Assembly: GCF_004137795.1 (NCBI RefSeq)
Contig: NZ_NWTM01000002.1
Coordinates: 124,001-188,000, forward strand
Reading direction: 5' to 3'
Length of the DNA: 64,000 bases
Source of the DNA: Pectobacterium zantedeschiae
GTDB taxonomy: Bacteria > Pseudomonadota > Gammaproteobacteria > Enterobacterales > Enterobacteriaceae
In this document: positions 1-64,000 of the stretch, piece by piece
Numbering within the stretch: the stretch's first letter is position 1
Layout: every line of letters starts with the position of its first letter
Position numbers and translations under genes: made by a program
The notes under the pieces: generated by a model
What the model saw: the letters and a program-made list of their open reading frames with translations, nothing else
The model's database searches: none
Told to the model about the DNA's origin: nothing

Positions 1-24
1 CAGGCGATAACCTGCAATTTACGG

Positions 25-660
25 CTATGTGTATAGTTCAGGTAACCATTCAGAAGGCGAACGGATATCTCCGTGCCAAATGTATAACGCGAGGACCGGC
101 TCTTCTTGTGCCTGAGTCGCATGTGTAGCTCTACTACGGTGAAAAATTAACTCACCGGGGTGACGCGGAAAATAATCTTCATTCTCCATCGACCACAAAC
201 CAGTGCCAGCCAGAGGAAGGTAAATCTCTGTTGCGGGGTGGCAATGCGCTGGATAATGGGTTTCTGGCGCAATCAGCGTCAACCCTACCGCTAAATGAGA
301 AGATACCCAGAGATCTTCAGGTCCGACGAATTGTGTAAAGGCGATTTTTTCGCTCAGAGACGTAAACTTGGGATGAGGGATATAATCAAAGTTCCAGCTT
401 AATTCTGGGGCTAATAACCTGATCATTGAGCATATTTCTCTGTCTCCCGATGCTTCTCCGATTTTCAACGCTTGTTCGAGATAATCAACCGCGGGTAGAT
501 GCACAGAGGTACTCGGATGCGTGTTTTTTTCTGGTCGAGAAGGCCAGTCGTTGACGATTGAGACGACATCTTTACGTAAATGCGAAGCTACGGGTATCGA
601 AACTAGCCGGTTATGGATCGTGAAGAGTAAGCGTTCGAGAATATGGTCACTGTTGCTCAT
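25..660 (-). CDS. Cupin protein of the DMSP-lyase (DddL-like) family
   Basis: This 211-residue protein has a single C-terminal cupin barrel. Motif 1 is seen as H139-C-H141, then E145 and G152; a second-motif histidine is near H180. This arrangement binds a divalent metal in cupins. The approx. 130-residue helical N-terminus before the barrel fits the dimethylsulfoniopropionate lyase family, which cleaves DMSP to dimethyl sulfide and acrylate, but the real substrate in a plant-associated enterobacterium could differ. No signal peptide is seen, so it should be cytosolic. It lies 10 bp downstream of the alpha/beta hydrolase gene on the same strand, so the two are probably one operon. The family call is from recall; the cupin fold is more certain than the reaction. 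Confidence 0.7.
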   Translation of the reverse strand: MSNSDHILERLLFTIHNRLVSIPVASHLRKDVVSIVNDWPSRPEKNTHPSTSVHLPAVDYLEQALKIGEASGDREICSMIRLLAPELSWNFDYIPHPKFTSLSEKIAFTQFVGPEDLWVSSHLAVGLTLIAPETHYPAHCHPATEIYLPLAGTGLWSMENEDYFPRHPGELIFHRSRATHATQAQEEPVLALYIWHGDIRSPSEWLPELYT

Positions 661-670
661 TCATGCCGCC

Positions 671-1510
671 TTATTGTGAGGATGGTGTTCCCACCCGTTT
701 TAGCAGCAAGGAATACATAGATTGAACGATGGCTTCGGGAGCATCCTCCTGAACAAGATGCCCTGCGTTTTTGACGATCTGCAATGGCGCATCGCCGAGT
801 CGATGCGCCAGATGCTTACCGATCTCAAGTGGTATCCACTCATCCTGCTCGCCCCATAATATGTTCACCGGACAATCAAGTTTATTGATCAAGGGCTCAA
901 TGTCATCGGTATAGCATTGATCCATCTGGGCTATTTGCCGATAGAACGCGGCTTGCCCGACTTCTCCCTGCCACGGCGACATGTAAATGTTCAGCGCTTC
1001 TTCCGATAACGGTTGATAAGCCGCGCCCTGCAAATAAGCGCTGAGTAACGCATCGTGAGCATATTGCGGCAGACCAGTGAAGGCATCCTGATGTTTTCTG
1101 ACATGCGCGACAAAGGGAGAGCCCCAAGGAGAAATAGCGACCGCATCAAACAGCGTCAGCGAGGCATAACGGAGATCTTGTAGGAAATAGCCACGTAGCG
1201 CCGTCGCACCGCCGAAATCATGGCAAAGTATATCGGGTCGCGTCAGCCTCCACTCTTTCAGGAGTGCGGCCAATAACCGGTCCTGCACGCCAAGTGAAAC
1301 CTGCTGCCCGTCAGATTTATGTGATTGCCCGTAGCCCACCATGTCGTAGTAATAAACGGTCCAATGGGAAGAAAGCAGGGGGGCGATACGTCGCCATACC
1401 TGAGAAGAAAAGGGTGTGCCGTGAATCAGCACCAGCGCGGGACCTTTACCTATACATCCCCAGGCAACCGACTGATCTTCGAAAATAAAGTTATGTTTCA
1501 GTTCAAGCAT
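671..1510 (-). CDS. Alpha/beta hydrolase with Asp nucleophile (epoxide hydrolase / dehalogenase type)
   Basis: This is a 279-residue alpha/beta-hydrolase fold enzyme. The oxyanion-hole HG is at 30-31. The nucleophile elbow reads C-H-D-F-G, with D98 where many esterases have serine. The acid is probably D223 (GEQDEW) and the catalytic histidine H251 (NAGH). An Asp nucleophile points to epoxide hydrolases or haloalkane dehalogenases rather than lipases; the substrate cannot be read. The start at 1510 is preferred over an in-frame ATG 63 nt upstream, because homologues of this fold begin close to this point. It is divergent from the ArsR-type gene with about 35 bp between starts, so that regulator may control it and the downstream cupin gene. 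Confidence 0.8.
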   Translation of the reverse strand: MLELKHNFIFEDQSVAWGCIGKGPALVLIHGTPFSSQVWRRIAPLLSSHWTVYYYDMVGYGQSHKSDGQQVSLGVQDRLLAALLKEWRLTRPDILCHDFGGATALRGYFLQDLRYASLTLFDAVAISPWGSPFVAHVRKHQDAFTGLPQYAHDALLSAYLQGAAYQPLSEEALNIYMSPWQGEVGQAAFYRQIAQMDQCYTDDIEPLINKLDCPVNILWGEQDEWIPLEIGKHLAHRLGDAPLQIVKNAGHLVQEDAPEAIVQSMYSLLLKRVGTPSSQ

Positions 1511-1545
1511 GTTATCATCATATTCAATATTAGCTATGTGACTAT

Positions 1546-1881
1546 ATGATACAAAAGATGAGTGACAGATCAACCCAAGTTAAAGCATTAGCCAGTGAAC
1601 CACGATTGGAAATCCTTCGGCTGCTTAAGCATCCGCAACAACATTTTAGTGGGCAGGTGTCAGCCGACCCGCAGGAATTTGGTGTGTGTATTACGCTGAT
1701 CGCCGATGCGTTGCATATCGCCCAGCCGACTGCCAGCCGACATATCGATCTGTTGCGGCAGGCGGATTTCATTACGGTAAAACGTTATCAGAAATGGACG
1801 TACTGCCAGAGAAATGAAGCGGCGTTGGTGGATTACATTCAATGGCTGTCTGAAGAATTGTGTGGGAAAGTCGAAGGTTAA
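1546..1881 (+). CDS. ArsR-type winged-helix transcriptional regulator
   Basis: A small protein (111 residues, or 107 if the in-frame ATG at 1558 is used; neither start has a strong ribosome binding site). The N-terminal KALASEPRLEILRLL helix and the A-Q-P-T-A-S-R-H recognition helix are typical of ArsR-type winged-helix repressors. The usual metal-binding Cys pair of ArsR/SmtB is not evident, although C45 or so lies in a GVCI stretch before the recognition helix, so it may sense an organic ligand. It is divergent from the hydrolase-cupin pair and probably represses that operon and itself from the very short AT-rich shared promoter region. Confidence 0.8.
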   Translation: MIQKMSDRSTQVKALASEPRLEILRLLKHPQQHFSGQVSADPQEFGVCITLIADALHIAQPTASRHIDLLRQADFITVKRYQKWTYCQRNEAALVDYIQWLSEELCGKVEG

Positions 1882-1925
1882 AGAAAAACGTCCTGCTTTT
1901 GGCACTCTGAAATCACAAGAAACGT

Positions 1926-2531
1926 TCAAACTGACAGGAATTTAGCAAGCCTGCAAAACGCACGAGATTTTTTCCTGAGCATTGATTTTGAGAGCGGTAA
2001 TGTCGAGTCATAGGCGTGCATGGTTTTTTTAACCGCATTGGTTGAGGCCATCTGAAACTGTGTCGACTCACTAAAATCACTTTCAATAGTGACAACGGAA
2101 TATTGCCCTCTTTGACTCGATTGACTGAAGCGAACGACGATCGAGTGCTCTAATATAACGGCGCCGTCTTTCTTATCATCCGAAAAATAAAAATCCAAGG
2201 TTGGCTCAATGATTCCATCCAACAAACAAACGGCCTTATAGCCTTGCAAAAGGGAAATCAGGCTTGCACCTCCCCCAACAGAGAGACCGTTCCCGGCATT
2301 TTCACCGAGGTAAAAGTAGTGTTTAAAAACAATATTCAATTTTTTATTATGGTGACCAACAACATAATCCTTCTCATAAAAATGAAAATCAGCCGGTTCG
2401 CCAACTAATTCGTACCCTTGAGAAACCAACTCTATCGGCGAAAAATCCTTAATTCCCAATATATCGGGATGCCGAATGGTCGATTCTTTTAAATACACAG
2501 CAAATAGAGTAAAGAAGGATATTTTCAACAT
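1926..2531 (-). CDS. Uncharacterised protein, 201 aa
   Basis: I do not recognise this protein. It has a short hydrophobic start (MLKISFFTLFAVYL), which is followed at once by charged residues and is too short for a clear signal peptide. A Gly-rich stretch (GLSVGGGASLISLL) sits near the middle and the C-terminus is basic. There are no obvious catalytic motifs. It is monocistronic and converges with the ArsR-type gene, whose end is only 45 bp away. Codon use looks more AT-rich than its neighbours, which would fit an acquired gene. The reading frame is uninterrupted over 600 bp and overlaps no better ORF. Confidence 0.6.
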   Translation of the reverse strand: MLKISFFTLFAVYLKESTIRHPDILGIKDFSPIELVSQGYELVGEPADFHFYEKDYVVGHHNKKLNIVFKHYFYLGENAGNGLSVGGGASLISLLQGYKAVCLLDGIIEPTLDFYFSDDKKDGAVILEHSIVVRFSQSSQRGQYSVVTIESDFSESTQFQMASTNAVKKTMHAYDSTLPLSKSMLRKKSRAFCRLAKFLSV

Positions 2532-2940
2532 TGTTGACTAACCACGTATTGTGCCTCTGAATGCGTATCCGCAGCATGGTGACCTTTAGGAATCATCAGG
2601 TTACCTGTTTGTATAAGGGAGTGATGATATCATCTCTATTCAGATGGCCAAATTCAGTCCGCTGATCAACATTGTTTCGCTTCTCTCTGACCTGCTCCTG
2701 CCACTCTCTGCATCACTCATAATGCATTTTTGTAACGTTTTGCCTTTTTTTGGTGCGCGTGCTCCTGCCAAAACGGCGTGTTTACGGCATTTTCACGGTG
2801 CCAGGAATCATGGCACGGCCTGTGCTTAGTCTTATATACCATCTTGTGTACAAGATGGATCGGCTCAGGCAATCGACCTGATCGGTTTTTCAGGCTGGTG
2901 ATGATCAGCTGTTGTTAGCTCACCGTTGAAGGGGAACACA
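2532..2940. other. Intergenic region upstream of the ABC importer
   Basis: This is a 409-bp spacer between the divergent unknown gene and the importer operon. It must carry both promoters. Apart from the inverted repeat at 2839-2858 and the ribosome binding site before 2941 I see no gene. A 61-codon frame at 2644-2829 has no ribosome binding site and no recognisable product. Confidence 0.5.
2839..2858. promoter_or_regulatory. Perfect 8-bp inverted repeat upstream of importer operon (candidate operator)
   Basis: CCATCTTG-TGTA-CAAGATGG is a perfect inverted repeat with a 4-bp centre, about 80 bp before the binding-protein start. The central CTTGTGTACAAG resembles operators of GntR-family regulators (roughly TTGTATACAA). 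It lacks a T-tract and has no gene ending just before it, so an operator is likelier than a terminator. The regulator is not identifiable in this window. Confidence 0.45.
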
Positions 2941-3960
2941 ATGAAAAATAACAATGACAAGATCGATCGTAAACGCAGGCAGTTAATGAAGTGGTCAGCC
3001 GTTAGCGCAGGAGCACTGACGCTAAGCAGCTTGCTACCGGGCATCGCTTTAGCCGCAGAGAGTGAGGAGATCCGCATCGGTTACTGGCCGATTGTGGGCG
3101 GTTTGCCTTTATATGTAGGCGTTGAACGTGGCTTTTTCAAAGAGGCGGGATTGAATGTTCGCGCCGTGAAATTCGCCAGTCCGCAACAGATTGTCGAGGG
3201 AATGATCACAGGGCGCATACACGGCTGCGCCAACGGTACGGCTACTGGTGCATTGGGATTAGGGGAGATTACTTCCCCCGGTCTGTTCAAGATCATTTGC
3301 TCAAACCCTTCTAACCATCGGATGGTATTGGATGAATTTCTGGTGCCGCTAAACAGCGACGTAAAAAGTATCGCGGAGCTGAGGGGCAAGCGTATCGCCT
3401 GTGGGCCGGGTATTCAGAATGTGGTCATGACGAAAATCATTCTGGAGAAAAATGGCTTTACGCCGGATGAGCTACGGGTGACGGAGTTACCCGTCGGGCA
3501 ACATGTGGCGGCGTTGGCCGCTGGTCAGATTGACGGTGTCTATACTCTGGAACCCACTGGGACGGTCGGGCGGCTGAAAGGACTGTCGCGTACGCTGGAA
3601 ACGGGAGTGATCTCACGCTATGTGCTTGGTAACCCAGATGCGCCGTGGTTTGGTGGTGCGGCAGCGTTAAATAGCGGTTTTATCGAAAGTCGTGCTGCTG
3701 AGGCAAAGATCTTCGCGCAGGCCTATGCCAAATCGGTGCAGTTTATTCAGCAGAACCCGGAGGCCGCTCGCGAAAATATTACCGGCTACACCAGTATTGA
3801 AGCCGAGCTGAGTAAAGAGGTGCCTTTACCGGGTTTTGTCATGTACGACGAGCTAAAAGGCGACAATCTGGCGTGGTTCCAGAAGTTTTATGACGTGTTC
3901 ACCGAAAGAAAAATTTTCCGGCAGCCGGTGGATGTTAGCAGCCTGATTTATCAGCCTTAA
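2941..3960 (+). CDS. ABC importer substrate-binding protein (NMT1/SsuA type), Tat-exported
   Basis: The binding protein of an ABC importer, 339 residues. The N-terminus has a twin-arginine motif (D-R-K-R-R-Q-L-M-K) followed by a hydrophobic stretch and an ALAAES cleavage region, so it should be folded in the cytoplasm and exported by Tat. The mature part starts with IRIGYWPIVGGLPLYVGVERGFF, cited here only in part (IGYWPIVGG), which is typical of nitrate/sulfonate/taurine/thiamine-precursor binding proteins. The start at 2941 has a GAAGGGG ribosome binding site; an upstream TTG in frame at 2926 would overlap that site. First gene of a three-gene operon with permease and ATPase. The solute is not readable from sequence. 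Confidence 0.88.
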   Translation: MKNNNDKIDRKRRQLMKWSAVSAGALTLSSLLPGIALAAESEEIRIGYWPIVGGLPLYVGVERGFFKEAGLNVRAVKFASPQQIVEGMITGRIHGCANGTATGALGLGEITSPGLFKIICSNPSNHRMVLDEFLVPLNSDVKSIAELRGKRIACGPGIQNVVMTKIILEKNGFTPDELRVTELPVGQHVAALAAGQIDGVYTLEPTGTVGRLKGLSRTLETGVISRYVLGNPDAPWFGGAAALNSGFIESRAAEAKIFAQAYAKSVQFIQQNPEAARENITGYTSIEAELSKEVPLPGFVMYDELKGDNLAWFQKFYDVFTERKIFRQPVDVSSLIYQP

Positions 3961-3975
3961 GGGAGGTTCGCGATT

Positions 3976-4740
3976 ATGCGTGAGCATTGGACGTCTAAAT
4001 TACTACCCGCTGTCGGCCCGATTCTGCTGTTTCTCTTTTGGCAATTGGCGGTCAGCGCGAAATGGTTGAACCCCATTTTATTACCTTCGCCAGTCGATAC
4101 GTTGAGCTATATGTTCCAGTCCTTCGCAGATGTCAGCATGCGGACGGATATCGGTGCGACGCTATACCGTACGCTCGCCGCATTTGGCTTTGCCGCACTG
4201 ATTGGCGTGCCCCTAGGCGTTATTCTGGGCAGTAATGAAAAGATTTACCGTAGCTTGGAGTTTTTGATCGATTTCTTCCGCTCTACGCCATCTTCAGCGC
4301 TGATCCCGCTATTTTTGCTGATTTTCGGGATAACCGACGCGAATAAAATTGCCATTTCAGCTTTTGCGGCCGTGTTGGTGATTCTGTTCAACAGCGCTTA
4401 TGGCGTGATGAATGCCAAGAAAACCCGTCTGATGGCGGCACAGGTTATGGGGATTTCCCGCTGGCATATTTTTAAAGACATCATGCTGCTGGAAAGCCTG
4501 GCGCAAACCTTTGTCGGCCTGCGTACCGGTGTGTCGATGGCACTGGTGATCGTGATTGTCGCAGAGATGTTTATCGGTTCCGAGACGGGGCTGGGGCACC
4601 GCATCATTGATGCCCAGCAGGTGTTCAATATCCGGGATATGTACGCTTCGATCCTGATTACTGGCGCACTGGGATACCTGCTTAACGTGCTGTTTTTAGT
4701 CGCAGAAAAACGAATTGTTCACTGGAGTGGCAAAGCATGA
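3976..4740 (+). CDS. ABC importer permease (SsuC/TauC-like)
   Basis: A 254-residue integral membrane permease of the BPD_transp_1 type with about six hydrophobic segments. The cytoplasmic EAA-like loop, which docks onto the ATPase, is around residues 145-175 (AAQVMGISRWHIFKDIMLLESL region). It lies 15 bp after the binding-protein gene, with a GGGAGG ribosome binding site in the gap, and overlaps the ATPase gene by 4 nt (ATGA). It should form the homodimeric channel of a nitrate/sulfonate-family importer. Confidence 0.9.
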   Translation: MREHWTSKLLPAVGPILLFLFWQLAVSAKWLNPILLPSPVDTLSYMFQSFADVSMRTDIGATLYRTLAAFGFAALIGVPLGVILGSNEKIYRSLEFLIDFFRSTPSSALIPLFLLIFGITDANKIAISAFAAVLVILFNSAYGVMNAKKTRLMAAQVMGISRWHIFKDIMLLESLAQTFVGLRTGVSMALVIVIVAEMFIGSETGLGHRIIDAQQVFNIRDMYASILITGALGYLLNVLFLVAEKRIVHWSGKA

Positions 4741-5555
4741 TGACATCTCGTACCGCGCAAGTAGAAAAATTGGATACCGCGTTGCCGCCTTATCCGGCAC
4801 CGAACACTCATGTGACCATCCGTGGCTTGAACAAGTCGTTTGCGGGTCAGCCGCTTTATACCGACCTGAATCTGGATTTGCCGCGCGGCAAGATCGTGTC
4901 TATTTTCGGGCCGAACGGCTGCGGTAAGTCGACGCTGATGAACATGATTGCCGGGCTGATCCCCGTTGATAGCGGCGATATTCTGTTTGATGGTAAAACG
5001 CTGGCTGAAACCAGAATTGGGTATGTGTTTCAAAACTATCGTGATGCGCTTTTTCCCTGGATGAGCGCCTGGAAAAATATTGCTTACCCGCTGGTACGTA
5101 GTGGAATGCGCAAACAGGATGTTCAGACGCGCATGGACGAACTGATTGCGATGTTTGATATTCGTTTTGACCTTCAGCGCTATCCGTATGAACTGTCGGG
5201 CGGACAGCAGCAGACGGTGTGTATTATGCGGGCGTTAGCGACGGGGCCGGAGGTTATGTTTCTGGATGAACCGTTTTCGGCGCTGGATTTTGAAATGACG
5301 CTGTTCATCCGCGACAAGCTGCAAGAGGTTCAGTTGGCAACCGGCGTAACGATGGTCATCGTGTCACACGATTTGGAGGATGCCGTGTTTCTGGCGGACG
5401 AAATCCTGCTGCTGACGCGTCGGCCAACAACGGTGTCGGAGATTGTTCCTTTCGATTTAGTGCGTCCACGCGGGGCGGAGGCGATGAGCGATCCAGAGTT
5501 TATTCGCGTCAAGGCGCACACGCTGGAAGTATTCAAACGCGAAATGGCCGCATAG
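4737..5555 (+). CDS. ABC importer ATP-binding protein (SsuB/TauB-like)
   Basis: This 272-residue ATPase powers the importer. It shows Walker A (GPNGCGKST), Q-loop (FQNYRDALFPW), signature (LSGGQQQ), Walker B (VMFLDEPFSALD) and the switch histidine (IVSHDLEDAV). The Q-loop followed by LFPW is characteristic of the sulfonate/nitrate/taurine subfamily. It has a 25-30 residue N-terminal extension before the nucleotide-binding domain. The start at 4737 overlaps the permease stop; a second ATG follows immediately at 4740. A long hairpin downstream closes the operon. Confidence 0.9.
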   Translation: MMTSRTAQVEKLDTALPPYPAPNTHVTIRGLNKSFAGQPLYTDLNLDLPRGKIVSIFGPNGCGKSTLMNMIAGLIPVDSGDILFDGKTLAETRIGYVFQNYRDALFPWMSAWKNIAYPLVRSGMRKQDVQTRMDELIAMFDIRFDLQRYPYELSGGQQQTVCIMRALATGPEVMFLDEPFSALDFEMTLFIRDKLQEVQLATGVTMVIVSHDLEDAVFLADEILLLTRRPTTVSEIVPFDLVRPRGAEAMSDPEFIRVKAHTLEVFKREMAA

Positions 5556-5573
5556 GGAACACCAATCTGGCTT

Positions 5574-5609
5574 TCTGTCTCCTAAACGGCAATGGGTTTG
5601 GGAGACAGA
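5574..5609. terminator. Long hairpin between the convergent importer operon and MFS gene
   Basis: TCTGTCTCC-TAAAC pairs with GTTTG-GGAGACAGA around the loop GGCAATGG, giving a 14-bp stem with one T-G wobble. No T-run follows on either strand, so it is probably an RNA 3'-end structure for both convergent transcripts rather than a textbook intrinsic terminator. Confidence 0.55.
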
Positions 5610-5626
5610 CAGCGAAAATTCACTCT

Positions 5627-6793
5627 TCACTCTTCACTCAGCGAACGCGCTGCGTGTTCCTTTCTTAATACGCTCTGTATGCCGACAAACAGCACGCCGA
5701 TGAGTAGCAAGATGGCGATGAGGCCGTCGTGACCGTAAAACGTCATCGCTGCGCCGGAGAACAGCGGCCCGGTGATACTGCCCGCAGACCACACCAACCC
5801 CAGAAGAGCATTCATCACAATCAGCCGCTGACCGGCAAATCGCTGACCGGCCCGAACCAGAGACAGCGTGTAAAGCCCACCCGCCGCCGCACCCAGCATG
5901 ATGCAGGCCGGTGCCAGCAGGGAGGGAGAGGAAAACGAGAGGGCGGTACTTATCAGCATCACACAGAAAAAGACGCCGCAGCCGATGTGGGTTTTTATGA
6001 TGCCGCATTTGTCCGCCAGCCAGCCAATCGGCATTTGAAATAAAGCATCACCCAGAAAGATGAGTGTGACTAATAAGATCGCGGATTTTTCGTCCAGCCC
6101 CTGTGCCATGCCGTAGAGTGGAAAAAGCGACAGTATACTGGCGTCAAAGAAGGAGAAGCAGAGTACGCCAGAGGCCATTACCGGTAGAAAAGGAATAAGA
6201 TCCCGATAAGACGCTGAGGACTGCTCATCGGCTCGAACCATGCTGGCGCAGTTCCTCAGCATAAGCGCACATGCGCCACATATGCCGCAAATCAACCATA
6301 GCGCATAGGTTTGAATATCCTCACCAGCAGCAATAAGCAGCGGCCCTATCAACTGACACCCCGTGAAAACGGAGGCATACAGCCCTGTCAGCGTTGCTTT
6401 ATGTTTGTTGGACGCCCGGCTGGTGACCCAGGTTTCTCCCAGTACCACAAGGATCCCTGAGGCAAGACCGGTTAACAAGCGGGGTAAAATGAGTGAGGCA
6501 GGGTGTGACAGCAGGAATGAAGCAATGGTGGATACCGCCAGAACCATCAGGCTGCCGGATAACAGATATCTGGCGTGCAGGTGACGGCTGAGCCAAGGCG
6601 TAATAAAGGATGAGAGCATCATTCCTGCCGCTGGAAGTGCAGCCAGAATACCGAGCGTCGTCGTGTTGTGCCCGTGTTTGGCTAGCTTCAGGCTGATCAG
6701 CGGCAGTGTGTACCCCGTGACTAACCCCACGAGGGAGGCGGCAATAATCATGTTCAGTGTCGTGAAATTGGATTCACGGGAATGTGCAGTCAT
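5627..6793 (-). CDS. MFS transporter (YcaD-like)
   Basis: A 388-residue polytopic membrane protein of the major facilitator superfamily with about 12 hydrophobic segments. The loop after TM2 (SRHLHARYLLSGS) and the mirrored loop in the second half (LADKCGIIKTHIGCG) match the conserved G-x3-D/R-x-G-R loop position. Short hydrophilic tails suggest a drug/metabolite efflux role; the substrate is unknown. The start at 6793 is chosen for its GGAAACAC ribosome binding site; the longer frame begins 36 nt upstream without one. The LysR gene ends 19 bp before it on the same strand, so the regulator and pump are likely co-transcribed. Confidence 0.82.
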   Translation of the reverse strand: MTAHSRESNFTTLNMIIAASLVGLVTGYTLPLISLKLAKHGHNTTTLGILAALPAAGMMLSSFITPWLSRHLHARYLLSGSLMVLAVSTIASFLLSHPASLILPRLLTGLASGILVVLGETWVTSRASNKHKATLTGLYASVFTGCQLIGPLLIAAGEDIQTYALWLICGICGACALMLRNCASMVRADEQSSASYRDLIPFLPVMASGVLCFSFFDASILSLFPLYGMAQGLDEKSAILLVTLIFLGDALFQMPIGWLADKCGIIKTHIGCGVFFCVMLISTALSFSSPSLLAPACIMLGAAAGGLYTLSLVRAGQRFAGQRLIVMNALLGLVWSAGSITGPLFSGAAMTFYGHDGLIAILLLIGVLFVGIQSVLRKEHAARSLSEE

Positions 6794-6812
6794 TGTGTTT
6801 CCAGTACGCGTG

Positions 6813-7697
6813 TTAACAAGGATCTTCAACGCCAGAAAGGCAGGTGGAAACCTCCTGCATCAGCCAGGCGTGAAATCGTGCATATTTTTCATTTTGCTCA
6901 ATGGGGACGGGCGATAACAAGTAATAAGCAGAGCCGTCCCGCGCAAATCCATACGGTGCATGCAATTGCCCACTCCCAATCTCGTCTTGCACCATCAGGA
7001 AAGACGCCATTGCCATGCCTAACCCTGAAACCGCAGCCTGAATGCACAGATAAAAATGCTCATAGTCAGCTCTGATGCTGCCTTTGAGGGAGACGTGTGT
7101 CTGCCGCTGCCACGTTGCCCACGCTCTTGGTCGCGTTCCAGTATAAAGCAAACGCATTCCCTCCAGACTGTCCTTGCGTTCGTCTTTGTTGCGGCTGACT
7201 GGTCCCATCCATTCGTCACATACCTTTATCCCATGCGTTTGCGGCTCCCAGTGAAAATCGTCACGCCGCAGTGCGAGATCAACGCCGCTACGCACGAAAT
7301 CAATCGGCCCACCCGCAGCCACCAGATGAAGTTTGATATCGGGATTCGCTTGATTAAAAGCAGGCAGCCGCGGAATCAGCCATTTCATGGCAATGGTGGG
7401 TTCGCATGACAGCGTCAGTACATCATCCTGTGCACCTTGCTGTAGCCGATATACGGCCCCTTCAAGCTGCTCGAAGACGGACTGTGTGACCGTGTGTAAA
7501 GAGTGGCCTGCCGCGTTTAAAAAGATCGCTCGATTGCGTCGTTCAAACAGTTCAACCCCTAGCGCGTCTTCCAGCAATCTAATTTGTCTGCTGACGGCAC
7601 CGTGTGTGACATGCAGGGACTCGGCGGCTTTAACAAAGCTACCTGTTTGTGCGGCCGCTTCAAAAAAGCGAAAAGAGGCTAATGAGGGAAGTTTCAT
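6813..7697 (-). CDS. LysR-family regulator (GcvA-like)
   Basis: This 294-residue protein has an N-terminal winged HTH (residues 1-62, with ...AAESLHVTHGAVSRQIRLLE) and a C-terminal periplasmic-binding-protein-like effector domain. The PSLASFRFFEAAAQTGSF start and THGAVSRQ recognition helix are typical of the GcvA/AmpR-like branch. The ATG at 7697 is preferred over a GTG two codons upstream. It is followed closely by the MFS gene on the same strand and is divergent from the LysE-type exporter, so either transporter may be its target. The effector cannot be inferred. Confidence 0.85.
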   Translation of the reverse strand: MKLPSLASFRFFEAAAQTGSFVKAAESLHVTHGAVSRQIRLLEDALGVELFERRNRAIFLNAAGHSLHTVTQSVFEQLEGAVYRLQQGAQDDVLTLSCEPTIAMKWLIPRLPAFNQANPDIKLHLVAAGGPIDFVRSGVDLALRRDDFHWEPQTHGIKVCDEWMGPVSRNKDERKDSLEGMRLLYTGTRPRAWATWQRQTHVSLKGSIRADYEHFYLCIQAAVSGLGMAMASFLMVQDEIGSGQLHAPYGFARDGSAYYLLSPVPIEQNEKYARFHAWLMQEVSTCLSGVEDPC

Positions 7698-7949
7698 ATA
7701 CACGATGAAATTTGACAGATTTACACCAAGATAAATCGCTTTTTTGACACATGCAAACGCTGAATAATCAAACTGCCTTCAAGCTAAAAGAAGCGTAATA
7801 GCCTAAATAGTGAGGCGATATTGTAGGAATGGTGCTTTTGATAGCCGTATAGCAACAACAGTCGCTGTATTCCTCTTCTAACCCACCTGATACCCATCTG
7901 TGCAAAATCATCGTGAAAAATGATGGCTTGCCGAATAAGGAAAACGTTA

Positions 7950-8567
7950 ATGAATGAGTTAATTGCCGTCGCGACGATCACTATTTTGGCGGTGATCAGC
8001 CCAGGGCCTGATTTTGCTATGGTCACTCGAAACAGCTATGCGTTTGGCTCGCGTGCCGGGTTACTCAGCGCGTTTGGCATTGCCTGCGGCGTCCAGATCC
8101 ATGTGATGTATACCGTTTTTGGCATCGCGGTATTCATTGTTAACTCCCCGATGGTGTTTATGGCGATGAAGATTCTGGGAGCGTCGTATCTGATTTATCT
8201 GGGGTATAAATCATTAACCAATACGACAAAAATAAAATTAGAAGAGGCATCTGGTCATGCGCCGTCATCGCTGGCTGCATTCCGTATGGGCTTTCTCACC
8301 AATGCACTTAACCCGAAAACGATGCTGTTTGTCGTTGCCACCTATACCCAGGTTGTGCAGCCCGGCAGCCCAATGAGCCATAATTTTGGCTACGGGTTAT
8401 TCATGTCAGTGGCGCACTGGGTCTGGTTCAGTATTGTTGCGCTGTTTTTTGCTGCACCGGCTATGCGTCGTCGGCTGCTTGACCGTCAGCATCTGGTTGA
8501 TAAGGGTATCGGTGTTGCTCTCATTGCCTTAGGCGCTTCTCTGGCGTTTACCAAAATCACTCTGTGA
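7950..8567 (+). CDS. LysE/RhtB-family amino acid exporter
   Basis: A 205-residue membrane exporter with five to six hydrophobic segments and the family motif ISPGPDFAMVTRNS near residues 17-32. Members export homoserine, threonine, lysine or related amino acids; the exact substrate is not determined by sequence. The start at 7950 follows a good ribosome binding site (AAGGAAAA); the longer frame from 7920 would put hydrophilic residues before the first membrane segment. It is divergent from the LysR gene, with about 250 bp between the starts, so it may be under that regulator. Confidence 0.87.
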   Translation: MNELIAVATITILAVISPGPDFAMVTRNSYAFGSRAGLLSAFGIACGVQIHVMYTVFGIAVFIVNSPMVFMAMKILGASYLIYLGYKSLTNTTKIKLEEASGHAPSSLAAFRMGFLTNALNPKTMLFVVATYTQVVQPGSPMSHNFGYGLFMSVAHWVWFSIVALFFAAPAMRRRLLDRQHLVDKGIGVALIALGASLAFTKITL

Positions 8568-8749
8568 GGGATAACGGAGGGGAGAAACGGTCTGCAATAA
8601 AGGGGACTTCTGCACGCGGTAGCCTGTGCATAAAGAAATGGAGGATCAGGCAAGAAAACAATCGGAATGCTATACCTGTTTGCTGGGGGACTTAAGGAAA
8701 TAGTCTGTTTCTCAACATAATCGGTTTCTCAACAGAAAAGGAAATAGCC

Positions 8750-9799
8750 ATGCTTGTACACGCATATGGAGCCCATGCGGGCGACAAACCTCTTGAGCCG
8801 TTGAAGATCGCCCGACGTGCACCGGGAGCTCACGATGTCCAGATTGAGATTGCATACTGTGGTATCTGCCACTCGGACCTGCATCAGGTGCGTGCCGAAT
8901 GGGCAGGAACACAGTTCCCCTGCGTGCCCGGCCATGAAATTGTCGGACGGGTGTCTGCGGTAGGGGCTCATGTCACTGGCTTCAAAGCTGGCGATCTGGT
9001 CGGGATTGGCTGCATTGTGGACAGCTGTCGTCACTGTGAATAGTGTGATGATGGCTTGGAAAACTACTGTGATGGTATGGTCCTCACGTATAACAGCCCG
9101 ACAGCGGATGAACCGGGCTGGACGTTTGGCGGCTACTCCCAGCAGATCGTCGTACACGAACGCTATGTGCTGCGTGTTCGTCATTCTGAGGCGGAACTGG
9201 CCGCCGTCGCGCCTCTGCTGTGCGCGGGGATTACCACTTATTCACCGTTACGGCACTGGAATGCAGGGCCGGGTAAGAAGGTTGGTGTTGTGGGGATCGG
9301 CGGGCTCGGCCACATGGGGATCAAGCTGGCGCATGCGATGGGTGCCTATGTTGTTGCGTTCACCACGTCTGAATCCAAACGTGAAGATGCTAAGGCGTTG
9401 GGCGCAAATGAGGTCGTGGTTTCCCGTAACGCGGAGGAAATGGCCGCGCATGCGAGTAGCTTCGATTTAATCCTGAATACCGTTGCCGCCCCGCACGATC
9501 TGGATGCCTTTCTGGTGCTGCTGAAGCGCGATGGCGCGCTAACGCTGGTGGGTGCGCCTGCATCACCGCATCCTTCTCCCAACGTGTTCAACCTGATCAT
9601 GAAACGTCGTACGGTGGCGGGATCGATGATTGGTGGCATTCCTGAAACGCAGGAAATGTTGGATTTCTGCGCTGAACACGGAATTGTTTCAGATATTGAG
9701 CTGATTCGTGCTGACGAAATCAATGAGGCCTACGAACGAATGCTCAAAGGCGATGTGAAATACCGCTTCGTCATTGATAACGCCACACTGAGTGCCTAA
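8750..9799 (+). pseudogene. yahK: yahK-type zinc alcohol/aldehyde dehydrogenase interrupted by an in-frame TAG
   Basis: Full-length frame of 349 codons, the same length as E. coli YahK, with a single in-frame TAG at 9041-9043. The catalytic zinc residues are seen (C-G-I-C-H-S-D and GHE). The stop falls inside the structural-zinc lobe: ...C-R-H-C-E-[TAG]-C-D-D-G-L-E-N-Y-C. E. coli YahK has Glu there, and GAG to TAG is one base change. The rest is intact, including the Rossmann motif (GIGGLGHMG), IGGIPETQEM and the C-terminus. The product should be an NADPH-dependent aldehyde reductase. The downstream part could restart at TTG 9056, but such a fragment would lack the catalytic domain. Upstream is an 11-bp direct repeat (GTTTCTCAACA at 8707 and 8724). 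Confidence 0.88.
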
Positions 9800-9810
9800 T
9801 TAGCCAGTGT

Positions 9811-9838
9811 CCACAGCACCGACATTCCGGTGCTGTGG
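9811..9838 (+). terminator. Hairpin after yahK
   Basis: CCACAGCACCG pairs perfectly with CGGTGCTGTGG around a 6-nt loop, 11 bp after the stop codon. Only a weak T-stretch (GGTTGTC) follows, so termination strength is uncertain. Confidence 0.65.
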
Positions 9839-10174
9839 GGTTGTCATCGCATGATTGAACACGCCTTCTTTGCATCATGAGAAAAACCAACCCATCGTAA
9901 TTTCCTGTCACCAAAGACACGTGGATTACGGTACTATCCATCAGCATCATCCATTGTTGCACCAACACGTTGATTTTACTTATCTATCACAGCGAAAAGA
10001 CCCGTTTAAATGAACGTTTGTCTTGATCTGCTATTTTCACGACACTTCACTGTTATGGAATAGCGAGAAAGGCAAAAATAGCACCCGTCGTGCTACCTTC
10101 GGCAACTGGTAAACACCATCAATACTGTTTTTTGGGGCAAAGTTTTCTCTGCGATAAAAAGGAAAAAAAGAAAA
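9839..10174. other. Intergenic region before the 572-aa unknown gene
   Basis: About 335 bp without a convincing gene. It holds the promoter of the next gene and an AAGGAAAAAAAG ribosome binding site at its end. Short frames here have no start signals. Confidence 0.4.
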
Positions 10175-11893
10175 ATGACGGATAGGCATTCAAACGAAAC
10201 TGGGGTATCACCACAACACGAACTGCCTTTGCGGGATGAATCGCTTAAGGTCATCAGCGAATGGTTTGATGCGCTGGAGAAAAGAGTCGGTGTTGATAAG
10301 ATCGTATCGCGCACCACGCTGCAAGCGGGTATCCATAACGATGTGATACTGGATTATGCGCCGCGCCGGACGTCGATATCCTCTGAATCGAAAAGTGATG
10401 CTGACGGGCTGTCACCCGGTAGCCGAAAAGGAGAATTGAGTGTGGCGCAGATCGAGGAAGATGTGGTTCCTGCGCTGGCTCAGGCTATTGCCCAGCGGGT
10501 TGAGAAACTCGCAGATACTGCGGTGATTGACTACCGATTTTGTTTCCGCGCCGTGTTCCCTGCAATCGAAGGCCGTCTGCTGGTTACGCTATTTACGTTT
10601 ACCAACGAGGTGAAAAAACAGCAGCTACTTAAGTCTATTCACGCCTATATCGATCAGCATCTTACTCATGGCAATGCGCCGACTGAGACGCTGCAAACTT
10701 TCTTTCTGGCTCGACACCTGCTTGATGTACAGCTTTTTCCCTCGCAGGATATCCACTGGATCATCACTCAGTTTGAACAAATCCAGCAGCGAAACGCAGG
10801 ACATGCGGAATTGTCGGAGCATCGGCGCAGAATCGTCAGTGCGTTAAAAGAATGGGTCGATCAGCAGTTTTTGTTGCGCTATTGCGACGTATCCCAGCCC
10901 GAATATTTTTTCGAACCGGAAATCTATACCCTCAAGCCCGGTATCGCATTGGATGTGCAGGATTCACAAATGCTTCACCCTGTAGAGTTAGTGCTCTATG
11001 CGGCAGTCATGATTCTGCGTTATGAACCTTCCTGCAGTAAGTCCCAGGCGCTGGAATATCTGGATATCGCGAAGCAGTTGGGTTACCCGCGTGCGGTAAG
11101 CATGATGGAAGAGGGGAGCGGCACATTTGAACACGAACAGGTCAACCTGAAGAATGAATGGGTGGAATGCGTGGCGAATGATGTGTTTTCTACCATCACG
11201 GTGCGTGTTCGTAAGGAAAGCGCCGAAGCGTATGAGCAGGCGCTGCTTTTCATTACGCGTTTACTAACGCTCGGTTTTCCCAAGAGTTACAAGATTGTCC
11301 TGAAATCGTCGGCAAGACAGTACCTTCCTATCAAAGGGTTGGCAAAATCGGATACCCATCGCTTTTTTGCTAACGCGTTGCAGTATGCATCGACCTATCC
11401 ACTTCTTGAGGATTATGCTCATGCTGCAATTGAGAAATTTGAATGGTACGCCGATTCGGAAGGCGAGAAGTGCAGTATGCCGGGAAGCTATGCGGTGTTT
11501 GGGCTGGGTCTGACGGATGCAGGGTATTTCCCGCTAATAAAAGCGTATATGGAAAGCGTGGATGACGAGCACCAATCGGTACACGGTGGTTTTATCCGAG
11601 CGTTTTTCGATAAGCATGGCGTGACGGCAGAGAACGTTGTGACATTGGTTGCCTGTCTGAGCCATGCGCCGGAAAGCCTAAAGTTGAACATGTTGCCCGC
11701 ACTAGAAGATGATGCCTTGTTCGAACAACTGGTCGAAGAGGTGCGGAAGCGAGAATCCGCAGTGATAGAACATATCTTGTATCTCGTCTGGGGCAATGCC
11801 AAAAAGCTCGCTGCATTAACGAAAAAATCGGAGGCGAAGCGCGGCGCGTTATTGGCGTCGCTCATTCAGGCTTCCACCGAATCTTCAACGTAA
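10175..11893 (+). CDS. Large uncharacterised cytosolic protein, 572 aa
   Basis: I do not recognise this protein with confidence; it may belong to one of the DUF families of enterobacterial accessory regions (DUF6138 came to mind but is unverified). It has no signal peptide or membrane segment. The composition is soluble and mostly alpha-helical, with long amphipathic stretches that could be helical repeats, e.g. in the C-terminal 200 residues. No nucleotide-binding or nuclease motif is seen. The start follows an A/G-rich ribosome binding site. It stands alone between yahK and the 2-hydroxyacid dehydrogenase gene, on the same strand as both. Confidence 0.75.
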   Translation: MTDRHSNETGVSPQHELPLRDESLKVISEWFDALEKRVGVDKIVSRTTLQAGIHNDVILDYAPRRTSISSESKSDADGLSPGSRKGELSVAQIEEDVVPALAQAIAQRVEKLADTAVIDYRFCFRAVFPAIEGRLLVTLFTFTNEVKKQQLLKSIHAYIDQHLTHGNAPTETLQTFFLARHLLDVQLFPSQDIHWIITQFEQIQQRNAGHAELSEHRRRIVSALKEWVDQQFLLRYCDVSQPEYFFEPEIYTLKPGIALDVQDSQMLHPVELVLYAAVMILRYEPSCSKSQALEYLDIAKQLGYPRAVSMMEEGSGTFEHEQVNLKNEWVECVANDVFSTITVRVRKESAEAYEQALLFITRLLTLGFPKSYKIVLKSSARQYLPIKGLAKSDTHRFFANALQYASTYPLLEDYAHAAIEKFEWYADSEGEKCSMPGSYAVFGLGLTDAGYFPLIKAYMESVDDEHQSVHGGFIRAFFDKHGVTAENVVTLVACLSHAPESLKLNMLPALEDDALFEQLVEEVRKRESAVIEHILYLVWGNAKKLAALTKKSEAKRGALLASLIQASTESST

Positions 11894-11948
11894 TGACGAC
11901 AACACTGGGGAGAGGCGTGGGTGCCTCGCCCCGTAAAGGAACGTGCTT

Positions 11949-12875
11949 ATGACCGCTATTTTGCTGCTGGACTCGCGTGCTGATGAAATCGGCTCCGTCT
12001 TAAATCATGGAGCACCGGAGCTTGAGCTGGTGCTGTCAAACGGTACGGCAGAGCAGGCCGCGAGTTGTCCTATTTGGCTGGGTGAACCTGACACCGCAGC
12101 AGCATTACTGGCTCAGGGAGCCAAACCGAAGTGGCTACAGTCTACCTGGGCAGGGTTCAAGCCGCTGTTGGCCGATGGGCTACCGCGTGATTATCGTTTA
12201 AGTCGCGCTGTTGGCGTGTTTGGGCAACCGATAGCCGAATATGTGATTGCTTATATGCTCAGGCATGAGTTGCGTTTGGGGGAGCGGCAAATCAGTCAGG
12301 AAGAGCGGCGCTGGGATCACCGACTGCCGGGATCGCTGGCGGATAAAAATGTGCTGATCGTTGGGGCAGGGGAGATCGGCTGTGAAGTTGCAGGTTTCCT
12401 ACGGCCTTTTGGCGTAGAGCTATATGGCATTGTCAGTACGCCAAGGCATCAGCCTGATTTTAAAAGGATCATGAGCCTGGCGGAGCTACCTGCTGCGATA
12501 CCAGAGGCCGATTATGTCATCAACCTGCTGCCAGATACGTCGGCTACTACCGACATCTATAATGCCAATCTGTTTGCAGCCATGAAGCCTTCGGCGCTGT
12601 TTATTAATGTCGGGCGCGGTAGCGCCGTGGTGGATGATGACTTGCAGGCGGCGCTGAATGATGCACAAATTGCAGGCGCGGTGCTGGATGTATTCAGGCA
12701 AGAGCCGTTGCCGTATAGCCATCCGTTCTGGAATACGCCGAACCTGACGTTGACGGCACATATCGCCGGACCGATGGTGCCAGGGCTGATGGGACGATTA
12801 TTTCTGGATAATCTTGCTCGTTTTCATGCTGATAATGCGCTGCGCGGAGAAGTGGATTTTAGTCGCGAATATTAA
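11949..12875 (+). CDS. D-isomer-specific 2-hydroxyacid dehydrogenase
   Basis: This 308-residue NAD(P)-dependent dehydrogenase has the dinucleotide-binding motif G-A-G-E-I-G near residue 138 and the catalytic triad of the family: Arg in NVGRGSAV, Glu in FRQEPLP and His in LTAHIAGP. The shortened N-terminal domain and AHIAGP motif resemble the GhrA (glyoxylate/hydroxypyruvate reductase) branch. The ATG at 11949 is chosen because AAGGA at 11936-11940 is 8 nt upstream; a GTG at 11943 is too close. It lies 55 bp after the 572-aa gene, which may be coincidental. Confidence 0.87.
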   Translation: MTAILLLDSRADEIGSVLNHGAPELELVLSNGTAEQAASCPIWLGEPDTAAALLAQGAKPKWLQSTWAGFKPLLADGLPRDYRLSRAVGVFGQPIAEYVIAYMLRHELRLGERQISQEERRWDHRLPGSLADKNVLIVGAGEIGCEVAGFLRPFGVELYGIVSTPRHQPDFKRIMSLAELPAAIPEADYVINLLPDTSATTDIYNANLFAAMKPSALFINVGRGSAVVDDDLQAALNDAQIAGAVLDVFRQEPLPYSHPFWNTPNLTLTAHIAGPMVPGLMGRLFLDNLARFHADNALRGEVDFSREY

Positions 12876-13096
12876 ATAATACTTAGAGAATTAAAATGAG
12901 CGAATTAATTAATTTAATAATAGTTACAGTTCGCTCATTTATAAAATCTTCATTTTAAATGTTTTTGTAAAAATCTATTGAGATTATGCAGTATGTCGAT
13001 GTAATACTACCCTCGCTCAAAATACAATATTTGTTAATTTATAAATAATAAGTCTGCTTTCTATTTAATAACACTCAAAAATAAGGAAATCTTGGG

Positions 13097-14572
13097 ATGA
13101 AATGTCATCGTTTAAATTTATACCTCGCAGCAGCCGGATTGGTATTCTGCATAGGCTCTGCACTTGCAGAAACCAGCGTTTCTGTTGAAGTGAAGGATAC
13201 CGGGAAGTTGCAAAAAAAAGGCTCGGTTTCTCTCTTTAATGCACCAAATAATATTCAAGCGGATGCCGGGAGTTATTATAAATTTCACAAAGCTGAAAAT
13301 GAGGGCGTTGTCGTTATTGCCCCTAATGCATCAACTGCGCAAACTGATGCAAACAGTGCACAAAAAAAATCGTTATCAAGCACCCAGTCTCTCGCCAATG
13401 ACAGCACATTCACCCCTTTGTGCCCCACTCTAGCAGTAAACTCAATTTATACGCTGGGTGGGCTGCAAAGTGGAGGTAGCGCTTGCTATCATTTTGAAAT
13501 CACCCAGCGTTCTAAAACAACCGCTTTCGTCGTAGGGATGAGTCCTGAAACCGATATTGCTCTCAGTTTGATGCGGGATGATGGACAGAATAATGTGACG
13601 GCAATTAATTATTCTGATCAAACGGGGAATGCTGATGAGGCTACACTGAATTTAACACAGCCGGGGCACTACTATTGGTTTATGGAAGCCAAAACAGCAG
13701 ATGGTTCTGGTTTTAATTTTGGTGCTATCGTTAATACGAATATAGATGCTTATGAGTTAAATGATATTCCTTCTCTGGCCTATCCTTTACCGGATGGTTT
13801 GAATGTCGTTAACGGAAATTCTGATAGCGATTCTGATGCGGATTACTACGTATTTACCGCAATTCGTGGCCAACGTGTTCTTCTGCGCCTTGATGGCGTT
13901 GCTAGCGGAACGAATAACAATTGGTTACTGGCATCTTCTACCGATGGTGGCAATAACTGGACAACGCGCAATACCGCGCAGGGACATCTTATTGTTCCTT
14001 CTCAGGCAAATGAAAAAGTTCTGGTAAGAGTCTTGCCTAATCCATCACGGTTACCAACCGTTTCTCAAGTCTATAAATTGACCTTAGGTTCACAAATTGT
14101 AGGTTCTATTTCTGTTGAGGGAGAAAGTAATGTTCTACGTATCCCGAATGCGGCACCAACAGCTTTTGGCTTTATGACTACACAAGCCTATCGCGATGTT
14201 ACCTGGCGTGTACGTGCTGCCGATTCAACGGGAGTAGGTATGCCCAATATTCAAGCGAAACTTTATCTTGATCAGCGAGAAAGCAATGGTGAATTGCTGT
14301 TTGATGACACCAATCTTCATGTCATAACGACCAATGCCAACGGAGATGCGTCAGGGACTGTGAAGTTGGATACCTGCCATGCCGATTATACGACGCAGTT
14401 CCAGGATCACAGTCAAGGTTATATTAATACATGGGGAACAACCTATGATGTGGGTGGGTGGCGTGTTGAAATCCCAATTCAGGAAGGGTCTGGAGTAGGT
14501 GGTAACAATTCTACTCACGTCACATTCGGGCACATTTGTAAGCAGACCTTGTTGAAAAGCGTAAAATCTTGA
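13097..14572 (+). CDS. Secreted protein with PPC-like beta domains
   Basis: A 491-residue exported protein with a clear Sec signal peptide (hydrophobic core at 8-20, cleavage after SALA at 24). Two segments resemble the bacterial pre-peptidase C-terminal (PPC) fold: about 105-205 (NSIYTLGGLQSGG...YHFEI...GHYYWFMEAK) and 215-330 (AYELNDIPSLAYPL...DADYYVFTAIRGQRVLLRLDG). PPC domains usually accompany secreted peptidases, but no peptidase domain or catalytic triad is visible. The last 150 residues look all-beta. Two cysteines near each domain start could form disulfides. The gene is flanked by AT-rich DNA and sits next to the tRNA-Gly island boundary. Function is unknown; surface or matrix binding is only a guess. 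Confidence 0.72.
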   Translation: MKCHRLNLYLAAAGLVFCIGSALAETSVSVEVKDTGKLQKKGSVSLFNAPNNIQADAGSYYKFHKAENEGVVVIAPNASTAQTDANSAQKKSLSSTQSLANDSTFTPLCPTLAVNSIYTLGGLQSGGSACYHFEITQRSKTTAFVVGMSPETDIALSLMRDDGQNNVTAINYSDQTGNADEATLNLTQPGHYYWFMEAKTADGSGFNFGAIVNTNIDAYELNDIPSLAYPLPDGLNVVNGNSDSDSDADYYVFTAIRGQRVLLRLDGVASGTNNNWLLASSTDGGNNWTTRNTAQGHLIVPSQANEKVLVRVLPNPSRLPTVSQVYKLTLGSQIVGSISVEGESNVLRIPNAAPTAFGFMTTQAYRDVTWRVRAADSTGVGMPNIQAKLYLDQRESNGELLFDDTNLHVITTNANGDASGTVKLDTCHADYTTQFQDHSQGYINTWGTTYDVGGWRVEIPIQEGSGVGGNNSTHVTFGHICKQTLLKSVKS

Positions 14573-14873
14573 TACGCAAGCCAATGAGATATCTGGCCGC
14601 CTTATTTTAGGCATTCCGGTTGTGGAGGCGGGCTTATGGCTTCGCCTCCATAGCGCTGGAGCCGATTGGCGCGGTACGTGGACGGCAATGTTTTTCAGTG
14701 AAAAGGGCTTGCCACGTTAGGTTGATTGGTACATAATGCTGACCGTTGAATCGCCTTACTGATAAATAGTGATACAATTCATTAGGTTACATGCGATTTA
14801 ACAGGGTTAAACTAGTTTTGGTTTCAGCATGATTTTTTTTGCTGAAAGTTAAAGCTAATAAATCCGATTCTAT
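14573..14873. other. Spacer between the secreted-protein gene and tRNA-Gly
   Basis: No gene is seen. An inverted repeat TGGAGGCG / CGCCTCCA at 14623-14650 with a 12-nt loop may end the upstream transcript but has no T-run. The tRNA promoter should lie in the last 100 bp. Confidence 0.45.
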
Positions 14874-14957
<84 letters not shown>

Positions 14958-15176
14958 GTTCTATAGACATCCACTAAAGTCTGTAGTTCTCTGATTCAAC
15001 AGGGTAATCGCTCTGTTGAGCGTCCAGCGAAATCCACTGAAAACCACCGTCAACCACACCGAAGTAGTACACAAATTAGTACATGAAAATCGGGTGCGTT
15101 GTGGGTGCGGATTGGTTGCTGAGTCGCTTCCCCGTGCGCGGTACACCTCTCTTCAACCCTGAAGGAGGCAACCCCT

Positions 15177-16510
15177 ATGGCGTTAACCGATGCCGTCGCC
15201 CGGCAGGCCGCACCACCGGCAAAGCCTATACCCTGAACGACACCCACGGGCTGTCGCTGTTTGTGACCGCCAACGGCGCGAAGAAATGGCACTTCCGTTT
15301 TTCGTTGCAGGGCAAACAGCAGCGCATTTCCTTAGGTTCCTATCCTGAATTTTCCCTTAAACAGGCGCGCCAGCAGCGCGATGAACTGCGCGCGCAGTTG
15401 GCCGGGGGCGTCGATCCGCGCCGCTACCGCCAGCAGTGCAACGCAGCGGCGCAGAATACCTTTGACGCGGTGTTCCGCCAGTGGCGCGACTTCAAGGCGC
15501 TGAGTCTGGAGAGCGGACGGCAAAGCACGCTGTCGCAGATCAACCGCATATTCGCTAAGGATGTGTTGCCGTCGCTGGGCGGCCTGTCGATTTCTGACGT
15601 GGAGCCGTCGTATATTCTGGCGGTTTTGCGCCGGATAGAGCAGCGCAAAGCGTTTACCACCGCCGAAAAGGTGCGCACCTGGTTGAACCAGTTATTCCGC
15701 TACGCCAAAGTGGAAAAGGGCGTGCGCTACAATCCGGCCAGCGATCTGGATATTGTGGCCGCGCCCCGACCGCCGGTGACGCATAATCCCTTTTTGCACA
15801 TGGATGAGTTACCGTCGTTTTTGCGCAAACTGCGCGACTACCACGGGCAGGAGACAACCCAACAGGGCTTACGCCTGCTGTTGTTGACCGGCGTGCGTAC
15901 CGGCGAGTTGCGCCTTGCTGAACCTAATCAGTTTGATCTTAAGCGTGGGCTGTGGATTATTCCGCCCGCATCGGTCAAACAGTTGCAGGTCAGGATGCGC
16001 CGGGAAGGTAATAGAGTCCCGGCTTATGTGGTACCACTGCCGCGACAGGCCATCGATATCGTAAACGCGCTTTTAACCTTGCAGAAGCGACGACCGGCGC
16101 AACGCTACCTGTTTCCCAATTGCAACAACCTGCAAAAGCGCATCAGCGAAAATACGCTCAATAATGCGCTGAAACGTATGGGTTATGCAGACCGACTAAC
16201 CGGTCACGACATCCGGGCGACGATCTCGACGGCGCTTAACGAACTCGGCTATCCGAAAGAGTGGATCGAGGTGCAGCTATCCCATGCCGATCCTAATAAG
16301 ATCCGGGCGGCCTATAATCATGCGGTTTACGTTGAGCAGCGGCGGATGATGATGCAGGAATGGGCCGACAGGTTGGATCGGTGGGAGGGTGGGGAAGCAG
16401 TGATGAAAACCGCTGCGCCGCAAGGTGTTAGTGCGATCGGTATCGCGGCAAGCAGCTGGATGCAGCCTGTGGAAGGCGTGCCGTTGTTACGTGAAATCAT
16501 TTTGCGCTAA
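15177..16510 (+). pseudogene. P4-type tyrosine integrase with one-base frameshift near its start
   Basis: Site-specific integrase for the island. The natural start is ATG 15177, preceded by a strong GAAGGAGG; it reads M-A-L-T-D-A-V-A-R-Q-A-A-P-P-A-K-P and then hits TGA at 15234. The rest of the protein continues in another frame as Y-T-L-N-D-T-H-G-L-S-L-F-V (from 15227), which is the expected next segment of the family's N-terminal domain. One base is missing around 15222-15227. The catalytic part is intact: Arg in LLTGVRTGELR, H-D-I-R, LSHADPNKIRAAYNHAVY with the Tyr. A 475-codon frame from 15083 bypasses the shift but has no ribosome binding site and a nonsense N-terminus. It could be a sequencing error or true decay. 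Confidence 0.82.
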
Positions 16511-16751
16511 GCGGCTTATGTTTCGCCGGGATCTTGCCAATAATGCTGATGGGATCGATCGAGAGCAAACGGGCAAGGTGGACAAATTCGACGATGTCTA
16601 ACCGGCGCTCTCCGTTTTCGACCTTGGCGATAAACGACTGAGGGCGATCCAGCGCCTGAGCCAGACTTTCCTGCGTGACCCCTTTCTCTATGCGCGCCTC
16701 GCGTAGCGCCTTGATAACACGTTGATATTCATCGGAGTAAATGGAAGCCAT
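16497..16751 (-). CDS. XRE-family HTH regulator, copy A
   Basis: An 84-residue single-domain Cro/C1-type DNA-binding protein: residues 9-65 form the HTH (REARIEKGVTQESLAQAL, then RPQSFIAKVENGERRLD). It is a close paralogue of copy B, both starting MASIYS and sharing PQSFIAKVENGERRLD, so they arose by tandem duplication. Its end overlaps the 3' end of the integrase frame by 14 nt on the opposite strand. An operator-like TATCC-N7-GGATT lies about 50 bp upstream of the start. It probably represses itself and neighbouring island genes. Confidence 0.88.
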   Translation of the reverse strand: MASIYSDEYQRVIKALREARIEKGVTQESLAQALDRPQSFIAKVENGERRLDIVEFVHLARLLSIDPISIIGKIPAKHKPLSAK

Positions 16752-16802
16752 TTGATCAATTCCGTTAGAAAGACCGGATTGACTATCAATGACGGATTGA
16801 TT

Positions 16803-16819
16803 TATCCCAAAATAGGATT
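16803..16819. promoter_or_regulatory. XRE operator-like palindrome 1
   Basis: TATCC-CAAAATA-GGATT, one mismatch from the TATCC-N7-GGATA pattern shared with the sites at 17114 and 17148. It lies between the two XRE genes, upstream of copy A. Confidence 0.5.
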
Positions 16820-16837
16820 AACAGCATTGGCGGTTGG

Positions 16838-17095
16838 TCAGGGTTTATGTCTACTTAATTGTTTTTTATTAATTATTTTCTCTAAGACAGTGGCGATATC
16901 GATGGATAGCAGATGCGCGATACAGGCAAATTCCACAACATCCAGCCTGCGTTCACCATTTTCGACTTTAGCGATAAACGACTGCGGTCGGCCTAGCGCT
17001 TCGGCCAGACTTTGCTGGCTGATGCCTTTCCTGATTCTGGCTGCCCGAAGCGTTTTTATAACGCTCTGATATTCTTCTGAATAAATTGACGCCAT
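16838..17095 (-). CDS. XRE-family HTH regulator, copy B
   Basis: An 85-residue Cro/C1-type HTH protein, paralogous to copy A (MASIYSEEYQ..., RKGISQQSLAEALGRPQSF, KVENGERRLDVVEF). The start at 17095 matches copy A's start and has AAGG 8 nt upstream; the longer frame from 17134 runs through the promoter. Copy A follows 86 bp downstream. Two operator-like palindromes lie just upstream, between this gene and the divergent Ner-like gene, giving a phage-switch-like layout. Confidence 0.88.
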   Translation of the reverse strand: MASIYSEEYQSVIKTLRAARIRKGISQQSLAEALGRPQSFIAKVENGERRLDVVEFACIAHLLSIDIATVLEKIINKKQLSRHKP

Positions 17096-17113
17096 CTCGT
17101 TAACCTTGACTGA

Positions 17114-17130
17114 TATCCCAAAATCGAATA
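17114..17130. promoter_or_regulatory. XRE operator-like palindrome 2
   Basis: TATCC-CAAAATC-GAATA, one mismatch from the shared pattern, extended by GA/TC on the flanks. It sits 19 bp upstream of copy B. Confidence 0.5.
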
Positions 17131-17147
17131 TCAATCATTTATTTGAT

Positions 17148-17164
17148 TATCCCAAAACGGGATA
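17148..17164. promoter_or_regulatory. XRE operator-like palindrome 3 (perfect)
   Basis: TATCC-CAAAACG-GGATA; the extended form ATTATCCC-AAAAC-GGGATAAT has perfect 8-bp arms. It lies between copy B and the divergent Ner-like gene. The pattern recalls the HipB operator (TATCC-N8-GGATA), but the spacing is one base shorter. Confidence 0.6.
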
Positions 17165-17199
17165 ATTAATGAGATTCGTTATGGAGAGGAGTTAGAGCG

Positions 17200-17445
17200 A
17201 TGAATAAAAATGACTGGCATCCTGCTGATATCATTGCATCTTTGAGAAAGCAGGGAACAACGCTGGCTGCGGTTTCCCGAGAGGCGGGGCTGGCATCTTC
17301 CACGCTGGCGAATGCGCTGACGCGACACTGGCCGAAGGGAGAGCGCTTAATTGCTGATGCACTGAAAAAACAACCGGAAGAGATCTGGCCTTCACGCTAT
17401 CAGGATATCGGGCGAGGGCAGGGCGGAGAAGGAGAGGTGGATTGA
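17200..17445 (+). CDS. Ner/Nlp (SfsB)-like HTH protein
   Basis: An 81-residue DNA-binding protein resembling phage Mu Ner and enterobacterial Nlp/SfsB: DWHPADIIASLRKQGTTLAAVSREAGLASSTLANAL is the HTH (here only key parts matter: TTLAAVSREAGL and the STLANAL helix), followed by W-P-K-G-E-R-L-I-A-D-A-L and EEIWPSRY. A GGAGAGGAG ribosome binding site precedes ATG 17200. It is divergent from XRE copy B over about 105 bp that contains two operator-like palindromes, so it is probably repressed by the XRE proteins and may itself regulate island genes. Confidence 0.85.
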   Translation: MNKNDWHPADIIASLRKQGTTLAAVSREAGLASSTLANALTRHWPKGERLIADALKKQPEEIWPSRYQDIGRGQGGEGEVD

Positions 17446-17500
17446 AAACCCACCCGGCGAAAATTTACAAATTTTTTTCATCCTGTTAGTGGATTTAGAC

Positions 17501-17543
17501 GCTCCTTACTGGATTTCTATGGAATAGAGATCCAGTAAGGAGC
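17501..17543. repeat. 43-nt near-perfect palindrome
   Basis: Arms GCTCCTTACTGGAT (17501-17514) and ATCCAGTAAGGAGC (17530-17543) are perfectly complementary. Inside them, TCTAT and ATAGA also pair, with a single T-G wobble between the two stems, leaving only GGA (17521-17523) unpaired. The 20-bp stem is far longer than a normal terminator and lacks a following T-run. Confidence 0.85.
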
Positions 17544-17567
17544 CAACAAGCGCAGCGCGTTAGCCGC

Positions 17568-18113
17568 TTGATATACGGATTTTGGCGCAGTAGATTGTCA
17601 GTGTCACACCGCTGCTGCACGCAGCACTCTCATGTTGCCACGACCTTCAAGGCAACGCGCAGGCCCAGCCTGTGTGGTCGGCTCCCAACCCGTCCCGCTA
17701 CCAGTTTGCGGGTGATCGCTGTGGCGATGGTAGCTCACTTGTCCCAACGCCTTAGGGCTGCATCCTGTTTATTCTTCGTGAAGCAATGGCTTTTCGCATA
17801 CGCACTGATGCGTACAACACCCCTTATAGCTGGCGCAACCGTCTGCGGCCTTTTGCTGCCTCAGCCTAGCTTATCCATGAGGCAGCGGCGTCACTTCACA
17901 CGGCGGAAAGCCGTTGCAAGTGACGCCGCGAACGATCTCTGCGCCAGCCCTTACGCCACAGCGCTTTCCGGCGCGACCTGTCATCTGACGCATATTTTCT
18001 GCGTCAATTCTCATCAACCCACTTATCAGAGGAGGACTGAACCGATACCTGAGGCAGGCTTTCAGCCTGAGGGGATTACCCTGCTGATGCAGGCGGCTGC
18101 ACCGAGTGCATAA
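17568..18113 (+). CDS. Doubtful ORF, 181 aa (possible Ash/Icd-like satellite ORF)
   Basis: The frame is open for 546 bp in the GC-rich island segment, but there is no good ribosome binding site and the composition is odd: many Cys, Arg, His and Ser, few acidic residues. P4-type satellites often carry poorly conserved, similarly biased ORFs here (Ash / Icd-like division inhibitors), and the stretch RLRAASCLFFVKQW is vaguely like them. It could equally be an open frame by chance in palindrome-rich DNA. Treat as unproven. Confidence 0.25.
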   Translation: MIYGFWRSRLSVSHRCCTQHSHVATTFKATRRPSLCGRLPTRPATSLRVIAVAMVAHLSQRLRAASCLFFVKQWLFAYALMRTTPLIAGATVCGLLLPQPSLSMRQRRHFTRRKAVASDAANDLCASPYATALSGATCHLTHIFCVNSHQPTYQRRTEPIPEAGFQPEGITLLMQAAAPSA

Positions 18114-18243
18114 CCGATATCTCCGTCATACCTCAACCGCTGCCGCTCCGGCGCACAGGTATTGTTCAGTGCGGCACGGTAAATCCGTGTCGTAAATCGC
18201 CGTGCGCCGGAGAACAGAGGTTATTAAGAATAGGGGAGATTCT

Positions 18244-19091
18244 ATGTCACGATTAAGTAGGGCGATGCAGACGCTGGCCCGACAGGCTGGCGGCAGTCAT
18301 AAGACGGTTCATGACCGGCTAAAAATTGCAGAGCGGCTTGCCGGTCATCTGCGGTCTTTGAATATTCAGGTCCGCTCGGCGCAGCATCTGAAGGCAAAAC
18401 ATATCGAATGTTATATCGCCGAACGGTTAGAACAGGGAATTACACTGCACACGCTGCATAATGAAATGGCAGCAGTGCGGGTAATGCTGCGCATTGCCGG
18501 GCGGGCTAAGCTGGCGGATGCGGAACGGCTGAGCAACAAGACGTTAGGTCTGAGTGGGGCTAGCCGGAGCGCTATCGGGCGGCGCTGGCAATCCTGCAAC
18601 AGAAAGACACTGGACTCGCGCTGACGCTACAACTGGCTCGAATGATGGGCCTGCGATCGCAGGAAGCGGTGCAGTGTTCGCAATCGCTCAAGACATGGGC
18701 TACCGCGCTGGAGCGAGGCGACGAACAACTGACGGTGGTATTCGGCACCAAAGGCGGACGGCCACGACAAACGTGGGTGCTGGATCGGGAAACGTTAACG
18801 CAGACAGTGAATCAGGCACTGGCAGTTGCCGCTACCTGCAACGGTCGGCTGATTGATAAACCGGATCTAAAAAGCGCCATGAACCGCTGGCGTTCACAAA
18901 CCGCTCTGGCAGGGCTAAAGGGGCAATATTCCCCGCACAGCCTGCGTTACGCATGGGCACAGGATGCGATGTGTTATTACCGGCGGCAGGGTTTCAGCAA
19001 CCGGGAAGTCAGCGCGCTGGTGTCGATGGATTTAGGGCATGGAGATGTGCGAGGGCGGTATGTGCAGCGGGTTTATGGGAAAGCGCTGTAG
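18244..19091 (+). pseudogene. Tyrosine-recombinase-like protein (SAM-like N-domain plus integrase domain), frameshifted
   Basis: The N-terminal half (MSRLSRAMQTLARQAGG...LHNEMAAVRVMLRIAGR) is an integrase SAM-like DNA-binding domain. The frame ends wrongly after L-S-G-A-S-R at about 18567, and the rest continues one frame over from E-R-Y-R-A-A-L-A-I-L-Q-Q-K (18567 on). Restoring one G (CCGG to CCGGG at 18564-18568) joins them into a 282-residue protein. The catalytic domain is recognisable: MMGLRSQEAV with Arg, H-S-L-R-Y, and LGHGDVRGRYVQRVY with Tyr. Such proteins occur beside P4-type integrases in enterobacterial islands. The start at 18244 has an AGGGGAGA ribosome binding site. Confidence 0.8.
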
Positions 19092-19331
19092 AGTGTTGTT
19101 GAATAAATCGGAGTGTACTGGATCATACTTGATCTGGTACTTTCGCTGATCTGAGCGCAATCTAATCGGCAGGCGGCTATGCGCCAGGAGCGGACATTCC
19201 TCAGTTCGTATTGCATTAATTAGCGTGGAACAGGTCATTAAATGTGTATAAAAATCTAGTAATAAATGTAATATTATCAATATAGTGCATTCGAGTAATC
19301 TTATGTTATTAACGATGTTTACGAGGATAAT

Positions 19332-20111
19332 ATGGAAAAGGAAACAATGGCGCTAATAGAGTCAATCCCAAAAGAGGTTTGGCTCCAACTATATAACGAC
19401 TCTTCTCAACCGATGTTGAAGCAGTTTGGCCGATTTGGCGAGGATCTTGCCAAAACACTGCGGCTTGTTACTTTTCCTATCCAATGTACAGCATATATAC
19501 AAGATCGAGTCGACAGAGGTTTTTCGAAAGCATTACAACAAGTGCCGGAAGAAAGACGTGTTGTGCCACCCGAAGGATTGGTGTTGGACATTGCCGATAA
19601 GCTCAAGCACCATGATTGCGAGTCCTTAGTCGGAAAACTTTACGTCGAATTGTTGACTGCTTCTATGGACACTGAAAGAGCACATCAAGCACATCCGGCA
19701 TTTTTGCCAATCATCGGGCAACTTTCATCTGATGAAGCACTATTCTTATTGCGCCTATCTGAAAAAACACCTTCTATTTATGTCAGAGATAAAAAGAATT
19801 GGGATCCGGTAAGCCAAACGGAAAGGGAGGTGTTTTTGAATGACGTGACATTTCCCATTCATGATGTGGAAACTAAACTTTTAGATCTGGCACTAAAACC
19901 AGAAGAGCTTTACTATTCAGAAAATTTTTATATTTACATTGAGCATCTTAACGAGTTAGGCCTTCTGGAATATAGTAACGACTATTCAAATAAAAAATGG
20001 GATAGCTGGAGAGAACTTACGGCTGGTCAATATGATATGTGGTTTATTGAGTTAACAAAGTTTGGTCGTTTATTCTTTAAGTGCTGTAACGCTGCCTTAG
20101 ATAGCATTTAG
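19332..20111 (+). CDS. DUF4393-type protein (island cargo)
   Basis: A 259-residue soluble protein whose central part (about 75-145: E-E-R-R-V-V-P-P-E...HHDCESLVGKLYVELLTASMD...HPAFLPIIGQLSSDEALFL) matches my recollection of DUF4393, in which an HPxF and LSxDEA pattern recurs. No function is established to my knowledge. The rest is helical, with an aromatic, AT-rich-encoded C-terminus. The start has GAGG 6 nt upstream. The gene is visibly more AT-rich than the chromosome and lies next to the TOPRIM gene. In islands such pairs are often phage-defence or toxin-type cargo; that is inference. Confidence 0.75.
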   Translation: MEKETMALIESIPKEVWLQLYNDSSQPMLKQFGRFGEDLAKTLRLVTFPIQCTAYIQDRVDRGFSKALQQVPEERRVVPPEGLVLDIADKLKHHDCESLVGKLYVELLTASMDTERAHQAHPAFLPIIGQLSSDEALFLLRLSEKTPSIYVRDKKNWDPVSQTEREVFLNDVTFPIHDVETKLLDLALKPEELYYSENFYIYIEHLNELGLLEYSNDYSNKKWDSWRELTAGQYDMWFIELTKFGRLFFKCCNAALDSI

Positions 20112-20405
20112 TATTATTGGTCATCTAATTGTAATGTAAATATTCCATTAAGAGAAATTATTCATTTCCATTTAACACATGCATTCTTGCGATTGTAACG
20201 TCCGCTTTCGCTCACAACGGACCTTTAGCTCAGTTAGCTTGTCCGCTCCTGCCAGAAGCGGACATTGCGAACGCCTTAGGGGGCTGGTCAATTCAGATGT
20301 TAATTGATTTGGGGCATGGTAATATTTAGGCTCTGTAGGATACATTTTTCGCAGTATTTTCGGTTTTCAATAGCGAGTGGGATTAACTCTCAGAGGAGTC
20401 AGTTA
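20112..20405. other. Spacer between the two cargo genes, with two related hairpins
   Basis: AT-rich start, then two hairpins sharing the GTCCG/CGGAC core: 20200-20222 (GTCCG...CGGAC) and 20241-20263 (GTCCGCT...AGCGGAC). A similar AGGAGCGGACATT string occurs at about 19188, before the DUF4393 gene. These may be remnants of a repeated sequence or ends of the upstream transcript. The spacer ends with AGAGGAG before the TOPRIM gene. Confidence 0.45.
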
Positions 20406-21116
20406 GTGGGAACAACAATGGAGGACATCCAATACGACGAAATGTTAAATGAGCTTCTCTTTCAAGAAGTAATGAAGAATGAAGCAAAAAAACAGTGTAT
20501 TTATGTTTTTGTCGAAGGTGAGTGCGAAGAACTTGTTTTTCAACCCTTACTTGAAAAATGTGGCATAGATTTTGATAAACTTGGCATTGTAATTGCTAAT
20601 TACAATGGGGTAGGTAATTTAAAACATGCCATAAGACTTCTAAATAAAACATTGAGCCATGATCGACCAATAATAGTAACATATGATGATGATCATGAAG
20701 GAAAGAAAATAAATAAAATAAATACACCATTGATAACATACTTTAAAATACCATTTAGACCTATGGTTTGTTATCGTGATGGCTCTTTAGGAGGAGCATT
20801 TGAAGAAAGTTTTCCTAAAGATTGCTTTTTAGCAGCTTGTTTTCAGAAAAATGTCATAGCTAATTCTTTTTTATCAAGACGTAATGACTTTGAAAAAACA
20901 TTTAATACAACCAAGTCGTGGTTATCTCAATTAGCACAATTCATTTCATTCAATGGTGGACGTCCTGATTCTATAAATAAAATAAAATTGGCTGAAAACA
21001 TGATGCTTTCAGTGTCTCAGATACCTGAGACTTATAAGGAATTAGCCAAGGTCATTATTGATATTAGAAACAAAAATCCAATAAAGCATCCTGAAGATAT
21101 AGATTTAAATTTGTAA
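20406..21116 (+). CDS. Small stand-alone TOPRIM-domain protein (OLD-like), island cargo
   Basis: A 236-residue protein with a TOPRIM-like core near its N-terminus: the first strand ends I-Y-V-F-V-E37-G-E-C-E-E, and I-V-T-Y-D94-D-D96 supplies the DxD, followed by H-E-G. This E...DxD pattern is the metal site of TOPRIM nucleases and primases, including OLD-family nucleases, but no ABC ATPase domain is present. GTG 20406 is chosen because AGAGGAG lies 8 nt upstream; ATG 20418 in the same frame is the alternative. The C-terminal 130 residues are helical and not recognised. The gene is strongly AT-rich. A role in DNA cleavage or phage defence together with the DUF4393 protein is plausible but unproven. 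Confidence 0.7.
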   Translation: MGTTMEDIQYDEMLNELLFQEVMKNEAKKQCIYVFVEGECEELVFQPLLEKCGIDFDKLGIVIANYNGVGNLKHAIRLLNKTLSHDRPIIVTYDDDHEGKKINKINTPLITYFKIPFRPMVCYRDGSLGGAFEESFPKDCFLAACFQKNVIANSFLSRRNDFEKTFNTTKSWLSQLAQFISFNGGRPDSINKIKLAENMMLSVSQIPETYKELAKVIIDIRNKNPIKHPEDIDLNL

Positions 21117-21792
21117 AAAATGCTGCTTATATTCACAAGCTGAACTTTTCGTATTTAGTAGATATTATCGCAACGTTCGGTTTTCGCTCGTAGCTGACAA
21201 GGAGCTATCTCGCGAACAGATTCAGTGCGAAAAGCCGATGCGCTAACATCACAGATGTATTCATCAATGGGGAGCAGGTCAGAGACACCTTGCCAACGTC
21301 CCCAACCTAGTACACAATATAGCCAGCAAACAAACAAGGTGTACCGAAAATCCTTGTTGAATCAGCCGATTGAGTGAGAAATGACTATCTCGTTTCCCGC
21401 TCCAAAATTCTTCATCCTCTTCATTACTCTCCCTTTCTTACTCTGACATCCGGCTTTATCACTGTCTGCTATTTCGTTTAACCTCATTAAACGCCGATAT
21501 TTTCCATAGCTAAATGGTATTTCTGTTAAACATCATCATTAACCTTCTGAAACCGGTGTGCCAACACTTTGGCTATCGTCACATTAAAACGATTAAAGTC
21601 TTCTGCTGTCATGGTCGTTAAGTCATTAGAGGCATTGCCATCTTTATTTGGCGCTTGCATCGATTGACGATGCCGTTATGGTCTGGAAACTGGCCAATGA
21701 CGGAGAAAGCACCTTAGGCGGCTTTTCCTAAAGCACAAACAGTAGGATAATTCGGTTCATGTGATGCTCTAGGGGATCAATAAGAGGCAAGG
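21117..21792. other. Right end of the island and spacer before the export operon
   Basis: This stretch of 676 bp contains a TAGTACACAA repeat (21308-21317) and the right attachment repeat (21388-21412). After that, chromosomal sequence resumes. A 44-codon frame on the minus strand (21526-21660) has no ribosome binding site and looks like a gene remnant. The promoter of the export operon must lie in the last 100 bp, which end with AAGAGGCAAGG before ATG 21793. Confidence 0.5.
21388..21412 (+). repeat. Island attachment-site repeat, right copy
   Basis: Identical over 25 bp to 14933-14957, repeating the 3' end of tRNA-Gly plus AAAATTCTT. It marks the distal end of the island. The tRNA itself is not duplicated beyond the T-arm. 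Confidence 0.9.
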
Positions 21793-22494
21793 ATGTCTAA
21801 TGAAAGAGTAACGAATCTGATCTGTTTACAAGGTATTTCACACACCTACAGTACCGGTGCTTCTTCTCAATCGGTGCTTCATGATATTTCACTGTCCATT
21901 CCTGCTGGGCAAAGCTGCGCTATCGTTGGTGCATCGGGTTCTGGCAAAAGTACTTTGCTCAATATTATCGGTTTACTCGATCAGCCCGTTTCCGGGCGGT
22001 TATTGCTTGCCGGGAAAGATATGGCCAAGGCAAATGCCGATGAACGCGCCATCATGCGCAATCAGATCATTGGTTTCGTCTTCCAAAGTTTTAATTTGCT
22101 GCCGCGTCTGGATGCGTTGGATAACGTCGCACTTCCCTTGACCTATCGCGGCGCGTCTCGGCAGGCCGCTCGGCAAGCCGCGCAAGTACAGTTGGCGCGT
22201 GTCGGCCTTGCTGAGCGAAGTCACCATCGGCCAGCCGACTTGTCTGGCGGCCAACGTCAGCGGGTAGCGATTGCACGCGCACTGGTCGGGGAACCAGCAC
22301 TTCTTCTCGCGGATGAACCGACTGGCAACCTTGATAGCCAAACGGCTGATGACATCATCACACTATTGCTGATATTGAACCGCGAACAGGGTACGACACT
22401 CGTGATGGTGACGCATGACGAAGGCATGGCCTGTCGTATGGCTCGGCGTATTCAGGTGCAAGATGGTCGAGTCTATGAGGTGAATCATGCCTGA
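21793..22494 (+). CDS. ABC exporter ATPase (MacB/LolD-like)
   Basis: A 233-residue ATPase with Walker A (GASGSGKST), Q-loop (FQSFNLLPRL), signature (LSGGQRQR), Walker B (LLLADEPTGNLD) and H-loop (MVTHDEGMA). The FNLLPRL and PTGNLDSQT stretches place it with the MacB/LolD/FtsE-type mechanotransmission ATPases. It is the first of four genes overlapping by 8 nt each. Together with the permease it should form a split MacB, here with ATPase and membrane part encoded separately. Confidence 0.9.
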   Translation: MSNERVTNLICLQGISHTYSTGASSQSVLHDISLSIPAGQSCAIVGASGSGKSTLLNIIGLLDQPVSGRLLLAGKDMAKANADERAIMRNQIIGFVFQSFNLLPRLDALDNVALPLTYRGASRQAARQAAQVQLARVGLAERSHHRPADLSGGQRQRVAIARALVGEPALLLADEPTGNLDSQTADDIITLLLILNREQGTTLVMVTHDEGMACRMARRIQVQDGRVYEVNHA

Positions 22495-23731
22495 TCCTCG
22501 TTTACGAATGGAAGATTGTCAGGCGCAGCGATGTCACTATGGCCCTTCACTGCAACAGCGTCTACTTGAGCCGTTGAACAGCCTTATTCTTCTGGGGCGG
22601 CGGGCGGTTCTGGCTCTGCTGGGGATCGCCGTAGGGTGCGGTTCTGTTGTCGCTTTGCTCAACGTTGGCCATAACGCGGAAACTGAAGCCTTGGGCGTAT
22701 TCAGAGGAATGGGCAGCGATCTTCTGGTCGCCACCGTTCAGAATCGAGTAGGAAGTCATATTAACGGTTCGGCTCCTGCTGACCTGGATATTCCCGCTTT
22801 GCGACGAAATCTGCCTGATATTAAGGCGGCAACTGCGTTAATTGTTACTTCTACTGAGGCGCGATTACGTGGCCGTTCACTGAGCACCATGGTTGTGGGC
22901 AGTAGGGCTGAATTGTCTGAAGTATTAGGGTTGAAGCTCGCGCAAGGCCGCTACCTGAGTGATTTCGATGAGCAAAGTACATACATCGTACTGGGTGCGA
23001 ATGTTGCAGCGCAATGGGCATCGCAAGGCGGCGTGGCGACTTTAGGCGAGCGCGTGCAGGTTGGCGAATATTTGTTTGAGATTGTGGGAACCCTGCAACC
23101 GCAGGGACACAATCCTCTGGTTCCTGTCTCCGTGGATGACTCTATCCTGATGCCTATCTCTGGTATGCGCCGTGTCATGCCAACACCACAGATCGTCAGT
23201 GTGATTGCCCGCAGCAGCAGCAGCACGCTGATGCAAACCGGCTCACGGTTAAAGGATTATTTGGCGCCTCTGATGCCGAAGTTGGATATCGATGTGCAAA
23301 TCCCACAGCAGTTGCTGGAAGGAATGGCGCAGCAGTCACGGATGTTTTCATGGTTGTTGGCCGGACTGGGAGGGATTTCTCTGCTGGTAGGCGGAGTTGG
23401 GGTGATGAACGTCATGGTCATGAATGTGTCTGAACGGCGTCGTGAAATCGGTGTTCGTATGGCGTTGGGCGCGCGACCGCGCGATATTGCCGGGCTGTTC
23501 TTACTGGAGGCCATTGTTCTTTCCGCTTGCGGAGCCCTGATTGGGGCGGTGTGTGGCGTCGTAGCGGCGTGGCTGTTTGTCTTTTTTTCAGATTGGTCAG
23601 CGTTTTCGCTCTCGGCATTGTCACTCCCCCTTGGTATTGGCAGTTCACTGGCGATCGGCCTGTTTTTTGGGCTTAATCCTGCGATGACGGCGGCTCGGCT
23701 CGAACCCGTACAGGCGCTACGCGATGCGTAA
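22487..23731 (+). CDS. MacB-like ABC permease
   Basis: A 414-residue permease with the MacB/FtsX layout: one membrane segment near residue 40-60 (AVLALLGIAVGCGSVVALL), a large periplasmic domain (about 65-280), and three C-terminal membrane segments with the loop VSERRREIGVRMALGARPRDI. The latter is the family's cytoplasmic coupling region. It starts inside the ATPase gene with an 8-nt overlap (ATGCCTGA). It would use ATP hydrolysis by the partner to drive transport from the periplasm through the adaptor and outer-membrane protein, as MacAB-TolC does. Confidence 0.88.
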   Translation: MPDPRLRMEDCQAQRCHYGPSLQQRLLEPLNSLILLGRRAVLALLGIAVGCGSVVALLNVGHNAETEALGVFRGMGSDLLVATVQNRVGSHINGSAPADLDIPALRRNLPDIKAATALIVTSTEARLRGRSLSTMVVGSRAELSEVLGLKLAQGRYLSDFDEQSTYIVLGANVAAQWASQGGVATLGERVQVGEYLFEIVGTLQPQGHNPLVPVSVDDSILMPISGMRRVMPTPQIVSVIARSSSSTLMQTGSRLKDYLAPLMPKLDIDVQIPQQLLEGMAQQSRMFSWLLAGLGGISLLVGGVGVMNVMVMNVSERRREIGVRMALGARPRDIAGLFLLEAIVLSACGALIGAVCGVVAAWLFVFFSDWSAFSLSALSLPLGIGSSLAIGLFFGLNPAMTAARLEPVQALRDA

Positions 23732-25190
23732 ATCTATCCTGTGTTTACTTATTTTGTTTTCTGCTCGTGAAGGATATGCAGAAACGTCTTTGAATCCTTC
23801 TCAGGCGACGCGACAGGGGCAGCCAGCAGTAGTCACATCGCTGAATGCACAAACAATCGATCTCACACTGAGCGATGCCATTTATCTTGGTTTACGTGAC
23901 AATCGTGCGATCCGCAGCGCCTATCTGGATCGTATCGCGCAGAAATTTGATCTTCGTGTTGCGGAAGATCGTTTTACTCCCAAACTGTCACTGACGGGCA
24001 GCTATCTTTCCAATCGTAATCAAAGCGATCGTTATCGGCAGGGCAATCTGACGCCGACATCGACATTGCTCACGCCTTATGGCACCCGTTTTAGCCTTGG
24101 CTGGACCTACCGCCACACGCTGGCTGATAGCGCCGGATTGTCGCGCAACGATGGTGCCAATATCACTGTTATTCAACCTTTGCTGCGCGGGGCCGGTAAA
24201 GACGTCACTACTGCGCCGTTTCGTATTGCACAGCTGATTGAGCAACTGAATCGCCTTGCGCTAAAATCCACCGTTTCGCAGACCATTACGCAGATTATTG
24301 CCGCCTATCGGGAACTGCTCCGATCGCAAGAACAACTGCAAATCGCTCGTGATGCATTAGCGCGTGCGCGACAACTGGTCGACGTCAACCGTGCGATGAT
24401 TGCCGCAGGCCGTATGGCTGAATTTGAAATCGTGCAGACTGAGGCTGAAGTGGCCACGCAGGAACTGGCGTATGAAGAAGCCAGAAACCAGCTGGACATG
24501 GCGCGCCTTGCATTGCTGCAACTACTGGCATTGGATTTAAATTCTCTAATTGTGGCAACGGAATCCATGCAAGCACAGCGCGTTGATGTCAACGCTGCAC
24601 AGGCGTTACAACAAGCTGAATCATCGCGGCCCGCCTATCTGGCGCAAATCATCGCTAACGAGCAGGCGGCGCTCGGGCTGGCGGTGGCACGTAATGATCG
24701 CCTGTGGGATGTGTCGTTGATTGGGGGCGCGAGTCAGGTGCGTGACCGCGCAGCACAGAGCAGCACCTCGCGAACCTGGGAGAATTATGTCGGCGTTCAG
24801 GTGGAGATCCCTATCGGTGATTTGAGTACGCGTCAGGCTGAGGTACAAGCGCGAGTTAATGTACGTAATCAGCACATTCAGTTGGATGACGTCAGGCAGC
24901 AGCTTGAGCGTGATGTCACCAATGCGGTGCGTGATATTGGTACGCGCTGGCGGCAGTTTGAGATCTCCCAACGAGCGCGCGATTTATCACGCCGTAAGCT
25001 GGAAATTGAACGAGAAAAGCTCACGGTTGGGCGTTCCAGTAACTTTCAAGTGCTGAGTTTCGAGAACGATTTACGCAACGCTGAAAACGCTCGTCTTAAT
25101 GCTCTTATCAGCTATCTCAATGCGCAGGCTGAATTGGATGAGACGCTGGGCACCACATTACAAAGCTGGGATATTGCACTCAATGATTAG
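23724..25190 (+). CDS. TolC-like outer membrane efflux protein
   Basis: This 488-residue protein has an N-terminal signal peptide (ILCLLILFSAREGYA) and two outer-membrane-efflux-protein halves rich in long Gln/Arg/Ala coiled helices (e.g. AIDARQ-type heptads around 150-230 and 380-450). It should be the trimeric outer-membrane duct of the exporter. It overlaps the permease by 8 nt (ATGCGTAA). Dedicated TolC homologues encoded with a MacAB-type pair suggest a specialised export task rather than use of the housekeeping TolC. Confidence 0.87.
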   Translation: MRKSILCLLILFSAREGYAETSLNPSQATRQGQPAVVTSLNAQTIDLTLSDAIYLGLRDNRAIRSAYLDRIAQKFDLRVAEDRFTPKLSLTGSYLSNRNQSDRYRQGNLTPTSTLLTPYGTRFSLGWTYRHTLADSAGLSRNDGANITVIQPLLRGAGKDVTTAPFRIAQLIEQLNRLALKSTVSQTITQIIAAYRELLRSQEQLQIARDALARARQLVDVNRAMIAAGRMAEFEIVQTEAEVATQELAYEEARNQLDMARLALLQLLALDLNSLIVATESMQAQRVDVNAAQALQQAESSRPAYLAQIIANEQAALGLAVARNDRLWDVSLIGGASQVRDRAAQSSTSRTWENYVGVQVEIPIGDLSTRQAEVQARVNVRNQHIQLDDVRQQLERDVTNAVRDIGTRWRQFEISQRARDLSRRKLEIEREKLTVGRSSNFQVLSFENDLRNAENARLNALISYLNAQAELDETLGTTLQSWDIALND

Positions 25191-26448
25191 GTATGACTTT
25201 CTGTCTCGCCTGCGTCGGCATCACCTTATTGTATTGTCGCTGATCGCGACGTTTAGTGTGCTTATTTGGCTGCTGGTAGGGCGTTCGGGTGAGCAGAAAA
25301 ACGTTTCTCAGGGACAATGGCTGCCCGTCCAGAAGCAGTTACTGGAGAATCAATTAGGGTTGGTTGGACGAATCCAGGCTGCGACGCAGACAACGCTGGC
25401 AGCTCCTTTTGAAGGTGTTATCCGTGAAGTGTTGGTGCGTGAGGGGCAACGTGTCGAGCAAGGGCAAACGTTACTAGTTTTGGAGCCTGGGCAAATTGAG
25501 ATTCAGTTACGTCAGGCGCAGGCTGAAGTGCTCAAGACGCAGCGTGAGGTGCAATCGCTTAGGCAGTGGGAGCAAAGCGCTGAGGTATCACGTGCGCGAC
25601 GTGCAGTAAGCTCAGCTCGATCTACTTTTAGCAATACGCAAGCCAATCTGCGGGATACACAGGCGCTGTTTGAACGTGGCATCGTCGCGCGTATGGAAGT
25701 TGATACATTAAAGCAGCAAAGTCGTTCGCAGGAGCAAGATTTGGTCGCGGCGCAAGAGGATCTGCGAACGGTACTGGCGCGTGGGAATGGCGAAGATCGC
25801 AAGATTGCGGAGATGGAGTTAACCAACGCACAGGTACGCTATCAGACGCTGGCTGCTCAGGTTGAACGACAGACCATCAAGGCTCCGTTTAGCGGTTTTG
25901 TGGTGCGTCCGGCGACACCGGACAACGGTAAGCCTGTGGTCATCCAGCCCGGTTTGCTGGTTAGCCAAGGCGCGCCGCTGTTTGGCGTCATTGCACAGGA
26001 CCACTTTCAGGTGGCGACTCGGGTAGAAGAGACTGACCTGCATCAATTGCAAGAAGGAATGGCGGTTAACGTGAGCGGAGATGGTTTTGCCGGACAAACG
26101 CTCACGGGAAAGGTTGCCGCGATTGATATGCAGGCTAATGCTGCTGATATATCAGGCAGCGGTGCTTACTATGATGTGGTGGTGTCGCTTGATACCCCGC
26201 TGGCGGACTTAAAGCAAAACATTCGGCTGGGTATGAGCGCACGGCTGGCTATTATTGTCTATCGTAATGCGCAAGGTATCGCTGTGCCTGCACAGGCTGT
26301 ACATACCAGTGATAATGGCGATACCTATGTCATTTATCGTTCAGGTGCTGATGTCCTGCCAAAGAGAATCAATGTGACACTGGGGAAATCGGTGGCGCAG
26401 GGTGTGGAAATCTATGGACTGGAAGCCGGTGAAGTGCTGATTCCCTAA
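25183..26448 (+). CDS. HlyD-family periplasmic adaptor (MacA-like)
   Basis: A 421-residue membrane fusion protein: a signal-anchor segment at about 15-35 (LIVLSLIATFSVLIWLLVG), a lipoyl half-motif (TTLAAPFEGVIREVLVREGQRVEQGQ), a long coiled hairpin (about 105-205), the second lipoyl half (QTIKAPFSGFVVRP) and beta-barrel domains. The ATG at 25183 overlaps the outer-membrane gene by 8 nt (ATGATTAG), in line with the other junctions; an upstream in-frame start at 25099 lies inside that gene. It links the permease to the TolC-like duct. Confidence 0.87.
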   Translation: MIRYDFLSRLRRHHLIVLSLIATFSVLIWLLVGRSGEQKNVSQGQWLPVQKQLLENQLGLVGRIQAATQTTLAAPFEGVIREVLVREGQRVEQGQTLLVLEPGQIEIQLRQAQAEVLKTQREVQSLRQWEQSAEVSRARRAVSSARSTFSNTQANLRDTQALFERGIVARMEVDTLKQQSRSQEQDLVAAQEDLRTVLARGNGEDRKIAEMELTNAQVRYQTLAAQVERQTIKAPFSGFVVRPATPDNGKPVVIQPGLLVSQGAPLFGVIAQDHFQVATRVEETDLHQLQEGMAVNVSGDGFAGQTLTGKVAAIDMQANAADISGSGAYYDVVVSLDTPLADLKQNIRLGMSARLAIIVYRNAQGIAVPAQAVHTSDNGDTYVIYRSGADVLPKRINVTLGKSVAQGVEIYGLEAGEVLIP

Positions 26449-26620
26449 TTATCTGCTAAGGCGCATGACCCGTTGCCAGAAGCGGTAATTGTGAGAACGG
26501 TAATGTGAGTCTGTCGGTTTCTATTTTTTGCGTCAGAAGTGGGTGTTCAGGAAATAAGCACAGGGTTGCTATCGGTATCCCCTGAATACCCTCCTCGAAA
26601 ATTATCAGCAAGGGGACTCG

Positions 26621-27418
26621 TTATTTAGCATTTTCCGTTGTCATCGTGTTACCGTCTAATTGGGCGTTACGTGGCAAAAGTAAATCGAGCATGCTGCTCA
26701 GCGAGTTGGTATTTTTTCCTGACTCACCGGTCACAAAGTTGTAATCCATCTCTATCAGGTGTTTGAGCCGAGACTCGTAGTTGGCGGGAGCCTGTACCTG
26801 TTCGATTAACGGTAAGCCTTCGTAGTGTTTCAGAACGAGTTTGAAGAATTCTGTTTGTTTAAATTCCCCTTGATTCCATTCTTGCTTGCTTTGCGCGACG
26901 ACTTTATGGCTCCAGGCGCTTTCTATTTCGTTTGATTCATGTAATGCCGCCCTACGCTCGTTGACGGTAAAGGTATTGCCGTCGTCATAAATAATGAGTG
27001 AGAGTTGATCGCGAGATAGTCCTTTGAAGGGGTTTGAGCCGCGGCCATTAGCGAAATCATTAGCTTGCTTTGCACGAGCAAGTAACTGTGGATCGTCAGT
27101 ATCAGGTAATTCTTCAGCCAGCGCTTTTCGGCGGCTTTCATAGCTGCTACCAGCCAACTCCTCAATGACCGAATGTGCGTACGATGCCAGTTTGCCTCGG
27201 TTATTGCTGCTATCCCTCGCTTCTGCACGTGTTGCTGCATCGCTTAGTTGTCTTGCCAGAGAAGATACGCTGCTTTTATCTTTTTCTACTGATTCACTAG
27301 AGGATACGGATGACGTCGTTTTATTCGGGGTGTTGCCTGTTACCGCAGATGAGTTTGTTTTCGCAGTGTCTTTAACATCAATGCCTTTGGTGGCGGGAAG
27401 GTTATTTAGATTAATCAT
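26621..27418 (-). CDS. Uncharacterised protein, 265 aa, Ser/Thr-rich N-terminus
   Basis: I do not know its function. Starting at ATG 27418 (MINLNNLPATKG), it has a low-complexity Ser/Thr/Asn-rich segment at about 15-50, then a helical region (ARQLSDAATRAEARDSS) and a conserved-looking block (PDTDDPQLLARAKQANDFANGRGSNPF; RDQLSLIIYDDGNTFTVNERRAA). I recall similar uncharacterised proteins in Pseudomonas and Erwinia relatives. There is no signal peptide. The longer frame from 27493 is rejected because a hairpin occupies that region. The disordered, Ser-rich N-terminus would be compatible with a type III-secreted substrate, which is speculative. Confidence 0.7.
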   Translation of the reverse strand: MINLNNLPATKGIDVKDTAKTNSSAVTGNTPNKTTSSVSSSESVEKDKSSVSSLARQLSDAATRAEARDSSNNRGKLASYAHSVIEELAGSSYESRRKALAEELPDTDDPQLLARAKQANDFANGRGSNPFKGLSRDQLSLIIYDDGNTFTVNERRAALHESNEIESAWSHKVVAQSKQEWNQGEFKQTEFFKLVLKHYEGLPLIEQVQAPANYESRLKHLIEMDYNFVTGESGKNTNSLSSMLDLLLPRNAQLDGNTMTTENAK

Positions 27419-27452
27419 CTTCAGGTTTCCAGGTAGCAGTCTGATATCTGAA

Positions 27453-27482
27453 GGATAAGCCACGCTAAAAGGTGGCTTATCC
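27453..27482 (-). terminator. Hairpin after the small secreted-protein gene
   Basis: GGATAAGCCAC and GTGGCTTATCC form a perfect 11-bp stem with an 8-nt loop, 34 bp downstream of the 27517-27969 gene's stop on its strand. There is no strong T-run. It also shows that the coding frame running upstream of 27418 is not a real N-terminus. Confidence 0.65.
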
Positions 27483-27516
27483 AATTTACTCATGTAAATG
27501 TTTCACGCGAGCGGCT

Positions 27517-27969
27517 TTATCTCATTGTGATTTCAACATCTGAATCATAAGTTGTGACATTGGCATAAGTGACTCGCAGATCGCATCGAGCACCGTTACT
27601 TGGTGTTGTGCTCTTCGTCCATTGTGGGATTTTATTCCCCAGAACATATTTCACAGTATAGGTCATATCAAATTGACAGACTTTCGTTCCAATCTTGTAG
27701 CGAACGTGCATTGAACTTACGTCGTTGTATGGGCTAGAGATTGTATAAGCATTTGATTGCCCACCAAAGACCGAAGCCAATGGTGTGGGGGAGGCGTTCG
27801 CTTGTGAGAATACTTCTGCCGCTGTCGTCGGTGAGAATATTGCGGCTGGAGCAGAGGCCGAGCCTAAGTTCTTAAATGTCACATTGAATTTCGGGCCTGC
27901 ATTAGCAGCAACGGATGCCAACAGTGCTGTTGCAACAATAGAAGATAAGAATATTTTCTTTGTGTTCAC
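27517..27969 (-). CDS. Small secreted protein, 150 aa, GTG start
   Basis: Unrecognised exported protein. From GTG 27969 it reads MNTKKIFLSSIVATALLASVAANA, cited in part: a classic signal peptide with cleavage after VAANA. GGAG sits 8 nt before that GTG, while the longer frame from ATG 27993 would put GGAG inside the coding region. The mature part (about 126 residues) is beta-rich with two cysteines (in KVCQFDM and GARCDLRV), which could form a disulfide in the periplasm. It lies near the export operon but on the opposite strand, so a link as cargo is only a possibility. Confidence 0.75.
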   Translation of the reverse strand: MNTKKIFLSSIVATALLASVAANAGPKFNVTFKNLGSASAPAAIFSPTTAAEVFSQANASPTPLASVFGGQSNAYTISSPYNDVSSMHVRYKIGTKVCQFDMTYTVKYVLGNKIPQWTKSTTPSNGARCDLRVTYANVTTYDSDVEITMR

Positions 27970-28561
27970 TTCAAAAACTCCATGTATTTTCATCTGAGGC
28001 TACAGTCTTTTATCTATCCTTACTCATGCCATAGGGCGGAATACAGCATCTGCGCGCTGTAGCCATAAGACTCAGACAAACCGCGATATGGGTATTTATA
28101 TAAAATCGGCATTTTAATGAAATAACTTTAGTTCTTTGTGGTTATGTCTAAATAGATTTGTGATTCGTATTGATATATTAAATTCGCTATTTTACTGAGC
28201 TTATTATTATTTTATTTTAGTGATGTTTTATTTAAAAATAATTTCCATTGAATTATATTTAATGCTAACAATTTAACGCGGATATTTTGAATGAATTGAA
28301 TCTTAGCGTAACCCGTTCGTCTACCTTGTTTTCAAACCAATAGAAGAAGCTTGCCTGCTTCTTTGCTATTGATTTGACGGGTGAGGTTGTTACGCCACGC
28401 TTTAAGACAATCAGAATCGGAGATCAGAATATGGAAATCACGTATCCCTGACTCGGTGTCAAGTTAGGTATTACTTATTGATTCGATAAAGACAACGGAT
28501 TGGTGATAGCGATCACATTTCTGTACTTTAGCCACATGCGAAAACACATGAGGATAAAGTG
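27970..28561. other. AT-rich spacer upstream of ahpC
   Basis: Nearly 600 bp with no convincing gene. The first half is very AT-rich and holds the promoter of the divergent secreted-protein gene. A hairpin lies at 28338-28371 (CAATAG-x-AGAAGC / GCTTCT-xxx-CTATTG). The last 100 bp should carry the ahpC promoter; in enterobacteria OxyR binds there, but I cannot identify its degenerate site by eye. Confidence 0.45.
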
Positions 28562-29125
28562 ATGTCAGTAATCAATACCCAAGTTAAACCATTCAAAAAC
28601 ATGGCTTTCAAAGACGGTCAATTCATCGAAGTGACTGAGAAGAACATCGAAGGCAAATGGAGCGTGTTCTTCTTCTATCCGGCTGACTTTACGTTTGTTT
28701 GCCCGACCGAACTGGGTGATGTCGCTGACTACTACGACGAATTCCAAGAACGTGGCGTGGAAATCTACTCTGTTTCTACCGACACCCACTTCACGCACAA
28801 AGCGTGGCACAGCAGCTCTGAAACGATTGGCAAAATCAAATACACCATGATCGGTGACCCAACAGGCCAACTGACGCGTAACTTTGAAAACATGCGTGAA
28901 GCCGAAGGTCTGGCCGACCGCGGTACGTTCATCGTTGACCCACAGGGCATCATCCAGGCGGTAGAAATCACGGCTGAAGGTATTGGTCGCGATGCATCTG
29001 ACCTGCTGCGCAAAGTGAAAGCGGCTCAGTACGTTGCTTCTCACCCAGGCGAAGTGTGCCCAGCCAAGTGGAAAGAAGGCGAGGCTACGCTGGCCCCGTC
29101 TCTGGATCTGGTTGGCAAAATCTAA
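28562..29125 (+). CDS. ahpC: Alkyl hydroperoxide reductase subunit AhpC (2-Cys peroxiredoxin)
   Basis: This 187-residue typical 2-Cys peroxiredoxin reduces H2O2, organic peroxides and peroxynitrite. The peroxidatic Cys is at 47 (F-T-F-V-C-P-T-E) and the resolving Cys at 166 (G-E-V-C-P-A-K-W); length and motifs equal E. coli AhpC. The start at 28562 follows GAGGATAAAGTG. ahpF, encoding its reductase, follows after 146 bp with two hairpins in the gap, so AhpC is probably made in excess over AhpF. Confidence 0.98.
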
Positions 29126-29171
29126 GCTAACACCTCGGAAAACATAGCCGTGGAAAACATGGCTGTTTTTG

Positions 29172-29218
29172 TCGGGTGCAATGCACCCGAATTTTATGGC
29201 CCGGCTTCTTTTCGGGCC
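29172..29218 (+). promoter_or_regulatory. Two hairpins between ahpC and ahpF
   Basis: TCGGGTGC/GCACCCGA (29172-29190, 3-nt loop, then ATTTTAT) and GGCCCG/CGGGCC (29198-29218). They could partly stop transcription or stabilise the ahpC message, which would account for unequal expression of the two subunits. Confidence 0.55.
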
Positions 29219-29271
29219 TGCACCCTGCATGATTTTGCCTTTGTACCAATTTACCTAATTAAGGACGACCG

Positions 29272-30852
29272 ATGCTCGACAATACGATGAAAGTCCAGTT
29301 GAAAGCCTATCTGGAAAAATTAACCAAACCTGTTGAGTTAATTGCGACTCTGGATGATTCCGCTAAATCTGCTGAAGTCAGAACCTTGCTGACCGAGATC
29401 GCCGAGTTGTCTAATCAGGTAAACTTTATTGAAAATAATACATTGGTTGAAAAGAATGGCCAGCTAGCACGTAAGCCTTCTTTTTTGATTACTAATCCAG
29501 GCTCCCAGAGCGGTCCGCGTTTTGCCGGTGCGCCGATGGGGCACGAATTTACCTCCCTGATTCTGGCGTTATTGCAGGTGGGCGGACATCCGTCGAAAGA
29601 AGCGAAAGAATTACTCGATCAAATCCGTAATCTTGACGGTTCGTTCCATTTTGAAACGTATTACTCGCTGTCCTGCCACAACTGCCCGGATGTGGTGCAG
29701 GCGCTGAATTTAATGGCGGTTCTGAATCCAAATATCACCCATACCGCGATTGACGGCGGCGTGTTCCAGGATGAGATTCAAAGCCGCAATGTCATGGGTG
29801 TCCCCACCGTTTTCCTGAACGGCGAACACTTTAGTCAAGGGCGGACGAGCCTCGCTGAGATTGTGACTAAAATCGATACCGGAGCGGGCGCTAAACAAGT
29901 TGAGAAGCTGAACCAGCGTGACGTTTATGATGTGTTAATCATCGGTAGCGGCCCGGCAGGCGCGGCAGCGGCGGTCTATTCGGCGCGTAAAGGCATCCGC
30001 ACGGGCTTGGTCGGTGAACGCTTTGGCGGTCAGGTGCTGGATACCGTCGATATCGAAAACTACATTTCCGTTCCTAAAACGGAAGGTGCCAAACTGGCAA
30101 CGGCGTTGAAGAGCCATGTTGACGACTACGATGTCGATGTCATCGACGCGCAGAGTGCCGAAGCCTTAATTCCCGGCGGCGAACCGGGTAAACCGCATCA
30201 GGTGATCACCGTATCCGGCGCGACGCTGAAAGCACGTAGCGTGATCATTGCGACTGGCGCACGCTGGAGAAACATGAATGTCCCCGGCGAAGATCAGTAT
30301 CGTACGCGTGGTGTAACGTACTGCCCACACTGCGATGGCCCGCTGTTTAAAGGCAAACACGTCGCAGTGATTGGCGGAGGAAACTCCGGTGTAGAAGCAG
30401 CTATCGATCTGGCTGGCGTGGTGAAACATGTCACGCTGCTTGAGTTCGCACCGGAACTGAAAGCGGATTCGGTATTGCAGGAGAAGGTACGCAGCCTGCC
30501 GAACGTTGACATCATTCTGAATGCGCAGACCACAGAAGTGAAAGGTGATGGACAGAAAGTAACAGGCCTGAGCTACAAAGATCGTATTACCGATACGGTA
30601 CACGATTTACCGCTGGAAGGGATCTTCGTGCAAATCGGCCTGTTGCCTAACACTCACTGGTTGGAAGGTACCGTAGCCAGAAACCGCATCGGTGAGATTG
30701 AGATCGATGCCAAGTGTGAAACCAGCGTGAAAGGTGTCTTTGCTGCTGGTGACTGTACGACGGTGCCGTACAAACAGATTATTATTGCGACGGGTGAAGG
30801 AGCAAAAGCGTCATTGAGCGCATTTGATTACCTAATCAGAACTCGTGCGTAA
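29272..30852 (+). CDS. ahpF: Alkyl hydroperoxide reductase subunit AhpF
   Basis: A 526-residue flavoprotein that transfers electrons from NADH to AhpC. The N-terminal double-thioredoxin-like domain has C-H-N-C (residues 129-132), and the thioredoxin-reductase-like part has the FAD motif ([12 protein letters not shown]), the redox pair C-P-H-C and the NAD motif ([10 protein letters not shown]). The C-terminal [14 protein letters not shown] is typical. The start ATG 29272 follows AAGGACG. A strong terminator lies 70 bp downstream. Confidence 0.98.
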
Positions 30853-30922
30853 TATCTGCCTATAGGAGAGTGGCACACATTCGCCTTTCTCCTGTTGTTC
30901 TGACGACAATCTTTACTTTCCG

Positions 30923-30962
30923 CGCGGCGATATCTCATAAAAGAGGTATCGTCGCGTTTTTT
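30923..30962 (+). terminator. Intrinsic terminator after ahpF
   Basis: Stem CGCG-g-CGATA-t-CTC pairs with GAG-g-TATCG-t-CGCG (two G-T wobbles), with a 6-nt loop, followed by six T residues. A textbook rho-independent terminator. Confidence 0.9.
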
Positions 30963-31164
30963 CGTCTTAAAATTTTCCGTTTGGTTGTAAAAATTAGAGC
31001 TCAGCCCTTGCCAAGGGACAATAAGAAATTCATAATGCTTGCCGCTCTATGTTGTGCCCCATTTTTTACGCTTTACACAGCACCGTATTTCGAGCGTTAG
31101 CACTGCCTCAATTCACACCATTTTTTATCAGTTAATACAAAAAATCATATTCTTCTTAACAGAC

Positions 31165-31173
31165 TTATCCACA
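31165..31173 (+). promoter_or_regulatory. DnaA box (TTATCCACA)
   Basis: Exact match to the strongest DnaA-box sequence, in a non-coding AT-rich region between convergent genes. See also 31209-31217 and 31325-31333. Confidence 0.6.
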
Positions 31174-31208
31174 GGCTGTTCGCTGGTTATTTATTAATCA
31201 CGCTATGT

Positions 31209-31217
31209 TGTTGATAA
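31209..31217 (-). promoter_or_regulatory. DnaA-box-like site (one mismatch)
   Basis: TGTTGATAA is one base from TGTGGATAA, the reverse complement of the strong box. It overlaps an IHF-like TTGATA core. Confidence 0.35.
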
Positions 31218-31324
31218 AACACAGTAAGCTATCTTATTGATATCTATCTATAAATTTCACTTATAAAACGTTATGACGATCACTTGTATTTTTTGTGACA
31301 GTTGATTGGCAACGGTTTTTTTAT

Positions 31325-31333
31325 TTATTCACA
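31325..31333 (+). promoter_or_regulatory. DnaA box (TTATTCACA)
   Basis: Matches the TTATNCACA consensus. It lies 38 bp from the queG stop codon, in the same orientation as the box at 31165. Confidence 0.5.
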
Positions 31334-31370
31334 GCACGTACGACAAACTGATGACAACCGTTTGAGTGGC

Positions 31371-32510
31371 TCACGCATCGCGCGGTAATCCTTTCTCTAC
31401 TGCACGAATAAGTCGTTTTTTTTGCGTGGATTGGACGTCAATTGCCAGTGACGCGCGGCGCTCCAACTGCTGGTGAATCGCCCAGTGGATGTGTTCGTCC
31501 AACAGTTCGCTTTCACCCAGACGGGTTTGCAGTGCCAGCACGATACTATCCTGATAGGGAGCATTCCCCAGTGCGACGGCGATATTGCGCAGCCAACGGA
31601 GATGGCCGATGCGTCTGATCGGAGATCCTTCCGTAATCCGCAAAAATTTCTCTTCATTCCAGCCAAACAATGCCAGAAGCTCCGGCGTATGCAGCGCAGC
31701 ACGCGGGCTGAAATCAGCTTCGTCGGTGAGCTGTGAAAACCGGTTCCACGGACAAATCAGCTGACAATCATCGCAGCCATAGATGCGGTTGCCCATCAGC
31801 GGACGAAACTCTTCGGGAATCGGACCTTCCAATTCGATAGTCAGGTAGGAAATGCAGCGGCGGGCATCGACGGTATAAGGGGCGACAATCGCGCCGGTTG
31901 GGCAGGTCGTCATGCAGGCGACGCAGCGACCACACTGTTCTTCCTGTGGCCGATCGACGGGCAGAGGTAGATCGATGAGCAGTTCACCGAGAAAGAACCA
32001 GGAACCCGCTTCTCTGTTCAATATTAGTGAGTGTTTACCAACCCAGCCAAGCCCGGCTTTTGCAGCCAAAGGACGCTCCATAATGGGAGCGGAATCGACG
32101 AATGGGCGAAAATTCAATTCACCACAGTATTCCTGAATCTGATCGCCAAGCTTCTTTAGACGCTGACGTAATAGTTTGTGGTAATCGCGGCCCAGTGCAT
32201 AACGGCTAACGTAGCCGAGCTCTGGATTCTTTAACGTACTCGCGAATGCCGCTTTGGCGGGCAGGTAATTCATACGTACGCTGATGACGCGGAGTGTGCC
32301 GGGCAATAGTTCATGCGGACGTGCCCGCAGCATGCCATGGCGCGCCATCCAATCCATTTCTCCGTGGTATTGCTTATCCAGCCAGGCCTGAAGCCGTGGT
32401 TCTTCTGCGGACAGATCGGTGTCGCAGATGCCGACCTGCTGGAATCCCAATGCTTGTCCCCATTGCTTGATGTGTTGCGCTAATTCATTGAGATCGTAGG
32501 GGTATGACAT
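31371..32510 (-). CDS. queG: Epoxyqueuosine reductase QueG
   Basis: A 379-residue cobalamin-dependent iron-sulfur enzyme performing the last step of queuosine synthesis in tRNA (epoxyqueuosine to queuosine). Two 4Fe-4S clusters are indicated by C-G-R-C-V-A-C-M-T-T-C-P and C-D-D-C-Q-L-I-C-P. The whole sequence is near-identical to E. coli QueG, including the GLPRDA C-terminus. In E. coli it is divergent from nnr; here an extra unknown gene separates the two. Confidence 0.97.
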   Translation of the reverse strand: MSYPYDLNELAQHIKQWGQALGFQQVGICDTDLSAEEPRLQAWLDKQYHGEMDWMARHGMLRARPHELLPGTLRVISVRMNYLPAKAAFASTLKNPELGYVSRYALGRDYHKLLRQRLKKLGDQIQEYCGELNFRPFVDSAPIMERPLAAKAGLGWVGKHSLILNREAGSWFFLGELLIDLPLPVDRPQEEQCGRCVACMTTCPTGAIVAPYTVDARRCISYLTIELEGPIPEEFRPLMGNRIYGCDDCQLICPWNRFSQLTDEADFSPRAALHTPELLALFGWNEEKFLRITEGSPIRRIGHLRWLRNIAVALGNAPYQDSIVLALQTRLGESELLDEHIHWAIHQQLERRASLAIDVQSTQKKRLIRAVEKGLPRDA

Positions 32511-32688
32511 GAGAAACCGTAAAAATGCACCGTATTATCTGATTTTACCATAAAGTCAGAATATCTCTGAGACGCGCAGTTCACGGTATTAGTAGGGAGG
32601 ATAGAGAAACCATAAGGTTGTTGCGTCTAATACCGATAATAGAAAAACATCCACGCTATATCCAATAATAAAACTCTGGGAATATGAT

Positions 32689-33570
32689 ATGGAAACCGTA
32701 TCGCTTTCTGCTTATCGTATTGTAAATAAAGACATAGATATTCGTATTGATGTTAACCAGCGGCAGGTTGCACAGATGGTCACCGTTGAGCCATCGGAGA
32801 AGGCGACTTTTGAACAGGTGCAAATCAGTCAGGAAGGGCGGAAACAGTTACAAGACGATATCACATCGCCGCCTGCCCGCCGTTTTTTCTCTTCTGATAT
32901 CGATAATGCATTATCACAGACATTAGCTGGACAGCCCGAGCAGGTGTCTCAGGCGGTCTATCGTATTATCGATGAAAATTTCATGAATAGCTCAGTGGTA
33001 AGTGGGGAGTCGCGTCAAGCTTCGCTAGCGTTGGGGCTTTCTCAGGCTGCTTATCTCGCCGAACATTATATTAATGACGATCAGAAATCATCCTTTCTGG
33101 ATACGATGAAGCAAATCGCCGCGATTTCGCAGACGCGTACGACGGATGAAAAAGGTAATATCTCTTATTACACCCCGCCTTCATATATACCCGGAACGAC
33201 CGAATATAAGGTGGACTGGGGAGAAATCATGAAGGAAAAAGAACCGAAGCGCTATGAAGGCTATCGGGAAGCGATGGAGTCCGGCGACGTCGTAAAAGGG
33301 TTAGAGGAATTTATTAACTTCGTCAGTACTGCTGCGATTACCCATCCTGAATGGGGGCGTGAGTATCAGAATAATGCCGTCCGGCAGGTTAATGAGATTA
33401 AGCTCGCAGAAATAAGCAATCCATTTGCCAATATCGATTTATCTGCCCCATCTGGTTTTATGTCGGGTGTGCTTGATGTATTAAAAAGCGCTTTTAGTGA
33501 ACAAACGCTGCAATACTCGATAAAGCGGATCGAACAGTTCTTTGCCTCGCTGCCTGAAATTTCTCGCTAA
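32689..33570 (+). CDS. Uncharacterised protein, 293 aa, inserted between queG and nnr
   Basis: Not recognised. It is soluble, without signal peptide or membrane segments. Beta-like N-terminus (ETVSLSAYRIVNKDIDIRIDV), then helical segments, including VSQAVYRIIDENFMNSS and the acidic/basic stretch KEKEPKRYEGYREAMESGDVVKGL. E. coli has queG and nnr directly back to back, so this gene is an insertion. It has a weak GGGAAT ribosome binding site. Codon use looks similar to the host's. Like the 265-aa protein at 26621 it has no close functional clue. Confidence 0.72.
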   Translation: METVSLSAYRIVNKDIDIRIDVNQRQVAQMVTVEPSEKATFEQVQISQEGRKQLQDDITSPPARRFFSSDIDNALSQTLAGQPEQVSQAVYRIIDENFMNSSVVSGESRQASLALGLSQAAYLAEHYINDDQKSSFLDTMKQIAAISQTRTTDEKGNISYYTPPSYIPGTTEYKVDWGEIMKEKEPKRYEGYREAMESGDVVKGLEEFINFVSTAAITHPEWGREYQNNAVRQVNEIKLAEISNPFANIDLSAPSGFMSGVLDVLKSAFSEQTLQYSIKRIEQFFASLPEISR

Positions 33571-33662
33571 TACGCCTTAATCGTCTGCCCGTTCTCTCTG
33601 GCGAACCGCGGCAGACCTTGCTAACTTGAAATGCATGTTCCATGCCATTGATGGAGAACAAC

Positions 33663-35231
33663 ATGCATAACGCCAGTGAGCCTTATCGTCTGGATACGGC
33701 AGAAGCCAGCTTACCTGATTCGGTGTTTTATGCCGACTGGGTGCGCCATGAAGAGGGGAGAGCGGCTCGTGAATCAGGGCTTTCTCTGTGGGAGCTCATG
33801 CAGCGTGCGGGAGAAGCAGCATTTGAGATTGCTCGTCACTGCTATCCCTCCACCCGACGCTGGCGGGTGCTGGCGGGACACGGCAATAATGGCGGCGATG
33901 GATATGTGGTTGCTAGTTTAGCGCTGGCGGCGGGTATTGAGGTAGATGTTGTTGCCTGCGCCAGCGATAGGCCGCTGCCTGATGACGCCCGTCTTGCTCG
34001 GAAGCGCTGGCTGGATCAGGGCGGTCGTGTTGAAGACGTTAGTGCGCAGGATGATGTTGATACGCCGTGGCCAGAAGGGATCGATCTCATTATTGATGGT
34101 CTATTGGGTACCGGCCTTTCCTCTGTACCACGCCCACCTTATGCCACGTTAATGATGCAGGCGAATGCCTATCCCGCTCCTATTATTTCACTGGATATTC
34201 CCTCTGGCTTACATGCTGAAACTGGCGCCTGTGCTGGCGTAGCGATCTGCGCGGCGCAGACGGTGACGTTTATCGCGCTGAAACCGGGGCTACTGACTGG
34301 TCGTGCCCGTGAGCAAGTTGGGAAACTCCATTATTCCTCGCTAGGGTTGCAAACGTGGTTGAAAGGCCAAACTGCGCCGATACGTCGGTTGAGCGCAGCG
34401 CAACTTCCCGAATGGTTGGCGCCTCGTCCAGCCGGACAACATAAAGGCGATAACGGTAGGCTGCTGGTGGTGGGGGGAAACTCGGGTTTAGGTGGTGCGG
34501 CATTGATGGCTGCCGATGCGGCTTTACATAGCGGTGCAGGCTTAGTGCGAGTACTTACTCACAAGCAGTATCAATCGGCATTTCTGACGGCTCGACCGGA
34601 ATTGATGGTGCAAGAATTGACGACAGATACGTTGCGACAGGGACTGGAATGGGCTGATGTTGTGGTGATTGGGCCTGGTTTAGGGCAGGATGAATGGGCT
34701 AAAAATGCGCTGCGCCTGGCAGAGAATTGTAACAAACCGATGTTATGGGATGCAGATGCACTTAACCTGCTGGCAATCAATCCGCATAAGCGGCAGAATC
34801 GCGTGCTGACACCTCACCCTGGTGAGGCGGCACGTTTATTGAATTGCAGCGTGTCTGATATTGAAAGTGATCGCTTACTTGCGGCGACAAAGTTGGTAAA
34901 ACGCTATGGCGGTGTTGTCGTATTAAAAGGTGCAGGAACCGTGATTGCCAGCGGGCAAGCAGAGGTCGCTATTGCTGATGTGGGAAACCCCGGTATGGCG
35001 ACCGGTGGCATGGGTGATGTGCTGTCAGGTATCGTTGGCGGTTTGCTGGCGCAAAAGCTCCCGCTGTATGATGCTGCCTGTGCTGGATGTGTCGTACACG
35101 GTGCGGCGGCCGACTGGCTGGCGGCACAGCGCGGTACCCGAGGTATGCTGGCAACCGATTTACTGCCTGTGTTGTTCCGCTATGTGAATCCCGAGCGGGT
35201 GTTTCCAGAGCCGATATTTTTAGAACAATAG
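33663..35231 (+). CDS. nnr: NAD(P)HX epimerase / dehydratase, bifunctional
   Basis: This two-domain repair enzyme restores hydrated NAD(P)H. The N-terminal YjeF epimerase domain (about 1-215; GHGNNGGDGYVVA) interconverts R and S forms, and the C-terminal ribokinase-like dehydratase domain (about 230-515; HKGDNGRLLVVGG, NPGMATGGMGDVLSGI) removes water using ADP. ATG 33663 is preferred because GGAG lies 6 nt upstream; an in-frame ATG at 33642 has no such site. First gene of the conserved nnr-tsaE-amiB-mutL-miaA-hfq series. Confidence 0.96.
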   Translation: MHNASEPYRLDTAEASLPDSVFYADWVRHEEGRAARESGLSLWELMQRAGEAAFEIARHCYPSTRRWRVLAGHGNNGGDGYVVASLALAAGIEVDVVACASDRPLPDDARLARKRWLDQGGRVEDVSAQDDVDTPWPEGIDLIIDGLLGTGLSSVPRPPYATLMMQANAYPAPIISLDIPSGLHAETGACAGVAICAAQTVTFIALKPGLLTGRAREQVGKLHYSSLGLQTWLKGQTAPIRRLSAAQLPEWLAPRPAGQHKGDNGRLLVVGGNSGLGGAALMAADAALHSGAGLVRVLTHKQYQSAFLTARPELMVQELTTDTLRQGLEWADVVVIGPGLGQDEWAKNALRLAENCNKPMLWDADALNLLAINPHKRQNRVLTPHPGEAARLLNCSVSDIESDRLLAATKLVKRYGGVVVLKGAGTVIASGQAEVAIADVGNPGMATGGMGDVLSGIVGGLLAQKLPLYDAACAGCVVHGAAADWLAAQRGTRGMLATDLLPVLFRYVNPERVFPEPIFLEQ

Positions 35232-35250
35232 ATATTTTTAGAACAGTAGA

Positions 35251-35733
35251 ATGAAAAAAATAGTCTTACTTCTGCCGGATGAGGCAGCAACCATTTCATT
35301 AGGCACGGCGCTGGCGAAAGCCTGTGACGGTGCTTGTGTTATCCATCTTTATGGCGATCTCGGCGCGGGGAAAACGACGTTTAGTCGTGGGTTCCTACAG
35401 GCGCGTGGCCATCAGGGCAACGTCAAAAGCCCCACGTATACGCTGGTAGAGCCTTATGCGTTATCGCCACTGGCTGTCTATCACTTTGATCTCTATCGAC
35501 TGGCCGATCCAGAAGAGTTGGAGTTTATGGGGATCCGCGATTATCTGACGCAAGATGCCATTTGTCTGATTGAATGGCCGCAGCAGGGGGCTGGTGTGCT
35601 GCCCGATGCGGATATCGAACTGCATTTGCGTTATCAGGATCAGGGCCGACAGGCAGAATTGTCCGCTGTCTCTGCGGCGGGAGATGCAATGTTACAACGT
35701 TTTTCTCTTCAGCCAGGAACAACAGAATCATGA
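35251..35733 (+). CDS. tsaE: tRNA threonylcarbamoyladenosine ATPase TsaE
   Basis: A 160-residue P-loop protein (Walker [12 protein letters not shown]) needed with TsaB, TsaC and TsaD to make t6A at position 37 of ANN-decoding tRNAs. [10 protein letters not shown] and HFDLYRL are family signatures. It lies 19 bp after nnr and its stop overlaps the amiB start (ATGA). Confidence 0.96.
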
Positions 35734-37403
35734 TGAGTCGTATGGTTAAGCTGTTCATTGGCGTATGGCTGTTGCTGGCAGGGTCGGCGTGGGCTGCCAA
35801 CCTGTCAGATATTAAGGTAGACAATGCGTCGGGTCAGGCCACGGTGCGCCTGAGCTTTAGCGGTCAGCCTATTTATGCTTTCTTCCCACTCAGTAACCCG
35901 GCCAGAGTGGTCATTGATATTCGTCAGAGTGGCGTCATTCAGGGGGTGCCGTTGGATTTCAGCGGGCAAAATCTGATTAAACGTGTGCGAACCAGCAACG
36001 CGCAGGACGCACAAAGCCTGCGTTTGGTGCTGGATTTGACTCAGGCGGCCAAGACTCGAGCGGTTACGCAAAAAGAGGGGGCTGGATACGTTGTTGTTTT
36101 CACCATCACTGGTGATAAAGCGAAAACGGTGCAAGCCGCTTCCACGGCTCCTGCTGCACGGCAGCAAAATAGTGCGCCAGCAGAACCTGCAAAAAATCCG
36201 TTTACTAACAAACCCACTGTTGTCGTAAACAGCAGTTCGTCATCGACCCGAGTGCCTGCCCGGCAGGGGAATGAACGGGTCGTTGTAGCGATTGATGCCG
36301 GCCACGGGGGACAAGATCCTGGTGCGATTGGCACGAACGGGCTGCGTGAGAAAAATGTCACCATTTCTATCGCTCGTAAGTTACAAACTTTACTGAATAA
36401 CGATCCGGCTTTTAAAGGCGTATTAACGCGCGACGGTGACTACTTTATCTCCGTTATGGGGCGTTCTGATGTGGCACGTAAGCAGGGCGCGAATCTGTTA
36501 GTGTCGATTCACGCGGATGCTGCGCCGAACCGTAATGCCAAAGGCGCGTCTGTGTGGGTGCTGTCCAACCGACGGGCGAACAGTGAAATGGCAAACTGGC
36601 TGGAACAGCACGAGAAACAGTCTGAACTGTTGGGCGGAGCGGGCGATTTGCTGGCGAACAGCAGCGCGGATCCTTACCTCAGCCAGGCGGTGCTAGATCT
36701 GCAATTTGGCCATTCCCAGCGCGTCGGGTATGACGTCGCGACCAAGGTGCTGCGTGAGCTTCAGCGCGTCGGGGGGCTGCATAAACGACGTCCTGAGCAC
36801 GCCAGCCTGGGTGTGTTGCGCTCGCCAGATATCCCTTCTCTGCTGGTGGAAACCGGGTTTATCACCAATGTTTCGGAAGAGCGGCTGTTGGGGAGTAACG
36901 ACTATCAGGAAAAAATCGCCAATGCGATTTATCAAGGGCTGAGGGGGTACTTCCAAACGCACCCGATGCAATCTCTCCCAAAGCAGGAAAGCCGCCCACT
37001 ACAGTCGGCGGCAAATGATACAGCGACATCGGGCAGCAGCGTAACGACGGCGAAAGCGAGTACTGGCAATACGCGTCATACTGTCGCACGTGGCGAAACG
37101 CTTTCCTCCATTGCCCGACGTTATGGTGTCAGTCTCGCGGCTATGCGTGAGGTGAATAAGTTAAATAAAGACATCGTCTGGGTTGGACAGCGTTTGAATA
37201 TTCCTGCAACAGGAACGAAGCAGACGGCATCAACGCCCACGCCCAAAAAGGCAGTACCAGTGAAGCATAAGGTTGTAAAGGGTGATAGCCTGAGTGCGAT
37301 TGCTGCGCGTTACGGTGTCAGTATGAAAGAGATCCAACAGGCGAATAATATGCGCTCTGGTTCGGTACAACTGGGGCAAACGCTAATTATACCGTCCGCC
37401 TGA
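35730..37403 (+). CDS. amiB: N-acetylmuramoyl-L-alanine amidase AmiB with two LysM domains
   Basis: A periplasmic zinc amidase that splits septal peptidoglycan during cell separation, activated by EnvC. Signal peptide [18 protein letters not shown] region; AMIN domain (about 25-125) for septal targeting; linker; Amidase_3 domain (about 185-400) with zinc ligands in [14 protein letters not shown] and SIHADA. At 557 residues it is about 110 longer than E. coli AmiB (445): the extension carries two LysM repeats ([18 protein letters not shown] and [18 protein letters not shown]). The start overlaps tsaE, as in E. coli. A frame extending back to 35574 is a shadow of tsaE. Confidence 0.95.
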
Positions 37404-37454
37404 TGCTTCATGCTGGCGATGTCGATAGATTGAGGATAGTAAGAGGGATACGCC

Positions 37455-39464
37455 ATGCCGATTCAGGTGCTGCCACCGCAGTTGGCTAACCAGATTGCCG
37501 CCGGAGAAGTGGTTGAGCGCCCGGCTTCGGTCGTGAAGGAACTGGTGGAAAACAGTCTGGATGCAGGGGCGACCCGAATTGATATCGACATAGAACGCGG
37601 CGGTGCGAAGCTGATCCGCATTCGTGACAATGGCTCGGGCATCGGAAAGGATGAGTTAACGCTGGCGCTGGCGCGTCATGCGACCAGTAAAATAGCTACG
37701 CTCGACGATCTGGAAGCGATTGTTAGCATGGGATTTCGCGGCGAAGCGCTGGCGAGTATCAGCTCTGTCTCCCGTTTAACTCTGACATCACGCACTGCCG
37801 AACAATCCGAGGCCTGGCAGGCCTACGCCGAAGGGCGCGATATGGCGGTGACGGTCAAACCAGCCGCTCATCCTGTGGGCACCACGCTGGAAGTGTTGGA
37901 TCTGTTTTACAACACGCCCGCCCGCCGTAAATTTATGCGCACGGAGAAAACCGAATTCACCCATATTGATGAGGTCGTACGCCGCATTGCACTGGCACGT
38001 TTTGATGTCGCCATCACGCTACATCATAACGGTAAGCTGATACGGCAGTATCGTGCCGCACCAGATAAAAGCCAATATGAACGCCGTTTGGGCAGCATTT
38101 GCGGAGCGACCTTCTTACAGCATGCGCTCGCGGTGTCATGGCAACATGGCGATCTCACCATTCATGGCTGGGTCGCCGATCCGGTCGGTGCAAAACAGCT
38201 GCCTGATATGCAGTATTGCTATGTGAATCAGCGCATGATGCGTGATCGGCTCATTAATCATGCTATCCGACAGGCTTATCAGGATCAGCTTAGCGACGAT
38301 CAGCAGCCCGCTTATGTTTTGTATCTGGAGATCGACCCGCATCAGGTTGATGTGAATGTGCATCCCGCCAAGCATGAGGTGCGGTTCCATCAGGCGCGGT
38401 TGGTGCATGACTTTATCTATCAGGCTGTGATGTCCGTTCTACAGCAGGCTTCTGCACCGGGGCTTGGTATGACAGAGCCGGAGACAGGCAAGCCCGTGCA
38501 ATGGCAGCAGGAAAATCGTCCTGCCGCAGGTGAAAACCATTTTGCTCAGCCGTCGCGTACCGATAATTCGCCGTCGTATGGCGGGAAAGCTCCACGCACA
38601 GGTCATTCCGGTCAGGCGCGAGAATCTGCCTATTCTGGCTACCAGCCGGAGAATCCGTATCAGAAAAAGCAGGGCGATCTGTATAAGGCGCTGCTGCAAC
38701 CGACGGATAACGGAACAAATACACCACCGCCGTCTGGCGAGCAGGTTTCCGTACCGTCGAATAGCGTGATGTCATCGGACGTAGTGGTACCCTCCACGGT
38801 AGTGCATGACGCGTCCTCGAATCGCACCGCACCGGACACCGCAGCCAACAATAATAAGCAACGCGCGCCAGCTGAGTCACCGCTGGAAAGCCAATCAAAT
38901 GGTTTTGGACGAATACTGACGGTTTATCCACCGTGCTACGCGCTGTTGGAGTACCATAAGGGGCTGGCGATGCTGTCGCTTCCTGTTGCCGAGCGCTATC
39001 TGAAAGTCGTGCAGTTGACACCCTCCGATGAGGGGCTGCGAGCGCAGCCGTTACTGATCCCTCAGCGCCTGACGTTGAGTAAATCCGAATTGAACGTCTT
39101 GTCTGCCCACCATGATTTGCTGACGCGTTTTGGTATTGATGTATTGGTTGAGTCACAACGTGCCACATTGCGTGCCGTACCTTTACCATTGCGCCAACAA
39201 AATTTACAAAACTTGATCTCCGAACTGATAGGCTATCTGGCTAACTATCAGACGGTTAAGACACAGCAGGTGGAGCCTAGCGCATTGGCATCGTGGATGG
39301 CAATGCGATTGCAGAGCGAACAGGAAAACTGGAGCCATTCTCAGGCCATACAATTACTGGCGGATGTCGAGCGGCTTTGTCCGCAACTGGCGAAAACGCC
39401 GCCGTCTGAACTTTTATATATGATGGACATCCATGATGCCATCCAGGCTTTAAAGCATGAGTGA
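37455..39464 (+). CDS. mutL: DNA mismatch repair protein MutL
   Basis: A 669-residue GHKL ATPase linking MutS mismatch recognition to MutH and UvrD. N-terminal motifs: [31 protein letters not shown] long Gln/Pro/Ser-rich linker (about 340-480) joins the C-terminal dimerisation domain, which lacks the DQHAxHE endonuclease motif, as expected where MutH supplies nicking. The linker is the least conserved part. It overlaps miaA by 8 nt. Confidence 0.97.
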
Positions 39465-40398
39465 TGTAGAAAACGCGCCGTTGCCACCTGCCATTTTTAT
39501 CATGGGGCCAACGGCGTCAGGAAAAACGGCATTGGCGATGTCGCTACGAGAATATTTGCCAGTAGAGTTGATTAGCGTAGATTCCGCCCTCATCTATAAA
39601 AATATGGATATTGGGACGGCGAAACCGAGTGCGGAAGAGCTGGCACAGGCACCGCATCGGTTAATCGACATTCTCGATCCGACAGAGTCCTATTCTGCGG
39701 CTGATTTTCGCCGTGATGCACTACGCGAAATGGCGGATATTACCGCTGCCGGGCGCATTCCTCTGCTGGTAGGGGGAACGATGCTGTATTTCAAGGCGCT
39801 GCTTGAGGGGCTTTCTCCTCTGCCATCAGCCGATGCCGCAGTGCGACAACGCATTGAAGAACAGGCAAAAGAAATCGGCTGGGAAGCGATGCATCGGCAG
39901 CTTAGTGAGATCGATCCGGTAGCAGCAATTCGGATTCATCCAAATGATCCGCAGAGACTCTCGCGAGCACTGGAAGTTTTTTTCGTTTCAGGTAACACTT
40001 TAACTGAACTGACAAAAACGTCTGGCGACGCGCTGCCCTATCAGGTTCATCAGTTTGCTATCGCCCCGGCGACACGTGAATTGTTGCATCAGCGAATTGA
40101 ACAGCGTTTTCACCAGATGTTGGCGGCGGGTTTTGAGACGGAAGCCCGGACATTGTTTGACCGGCACGACCTTCATACGGATATGCCCTCTATTCGCTGC
40201 GTTGGTTATCGCCAGATGTGGTCATATTTATCCGGTGAAATTGATTACGATGAAATGGTTTATCGGGGAATTTGTGCGACGCGTCAGCTAGCGAAGCGGC
40301 AAATGACCTGGCTACGCGGTTGGGATGATGTGTGCTGGCTGGATAGCGAAAAACCGACTGAAGCACTGGACAAGGTAATCGAGGTTGTTAGTGCATAG
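39457..40398 (+). CDS. miaA: tRNA dimethylallyltransferase MiaA
   Basis: A 313-residue enzyme adding an isopentenyl group to A37 of tRNAs reading U-starting codons. P-loop [11 protein letters not shown] (about 17-27), [18 protein letters not shown], and the C-terminal RCVGYRQMW. It overlaps mutL by 8 nt, so the two are translationally coupled. hfq follows with its own leader. Confidence 0.97.
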
Positions 40399-40510
40399 GT
40401 TGGGTGATTGTGTACAATCGGTGAGTCTCAGCGTGCAAGTTTTTTACACCGTTATTTTAGAGCCATAGGGTTCTTTGTTACAAACAACATACAAATAAGG
40501 AAAATATAGA

Positions 40511-40810
40511 ATGGCTAAGGGGCAATCTTTGCAAGATCCGTTCTTGAACGCTTTGCGTCGTGAACGTGTTCCGGTTTCGATTTATTTGGTGAACGGTATT
40601 AAGCTGCAAGGTCAGATCGAATCTTTCGATCAGTTCGTGATTTTGTTGAAAAACACGGTAAGTCAGATGGTTTATAAGCATGCCATCTCTACAGTTGTTC
40701 CTTCTCGCCCAGTCTCTCACCATAGCAACAATCCTGGCGGCAGCAACAACTATCACGGTAGTAACACGACTGCTCAGCAGCAGTCGCAGGATGCTGATGA
40801 CGCCGAATAA
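40511..40810 (+). CDS. hfq: RNA chaperone Hfq
   Basis: A 99-residue Sm-like hexameric protein that helps small RNAs pair with mRNAs. Sm1 (Q8, D9, [19 protein letters not shown]) and Sm2 (YKHAIS) motifs are intact; the C-terminal tail is Asn/Ser/His-rich and disordered. AAGGAAAATATAG precedes the start. The 110-bp gap after miaA should hold an hfq promoter. Confidence 0.98.
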
Positions 40811-40825
40811 GGCGTATTGTCAATT

Positions 40826-40882
40826 CACCACGGCGTGGGAGAGCTGGACGCATCGCTCGGCTCCTTCGCTGTGGTGTTTTTT
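40826..40882 (+). terminator. Intrinsic terminator between hfq and hflX
   Basis: CACCACGGCG pairs with CGCTGTGGTG (one G-T wobble), with an inner GAGC/GCTC stem, followed by six T. It probably lets only part of the transcripts continue into hflX-hflK-hflC. Confidence 0.8.
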
Positions 40883-40904
40883 GCTCGTTTAAGAGGTTAC
40901 TCGC

Positions 40905-42185
40905 TTGTTTGACCGTTATGAATCAGGTGAACGGGCCATATTAGTTCATATTTTTTTCTCGCAAGATAGAGATACTGACGATCTGCTGGAGTTTGAATCT
41001 CTGGTTTCTTCTGCCGGTATTGAATCTTTGCAGGTTGTTACTGGTAGCCGTAAGGCTCCTCACCCCAAGTATTTTGTCGGGGAAGGTAAAGCCGAAGAAA
41101 TTGCTCAGGTAGTAAAAGAAACCGGCGCGTTTGTCGTGCTGTTTGATCATGCCCTGACGCCAGCTCAAGAACGTAATCTAGAGCGTTTGTGCGAGTGCCG
41201 TGTGATCGATCGTACCGGATTGATTTTAGATATTTTTGCCCAGCGTGCGCGTACTCACGAGGGGAAATTACAGGTAGAACTGGCACAGCTGCGCCACCTT
41301 GCGACCCGACTGGTTCGCGGTTGGACGCACCTTGAACGCCAGAAAGGCGGTATCGGTTTACGGGGCCCGGGTGAAACCCAGCTTGAAACTGACCGTCGTT
41401 TATTGCGTAACCGTATCAGTCAGATACTGTCGCGTCTTGAGCGGGTAGAAAAACAGCGTGAACAGGGGCGCCGGTCACGGGTTCGCGCCGATGTTCCCAC
41501 CGTTTCGCTGGTGGGCTATACCAACGCGGGTAAATCCACGCTGTTTAATAAGATTACATCGGCGGGCGTCTATGCTGCCGATCAGTTATTTGCCACACTG
41601 GATCCAACATTGCGCCGCATTGAGGTGGATGATGTCGGTGATACAGTGCTGGCGGATACCGTAGGTTTTATCCGGCAGTTACCCCACGATTTGGTGGCTG
41701 CGTTTAAAGCTACATTACAGGAAACACGTCAGGCCTCACTGCTGTTGCACGTTGTTGATGCCGCCGACCCTCGTCTTGACGAGAATATTGAAGCGGTTAA
41801 TGACGTACTGGCGGAAATCGAGGCGGATGAAATACCTGCGCTGTTGGTAATGAACAAGATTGATATGCTGGATGATTTTGTTCCGCGTATCGATCGCAAC
41901 GAAGAGAATCTACCGGTACGGGTCTGGCTTTCAGCACAGACTGGTGACGGTATTGCGTTGCTATTTCAGGCATTGACTGAGCGGCTTTCCGGGGAAATCG
42001 CACAATATACCTTGCACCTTCCCCCGCAGGCAGGACGCTTGCGTAGTCGTTTTTACCAGCTTCAGGCAATAGAAAAAGAATGGATTGAAGAGGATGGGCA
42101 AATTGGTCTGGTTATTCGTATGCCGATTGCTGACTGGCGCCGCCTCTGCAAAAAAGAGCAGGAACTGATGGACTATATTGCCTGA
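40905..42185 (+). CDS. hflX: Ribosome-splitting GTPase HflX (TTG start)
   Basis: A 426-residue GTPase that dissociates stalled or heat-damaged ribosomes. N-terminal HflX domain ([20 protein letters not shown]), then the G domain: G1 [10 protein letters not shown]3 DTVGF, G4 NKID. It begins with TTG (40905), giving MFDRYESGE, the same N-terminus as E. coli HflX; AAGAGG lies 8 nt upstream. The TTG start and preceding terminator should keep expression low. Confidence 0.96.
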
Positions 42186-42276
42186 CTGGCAAAAACAGTC
42201 TGAACGGCGAAATAGTCTGACGGACTCTGGGATATTGAACCTGAAGAACACCTATCATAAAGAATGGAGCTAAAAC

Positions 42277-43536
42277 ATGGCGTGGAATCAGCCCGGTAAT
42301 AACGGACAAGACCGCGACCCGTGGGGGAGCAGCAGCAATAATGGCGGCAACTCTGGCGGAAATAATAATAAAGGTGGCCGAGATCAGGGGCCGCCGGATC
42401 TGGACGACATCTTCCGTAAACTGAGCAAAAAGCTCAGCGATCTGGGTGGCGGAAAAGATTCTGGCTCAAGCAACAGCGGAAATTCTGGCGGCCCAGCATT
42501 GGGTGGCCGGATCGTCGGTATCGCTGCCGTCGCCGCGGTTGTCATCTGGGCTGCTACTGGTTTCTATACCATTAAAGAAGCGGAACGCGGTGTCGTAACG
42601 CGCTTTGGTAAGTTCAGCCATTTGGTTGGGCCAGGTCTTAACTGGAAACCGACCTTTATCGATTCTGTTCGCGCGGTGAACGTTGAATCGGTACGCGAAC
42701 TGGCGACATCGGGTGTGATGTTGACATCGGATGAAAACGTCGTGCGCGTTGAAATGAACGTGCAGTATCGTGTCACACAGCCTGAGCAATATCTGTTCAG
42801 CGTAACCAATGCTGATGACAGCCTGCGTCAGGCAACTGACAGTGCGCTGCGTGGCGTTATTGGTAAGTACACGATGGACAAAATTTTGACGGAAGGCCGT
42901 ACCATTGTGCGTACGGATACCCAGAGAGTACTGGAAGAAACCGTTCGTCCGTACAACATGGGGATCACGCTGCTGGACGTCAACTTCCAGACCGCGCGTC
43001 CACCGGAAGAAGTTAAGGCCGCGTTTGATGATGCGATTGCCGCACGTGAAAACGAACAGCAATATATTCGTGAAGCAGAAGCGTACGCGAACGAAGTGCA
43101 GCCGCGTGCCAACGGTCAGGCGCAACGTATTCTGGAAGAATCTCGCGCTTATAAAACCCGTACTGTTCTGGAAGCTCAGGGTGAAGTTGCCCGTTTTGCC
43201 AGAGTATTACCGGAATACAAAGCTGCACCGGAAATTACCCGCGAGCGTTTGTATATTGAAACGATGGAGCGCGTGCTGAGCCATACCCGTAAAGTGCTGG
43301 TCAACGACAAGGGGAGTAACCTGATGGTACTGCCGTTGGATCAGATGCTGCGTGGACAAGGCAGTGAAAATACGCAAAGTAATAATAGCAGCAGCGCAAC
43401 CCCACTGCGTTTGCCTGGCAACAGCAGCGGTGCGGCAAATAGCAACCAAACGCGCAGCAGTAACAATGGAAATATCATGGATCAGCGCAGAGCAAATGCG
43501 CAGCGTGATGACTTCACTCGAGTAGGGAGAGAATAA
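42277..43536 (+). CDS. hflK: HflK, FtsH-modulating membrane protein
   Basis: A 419-residue SPFH/band-7 protein that with HflC forms the periplasmic cage around FtsH protease. The N-terminus is cytoplasmic and Gly/Asn-rich (about 1-75), followed by one membrane segment (about 78-97), the SPFH domain and a coiled region. The C-terminal tail is Ser/Asn-rich. It is 3 bp from hflC. Confidence 0.96.
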   Translation: MAWNQPGNNGQDRDPWGSSSNNGGNSGGNNNKGGRDQGPPDLDDIFRKLSKKLSDLGGGKDSGSSNSGNSGGPALGGRIVGIAAVAAVVIWAATGFYTIKEAERGVVTRFGKFSHLVGPGLNWKPTFIDSVRAVNVESVRELATSGVMLTSDENVVRVEMNVQYRVTQPEQYLFSVTNADDSLRQATDSALRGVIGKYTMDKILTEGRTIVRTDTQRVLEETVRPYNMGITLLDVNFQTARPPEEVKAAFDDAIAARENEQQYIREAEAYANEVQPRANGQAQRILEESRAYKTRTVLEAQGEVARFARVLPEYKAAPEITRERLYIETMERVLSHTRKVLVNDKGSNLMVLPLDQMLRGQGSENTQSNNSSSATPLRLPGNSSGAANSNQTRSSNNGNIMDQRRANAQRDDFTRVGRE

Positions 43537-43539
43537 TCG

Positions 43540-44535
43540 ATGCGTAAGCCCTTACTATTTATCCTGATCCTGGTACTGATGGTGGTCTATGCGTCACTGT
43601 TTGTGGTGCAGGAAGGTCAGCGCGGCATTGTGATGCGTTTTGGCAAAGTATTGCGTGATGACGAAAACAAGCCGCTGATTTATGCACCGGGATTGCAGTT
43701 CAAGATTCCGTTTATCGACTCAGTGAAAATGCTGGATGCACGTATCCAGACCATGGAAAACCAGGCTGACCGCTTTATCACTAAAGAGCAGAAAGACCTG
43801 ATTGTCGATTCTTACCTCAAATGGCGTATCAGCGATTTCAGCCGTTACTATCTGGCAACGGGCGGTGGTGACATCTCTCAAGCTGAAGTACTGTTGAAAC
43901 GTAAGTTCAGTGACCGTCTGCGTTCTGAGATTGGTCGTCTGGATGTAAAAGGCATTGTTACCGACTCACGTGGTCAACTGATGTCTGACGTGCGTGAAGC
44001 GCTGAATACCGGTACGGGTGAAACGACCGAAGCCGATAACGCGATTGCTTCTGCTGCTGCGCGTGTTGAGAAAGAGACAACAAGCAACGAACCTCACATC
44101 AACCCTAACAGCATGGCTGCATTGGGTATTGAGGTTATCGATGTGCGGATTAAGCAAATCAACCTGCCAACAGAAGTGTCTGACGCGATTTATCAACGTA
44201 TGCGTGCAGAACGTGAAGCAGTAGCACGTCGCCACCGTTCACAAGGTCAGGAAGAGGCTGAAAAGCTGAAAGCAACGGCAGACTATGAAGTGACCCGTAC
44301 TCTGGCTGAGGCCGAGCGCCAAGGGCGTATCACTCGTGGTGAAGGGGATGCCGAAGCGGCGAAACTGTTTGCGAATGCATTCAGTGAAGATCCTGACTTC
44401 TACTCATTCGTTCGTAGCCTGCGTGCGTATGAAAGTAGCTTCAGTAATAATCAGGACGTGATGGTTCTCAGCCCGGATAGCGACTTCTTCCGCTACATGA
44501 AGTCACCGGATAGCAGCATGGCACCTCGCCGCTGA
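43540..44535 (+). CDS. hflC: HflC, FtsH-modulating membrane protein
   Basis: A 331-residue SPFH-family partner of HflK with one N-terminal membrane segment (about 4-22) and a large periplasmic part. VVQEGQRGIVMRFGKVL is the family's first strand region. An intrinsic terminator follows at 44561, ending the hfl operon. Confidence 0.96.
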   Translation: MRKPLLFILILVLMVVYASLFVVQEGQRGIVMRFGKVLRDDENKPLIYAPGLQFKIPFIDSVKMLDARIQTMENQADRFITKEQKDLIVDSYLKWRISDFSRYYLATGGGDISQAEVLLKRKFSDRLRSEIGRLDVKGIVTDSRGQLMSDVREALNTGTGETTEADNAIASAAARVEKETTSNEPHINPNSMAALGIEVIDVRIKQINLPTEVSDAIYQRMRAEREAVARRHRSQGQEEAEKLKATADYEVTRTLAEAERQGRITRGEGDAEAAKLFANAFSEDPDFYSFVRSLRAYESSFSNNQDVMVLSPDSDFFRYMKSPDSSMAPRR

Positions 44536-44560
44536 TAGCTATTAACTGACGTCTTTCATC

Positions 44561-44592
44561 AAGCCCGGGTTTATTGCACCGGGCTTTTTTTT
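44561..44592 (+). terminator. Intrinsic terminator after hflC
   Basis: AAGCCCGG pairs with CCGGGCTT across a 10-nt loop, followed by a T-run (eight T at 44585-44592). Confidence 0.9.
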
Positions 44593-44662
44593 GCCGTTTT
44601 CTGGCAGAGATACATCAAAGGGTTTGGTCCTGTTCGTTCTCGGGGCGGGAAAAGGGGTTGTT

Positions 44663-44863
44663 ATGAATTCAACGATTTGGCTGGCGCTCGGGCTGGTTTT
44701 GGTGCTCGAAGGATTGGGTCCGCTGCTATTTCCCCGCCTCTGGCGGCGGATGATTTTGGGTATCGCGCAGTTGCCGGATAATATTTTGCGCCGTTTTGGC
44801 GGCGGAATAGTCGTTGCGGGCTGCGTGATCTACTACATGTTGCGTAGCCGGATGGGTGGCTAA
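44663..44863 (+). CDS. yjeT: YjeT-like small membrane protein (DUF2065)
   Basis: A 66-residue inner-membrane protein with two hydrophobic segments (about 4-22 and 43-60), between hflC and purA as in E. coli. Function unknown. The start ATG 44663 (MNSTIWLALGLVLVLEGLGP in part) matches the family; the longer frame from 44591 runs back into the hflC terminator. Confidence 0.9.
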   Translation: MNSTIWLALGLVLVLEGLGPLLFPRLWRRMILGIAQLPDNILRRFGGGIVVAGCVIYYMLRSRMGG

Positions 44864-44929
44864 AATTAAGCGGAAAAATGTGCGCAACCGTGTGCTAAAA
44901 GTACTGAAAGCATCCAAATGAGATGTTAG

Positions 44930-46261
<1,332 letters not shown>

Positions 46262-46293
46262 TTAAGCCACTCTTAACGAGTGATGCGAATATG

Positions 46294-46320
46294 AAAAAGG
46301 ACGGGATTCCCGTCCTTTTT
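46294..46320. terminator. Bidirectional terminator between purA and mpl
   Basis: AAAAAGGACGGG and CCCGTCCTTTTT form a perfect 12-bp stem with the 3-nt loop ATT. A/T-runs at both ends make it functional on both strands for the two convergent genes. Confidence 0.92.
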
Positions 46321-46349
46321 GCTATCTAACGCTTAGCCGTCGCAGCACC

Positions 46350-47744
46350 TTACGCGTTATTCTCTTGGGCATCTTTCGCCTTCTGCGCTTTTTTCTTCAG
46401 ACCATCCAGTAGTTTATTGTGGATGTTACTGAAGCCGCCATTGCTCATTACCAGAATATGGTCGCCCGGCTGTGCGGTCTTGACGATGTTTTCTACCAGC
46501 GTGTCGATATCCGCACTCCAATGTGCAGGCTGTACACAGGCTTCCGCAACTTCTACGACCTGCCACGGAATATGGGCTGGCTGGAAGAGGAAAACTTCAT
46601 CGGCTCGGCCTAATGACGGGGCCAACTCGTTTTTGCACATCCCCAATTTCATGGTGTTTGAGCGGGGTTCCAGTACGGCCAAAATACGGGCTGTCCCCCC
46701 CACCTTGCTGCGCAGTGCCGATAGTGTCGCAAGGATTGCGGTAGGGTGATGTGCAAAATCGTCATAAACCGCGACGCCATGCTCGGTACCGCGTAACTCA
46801 AGGCGACGACGCGCGTTGATAAATCCGCCCAGCGCACGGCAGGCATCCGCGGGCAGCACACCGACATGGTGAGCGGCAGCAATCGCCATCAGCCCGTTAT
46901 GCATGTTGTGTTCACCCACCAGCTTCCAATGGACTTCACCGACGAGTTCATTATTCAGATAAACCTGATATTGGCTGGCATCGATTGCCACTTTTTGCGC
47001 ACGCCATGTGCCTTCTTCGCCGACCAGTTCCTGTTCACTCCAGCATCCCATTCCCATTACCTGCTTGAGATTAAGGTCGTTGGTGGGCAGGATGATCTTC
47101 CCGCTGCCTGGCACCAGTCGCACAAGATGGTGGAACTGTTTCTGAATGGCTTTAAGATCGTCAAAGATGTCCGCATGGTCGAACTCAAGGTTGTTGAGTA
47201 CCAGCGTTCTTGGGCAGTAATGTACAAATTTGGAGCGTTTGTCGAAGAATGCGCAGTCGTATTCATCGGCTTCAAGCACCATGAACGGACTGTCACCCAA
47301 CCGTGCTGAAACGGTAAAGTTGCCGGGAACACCACCGATCACAAAGCCAGGCTGATAGCCACAATCCTCCAGAATCCAGGTGACCATCCCCGCGGTGGTT
47401 GTTTTGCCATGCGTTCCCGCAACGGCGATTACCCAGCGATCGCGGAGCACATAATCATGCAACCACTGTGGGCCAGAAACATAAGGCAGTCCCTGTTCCA
47501 ATACGGCCTCAACGCACGGGTTTCCACGCGTCATCGCATTACCGATGATGACCAAATCAGGTGCGGGGCTGAGCTGTGCTGGATCGTATCCCTGAATCAG
47601 CGTGATTCCCTGCTCTTCAAGTAAGGTACTCATGGGGGGATAAACATTCGCATCTGAGCCTGTGACGTCATGCCCCAGTGAACGGGCAAGCAGGGCAAGG
47701 CCACCCATAAAGGTGCCGCAGATACCTAAAATATGAATACGCAT
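46350..47744 (-). CDS. mpl: Mpl, murein tripeptide ligase
   Basis: A 464-residue Mur-ligase-family enzyme that attaches the recycled tripeptide L-Ala-gamma-D-Glu-meso-DAP to UDP-MurNAc. Motifs: GICGTFMGG (UDP binding), GTHGKTTTAG (ATP P-loop), D-D-F-A-H-H-P. The C-terminal tail is Lys/Ala-rich and slightly longer than in E. coli. ATG 47744 is chosen over the upstream frame because it gives the family start MRIHILGICG. It is divergent from fbp. Confidence 0.96.
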   Translation of the reverse strand: MRIHILGICGTFMGGLALLARSLGHDVTGSDANVYPPMSTLLEEQGITLIQGYDPAQLSPAPDLVIIGNAMTRGNPCVEAVLEQGLPYVSGPQWLHDYVLRDRWVIAVAGTHGKTTTAGMVTWILEDCGYQPGFVIGGVPGNFTVSARLGDSPFMVLEADEYDCAFFDKRSKFVHYCPRTLVLNNLEFDHADIFDDLKAIQKQFHHLVRLVPGSGKIILPTNDLNLKQVMGMGCWSEQELVGEEGTWRAQKVAIDASQYQVYLNNELVGEVHWKLVGEHNMHNGLMAIAAAHHVGVLPADACRALGGFINARRRLELRGTEHGVAVYDDFAHHPTAILATLSALRSKVGGTARILAVLEPRSNTMKLGMCKNELAPSLGRADEVFLFQPAHIPWQVVEVAEACVQPAHWSADIDTLVENIVKTAQPGDHILVMSNGGFSNIHNKLLDGLKKKAQKAKDAQENNA

Positions 47745-47913
47745 ACATTTTCCATCTTCACAGTGAGTCTGCGTCACATTCTAACGCTATGAATCCGGCA
47801 TAAGAAATGGATTTGACTAGGTACTCACTTTCTCTTTGGGCTACACTGCATGCGCAAACGTTGGCGGTGCAGAAATGAAACCGCTTTTCATCCGTAGATT
47901 CTGGAATAGTGTT

Positions 47914-48918
47914 ATGAAAACGTTAGGCGAATTTATCGTCGAAAAACAGCACGATTTCTCTCACGCCACAGGTGAGCTTACCGCGCTGCTGTCTGCTATT
48001 AAACTGGGTGCCAAAATTATTCACCGTGATATCAATAAAGCAGGTCTGGTTGATATCCTGGGAGCCAGCGGTATTTCTAATGTTCAAGGCGAAGTGCAGA
48101 TGAAGCTCGATCTGTATGCCAATGAGAAACTGAAAGCTGCATTGAAAGCGCGTGGTGAAGTGGCAGGTATCGCCTCTGAAGAAGAAGATGAAATTGTTAT
48201 CTTTGAAGGTGATAAGGCGGAAAATGCCAAGTATGTGGTTCTGATGGACCCGCTGGACGGCTCATCGAATATTGATGTGAACGTCTCTGTCGGTACGATT
48301 TTCTCTATTTATCGCCGTATTACCCCGCTGGGAACCTCCGTCACGGAAGCGGACTTCTTGCAGCCGGGTAGCCAGCAGGTGGCTGCGGGTTACATTGTTT
48401 ACGGTTCTTCAACCATGCTGGTGTACACCACGGGTCATGGCGTTCACGCCTTTACCTACGATCCCTCGCTCGGTGTATTCTGTCTCTCGCATGAAAAAGT
48501 TTGCTTCCCTGAAAAAGGGAATATGTATTCCATCAACGAAGGGAACTACATCAAGTTTCCTGTCGGCGTGAAGAAATACATCAAATACTGTCAGGAGCAG
48601 GATGAAGAGACGCAGCGTCCTTATACGTCGCGTTACATCGGTTCACTGGTCGCAGATTTCCACCGTAACCTGCTGAAAGGCGGGATCTACCTGTATCCGA
48701 GCACGGCAAGCTATCCGAAAGGCAAACTGCGTTTGCTGTACGAATGCAACCCGATGGCGTTTCTGGCGGAGCAGGCAGGCGGTAAAGCCAGCGACGGCAA
48801 AAACCGTATTCTGGATATCACGCCAGAGAAACTGCATCAGCGTTCACCGTTCTTTGTGGGAACAGAATCCATGGTTGATGACGTCGAACGTTTCATCCGT
48901 GAATTTCCCGATGCCTAA
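47914..48918 (+). CDS. fbp: Fructose-1,6-bisphosphatase, class I
   Basis: A 334-residue gluconeogenic enzyme hydrolysing fructose 1,6-bisphosphate. Metal and substrate motifs are clear: [13 protein letters not shown] and the C-terminal [15 protein letters not shown]. The start [12 protein letters not shown] equals E. coli Fbp. The longer frame (from 47836) would run into the mpl-fbp promoter region. Confidence 0.96.
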
Positions 48919-48969
48919 TTAACGCTGTCTCGTGTTGGTGGTGTATCTGCCAACTCGGGATGACTTCTT

Positions 48970-48993
48970 ATGGCGTGCTACTCAGTACGCCAT
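48970..48993. terminator. Hairpin between convergent fbp and ruvX
   Basis: ATGGCGTGCT pairs with AGTACGCCAT (one G-T wobble), loop ACTC. A palindromic AAAAACGCGTTTTT follows before the ruvX stop. Likely a shared 3' end. Confidence 0.65.
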
Positions 48994-49022
48994 CCTTGTA
49001 GCCCACCGTAAAAACGCGTTTT

Positions 49023-49442
49023 TTAACGTTGTGCTTCGAACCAGCTTTCCAGAATAATCACCGCAGAAGCCGCATCTACGCTACCTTTATCCAGCGCTTT
49101 AAAGCCGCCGCGTTCGAAGAGATCGGCACGCGCTTCCACCGTACTCAACCGTTCATCGTGTAGCTCAATAGCGACGCCGAAGCGGCCATGTAGTCGATTA
49201 GCAAACTTTCGCGCCCGTGCCGTCAACGGTTGCTCGGTGCCATCCATGTTAAGCGGCAGGCCGACGACGACCAGATCGGGCTGCCATTCTGACAGCAGCT
49301 TCTCCACTTTTTGCCAGTCGGGTATCCCTTCCTGTGCCTTGAACGATGTCAGGGCGCGTGCCGTACCGGTAATTTCCTGGCCGATAGCAACGCCGATACT
49401 TTTTGTCCCAAAATCAAAGGCAAGAAGGGTTCTGTTACTCAT
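49023..49442 (-). CDS. yqgF: RuvX/YqgF, RNase H-like 16S rRNA-processing nuclease
   Basis: A 139-residue RNase H-fold protein (D-F-G-T-K-S-I-G start, [18 protein letters not shown]) of the YqgF/RuvX family, implicated in 16S rRNA 5'-end processing and named after a proposed Holliday-junction role. It overlaps the yqgE stop by 1 nt and is the last gene of the rsmE-gshB-yqgE-yqgF cluster. Confidence 0.95.
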
Positions 49443-50005
49443 CAGGCATGTCCTGCTTCGGTGGAGATATTATGAATATCGATGCCCAGCTTTCTGGCTG
49501 CCGCTCGCCAGCGTTCTGCGATGGGTGTGTGGAACAGAATGTCTTTGTCGGCTGGTGTCGTCAGCCAGGCATTCTCCAACAATTCCTCTTCCAGTTGGCC
49601 GTTCTCCCAGGCGGAATACCCTAAGGCGACCAGCGTATTTTTCGGCTGTTTGGGTGTACCTAACGTTTCCAGCACGTCCTTTGAGGTGGTGATCATGGTG
49701 TCCTCAGAAATACTGATGCTGGAGCCAAATCCGGGGCAGGGGGTATGTAGGATAAAACCACGGTCGTCTGCCAATGGGCCACCGATAAAAACGGGTTTAT
49801 CTAGTCGGATGGCGGGATCGCGCGGTGTTGGATCTATTTTTAGCTTTTTCAGCACATTTTCCACTGAAAACTGATCCATCGGTTTATTGATAATCAGCCC
49901 CATGGCTCCGTCTTCATTATGTTCGCAGATATAGACCACCGAACGTTTAAATACAGAGTCCTGTAGTGCTGGCATAGCAATGAGGAAGTGATGCTGTAAA
50001 TTCAT
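49442..50005 (-). CDS. yqgE: YqgE/AlgH family protein
   Basis: A 187-residue protein of unknown biochemical role, with the family signature near the N-terminus ([36 protein letters not shown] in part). AlgH was named for an effect on alginate in Pseudomonas. It is co-located with gshB and yqgF in most Enterobacterales. Confidence 0.94.
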
Positions 50006-50087
50006 TGTGTATTTTTATCGATATCCGTCAGCGTTGGAGAAACGGCCCGTGTTGCGCGGGCCGGATGGCGTGTCAGGTGCTCTGCTA

Positions 50088-51047
50088 TTAGCGAGTACGA
50101 GCAGCCAGACGTTTTTCAATGGCGTCCATCAGCATCCCGGTGATAGACACATCCGGGTAGGCTGCTTCGATTTCACGCACGCAGGTCGGGCTAGTGACGT
50201 TAATTTCTGTCAGGCGATCGCCGATGATATCCAGACCGACGAAAATCAGGCCTTTGGCTTTTAACGTCGGTGCGACGTCACGGGCGATTTGCCAGTCGCT
50301 TTCGGTCAGTGGACGCGCTTCACCGCGACCACCTGCTGCGAGATTACCGCGTGTCTCACCGCTTTTCGGGATACGGGCGAGGCAGTAAGGAACGGGTTCG
50401 CCATCGACCACCAGCACGCGTTTATCGCCGTCTTTAATCGCGGGCAGGTAGTTTTGCGCCATGCAGTAACGGGTAGCGTGTTCGGTCAGGGTTTCGATGA
50501 TGACAGAGACGTTGGCGTCATCCTGCTTCAAGCGGAAAATAGACGCGCCGCCCATACCGTCCAGCGGTTTAAGAATGACGTCACCGTGTTTTTCATGGAA
50601 CTGGCGCAGTTTGTCTGCGCGACGCGTGACAAGCGTATCAGGCGTCAGATGTGGGAACCAGGCGGTGAAGAGCTTCTCATTGCAATCGCGCAGGCTTTGC
50701 GGTTTATTGACGATCAGCGTGCCTTTCTCTTCTGCTCGTTCCAGAATATAGGTGGCGTAGATGAACTCCGTATCGAACGGTGGATCTTTACGCATCAACA
50801 CTACATCCAATTCTTCCAGCGCAATATCCTGTTCGCCGGAGAAATCGTACCAGCCGTCGTAATCGTACTGGACGCTCAGGCGTCGGGTGGTGGCACGTGC
50901 GACGCCAGCATGCATATAGAGATCGTTCATCTCCATATAATGCAGTTCCCAACCACGGCGCTGTGCTTCCAGCAGCATGGCAAAGCTGGTGTCTTTCTTG
51001 ATATTGATGGTGTCGATCGGATCCATCACGATACCGAGTTTGATCAT
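50088..51047 (-). CDS. gshB: Glutathione synthetase GshB
   Basis: A 319-residue ATP-grasp enzyme adding glycine to gamma-glutamylcysteine. Start MIKLGIVMDPI, MDPIDTINIKKDTSFAMLLEA in part, ATP-binding K-P-L-D-G-M-G-G and metal site EINVTSPT. AAAGGAG precedes ATG 51047. The 11-bp gap to rsmE implies co-transcription. Confidence 0.97.
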   Translation of the reverse strand: MIKLGIVMDPIDTINIKKDTSFAMLLEAQRRGWELHYMEMNDLYMHAGVARATTRRLSVQYDYDGWYDFSGEQDIALEELDVVLMRKDPPFDTEFIYATYILERAEEKGTLIVNKPQSLRDCNEKLFTAWFPHLTPDTLVTRRADKLRQFHEKHGDVILKPLDGMGGASIFRLKQDDANVSVIIETLTEHATRYCMAQNYLPAIKDGDKRVLVVDGEPVPYCLARIPKSGETRGNLAAGGRGEARPLTESDWQIARDVAPTLKAKGLIFVGLDIIGDRLTEINVTSPTCVREIEAAYPDVSITGMLMDAIEKRLAARTR

Positions 51048-51058
51048 TCTTTTCTCCT

Positions 51059-51793
51059 TTACCCCAAATCGCCGAAACGTACCTGTAAGGCGGTCATGGC
51101 GGTGAGTGCAGTGGTTTCTGTGCGCAAGACGCGTGGCCCCAACAGGATATCAGTGAATCCGTGTTCTGAGGTCATGGTAATTTCACTCGCAGTAAGTCCG
51201 CCTTCCGGGCCGATGAGTAGCCTGACCCGATCTACCGGCAGCGGCAGCGTATTAATGCTCTGTGTGGCGCGTGGGTGCAGATTTAATTTCAGCGCGTTGT
51301 CTTGCTCCGCGCACCAGGCTTCCAGCGTCATTGCTGGCCTAACCAATGGCACACAGTTGCGACCGGACTGTTCACAGGCAGCAACCGCGATTTTTTGCCA
51401 CTGGCTAATTTTTTTCTCCATACGATCTGCATCCAGTTTTACGCCACAGCGTTCAGACAACAGCGGCGTAATAACATTGACGCCCAGTTCGATGGATTTC
51501 TGAATGGTAAATTCCATCTTTTCGCCGCGCGACATCACTTGTCCCAGATGTAAATGTAGGGGCGATTCTTTATCTTCCAACTTACCTGCTGTGAAGCTAA
51601 CGCGCACACTCTTTTTTCCAGCCGCGATGATTTCTGCATCAAAGACATGATTGCTGCCATCAAACAGCTGCAATGACTGCCCCGTATTCATGCGTAACAC
51701 GCGACCAACATGATTGGCGGCATCGTCGCTCAGGTCGACTTCACCCCCGTTAAGAGGGAGCGTCTCGGGATGAAAAATGCGTGGTACTCGCAT
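51059..51793 (-). CDS. rsmE: 16S rRNA m3U1498 methyltransferase RsmE
   Basis: A 244-residue SPOUT-class methyltransferase. The N-terminal PUA-like domain ([14 protein letters not shown]) precedes a trefoil-knot domain with [13 protein letters not shown] and [15 protein letters not shown], which bind S-adenosylmethionine. First gene of the rsmE-gshB-yqgE-yqgF run. Confidence 0.96.
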
Positions 51794-51886
51794 ACTGAAT
51801 TAAGACCTTTGAATGAAATTAATCGGCACAGGAACGCCAGAAATAGGTAAAACCACCGTCATTTAATAGTGGCCGAGTTCGCTGAG

Positions 51887-51991
51887 CGGTGATAATGGGT
51901 AGATCGTAAAGGCGCTGCAAGTACGTCCCTGTAAGCTCGGATTGCGCCATCCATGGCGCAAACGCTTTACTCTTCTATCCCATTACCACCG
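51887..51991. repeat. Short repeat-like element with imperfect terminal inverted repeats
   Basis: 105-bp element between rsmE and endA. The left end CGGTGATAATGGGTAGA mirrors the right end TCTATCCCATTACCACCG, and GTAAAG / CTTTAC lie just inside. The centre holds GCGCCATCCATGGCGC. A direct repeat of AACCACCGTCATTT flanks it on both sides (51850 and 52026). It looks like a small non-coding, MITE-type chromosomal repeat. Confidence 0.55.
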
Positions 51992-52025
51992 TTCTCGTTC
52001 CGTAAATAGGTTTGTCAACGGTCTG

Positions 52026-52051
52026 AACCACCGTCATTTGACGGTGGTTTT
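52026..52051. terminator. Hairpin downstream of endA
   Basis: AACCACCGTC / GACGGTGGTT form a 10-bp stem with loop ATTT. The T-run follows on the plus strand, although the gene ending here (endA) is on the minus strand; there it would be followed only by CAG. Confidence 0.6.
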
Positions 52052-52085
52052 ACTGGAAACTGATTCGCTATAGTAGGTAGACGAA

Positions 52086-52784
52086 CTAGCGCTGGCAAGC
52101 CTGTTGAACGTAGGGATTAGGGTTTCCCTGCTTCGCGGCGATGCGCTGATTGCGCGTACATTCCCACTGTGTGACCGGGTACTGTTTATCCCAGGCTTCG
52201 AACAATTGAGTCTGCTGGCTGGACAGGCGTAACTGATACCGGTCACGCATGTAGAAATAGGTACGAGCGATCTGGCCGCGGGCGCGAGCAGGCGGTTCTG
52301 CCAGATTATTTTTGAAATCGACCTTCATCTCACATTGACCATATTGGGATGCGCCGCCGTTCCACTGCCCATACATAGCATTGCCGCGATCGCCGTTGAC
52401 CTCGCCGATAGCGGGTTGCAGGTTATGTAAATCTGTTTCCATCTCACGGTAGACGGGGTCACTGTTACAGTTCTTTCTTCCACCATCCTGCCAGCACTGG
52501 CGCTGGTGGCCGAACTGCCAGGCGGGCACAACGTGTTCCCACTCGATACGGCTGGCACGTTGTTCATTTTTCCTGACCTGATAGCCACAGGATTCAAGAT
52601 CGGGCGTGCCTTTCTTGCCCTGCCACGTAATCTTGCAGCCACAGTAAAATGAACCCGGCGCGTCTCGATTAATCTCGACTGCGGCAGCTTTTGCCTGCGA
52701 AAAATTATTGATGTTTTGACCCAGCGCGGCAGCCGAAAACAGACCCGCGCCAACGGCGGCGATAGCGAGAATTTTGCGTAGCAT
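52086..52784 (-). CDS. endA: Endonuclease I (EndA)
   Basis: A 232-residue periplasmic DNase with a signal peptide ([16 protein letters not shown]). The His-Cys-rich nuclease core shows [14 protein letters not shown] and [15 protein letters not shown]. It has six or more cysteines likely in disulfides. It cuts double-stranded DNA non-specifically and is located beside rsmE and sprT as in E. coli. Confidence 0.96.
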
Positions 52785-52880
52785 ATTCCAAATAATCCAC
52801 AGGCGGTAAAGCTGGCAGACTACCGGATGTCTCGTCAGCAGGCAAATGCAAAAACAGTTTTTAAAACTGGAAATTCCCTT

Positions 52881-53393
52881 TTAAATAGAGCTTTTTACAT
52901 CGTGACGTAAGATTTTCCCGCAACGGCGACAGCGATATTCTGTTTCGCCGCGCAGTACCCGATTATGTCGGCGGATCGTGAGCTCGTGCTGTTGGCAATC
53001 GCACTGGTAGGTGAAGGTTTTCCCCTGCACGGATTGCACTGCAAACCGATGCGTGCGCTTCGCTGGGACGCACAGGACGCTTTCCATCATCCAGCGCCAT
53101 TCTTTGCCATGGGGAGCGACACGACCAAAGCGCGCGTAAACCAGCAGATGGGCCAGCTCATGAGGCACCACTTCATCGATAAAGGTTTGCTGGTTTTCCT
53201 GCAACAAGACGGGATTCAGTCGAATTTCCCAATGTTGTAGCCAGGCCGTGCCTGCCGTAGCGCCGCGCTGTTGGTAGCTTACCGTGGGTTCGGTGTAGTC
53301 CGTCTGCAAGGTGAGGTTGGCCTGCTGCAATTTATCACGCAGGCAGCGCATCACAGCCTGATGGCTGGCAATGGGGATTCGGGGAGTGTTCAT
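52881..53393 (-). CDS. sprT: SprT family protein
   Basis: A 170-residue SprT-like zinc metalloprotease-fold protein: H-E-L-A-H ([16 protein letters not shown]) and a C-terminal zinc ribbon (C-D-C, C-R-R-C). The start ATG 53393 ([17 protein letters not shown]) is the counterpart of E. coli MKTSRLPIAIQQAVMR. The frame continues upstream to 53513, but that part is promoter. Physiological substrate unknown. Confidence 0.93.
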
Positions 53394-53467
53394 TTCTGTG
53401 AGCATAGATTGAGTGGAAGGGAGACGCAATAGGTGACGCGGAGGGAAATCAGGGGAAATCAGAATGA

Positions 53468-53495
53468 AAGACGGCGGATTTTCATTCGCCGTCTT
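53468..53495 (-). terminator. Hairpin between metK and sprT
   Basis: AAGACGGCG pairs with CGCCGTCTT over a 10-nt loop. It lies at the edge of the repeat element and may end the metK transcript, which would otherwise run into sprT. Confidence 0.55.
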
Positions 53496-53693
53496 ATACC
53501 CGTCATACTTCAAGCTGCATGTGTGTTGGCAATACTCGGCTCATCACTGAGCCTCGCCCTGAAGGGCCGCTGCAAGCAGCGTTCAAATCGGCTAAGCCGA
53601 TTTTTCCTCGCTTACCCCAGTCACTTACTGGTGTAAGCTCCTGGGGATTCGCTGTGTCGCCGCCTTCATGCAACTCGAATTATTTAGGGTATA
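53495..53693. repeat. 199-bp repeat with 25-bp terminal inverted repeats
   Basis: Left end TATACCCGTCATACTTCAAG (53495 on) mirrors the right end (…CTCGAATTATTTAGGGTATA, to 53693), with about 80% complementarity over 25 bp. No ORF inside. I recall this TATACCC…GCTGCA / TGCAACTCGAAT… sequence as a frequent intergenic repeat in Pectobacterium, Serratia and Yersinia. It lies between metK's 3' end and sprT's promoter and contains internal palindromes (e.g. AATCGGCTAAGCCGATT). Confidence 0.75.
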
Positions 53694-53713
53694 GTCTTTA
53701 TTGCATCGCCGGA

Positions 53714-54865
53714 TTACAGACCCGCAGCTTCACGCAGCTGTGCGGCTTTGTCCGTTTTTTCCCATGGGAAATGTTCGCGACCAAAGTGGCCATAGGCTGC
53801 GGTTTCCTGATAAATCGGATGCAGCAGATCCAGCATCTGGATTAAGCCGTAAGGACGCAGATCGAAGAATTCGCGCACCAGCAGCGTCAGTTGCTCGGTA
53901 GACACTTTCTCTGTGCCGAAGGTTTCGATCATGATGGACGTCGGTTCTGCTACGCCGATAGCGTAGGACACCTGAATCTCGCAGCGATCGGCCAGACCAG
54001 CAGCAACGATATTCTTGGCAACATAGCGAGCGGCATAGGCAGCAGAACGGTCTACTTTAGACGGATCTTTACCTGAGAACGCACCGCCACCGTGACGCGC
54101 CGCGCCGCCATAGGTATCAACGATGATTTTACGGCCAGTCAGGCCGCAGTCACCCATTGGGCCGCCGATAACAAAGCGTCCAGTTGGGTTAATGAAATAT
54201 TTGGTGTTGGCAGACAGCCACTCAGCAGGCAGAACCGGTTTGATGATCTCTTCCATCACCGCTTCATGCAGATCTTTCTGGCTAATGTCTTCTGAATGCT
54301 GAGTAGACAGTACCACGGCATCAATACCGGAAATCTTGCCATCGTCGTACAGGAACGTAACCTGGCTTTTCGCATCCGGGCGCAGCCACGGCAGAGAACC
54401 ACTCTTGCGGACTTCTGACTGGCGCTGAACCAGACGGTGTGCATAAGTCACAGGCGCTGGCATCAGTACGTCTGTTTCGTTGGTCGCGTAGCCGAACATC
54501 AAACCCTGGTCGCCTGCACCTTGTTCCAGCGGATCGCGACGGTCAACACCCTGATTGATATCAGGAGACTGCTTGCCAATCGCGCTCAGTACGGCACAAG
54601 AGTTGGCATCAAAGCCCATTTCAGAATTAACATAACCGATATCACGCACGGTACGACGGGTAATTTCTTCAATATCGACCCAGGCGCTGGTGGTGATTTC
54701 GCCACCGACTAACACCATTCCGGTCTTTACATAAGTCTCACAAGCGACACGCGCTTTTGGGTCTTGCTCCAGAATGGCGTCGAGAACCGCATCAGAAATC
54801 TGGTCAGCAATTTTATCAGGATGTCCTTCAGAGACTGACTCGGACGTAAAAAGGTGTTTAGCCAT
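53714..54865 (-). CDS. metK: S-adenosylmethionine synthetase MetK
   Basis: A 383-residue enzyme making S-adenosylmethionine from methionine and ATP. Signatures: [23 protein letters not shown] and [12 protein letters not shown] 54865 gives the family start [16 protein letters not shown]; the frame upstream is untranslated leader. It is essential and divergent from speA. Confidence 0.97.
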
Positions 54866-55582
54866 GAGTTTCTTTACCTTCAAATCAAAGCCGTTAAGCA
54901 GTGTATCAGTTAATCGGTATAGACGGATTAACATCTGGATGGCTATTTTAGGTCACCTTTTGGTCTCAGTGCCAGTAGTTTTTCGCATTAGCACGCCATC
55001 GTCCTTTTATCATCGGCCATTTTTTCTTTTACAAGAGATGACTGGTGGTAATTTTCATTTTGCTTTTCCAGCAGCATGTCGGTATAAACGGCGATCTGTC
55101 GCGGTATGGTGTACGCCGTGACATGGTGAATTTCTTATTGATAGCTGACCGCATAGCCTGCGGCGCACGTGGAGGTGGTAGGATTAATGATCCGTTGTTT
55201 ACTGAGTATATTGCGTTCGCAATATGTCCCTTTTGACGCTACCGCGTCAGCAACTCAACCCTTCTTTTCCGTTTCTCGACGTTGCCTGTCTTTAAATTCG
55301 ACACAGGACTCCAGGGCTGGTTAACCTGCCTGTTATTCTTTATGCCAGAAGCGTTTAGTGTCTTTCTGGTCACGTTCGCCCGGTGGTTTTCACAACGAGT
55401 TTTATCGACCCGTAACACGGAGCCCGACAACGTGTTTTACACTAATAAGAGTAATAAAGTGACGGCATACTTCACTACGCCGGTTTTTTCACTGTCGATG
55501 CCGCATGTTGCAGGTATGCTCATGTGGGCTGTTTATTCAGGTACTGATGTGATCAGCAGTCTAGAAAAAGAAGAGGTTCGTT
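54866..55582. other. Long leader/promoter region between metK and speA
   Basis: 717 bp between divergent genes. It must hold the metK promoter on the left and the speA leader on the right. At 55463-55488 a short stem (CGGC…GCCG) is followed by six T, looking like an attenuator within the speA leader. An open frame 55282-55590 overlaps the speA start by 8 nt but has no convincing start. No tRNA or known riboswitch is recognised. Confidence 0.5.
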
Positions 55583-57565
55583 ATGTCTGACGACATGATT
55601 CATCACGGCTCGTCAGCGACGGGTAAACATGAAAATTTGCGCTCTATGCAGGAGGTTGCCATGAATGACCGTAATGCCAGCGAAATGCTTCGTACCTACA
55701 ATATTGCCTGGTGGGGCAATAATTACTATGACGTCAATGAACTCGGCCACATCAGCGTGTGTCCGGATCCTGACGTCCCAGAAGCTCGCGTCGATCTGGC
55801 CAGACTGGTCAAAGATATGCAGAGGGATAACCATCAACGCCTGCCTGCGCTGTTCTGCTTTCCGCAAATTCTGCAGCATCGCCTGCGTTCGATTAACGCT
55901 GCGTTTAAACAGGCTCGCGAATCGTTTGGCTATGAGGGTGGTTACTTTCTGGTTTATCCGATCAAGGTTAACCAGCATCGCCGCGTCATTGAGTCACTGG
56001 CTAATTCTGGTGAGCCGTTGGGTCTCGAGGCCGGTTCAAAAGCCGAGCTGATGGCGGTATTGGGCCATGCTGGCATGACCCGCACCGTGATTGTGTGTAA
56101 CGGCTACAAAGATCGTGAATACATTCGTCTGGCACTTATCGGCGAAAAGCTGGGACACAAGGTTTATTTGGTCATCGAGAAGATGTCCGAAATCCGACTG
56201 GTGCTGGAAGAGGCCGAACGCTTGAATGTGGTGCCGCGTCTCGGCGTCCGTGCGCGTCTGGCCTCTCAGGGGTCGGGCAAGTGGCAATCCAGCGGCGGCG
56301 AAAAATCCAAGTTTGGTTTGGCGGCGATTCAGGTGCTGCAACTGGTTGAAATGCTGCGTGAGGCTGGGAAACTGGATAGCCTACAACTGTTACATTTCCA
56401 TCTGGGATCGCAGTTGGCGAATATCCGTGATATCGCCACGGGCGTGCGTGAATCTGCGCGCTTCTATGTCGAGCTGCATAAACTGGGTGTGAATATCCAG
56501 TGCTTTGACGTCGGTGGCGGTTTGGGTGTGGATTATGAAGGAACCCGTTCCCAGTCTGATTGTTCCGTGAACTATGGTCTGAACGAATACGCCAATAACG
56601 TGATTTGGGGCATCGGCGATGCCTGTAATGAGCACGGATTACCACATCCGACGGTAATTACCGAATCTGGCCGTGCGGTAACGGCGCACCATACTGTATT
56701 GGTTTCCAATATCATTGGGGTTGAGCGTAATGAGTTCAGTGAGCCTACTGAGCCGGAAGAAGACGCTCCGCGTGCGTTAGAAAGCCTGTGGTCAACCTGG
56801 AAGGAAATCAAGCAGCCAGGTAAACGCCGTTCACTGCGTGAGTGGCTGCATGACAGCCAAATGGACTTGCACGATGTGCATACCCAGTACACGCACGGTA
56901 TGTTGGATCTGACACAGCGTGCGAAAGCAGAACAGCTTTATCTGAGTATCTGTCAGATGATTCAGGAACAGCTGGATCCGAGCAATCGTGCGCACCGGCC
57001 GGTTATCGATGAATTACAGGAACGGATGGCTGACAAGTTGTATGTCAACTTCTCGCTGTTCCAGTCCATGCCGGATGCATGGGGTATCGATCAACTGTTC
57101 CCGGTACTGCCGCTGGAAGGGTTGGATAAGCCGCCTGAGCGTCGCGCTGTGCTGCTGGATATCACCTGTGATTCCGATGGTACGATCGATCATTATGTCG
57201 ATGGCGACGGAATTGCGACGACGATGCCAATGCCGCCTTACGATCCAGAAAATCCACCGCTGCTGGGCTTCTTTATGGTCGGTGCCTATCAGGAAATCCT
57301 CGGGAATATGCATAACCTGTTTGGCGATACGTCGACGGTTGACGTGTTTGTCTTCCAAGATGGCACCGTTGAGATTGAAGAATCTGACGAAGGCAATACG
57401 GTTGCCGACATGCTGGAATATGTGCAACTTGACCCTAAAGTACTGATGACGCGCTTCCGCGATCAGGTTAAAGAAACCGACCTGGATGCTGAACTTCAGG
57501 CCCAGTTTATGGAAGAGTTTGAAACCGGGCTGTACGGCTATACTTATTTGGAAGATGAAGAATAA
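55583..57565 (+). CDS. speA: Biosynthetic arginine decarboxylase SpeA
   Basis: A 660-residue PLP enzyme converting arginine to agmatine for putrescine synthesis. PLP-lysine region [34 protein letters not shown] and C-terminal CDSDG are typical of the alanine-racemase-fold decarboxylases. Near-identical to E. coli SpeA. GAGG precedes ATG 55583. speB does not follow, unlike in E. coli; an orphan LuxR-type gene converges instead. Confidence 0.96.
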
Positions 57566-57581
57566 GGGTGACTGGTTGAGT

Positions 57582-57611
57582 AAAAAGGGATGCTGTTAGC
57601 ATCCCTTTTTT
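57582..57611. terminator. Terminator between speA and the LuxR-type gene
   Basis: AAAAAGGGATGCT and AGCATCCCTTTTT pair perfectly around loop GTT, with a further T. Its A- and T-flanks make it usable on both strands of this convergent pair. Confidence 0.92.
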
Positions 57612-57621
57612 CGTCTATCGA

Positions 57622-58239
57622 TCAGATAAGCGAATTACTCATATTGATATCGGTTGCTGGTTTTGGAAGGGAATCAAATTCTTCAATGACGCTGTCTTTG
57701 AAGATAATTTTAGCAATAAGCAGTAAAGAGTTTTTATCTTGAACGCCATATTTATTCAGTAATCTTGATTTACTGTTCAATACTGATTTCTTATTTAACC
57801 CGATGATATCGGCAATCGACTCCGCTGTGTAGCCCGCGCACCAATACTCGAATACGGCATATTCAGATTTTGACAGCCTGACGGGACTGAATAAACGGCG
57901 ATCGTGAAGGTGGACGAAATCGAGTAATTTATAAAAAGAATCGATGGCTGCTGATTTTGAAATAAGAATCGTTTTCTCGTCAATGCACACGGGAGGGTGA
58001 TTGGGGGAATTATTGATGATAACGAACGACGACGCCATATTATAAAAGTGAGTTCTTATCGACTCATAGTATTCCTCAAAGCCTTCGCTGCTACCGTCAA
58101 TGATGAAAATACATTTCTTCTTTCCTTGCTGCAGCGTAAACCTGTTGACTGGTTTTATCGAGAGCATAGGAATACTCGATAGGATTTCCCGTAATCCTAC
58201 CGTGGTAAAATTGCATTTACTGAAAATTCTCACATCCAT
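57622..58239 (-). CDS. Orphan LuxR-type HTH regulator
   Basis: A 205-residue protein with a C-terminal LuxR-type HTH (about 132-195: LSKSEYAVFEYWCAGYTAESIADIIGLNKKSVLNSKSRLLNKYGV in parts) and an N-terminal domain that resembles a degenerate receiver (VRIFSKCNFTTVGLREIL). The conserved receiver acidic residues are not clear, so phosphorylation is doubtful; it resembles RcsA-like or other auxiliary enterobacterial regulators. ATG 58239 (MDVRIFSKCN) is preferred over 58287. Targets are unknown; the upstream region is long and AT-rich. Confidence 0.78.
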   Translation of the reverse strand: MDVRIFSKCNFTTVGLREILSSIPMLSIKPVNRFTLQQGKKKCIFIIDGSSEGFEEYYESIRTHFYNMASSFVIINNSPNHPPVCIDEKTILISKSAAIDSFYKLLDFVHLHDRRLFSPVRLSKSEYAVFEYWCAGYTAESIADIIGLNKKSVLNSKSRLLNKYGVQDKNSLLLIAKIIFKDSVIEEFDSLPKPATDINMSNSLI

Positions 58240-58704
58240 GATTTTTAACACATATGAGTTTATTGTCTGAAAGTGGCCACAAACCAATAATCACTGCTGA
58301 TGTTATCCAGTTATTAAGAAATCGCGATCCTGAAATGCCTTTAAATCGCTAAAAGGTGGAGCCTCTAGAGAAACCTGCGGGAGCAACAACAGGTTTTATC
58401 ATATATCTATATGATCAAACTGGAAAAATTTTTATTGGTTTAACATAGTATGCTTGATTTACTGGTTTATTTCTATCTTTAAATACATGGGGTTACCCCA
58501 TCCTTCCTGTTATTACGGCGCGTATGTCTGCGTTAATCGGGGTTGCCTGTTTTTCCGTATGCCGCCGTATTCATTCTCTCTGCTGCTTCCTGCATCTGAA
58601 AATTTGCTGAGTATCGTTTCTTAAAAAGAGAACAGAAGGTAGTTATGATTGAAAATAGCTATCTATTTATTATCTATTAATTCTTAAATCCTATCATGGA
58701 GAGA

Positions 58705-58812
58705 ATGACAGTGATTGAAGATCGCTGTTATGTAACAGCTTACAGTGAATATGACGGGGATGATAGTGGTCGGATGACTAGCGGGCAATTGAGATTTTTT
58801 CAATTGCCCTGA
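58705..58812 (+). CDS. Possible small ORF, 35 aa
   Basis: ATG 58705 has GGAG 4 nt upstream and reads M-T-V-I-E-D-R-C-Y-V-T-A-Y-S-E-Y-D-G-D-D-S-G before a TGA at 58810. The last 10 codons overlap a 10-bp hairpin (58783-58809). It is not recognised. The ribosome binding site makes it more than random, but length and lack of known relatives leave it uncertain. Confidence 0.35.
   Translation: MTVIEDRCYVTAYSEYDGDDSGRMTSGQLRFFQLP
58783..58809. terminator. Hairpin between the small ORF and loiP
   Basis: GGGCAATTGA pairs perfectly with TCAATTGCCC around the loop GATTTTT. It lies 38 bp from the loiP stop and could end loiP mRNA on the minus strand. Confidence 0.6.
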
Positions 58813-58846
58813 CGTGCATTCTTTGTGAATTGATCAACGAGTGGGA

Positions 58847-59599
58847 TTACTTCTCGGCAGCAATACGCTCACGAATGTGTTTGGCGCGTCCTTCAGATGA
58901 AGGATGGGAATCAAACATGCTGCTGTCATGACCTGCATCCAGTTTGGCAAGTTTCTCAAAGCTGCTTGCCAGACCTTCCCGGTTGATACCGCGTTTCTTC
59001 AGCAGATCAAAGGAATAGTCATCAGCCTGACTTTCTTGGGATTGAGAGAATTGAGAATTAACCAGTTTTTCCCCCAGATCGGCTAACTGAGATTGTGACA
59101 AAGAGGCGGCCATGCCGCCAGCAGAGCCGATTGCGGTACGTGCTGCCGTCGCGGCATAAGCGACCTGCATCGCTTTCCGTGTGTGTCCCAGCGCAACGTG
59201 ACCCATTTCGTGGCCGAGAACGCCTTCCACTTCATTGTCATTCATCATGTCCATCAAACCGCTATATACCCGGATGCAACCGTTCGCCATTGCCCAGGCG
59301 TTAACGTCTTTTGTCAGATAAACCTTGTAGTTTGCTGGCGTGCCGTTGATATCGTGACCTAGCGCATCTGCAATTTTATTCAGGCGCTTCGTGTATTTGC
59401 TGTCGGCTGGGGCAATTTTTGCCTCTTTATCCATTTGCTCACAGGATTGGTCGCTGAGCGCTTTAACCTGAGTGTCGCTGAGCGTCGCCGCCTGGAAGGC
59501 CTGTGCGCCGGATTGCATTAAGGTATTGGTGTTTAAGTTCTGGCAGCCGGTCAGCAAGGTTGCTATACACAGCGCCAGTACAGAGGAACGAATTGCCAT
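58847..59599 (-). CDS. loiP: M48 metalloprotease lipoprotein LoiP
   Basis: A 250-residue outer-membrane zinc protease. Lipobox L-L-T-G-C at about 17-21 marks a lipoprotein; HEMGH and ESQADDY give the zinc site. E. coli LoiP (YggG) works with BepA in envelope stress. ATG 59599 has GGAG 9 nt upstream; an in-frame ATG 15 nt earlier overlaps that site. It is divergent from tktA, as in E. coli. Confidence 0.94.
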   Translation of the reverse strand: MAIRSSVLALCIATLLTGCQNLNTNTLMQSGAQAFQAATLSDTQVKALSDQSCEQMDKEAKIAPADSKYTKRLNKIADALGHDINGTPANYKVYLTKDVNAWAMANGCIRVYSGLMDMMNDNEVEGVLGHEMGHVALGHTRKAMQVAYAATAARTAIGSAGGMAASLSQSQLADLGEKLVNSQFSQSQESQADDYSFDLLKKRGINREGLASSFEKLAKLDAGHDSSMFDSHPSSEGRAKHIRERIAAEK

Positions 59600-60008
59600 A
59601 AAAATCATCTCCATACGATTGTGCTTGTTTTTAATACCAAAGAAAATCGGCTATAAACTTACCCGAAAATAGTATCGAGAAATAGATCGGAAAATCTGAT
59701 TTGTCTTCCTTTCGATAGCCCACAGGCAGTGAATTTTGTTTGCACCACCTTTCAAAAAGGCACGGTAGTGAAAGGCGAACACACTGGAAAACATGGCGTT
59801 TGGCGCTGCAATCAACTGCACAATTGGCAAAAGAACCGCCATTGATTCGTTAGCCGATAAATCCCTGTTTTTTGCTCACGGTTCCATGTGCATTCGCTAC
59901 GTTTTTCATGTACATTTGTAATCATATTTATTTTGTCATTTCTGTTTAACTTGTTGATTTAAATAGTTATACAGGAAGGAATTCGTTCAATCCGATCTGG
60001 AGTCAAGC
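59600..60008. other. loiP-tktA divergent promoter region
   Basis: 409 bp, AT-rich towards tktA. It holds two divergent promoters and a GGAAGGAATT-type leader before tktA. No gene is seen; a 63-codon minus-strand frame (59651-59842) has no start signals. Confidence 0.45.
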
Positions 60009-62003
60009 ATGTCCTCTCGTAAAGAACTTGCCAATGCTATCCGCGCGCTGAGCATGGATGGGGTGCAGAAAGCCAAATCCGGTCACCCTGGCGCACCGAT
60101 GGGCATGGCCGATATCGCCGAAGTGCTGTGGCGCGATTATCTCAACCATAATCCGGCCAACCCCAACTGGGCCAACCGTGACCGCTTCGTGCTGTCCAAC
60201 GGCCATGCGTCCATGCTGATTTACAGCCTGCTGCACCTCTCCGGCTACGACCTGCCGATTGAAGAACTGAAAAACTTCCGTCAGTTGCATTCCAAAACTC
60301 CGGGTCACCCTGAATACGGCTACACCGCTGGCGTTGAAACTACCACTGGCCCACTGGGTCAGGGTGTTGCCAACGCCGTCGGTATGGCGATTGCCGAGCG
60401 CACGCTGGCAGCGCAGTTCAACCGTCCGGGTCACGAAATCGTTAACCATCACACCTACACCTTCCTCGGTGACGGCTGCATGATGGAAGGGATTTCCCAC
60501 GAAGTCTGCTCGCTGGCTGGCACCATGAAGCTCGGTAAACTGACCGCGTTTTATGATGACAACGGCATCTCCATCGACGGCCATGTTGAAGGCTGGTTTA
60601 CCGACGACACCGCTGCTCGTTTTGAAGCCTACGGCTGGCACGTGGTACGCGGCGTGGACGGTCACGATGCGGACGCCATCAAGCGCGCCATCGGCGAAGC
60701 ACAGTTGGTCACCGACAAACCGTCGCTGCTGATGTGCAAAACTGTGATTGGCTTCGGTTCACCGAACAAAGCCGGTACGCACGACTCGCACGGTGCGCCG
60801 CTGGGCGATGCGGAAGTCGCTGCTTCCCGCGAACAGCTGGGTTGGACGCACGCGCCGTTTGATATTCCGGCCGATATTTATGCTGCCTGGGATGCGAAAC
60901 CAGCCGGCCAGCGCAAGGAAGCTGCCTGGGACGAGGCGTTTGCCGCCTATGCCAGCGCGTACCCTGAACTGGCTGCCGAGTTCACACGCCGCACCGGTGG
61001 TGAACTGCCGACCAACTGGCAGGCAGACGCGCAGAAATTTATCGAAGATCTTCAGGCTAATCCGGCGAAAATTGCCAGCCGTAAAGCGTCACAGAACGCG
61101 CTGGAAGCCTACGGCAAACTGCTGCCGGAATTCCTGGGCGGCTCTGCCGACCTGGCGCCGAGCAACCTGACCATCTGGTCCGGCTCGGTATCGCTGGATA
61201 AAGACCACGCGGGTAATTACATCCACTACGGCGTGCGCGAATTCGGTATGACGGCGATTGCCAACGGGATTGCGCTGCACGGTGGCTTTGTACCGTACAC
61301 CGCGACCTTCCTGATGTTTGTGGAATACGCCCGTAATGCGGTGCGTATGGCTGCGCTGATGAAAATCCGCAGCATCTACGTCTACACCCACGACTCCATC
61401 GGTCTGGGCGAAGATGGTCCTACGCATCAGCCAGTTGAACAGCTGGCCAGCCTGCGTGTGACGCCGAACATGAGCAACTGGCGTCCAGCGGACCAGGTGG
61501 AAACGGCGGTGGCGTGGAAATACGCCATCGAGCGTCAGGACGGCCCAACGTCGCTCATCCTGTCCCGTCAGAATTTGGCGCAACAGACGCGTACTGCCGA
61601 ACAGTTGGCTAACGTGGTTAAAGGTGGATACGTGCTGAAAGACAGCGACGGCCAGCCTGAACTGATCCTGATTGCCACCGGTTCTGAAGTCGAATTGGCT
61701 GTCGGTGCGTACGACAAACTGACTGCCGCAGGCCGCAAGGTGCGCGTGGTGTCAATGCCGTCAACGGACGCATTCGACAAGCAGGATGCAGCTTACCGTG
61801 AAGCGGTACTGCCGAAGGCCGTATCGGCGCGTGTAGCGATTGAAGCGGGTATCGCAGACTATTGGTTCAAGTACGTCGGCCTGAACGGCGCGATTGTCGG
61901 TATGACGAGCTTCGGCGAATCTGCGCCAGCTGAACTGTTGTTCGAAGAATTCGGCTTCACTGTCGATAACGTGGTCGAAAAAGCGCAGGCGCTGCTGAAG
62001 TAA
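60009..62003 (+). CDS. tktA: Transketolase TktA
   Basis: A 664-residue thiamine-diphosphate enzyme of the pentose phosphate pathway moving two-carbon units between sugars. Motifs: [24 protein letters not shown] (ThDP motif GDG…N region), [16 protein letters not shown]. Codon use is strongly optimised (few rare codons), which fits high expression. Followed by a strong terminator. Confidence 0.97.
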
Positions 62004-62030
62004 TCACGCCTCGTTAACTTCCTATATGAG

Positions 62031-62062
62031 AAGCCGTCAGCTAATGCTGGCGGCTTTTTTTT
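62031..62062 (+). terminator. Intrinsic terminator after tktA
   Basis: AAGCCGTCAGC pairs with GCTGGCGGCTT (one G-T wobble), loop TAAT, followed by a T-run of eight. Confidence 0.93.
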
Positions 62063-62318
62063 ATCTCTAATTTGTCCTGCCGCTCAACATACTTTGTCAG
62101 ATCCCCAAGCCCTGCTTTTTTATTTTTATGACGCAGGTCACTCTTCTGGCGTGTGCCAGACGAGAATATTTCTTTTATACGTTAATTCGTTTATGCTAGC
62201 TGAAGCGTTTCAGTTGTTGTGTTCGCGGCGTTTCGCCAGGGGTTCTCTGGTGTCTAAGAAGGGTATATTCTATGCGCTAGGTATACCTGCCATGACATAA
62301 GGAATCACAAGGAACGCC
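62063..62318. promoter_or_regulatory. epd promoter region
   Basis: 256 bp between the tktA terminator and epd. It includes the hairpin CTGGC-GTGT-GCCAG at about 62139. In E. coli this region holds catabolite-responsive promoters of epd-pgk-fba; I cannot assign individual sites. Confidence 0.4.
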
Positions 62319-63335
62319 ATGACGATCCGTATTGCGATAAACGGTTTTGGCCGCATAGGCCGCAGTGTTTTACGTGCGTTGTATGAATCGGGCCGCCGAG
62401 CCGAGATTACCGTGGTGGCTATTAACGAGTTGGCGAGCGCGGAAGGTATGGCGCATTTGCTCAAGTACGACTCCAGTCACGGCCGTTTTTCGTGGGATGT
62501 TCGTCAAGAGTGCGATCAGCTTTATGTTGGTGATGATTGTATTCGTCTGTTGCATCAGGCAGAGATTCAGCAATTACCCTGGCGAGAACTCGGTGTCGAT
62601 ATCGTACTGGATTGCAGTGGTGTCTACGGTAGCCGGGAAGATGGGGAAGCCCATCTGGCGGCAGGTGCGAAGAAAGTGCTGTTTTCTCATCCGGGAACGA
62701 CGGATTTGGATGCCACGGTAGTGTTTGGCGTCAATCACGATCGGTTGGAAAGCGGGCATCGGATTGTTTCCAATGCGTCTTGCACAACCAACTGCATTAT
62801 TCCGGTGATCAAACTGTTGGATGATGCTTTCGGTATCGAGAATGGTACGGTGACAACGATTCACTCATCGATGAACGATCAACCGGTGATCGATGCTTAT
62901 CACCACGATCTGCGGCGCACACGCGCAGCCAGTCAGTCGATCATTCCGGTAGATACTAAACTGTCGGCGGGGATCACCCGTATTTTTCCACAGTTTGTCG
63001 ATCGCTTTGAGGCGATATCGGTGCGAGTACCGACGATTAACGTTACGGCAATTGACCTGAGCGTCAGCGTGAAGAAGGCCGTAAACGTGAATGAAATTAA
63101 TGCACTATTGCAAAAATCAGCGCATGAGTCGTTTCGTGGTATAGTTGATTATACTGAATTGCCATTAGTGTCAGCTGATTTTAACCACGATCCGCACAGT
63201 GCCATTGTCGACGGCACGCAGACAAGGGTCAGTGGTCAGCATCTGATTAAAACATTGGTCTGGTGCGATAACGAATGGGGCTTTGCCAACCGGATGTTGG
63301 ATACAACACGGGCGATGGCGGCCTGCGGTTTCTAG
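62319..63335 (+). CDS. epd: D-erythrose-4-phosphate dehydrogenase Epd
   Basis: A 338-residue GAPDH-fold enzyme oxidising erythrose 4-phosphate in pyridoxal phosphate synthesis. N-terminal [12 protein letters not shown] motif and the catalytic Cys in SNASCTTNC. The cofactor loop and C-terminal [15 protein letters not shown] separate it from GapA. It is followed by pgk after 72 bp, in the epd-pgk-fba order of E. coli. Confidence 0.95.
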
Positions 63336-63407
63336 TACGACGGTAGCGATCAGGGGTCGCTATCTCGCTCAAGCAACTTTAAAAGAGAATCAACAAGAGG
63401 ATTCACC

Positions 63408-64000
63408 ATGTCTGTAATTAAGATGACCGATCTGGATCTGGCTGGTAAACGTGTTCTTATTCGTGCGGATCTGAACGTACCAGTAAAAGAAGGGAAAGTG
63501 ACGTCTGATGCGCGCATCCGTGCCTCTCTGCCGACCATCGAAATCGCTCTGAAACAAGGCGCTCGCGTTATGGTCACTTCCCACCTGGGACGCCCGACCG
63601 AAGGCGAGTACAACGAAGAGTTTTCTTTGCTGCCTGTAGTTGATTACCTGAAAGAGAAACTTTCTTCTCCTGTACGCCTGGCGAAAGACTATCTGGATGG
63701 TGTTGATGTCGCCGAAGGCGAGCTGGTTGTACTGGAAAACGTCCGCTTTAACAAAGGCGAGAAGAAAGACGACGAAGTCCTGTCCAAGAAATACGCGGCA
63801 CTGTGTGATGTGTTCGTGATGGACGCCTTCGGTACGGCACACCGTGCGCAGGCTTCAACTCACGGCGTGGGTAAATTTGCCACTATCGCCTGTGCGGGCC
63901 CACTGCTGTCTGGGGAACTGGAAGCGCTGGGTAAAGCATTGAGCAAACCTGAACGTCCGATGGTTGCCATTGTTGGTGGTTCTAAAGTATCCACGAAACT
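63408..64000 (+). CDS. pgk: Phosphoglycerate kinase Pgk (5' part, cut by window end)
   Basis: The first 197 codons of phosphoglycerate kinase, the glycolytic enzyme making ATP from 1,3-bisphosphoglycerate. [26 protein letters not shown] (in part), [11 protein letters not shown] and [11 protein letters not shown] are typical. AAGAGG precedes ATG 63408. The frame is open to the end of the window. Confidence 0.97.

Follow-up and report, generated by a model that had tools for sequence, protein, structure and literature searches.

Two groups of described proteins are close to the two genes considered here. The first is Abi-alpha of Enterococcus faecalis V583, the product of ef2833 in prophage 6 and a match to DUF4393: as the report on it describes, ef2833 alone stops phage Idefix, with early lysis, and its relatives sit mostly in prophages (PMC6356687). 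The second is a set of Toprim effectors that come without a fused ATPase. AriB, which works with AriA (PMC12409363), and AbiLii (PMC10440598) are presented in this way, each with a partner gene. Retron-Eco2 (Ec67) has a Toprim domain in which E, an acidic D at +4, DxD, SxE and K follow one another; it is described as having RNase activity, and defence is lost when residues are changed to alanine (PMC12405507).

A tRNA-Gly island with two cargo genes

The locus lies in a 64,000-nucleotide stretch of DNA (the window, meaning the whole stretch analysed), where both open reading frames were verified (Table 1). Gene A encodes an Abi_alpha protein and gene B an OLD-like Toprim protein. The gap between them runs for 294 bp from the gene A stop to the gene B GTG (20112-20405), as the initial annotation had it, and the low GC content noted there was also confirmed (40.3% for gene A and 31.2% for gene B, with 50.4% for the window).

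Both genes sit in an island of 6,455 bp inserted at tRNA-Gly, with an exact 25-bp att repeat at either end (E 8e-8). The window was compared with 12 loci (L034-L045), one of which (L034) is its own genome. In three congeners (L035, L038, L045) the flanks meet, overlapping by exactly the 25 att bases, so these sites are read as empty; in L044 the flanks likewise meet with a 25-base overlap and are then followed by different sequence. The pieces compared from L036, L037, L039-L041 and L043 match only from about 21700 onward, on the side away from the tRNA gene. The att repeats and the empty sites bear out the earlier suggestion of an island at a tRNA gene: the island is mobile. In a further congener (L042, 1025-1362) the att sequence and about 100 bases of the right end of the island are all that is in common, which hints that a related element once used or uses this att site.

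That the two genes are the only cargo unrelated to mobility is true of the proteins, judged by Pfam, and needs qualification for the island as a whole, since three HTH proteins are encoded there as well and Rfam gives two RNA matches above the gathering score: a radC RNA (17598-17734, 48.8 bits) and an EFASI RNA (18037-18168, 103 bits). The second integrase of the island, of the Phage_int_SAM_2/Integrase_1 type, is broken over two frames.

Table 1. Features of the island and of the gene A and gene B blocks (positions in the window)
Feature	Position	Strand	Basis
tRNA-Gly (GCC), integration target	14874..14949	+	ARAGORN; Rfam tRNA
Left att repeat, 25 bp, tRNA 3' end	14933..14957	+	exact repeat; same 25-bp flank overlap at empty sites
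Tyrosine integrase	15083..16510	+	PF00589, PF13356, PF22022 above cut-off
HTH regulator	16497..16751	-	PF01381
Second HTH regulator	16838..17134	-	PF01381
Winged HTH protein (Ner-like)	17200..17445	+	PF13693, E 4e-33
Second integrase, N-terminal piece, split across frames	18202..18624	+	PF12834
Second integrase, C-terminal piece, other frame	18642..19091	+	PF12835
Left-type border repeat before gene A	19170..19200	+	profile from other loci, E 3.6e-4 in 64-kb window
Gene A, Abi_alpha family protein, 259 aa	19332..20111	+	PF14337; PADLOC PDC-S47
Right-type border repeat after gene A	20197..20235	+	profile from other loci, E 3.3e-12
Left-type border repeat before gene B	20233..20277	+	profile from other loci, E 9.9e-10
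Gene B, stand-alone OLD-like Toprim protein, 236 aa, GTG start	20406..21116	+	PF20469; Foldseek
Possible degenerate right-type border, end of gene B block	21171..21198	+	E 3.6, not significant alone; homology ends 21179-21196
Right att repeat, 25 bp	21388..21412	+	exact repeat; empty-site comparison

Each gene occurs without the other

Relatives of gene B were collected at 11 loci: two of 5,426 E. coli genomes, where DNA covers the gene (L001, L002), one of 72,556 plasmid records (L003), two viral contigs (L007, L033; L032 duplicates the L007 contig), and L012-L017, which are contigs from Enterobacter, Morganella, Marinobacterium, Marinomonas, a Desulfobacteraceae MAG and a Chlorobiaceae MAG. 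The protein of L012 is identical to that of L001, and 50,697 phage records held no gene B match. Gene A has relatives at 20 loci: the four plasmid records with a match among the 72,556 (L004, L094-L096; the match covers 29% of the query in L096 and 49% in L095), one of the 50,697 phage records (L097), viral contigs (L008-L011), members of the class sample (L018-L027) and a weak match (L093). By DNA, gene A is present in none of the 5,426 E. coli genomes; 19 of them matched the query in the border repeat only (see below).

Profiles run against six-frame translations of the available flanks found gene A at none of the 11 gene B loci and gene B at none of the 20 gene A loci. The flanks are of unequal length: 0.7 kb on one side in L015, none in L009, and 2.4 to 3.6 kb in total for L018-L027 and L093. 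Across a class sample of 369 genomes, the gene A family occurs in 10 and the gene B profile in four (three of these matches are weak, E 9e-5 to 9e-4), and the sole genome with both is the one studied here. In a set of 147 relatives, gene B turns up in one (its own genome) and gene A in two (its own and one weak match, E 4.6e-4).

These counts bear directly on the proposal of the initial annotation that the neighbours form a two-gene system, and a lack of co-occurrence, which had been named beforehand as speaking against it, is what was found. Such a system would have Abi_alpha as sensor or inhibitor and Toprim as effector, and the shared strand and island, the distance of 294 bp and the AT-rich composition of both genes fit it. 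Against it stand the co-occurrence counts (0/11, 0/20, and both genes in 1 of 369 genomes), the division of the DNA into distinct blocks at a border repeat, described in the next section, and the report that Abi_alpha acts by itself in Enterococcus (PMC6356687). That the two genes truly form one defence system is thus very unlikely, and the pair as a unit was rejected on the co-occurrence counts and the DNA history. The evidence favours the other reading that had been offered, of unrelated single genes. We consider it likely that the island carries two independent single-gene anti-phage cassettes side by side, and the adjacency of the two is probably chance; being on the same strand of the same island, they could have come to cooperate in this genome alone.

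DNA blocks and hairpin borders

The block around gene A (19231-20227) is shared with the viral contig L008 at 84.5% identity. The block around gene B, which begins at 20250-20292 and ends at 21179-21196, is shared with L001, L002, L007, L012 and L013 at 86-89% identity. The two blocks have different carriers and abut in a stretch of two hairpins, formed by inverted repeats at 20200-20222 and 20241-20263. The comparison shows separate histories for the DNA of the two genes, which appear to have been acquired as two blocks.

As a bare pattern such inverted repeats number 2 in the window and 1.4 in shuffles. The 106-nt hairpin stretch has a folding z of -1.21, and 23 of 200 shuffles fold as well; RNA structure at the border was therefore rejected, folding being no better than in shuffles. 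We take the hairpins of the gap as real because they recur elsewhere, rather than from pattern counts or folding. The initial annotation had also read the gap as an argument for separate promoters, which the counts do not bear out: promoter-like sites (6 vs 7.5 in shuffles) and terminator-like sites (2 vs 1.6) are at shuffle level.

Two profiles of the border repeats were built from stretches outside the window, the right type from 17 and the left type from nine. They match on either side of gene A and before gene B (Table 1); many of the profile stretches were found with a window query, so these matches are not fully independent. The next-best border match in the window (E 0.0072) is the hairpin at 20233-20277 on the other strand. 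The stem of the border is GTCCGCT/AGCGGAC, a pattern that occurs once as an exact copy in the genome itself. In a permissive search of E. coli (E <=10), part of the border was found in 1,603 of 5,426 genomes, and at least 80% of the query in 73. All 12 of the E. coli border places inspected, a small sample, fall between annotated genes. Four of the border places (L082, L084, L085, L089) lie at most three genes from a GTPase-family gene of an island, one (L081) lies near genes for antitermination protein Q and a holin, one (L083) among phage tail genes, and one (L080) on a plasmid. On the right of L085, L086, L087, L090 and L091 a hypothetical gene comes first and a fragment of an AAA ATPase follows, with transport genes on the opposite side in L087, L090 and L091; these places are partly non-independent, L087 and L091 having identical neighbours.

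Left and right hairpin borders are also seen at L001, L002, L008, L012, L013 and L080-L091, beside cargo genes of enteric islands and prophages. In islands of the E. coli type, the slot beside the GTPase-family gene is occupied by the Toprim gene in L001, L002 and L012 and by other genes in L082, L084, L085 and L089.

It is possible, though we find it somewhat doubtful, that paired borders of left and right type bound single-gene cassettes of enteric islands and prophages, acting as exchange points that shuffle one-gene defence units (Abi_alpha, Toprim) among unrelated mobile elements, and that the Toprim protein is a self-sufficient OLD-type effector with no ATPase sensor. Cassettes of the integron type were considered and set aside: the attC core motifs did not fit the hairpins by eye.

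Gene A is a member of the Abi_alpha family

Gene A belongs to PF14337, Abi_alpha (formerly DUF4393), with 97.9 bits over residues 56-252 and a cut-off of 29, so its DUF4393-type identity is upheld. It also matches three models of the PADLOC candidate PDC-S47 (best E 4e-27); our literature search found no mention of PDC-S47. A structural model from five sequences (pLDDT 69.6) has as its best Foldseek match 3h35_B, a weak one (prob 0.85, E 0.15), and PDB 3H35 is named in the Enterococcus report as well (PMC6356687). With dN/dS of about 0.05-0.09 against two relatives (L008, L009), gene A looks to be under purifying selection; more distant pairs were saturated, for this gene as for gene B. The copy in L008 has an in-frame stop codon near its start.

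Relatives of gene A lie on viral contigs, plasmids and one phage. When the open reading frames of the window and of L004 and L008-L011 were clustered, no family occurred in more than two loci except the gene itself and its antisense frame. In L010 and L011, as read by eye from the open reading frames, the gene stands between lysis and terminase genes.

A neighbour of unknown function, as gene A had been called, is thus no longer the right description, since the family has a single-gene abortive-infection phenotype in the published account (PMC6356687). Gene A shares the Pfam family and the single-gene state of ef2833 and differs in belonging to a proteobacterial branch and in sitting in an integrative island, and a phage phenotype is assigned to it by analogy. 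If it resembles the Enterococcus founder, its protein would act only after phage infection and would disturb the lysis programme, leaving few or no progeny.

Gene B is a stand-alone Toprim protein

Gene B matches PF20469 at 39.5 bits (cut-off 23.2), and a Pfam profile search found no ATPase match in its 236-aa protein. The profile searches used the protein from ATG 20418, which is four residues shorter than the form from GTG 20406. We take the GTG as the start because most relatives share its context, in which the start is followed by G/A-T-T/A, and because five of the 11 (L007, L013, L014, L015, L016) have ATC, ATT or ATA in place of the later ATG; an AGAGGAG-like stretch lies upstream in several relatives. 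The numbering E37/D94/D96 corresponds to this start. All 12 aligned sequences (11 distinct) keep E37, G38, E41, E42, D94, D95, D96, E133 and K192. Position 131 is S in eight of the 12 and A131 in the window protein. The description of gene B as a Toprim protein that has the E...DxD site and lacks an ATPase therefore stands.

An AlphaFold2 model from eight sequences has a mean pLDDT of 71.1. Its five best PDB matches in Foldseek are OLD C-terminal regions (6NK8, 6NJX, 6NJW, 6NJV), with prob 0.99-1.00, E 9.8e-4 to 4.8e-3 and TM by query length of 0.33-0.46; one of 597 matches is at E <=0.001. The B. pseudomallei OLD protein among the matches is called class 2 in one report (PMC10568477). Sequence searches of the PDB returned chance-level matches only, the fold search of BFVD gave no match at E <=0.001, and the local hhalign alignment to OLD spans only 61-69 columns, the global one leaving the SxE and Lys motifs unaligned. 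The initial annotation had asked that the metal-site residues superpose on a Toprim fold: the fold matches do go to OLD, and D94 and D96 fall within residues 94-119, where pLDDT is below 50. Since the Toprim model is moderate overall, the active-site residues were placed by their order and not by superposition.

Compared with class 2 OLD proteins and GajA of Gabija (6NK8, 6NJX), gene B likewise has a Toprim domain with E...DxD, its Foldseek match runs over about 225 columns of their C-terminal region, and the PADLOC GajA profiles match its Toprim part. It differs in having no ATPase half, and the scanned island proteins include no GajB UvrD-like helicase. A further match, to the PADLOC candidate model HEC-01B, is weak (E 3.9e-5, 21.5 bits) and compares gene B alone.

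Retron-Eco2 offers a second comparison, being a Toprim effector that also has no ABC ATPase and has a residue order resembling that of gene B. On this order we infer that E41 may take the place of the +4 acid, followed by position 131, E133 and K192. The Eco2 Toprim domain is fused to a reverse transcriptase, whereas gene B is free-standing: it has no reverse transcriptase match, and no retron RNA is among the four Rfam matches (E <=0.1) in 14500-22500.

Selection on gene B also appears to be purifying, with dN/dS of about 0.17-0.49 in comparisons with the close relatives L001, L002, L007 and L013. This matters for the idea that the gene is what remains of a complete OLD nuclease, in decay after the loss of the ATPase half. 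In the class sample, 61 of 63 PF20469 places are in frames of at least 425 aa, long enough for the ATPase half, so the solo Toprim form is an exception there, and the other short PF20469 frame, in the same genome (L078), resembles a broken OLD gene by eye. Against decay, the short form has 11 relatives, ranging from Enterobacter to the Desulfobacteraceae and Chlorobiaceae MAGs and mostly with the same start, and gene B seems to be kept by selection; a remnant is highly improbable. In L078 (2027-3465, contig C3), pieces of an OLD-like gene and of a UvrD-like helicase lie side by side by eye, apparently a broken Gabija-like locus.

Is there an ATPase partner?

AriB of PARIS, RloB and AbiLii resemble gene B in being Toprim effectors with no fused ATPase and differ from it in having an ATPase partner gene. 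Gene B has no match at E <=1 to the Pfam families for AriB (DUF4435) and RloB, and the island has no AAA or AriA-type partner.

The open reading frames of the window and 10 relatives (all except L033) were clustered for a recurring partner, and no partner recurs: apart from gene B and its antisense frame, no family was common to all loci. Three loci each shared the island backbone on the GTPase side (L001, L002, L012), a LysR-like gene (L012, L014, L015, by eye) and a gene for an ABC-type ATPase (L003, L017, window). The last lies within a few kb of gene B in three of 11 loci; the copy of the window is on the far side of the att site, and that of L003 has an annotation among transporter genes. 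Ten neighbour proteins scanned from eight of the 11 loci included one ATPase, the product of an AAA_13 gene (5525-7876) that stands directly upstream of the Toprim relative in L033. In L016 an OLD-like gene lies two genes downstream (by eye; weak profile match). Because of these ATPase genes in L033, in L016 and in L003, L017 and the window, a loosely associated partner is conceivable. A convergent 301-aa gene with no Pfam match is seen beside the Toprim gene in both L002 (13187-14092), from an island of E. coli, and the viral contig L007 (9060-9965), at 83% DNA identity over about 2.3 kb.

Another possibility is that gene B supplies the Toprim effector and a distant gene of the genome the ATPase sensor, as a PARIS-, AbiL- or RloA/RloB-like system split in trans. 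The pairing of AriB and AbiLii with an AAA or ABC partner gene in the published descriptions (PMC12409363, PMC10440598), the AAA_13 gene of L033 and three other PF20469 places in the same genome are in its favour. The single ATPase among the scanned neighbours, the lack of an ATPase family in more than three loci of the clustering and the lack of a match to the AriB and RloB families make it unlikely.

Two probably independent cassettes and their possible action

We return to the reading of two independent cassettes, each probably anti-phage. In it, gene A belongs to an established family, and gene B is a variant of the OLD Toprim effector that stands alone; the phage-defence role suggested earlier is supported as probable. 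Gene B would correspond to the nuclease part of an OLD protein that moves without the ATPase part. As a Toprim metal nuclease, probably dimeric, it would cut RNA or DNA and so stop infected cells. The trigger may be sensed by the helical C-terminal part of the protein itself or come in trans. A function other than phage defence that serves the mobile element, such as the exclusion of related elements, would suit the many mobile carriers (E. coli islands, viral contigs, plasmids, a phage), and is most improbable given the anti-phage precedent in the families of both gene A and the OLD-type Toprim proteins.

The hypothesis of a pair is thereby corrected, and two one-gene objects for testing are left in its place. 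Of these, the stand-alone Toprim family is the more informative. In the papers cited here, as far as their accounts go, OLD-type effectors belong to a retron, are fused to an ATPase or are accompanied by one as a partner; a conserved solo Toprim protein therefore raises the question of what senses infection. The border repeats, if they are true exchange points, would help in finding further one-gene defence units.
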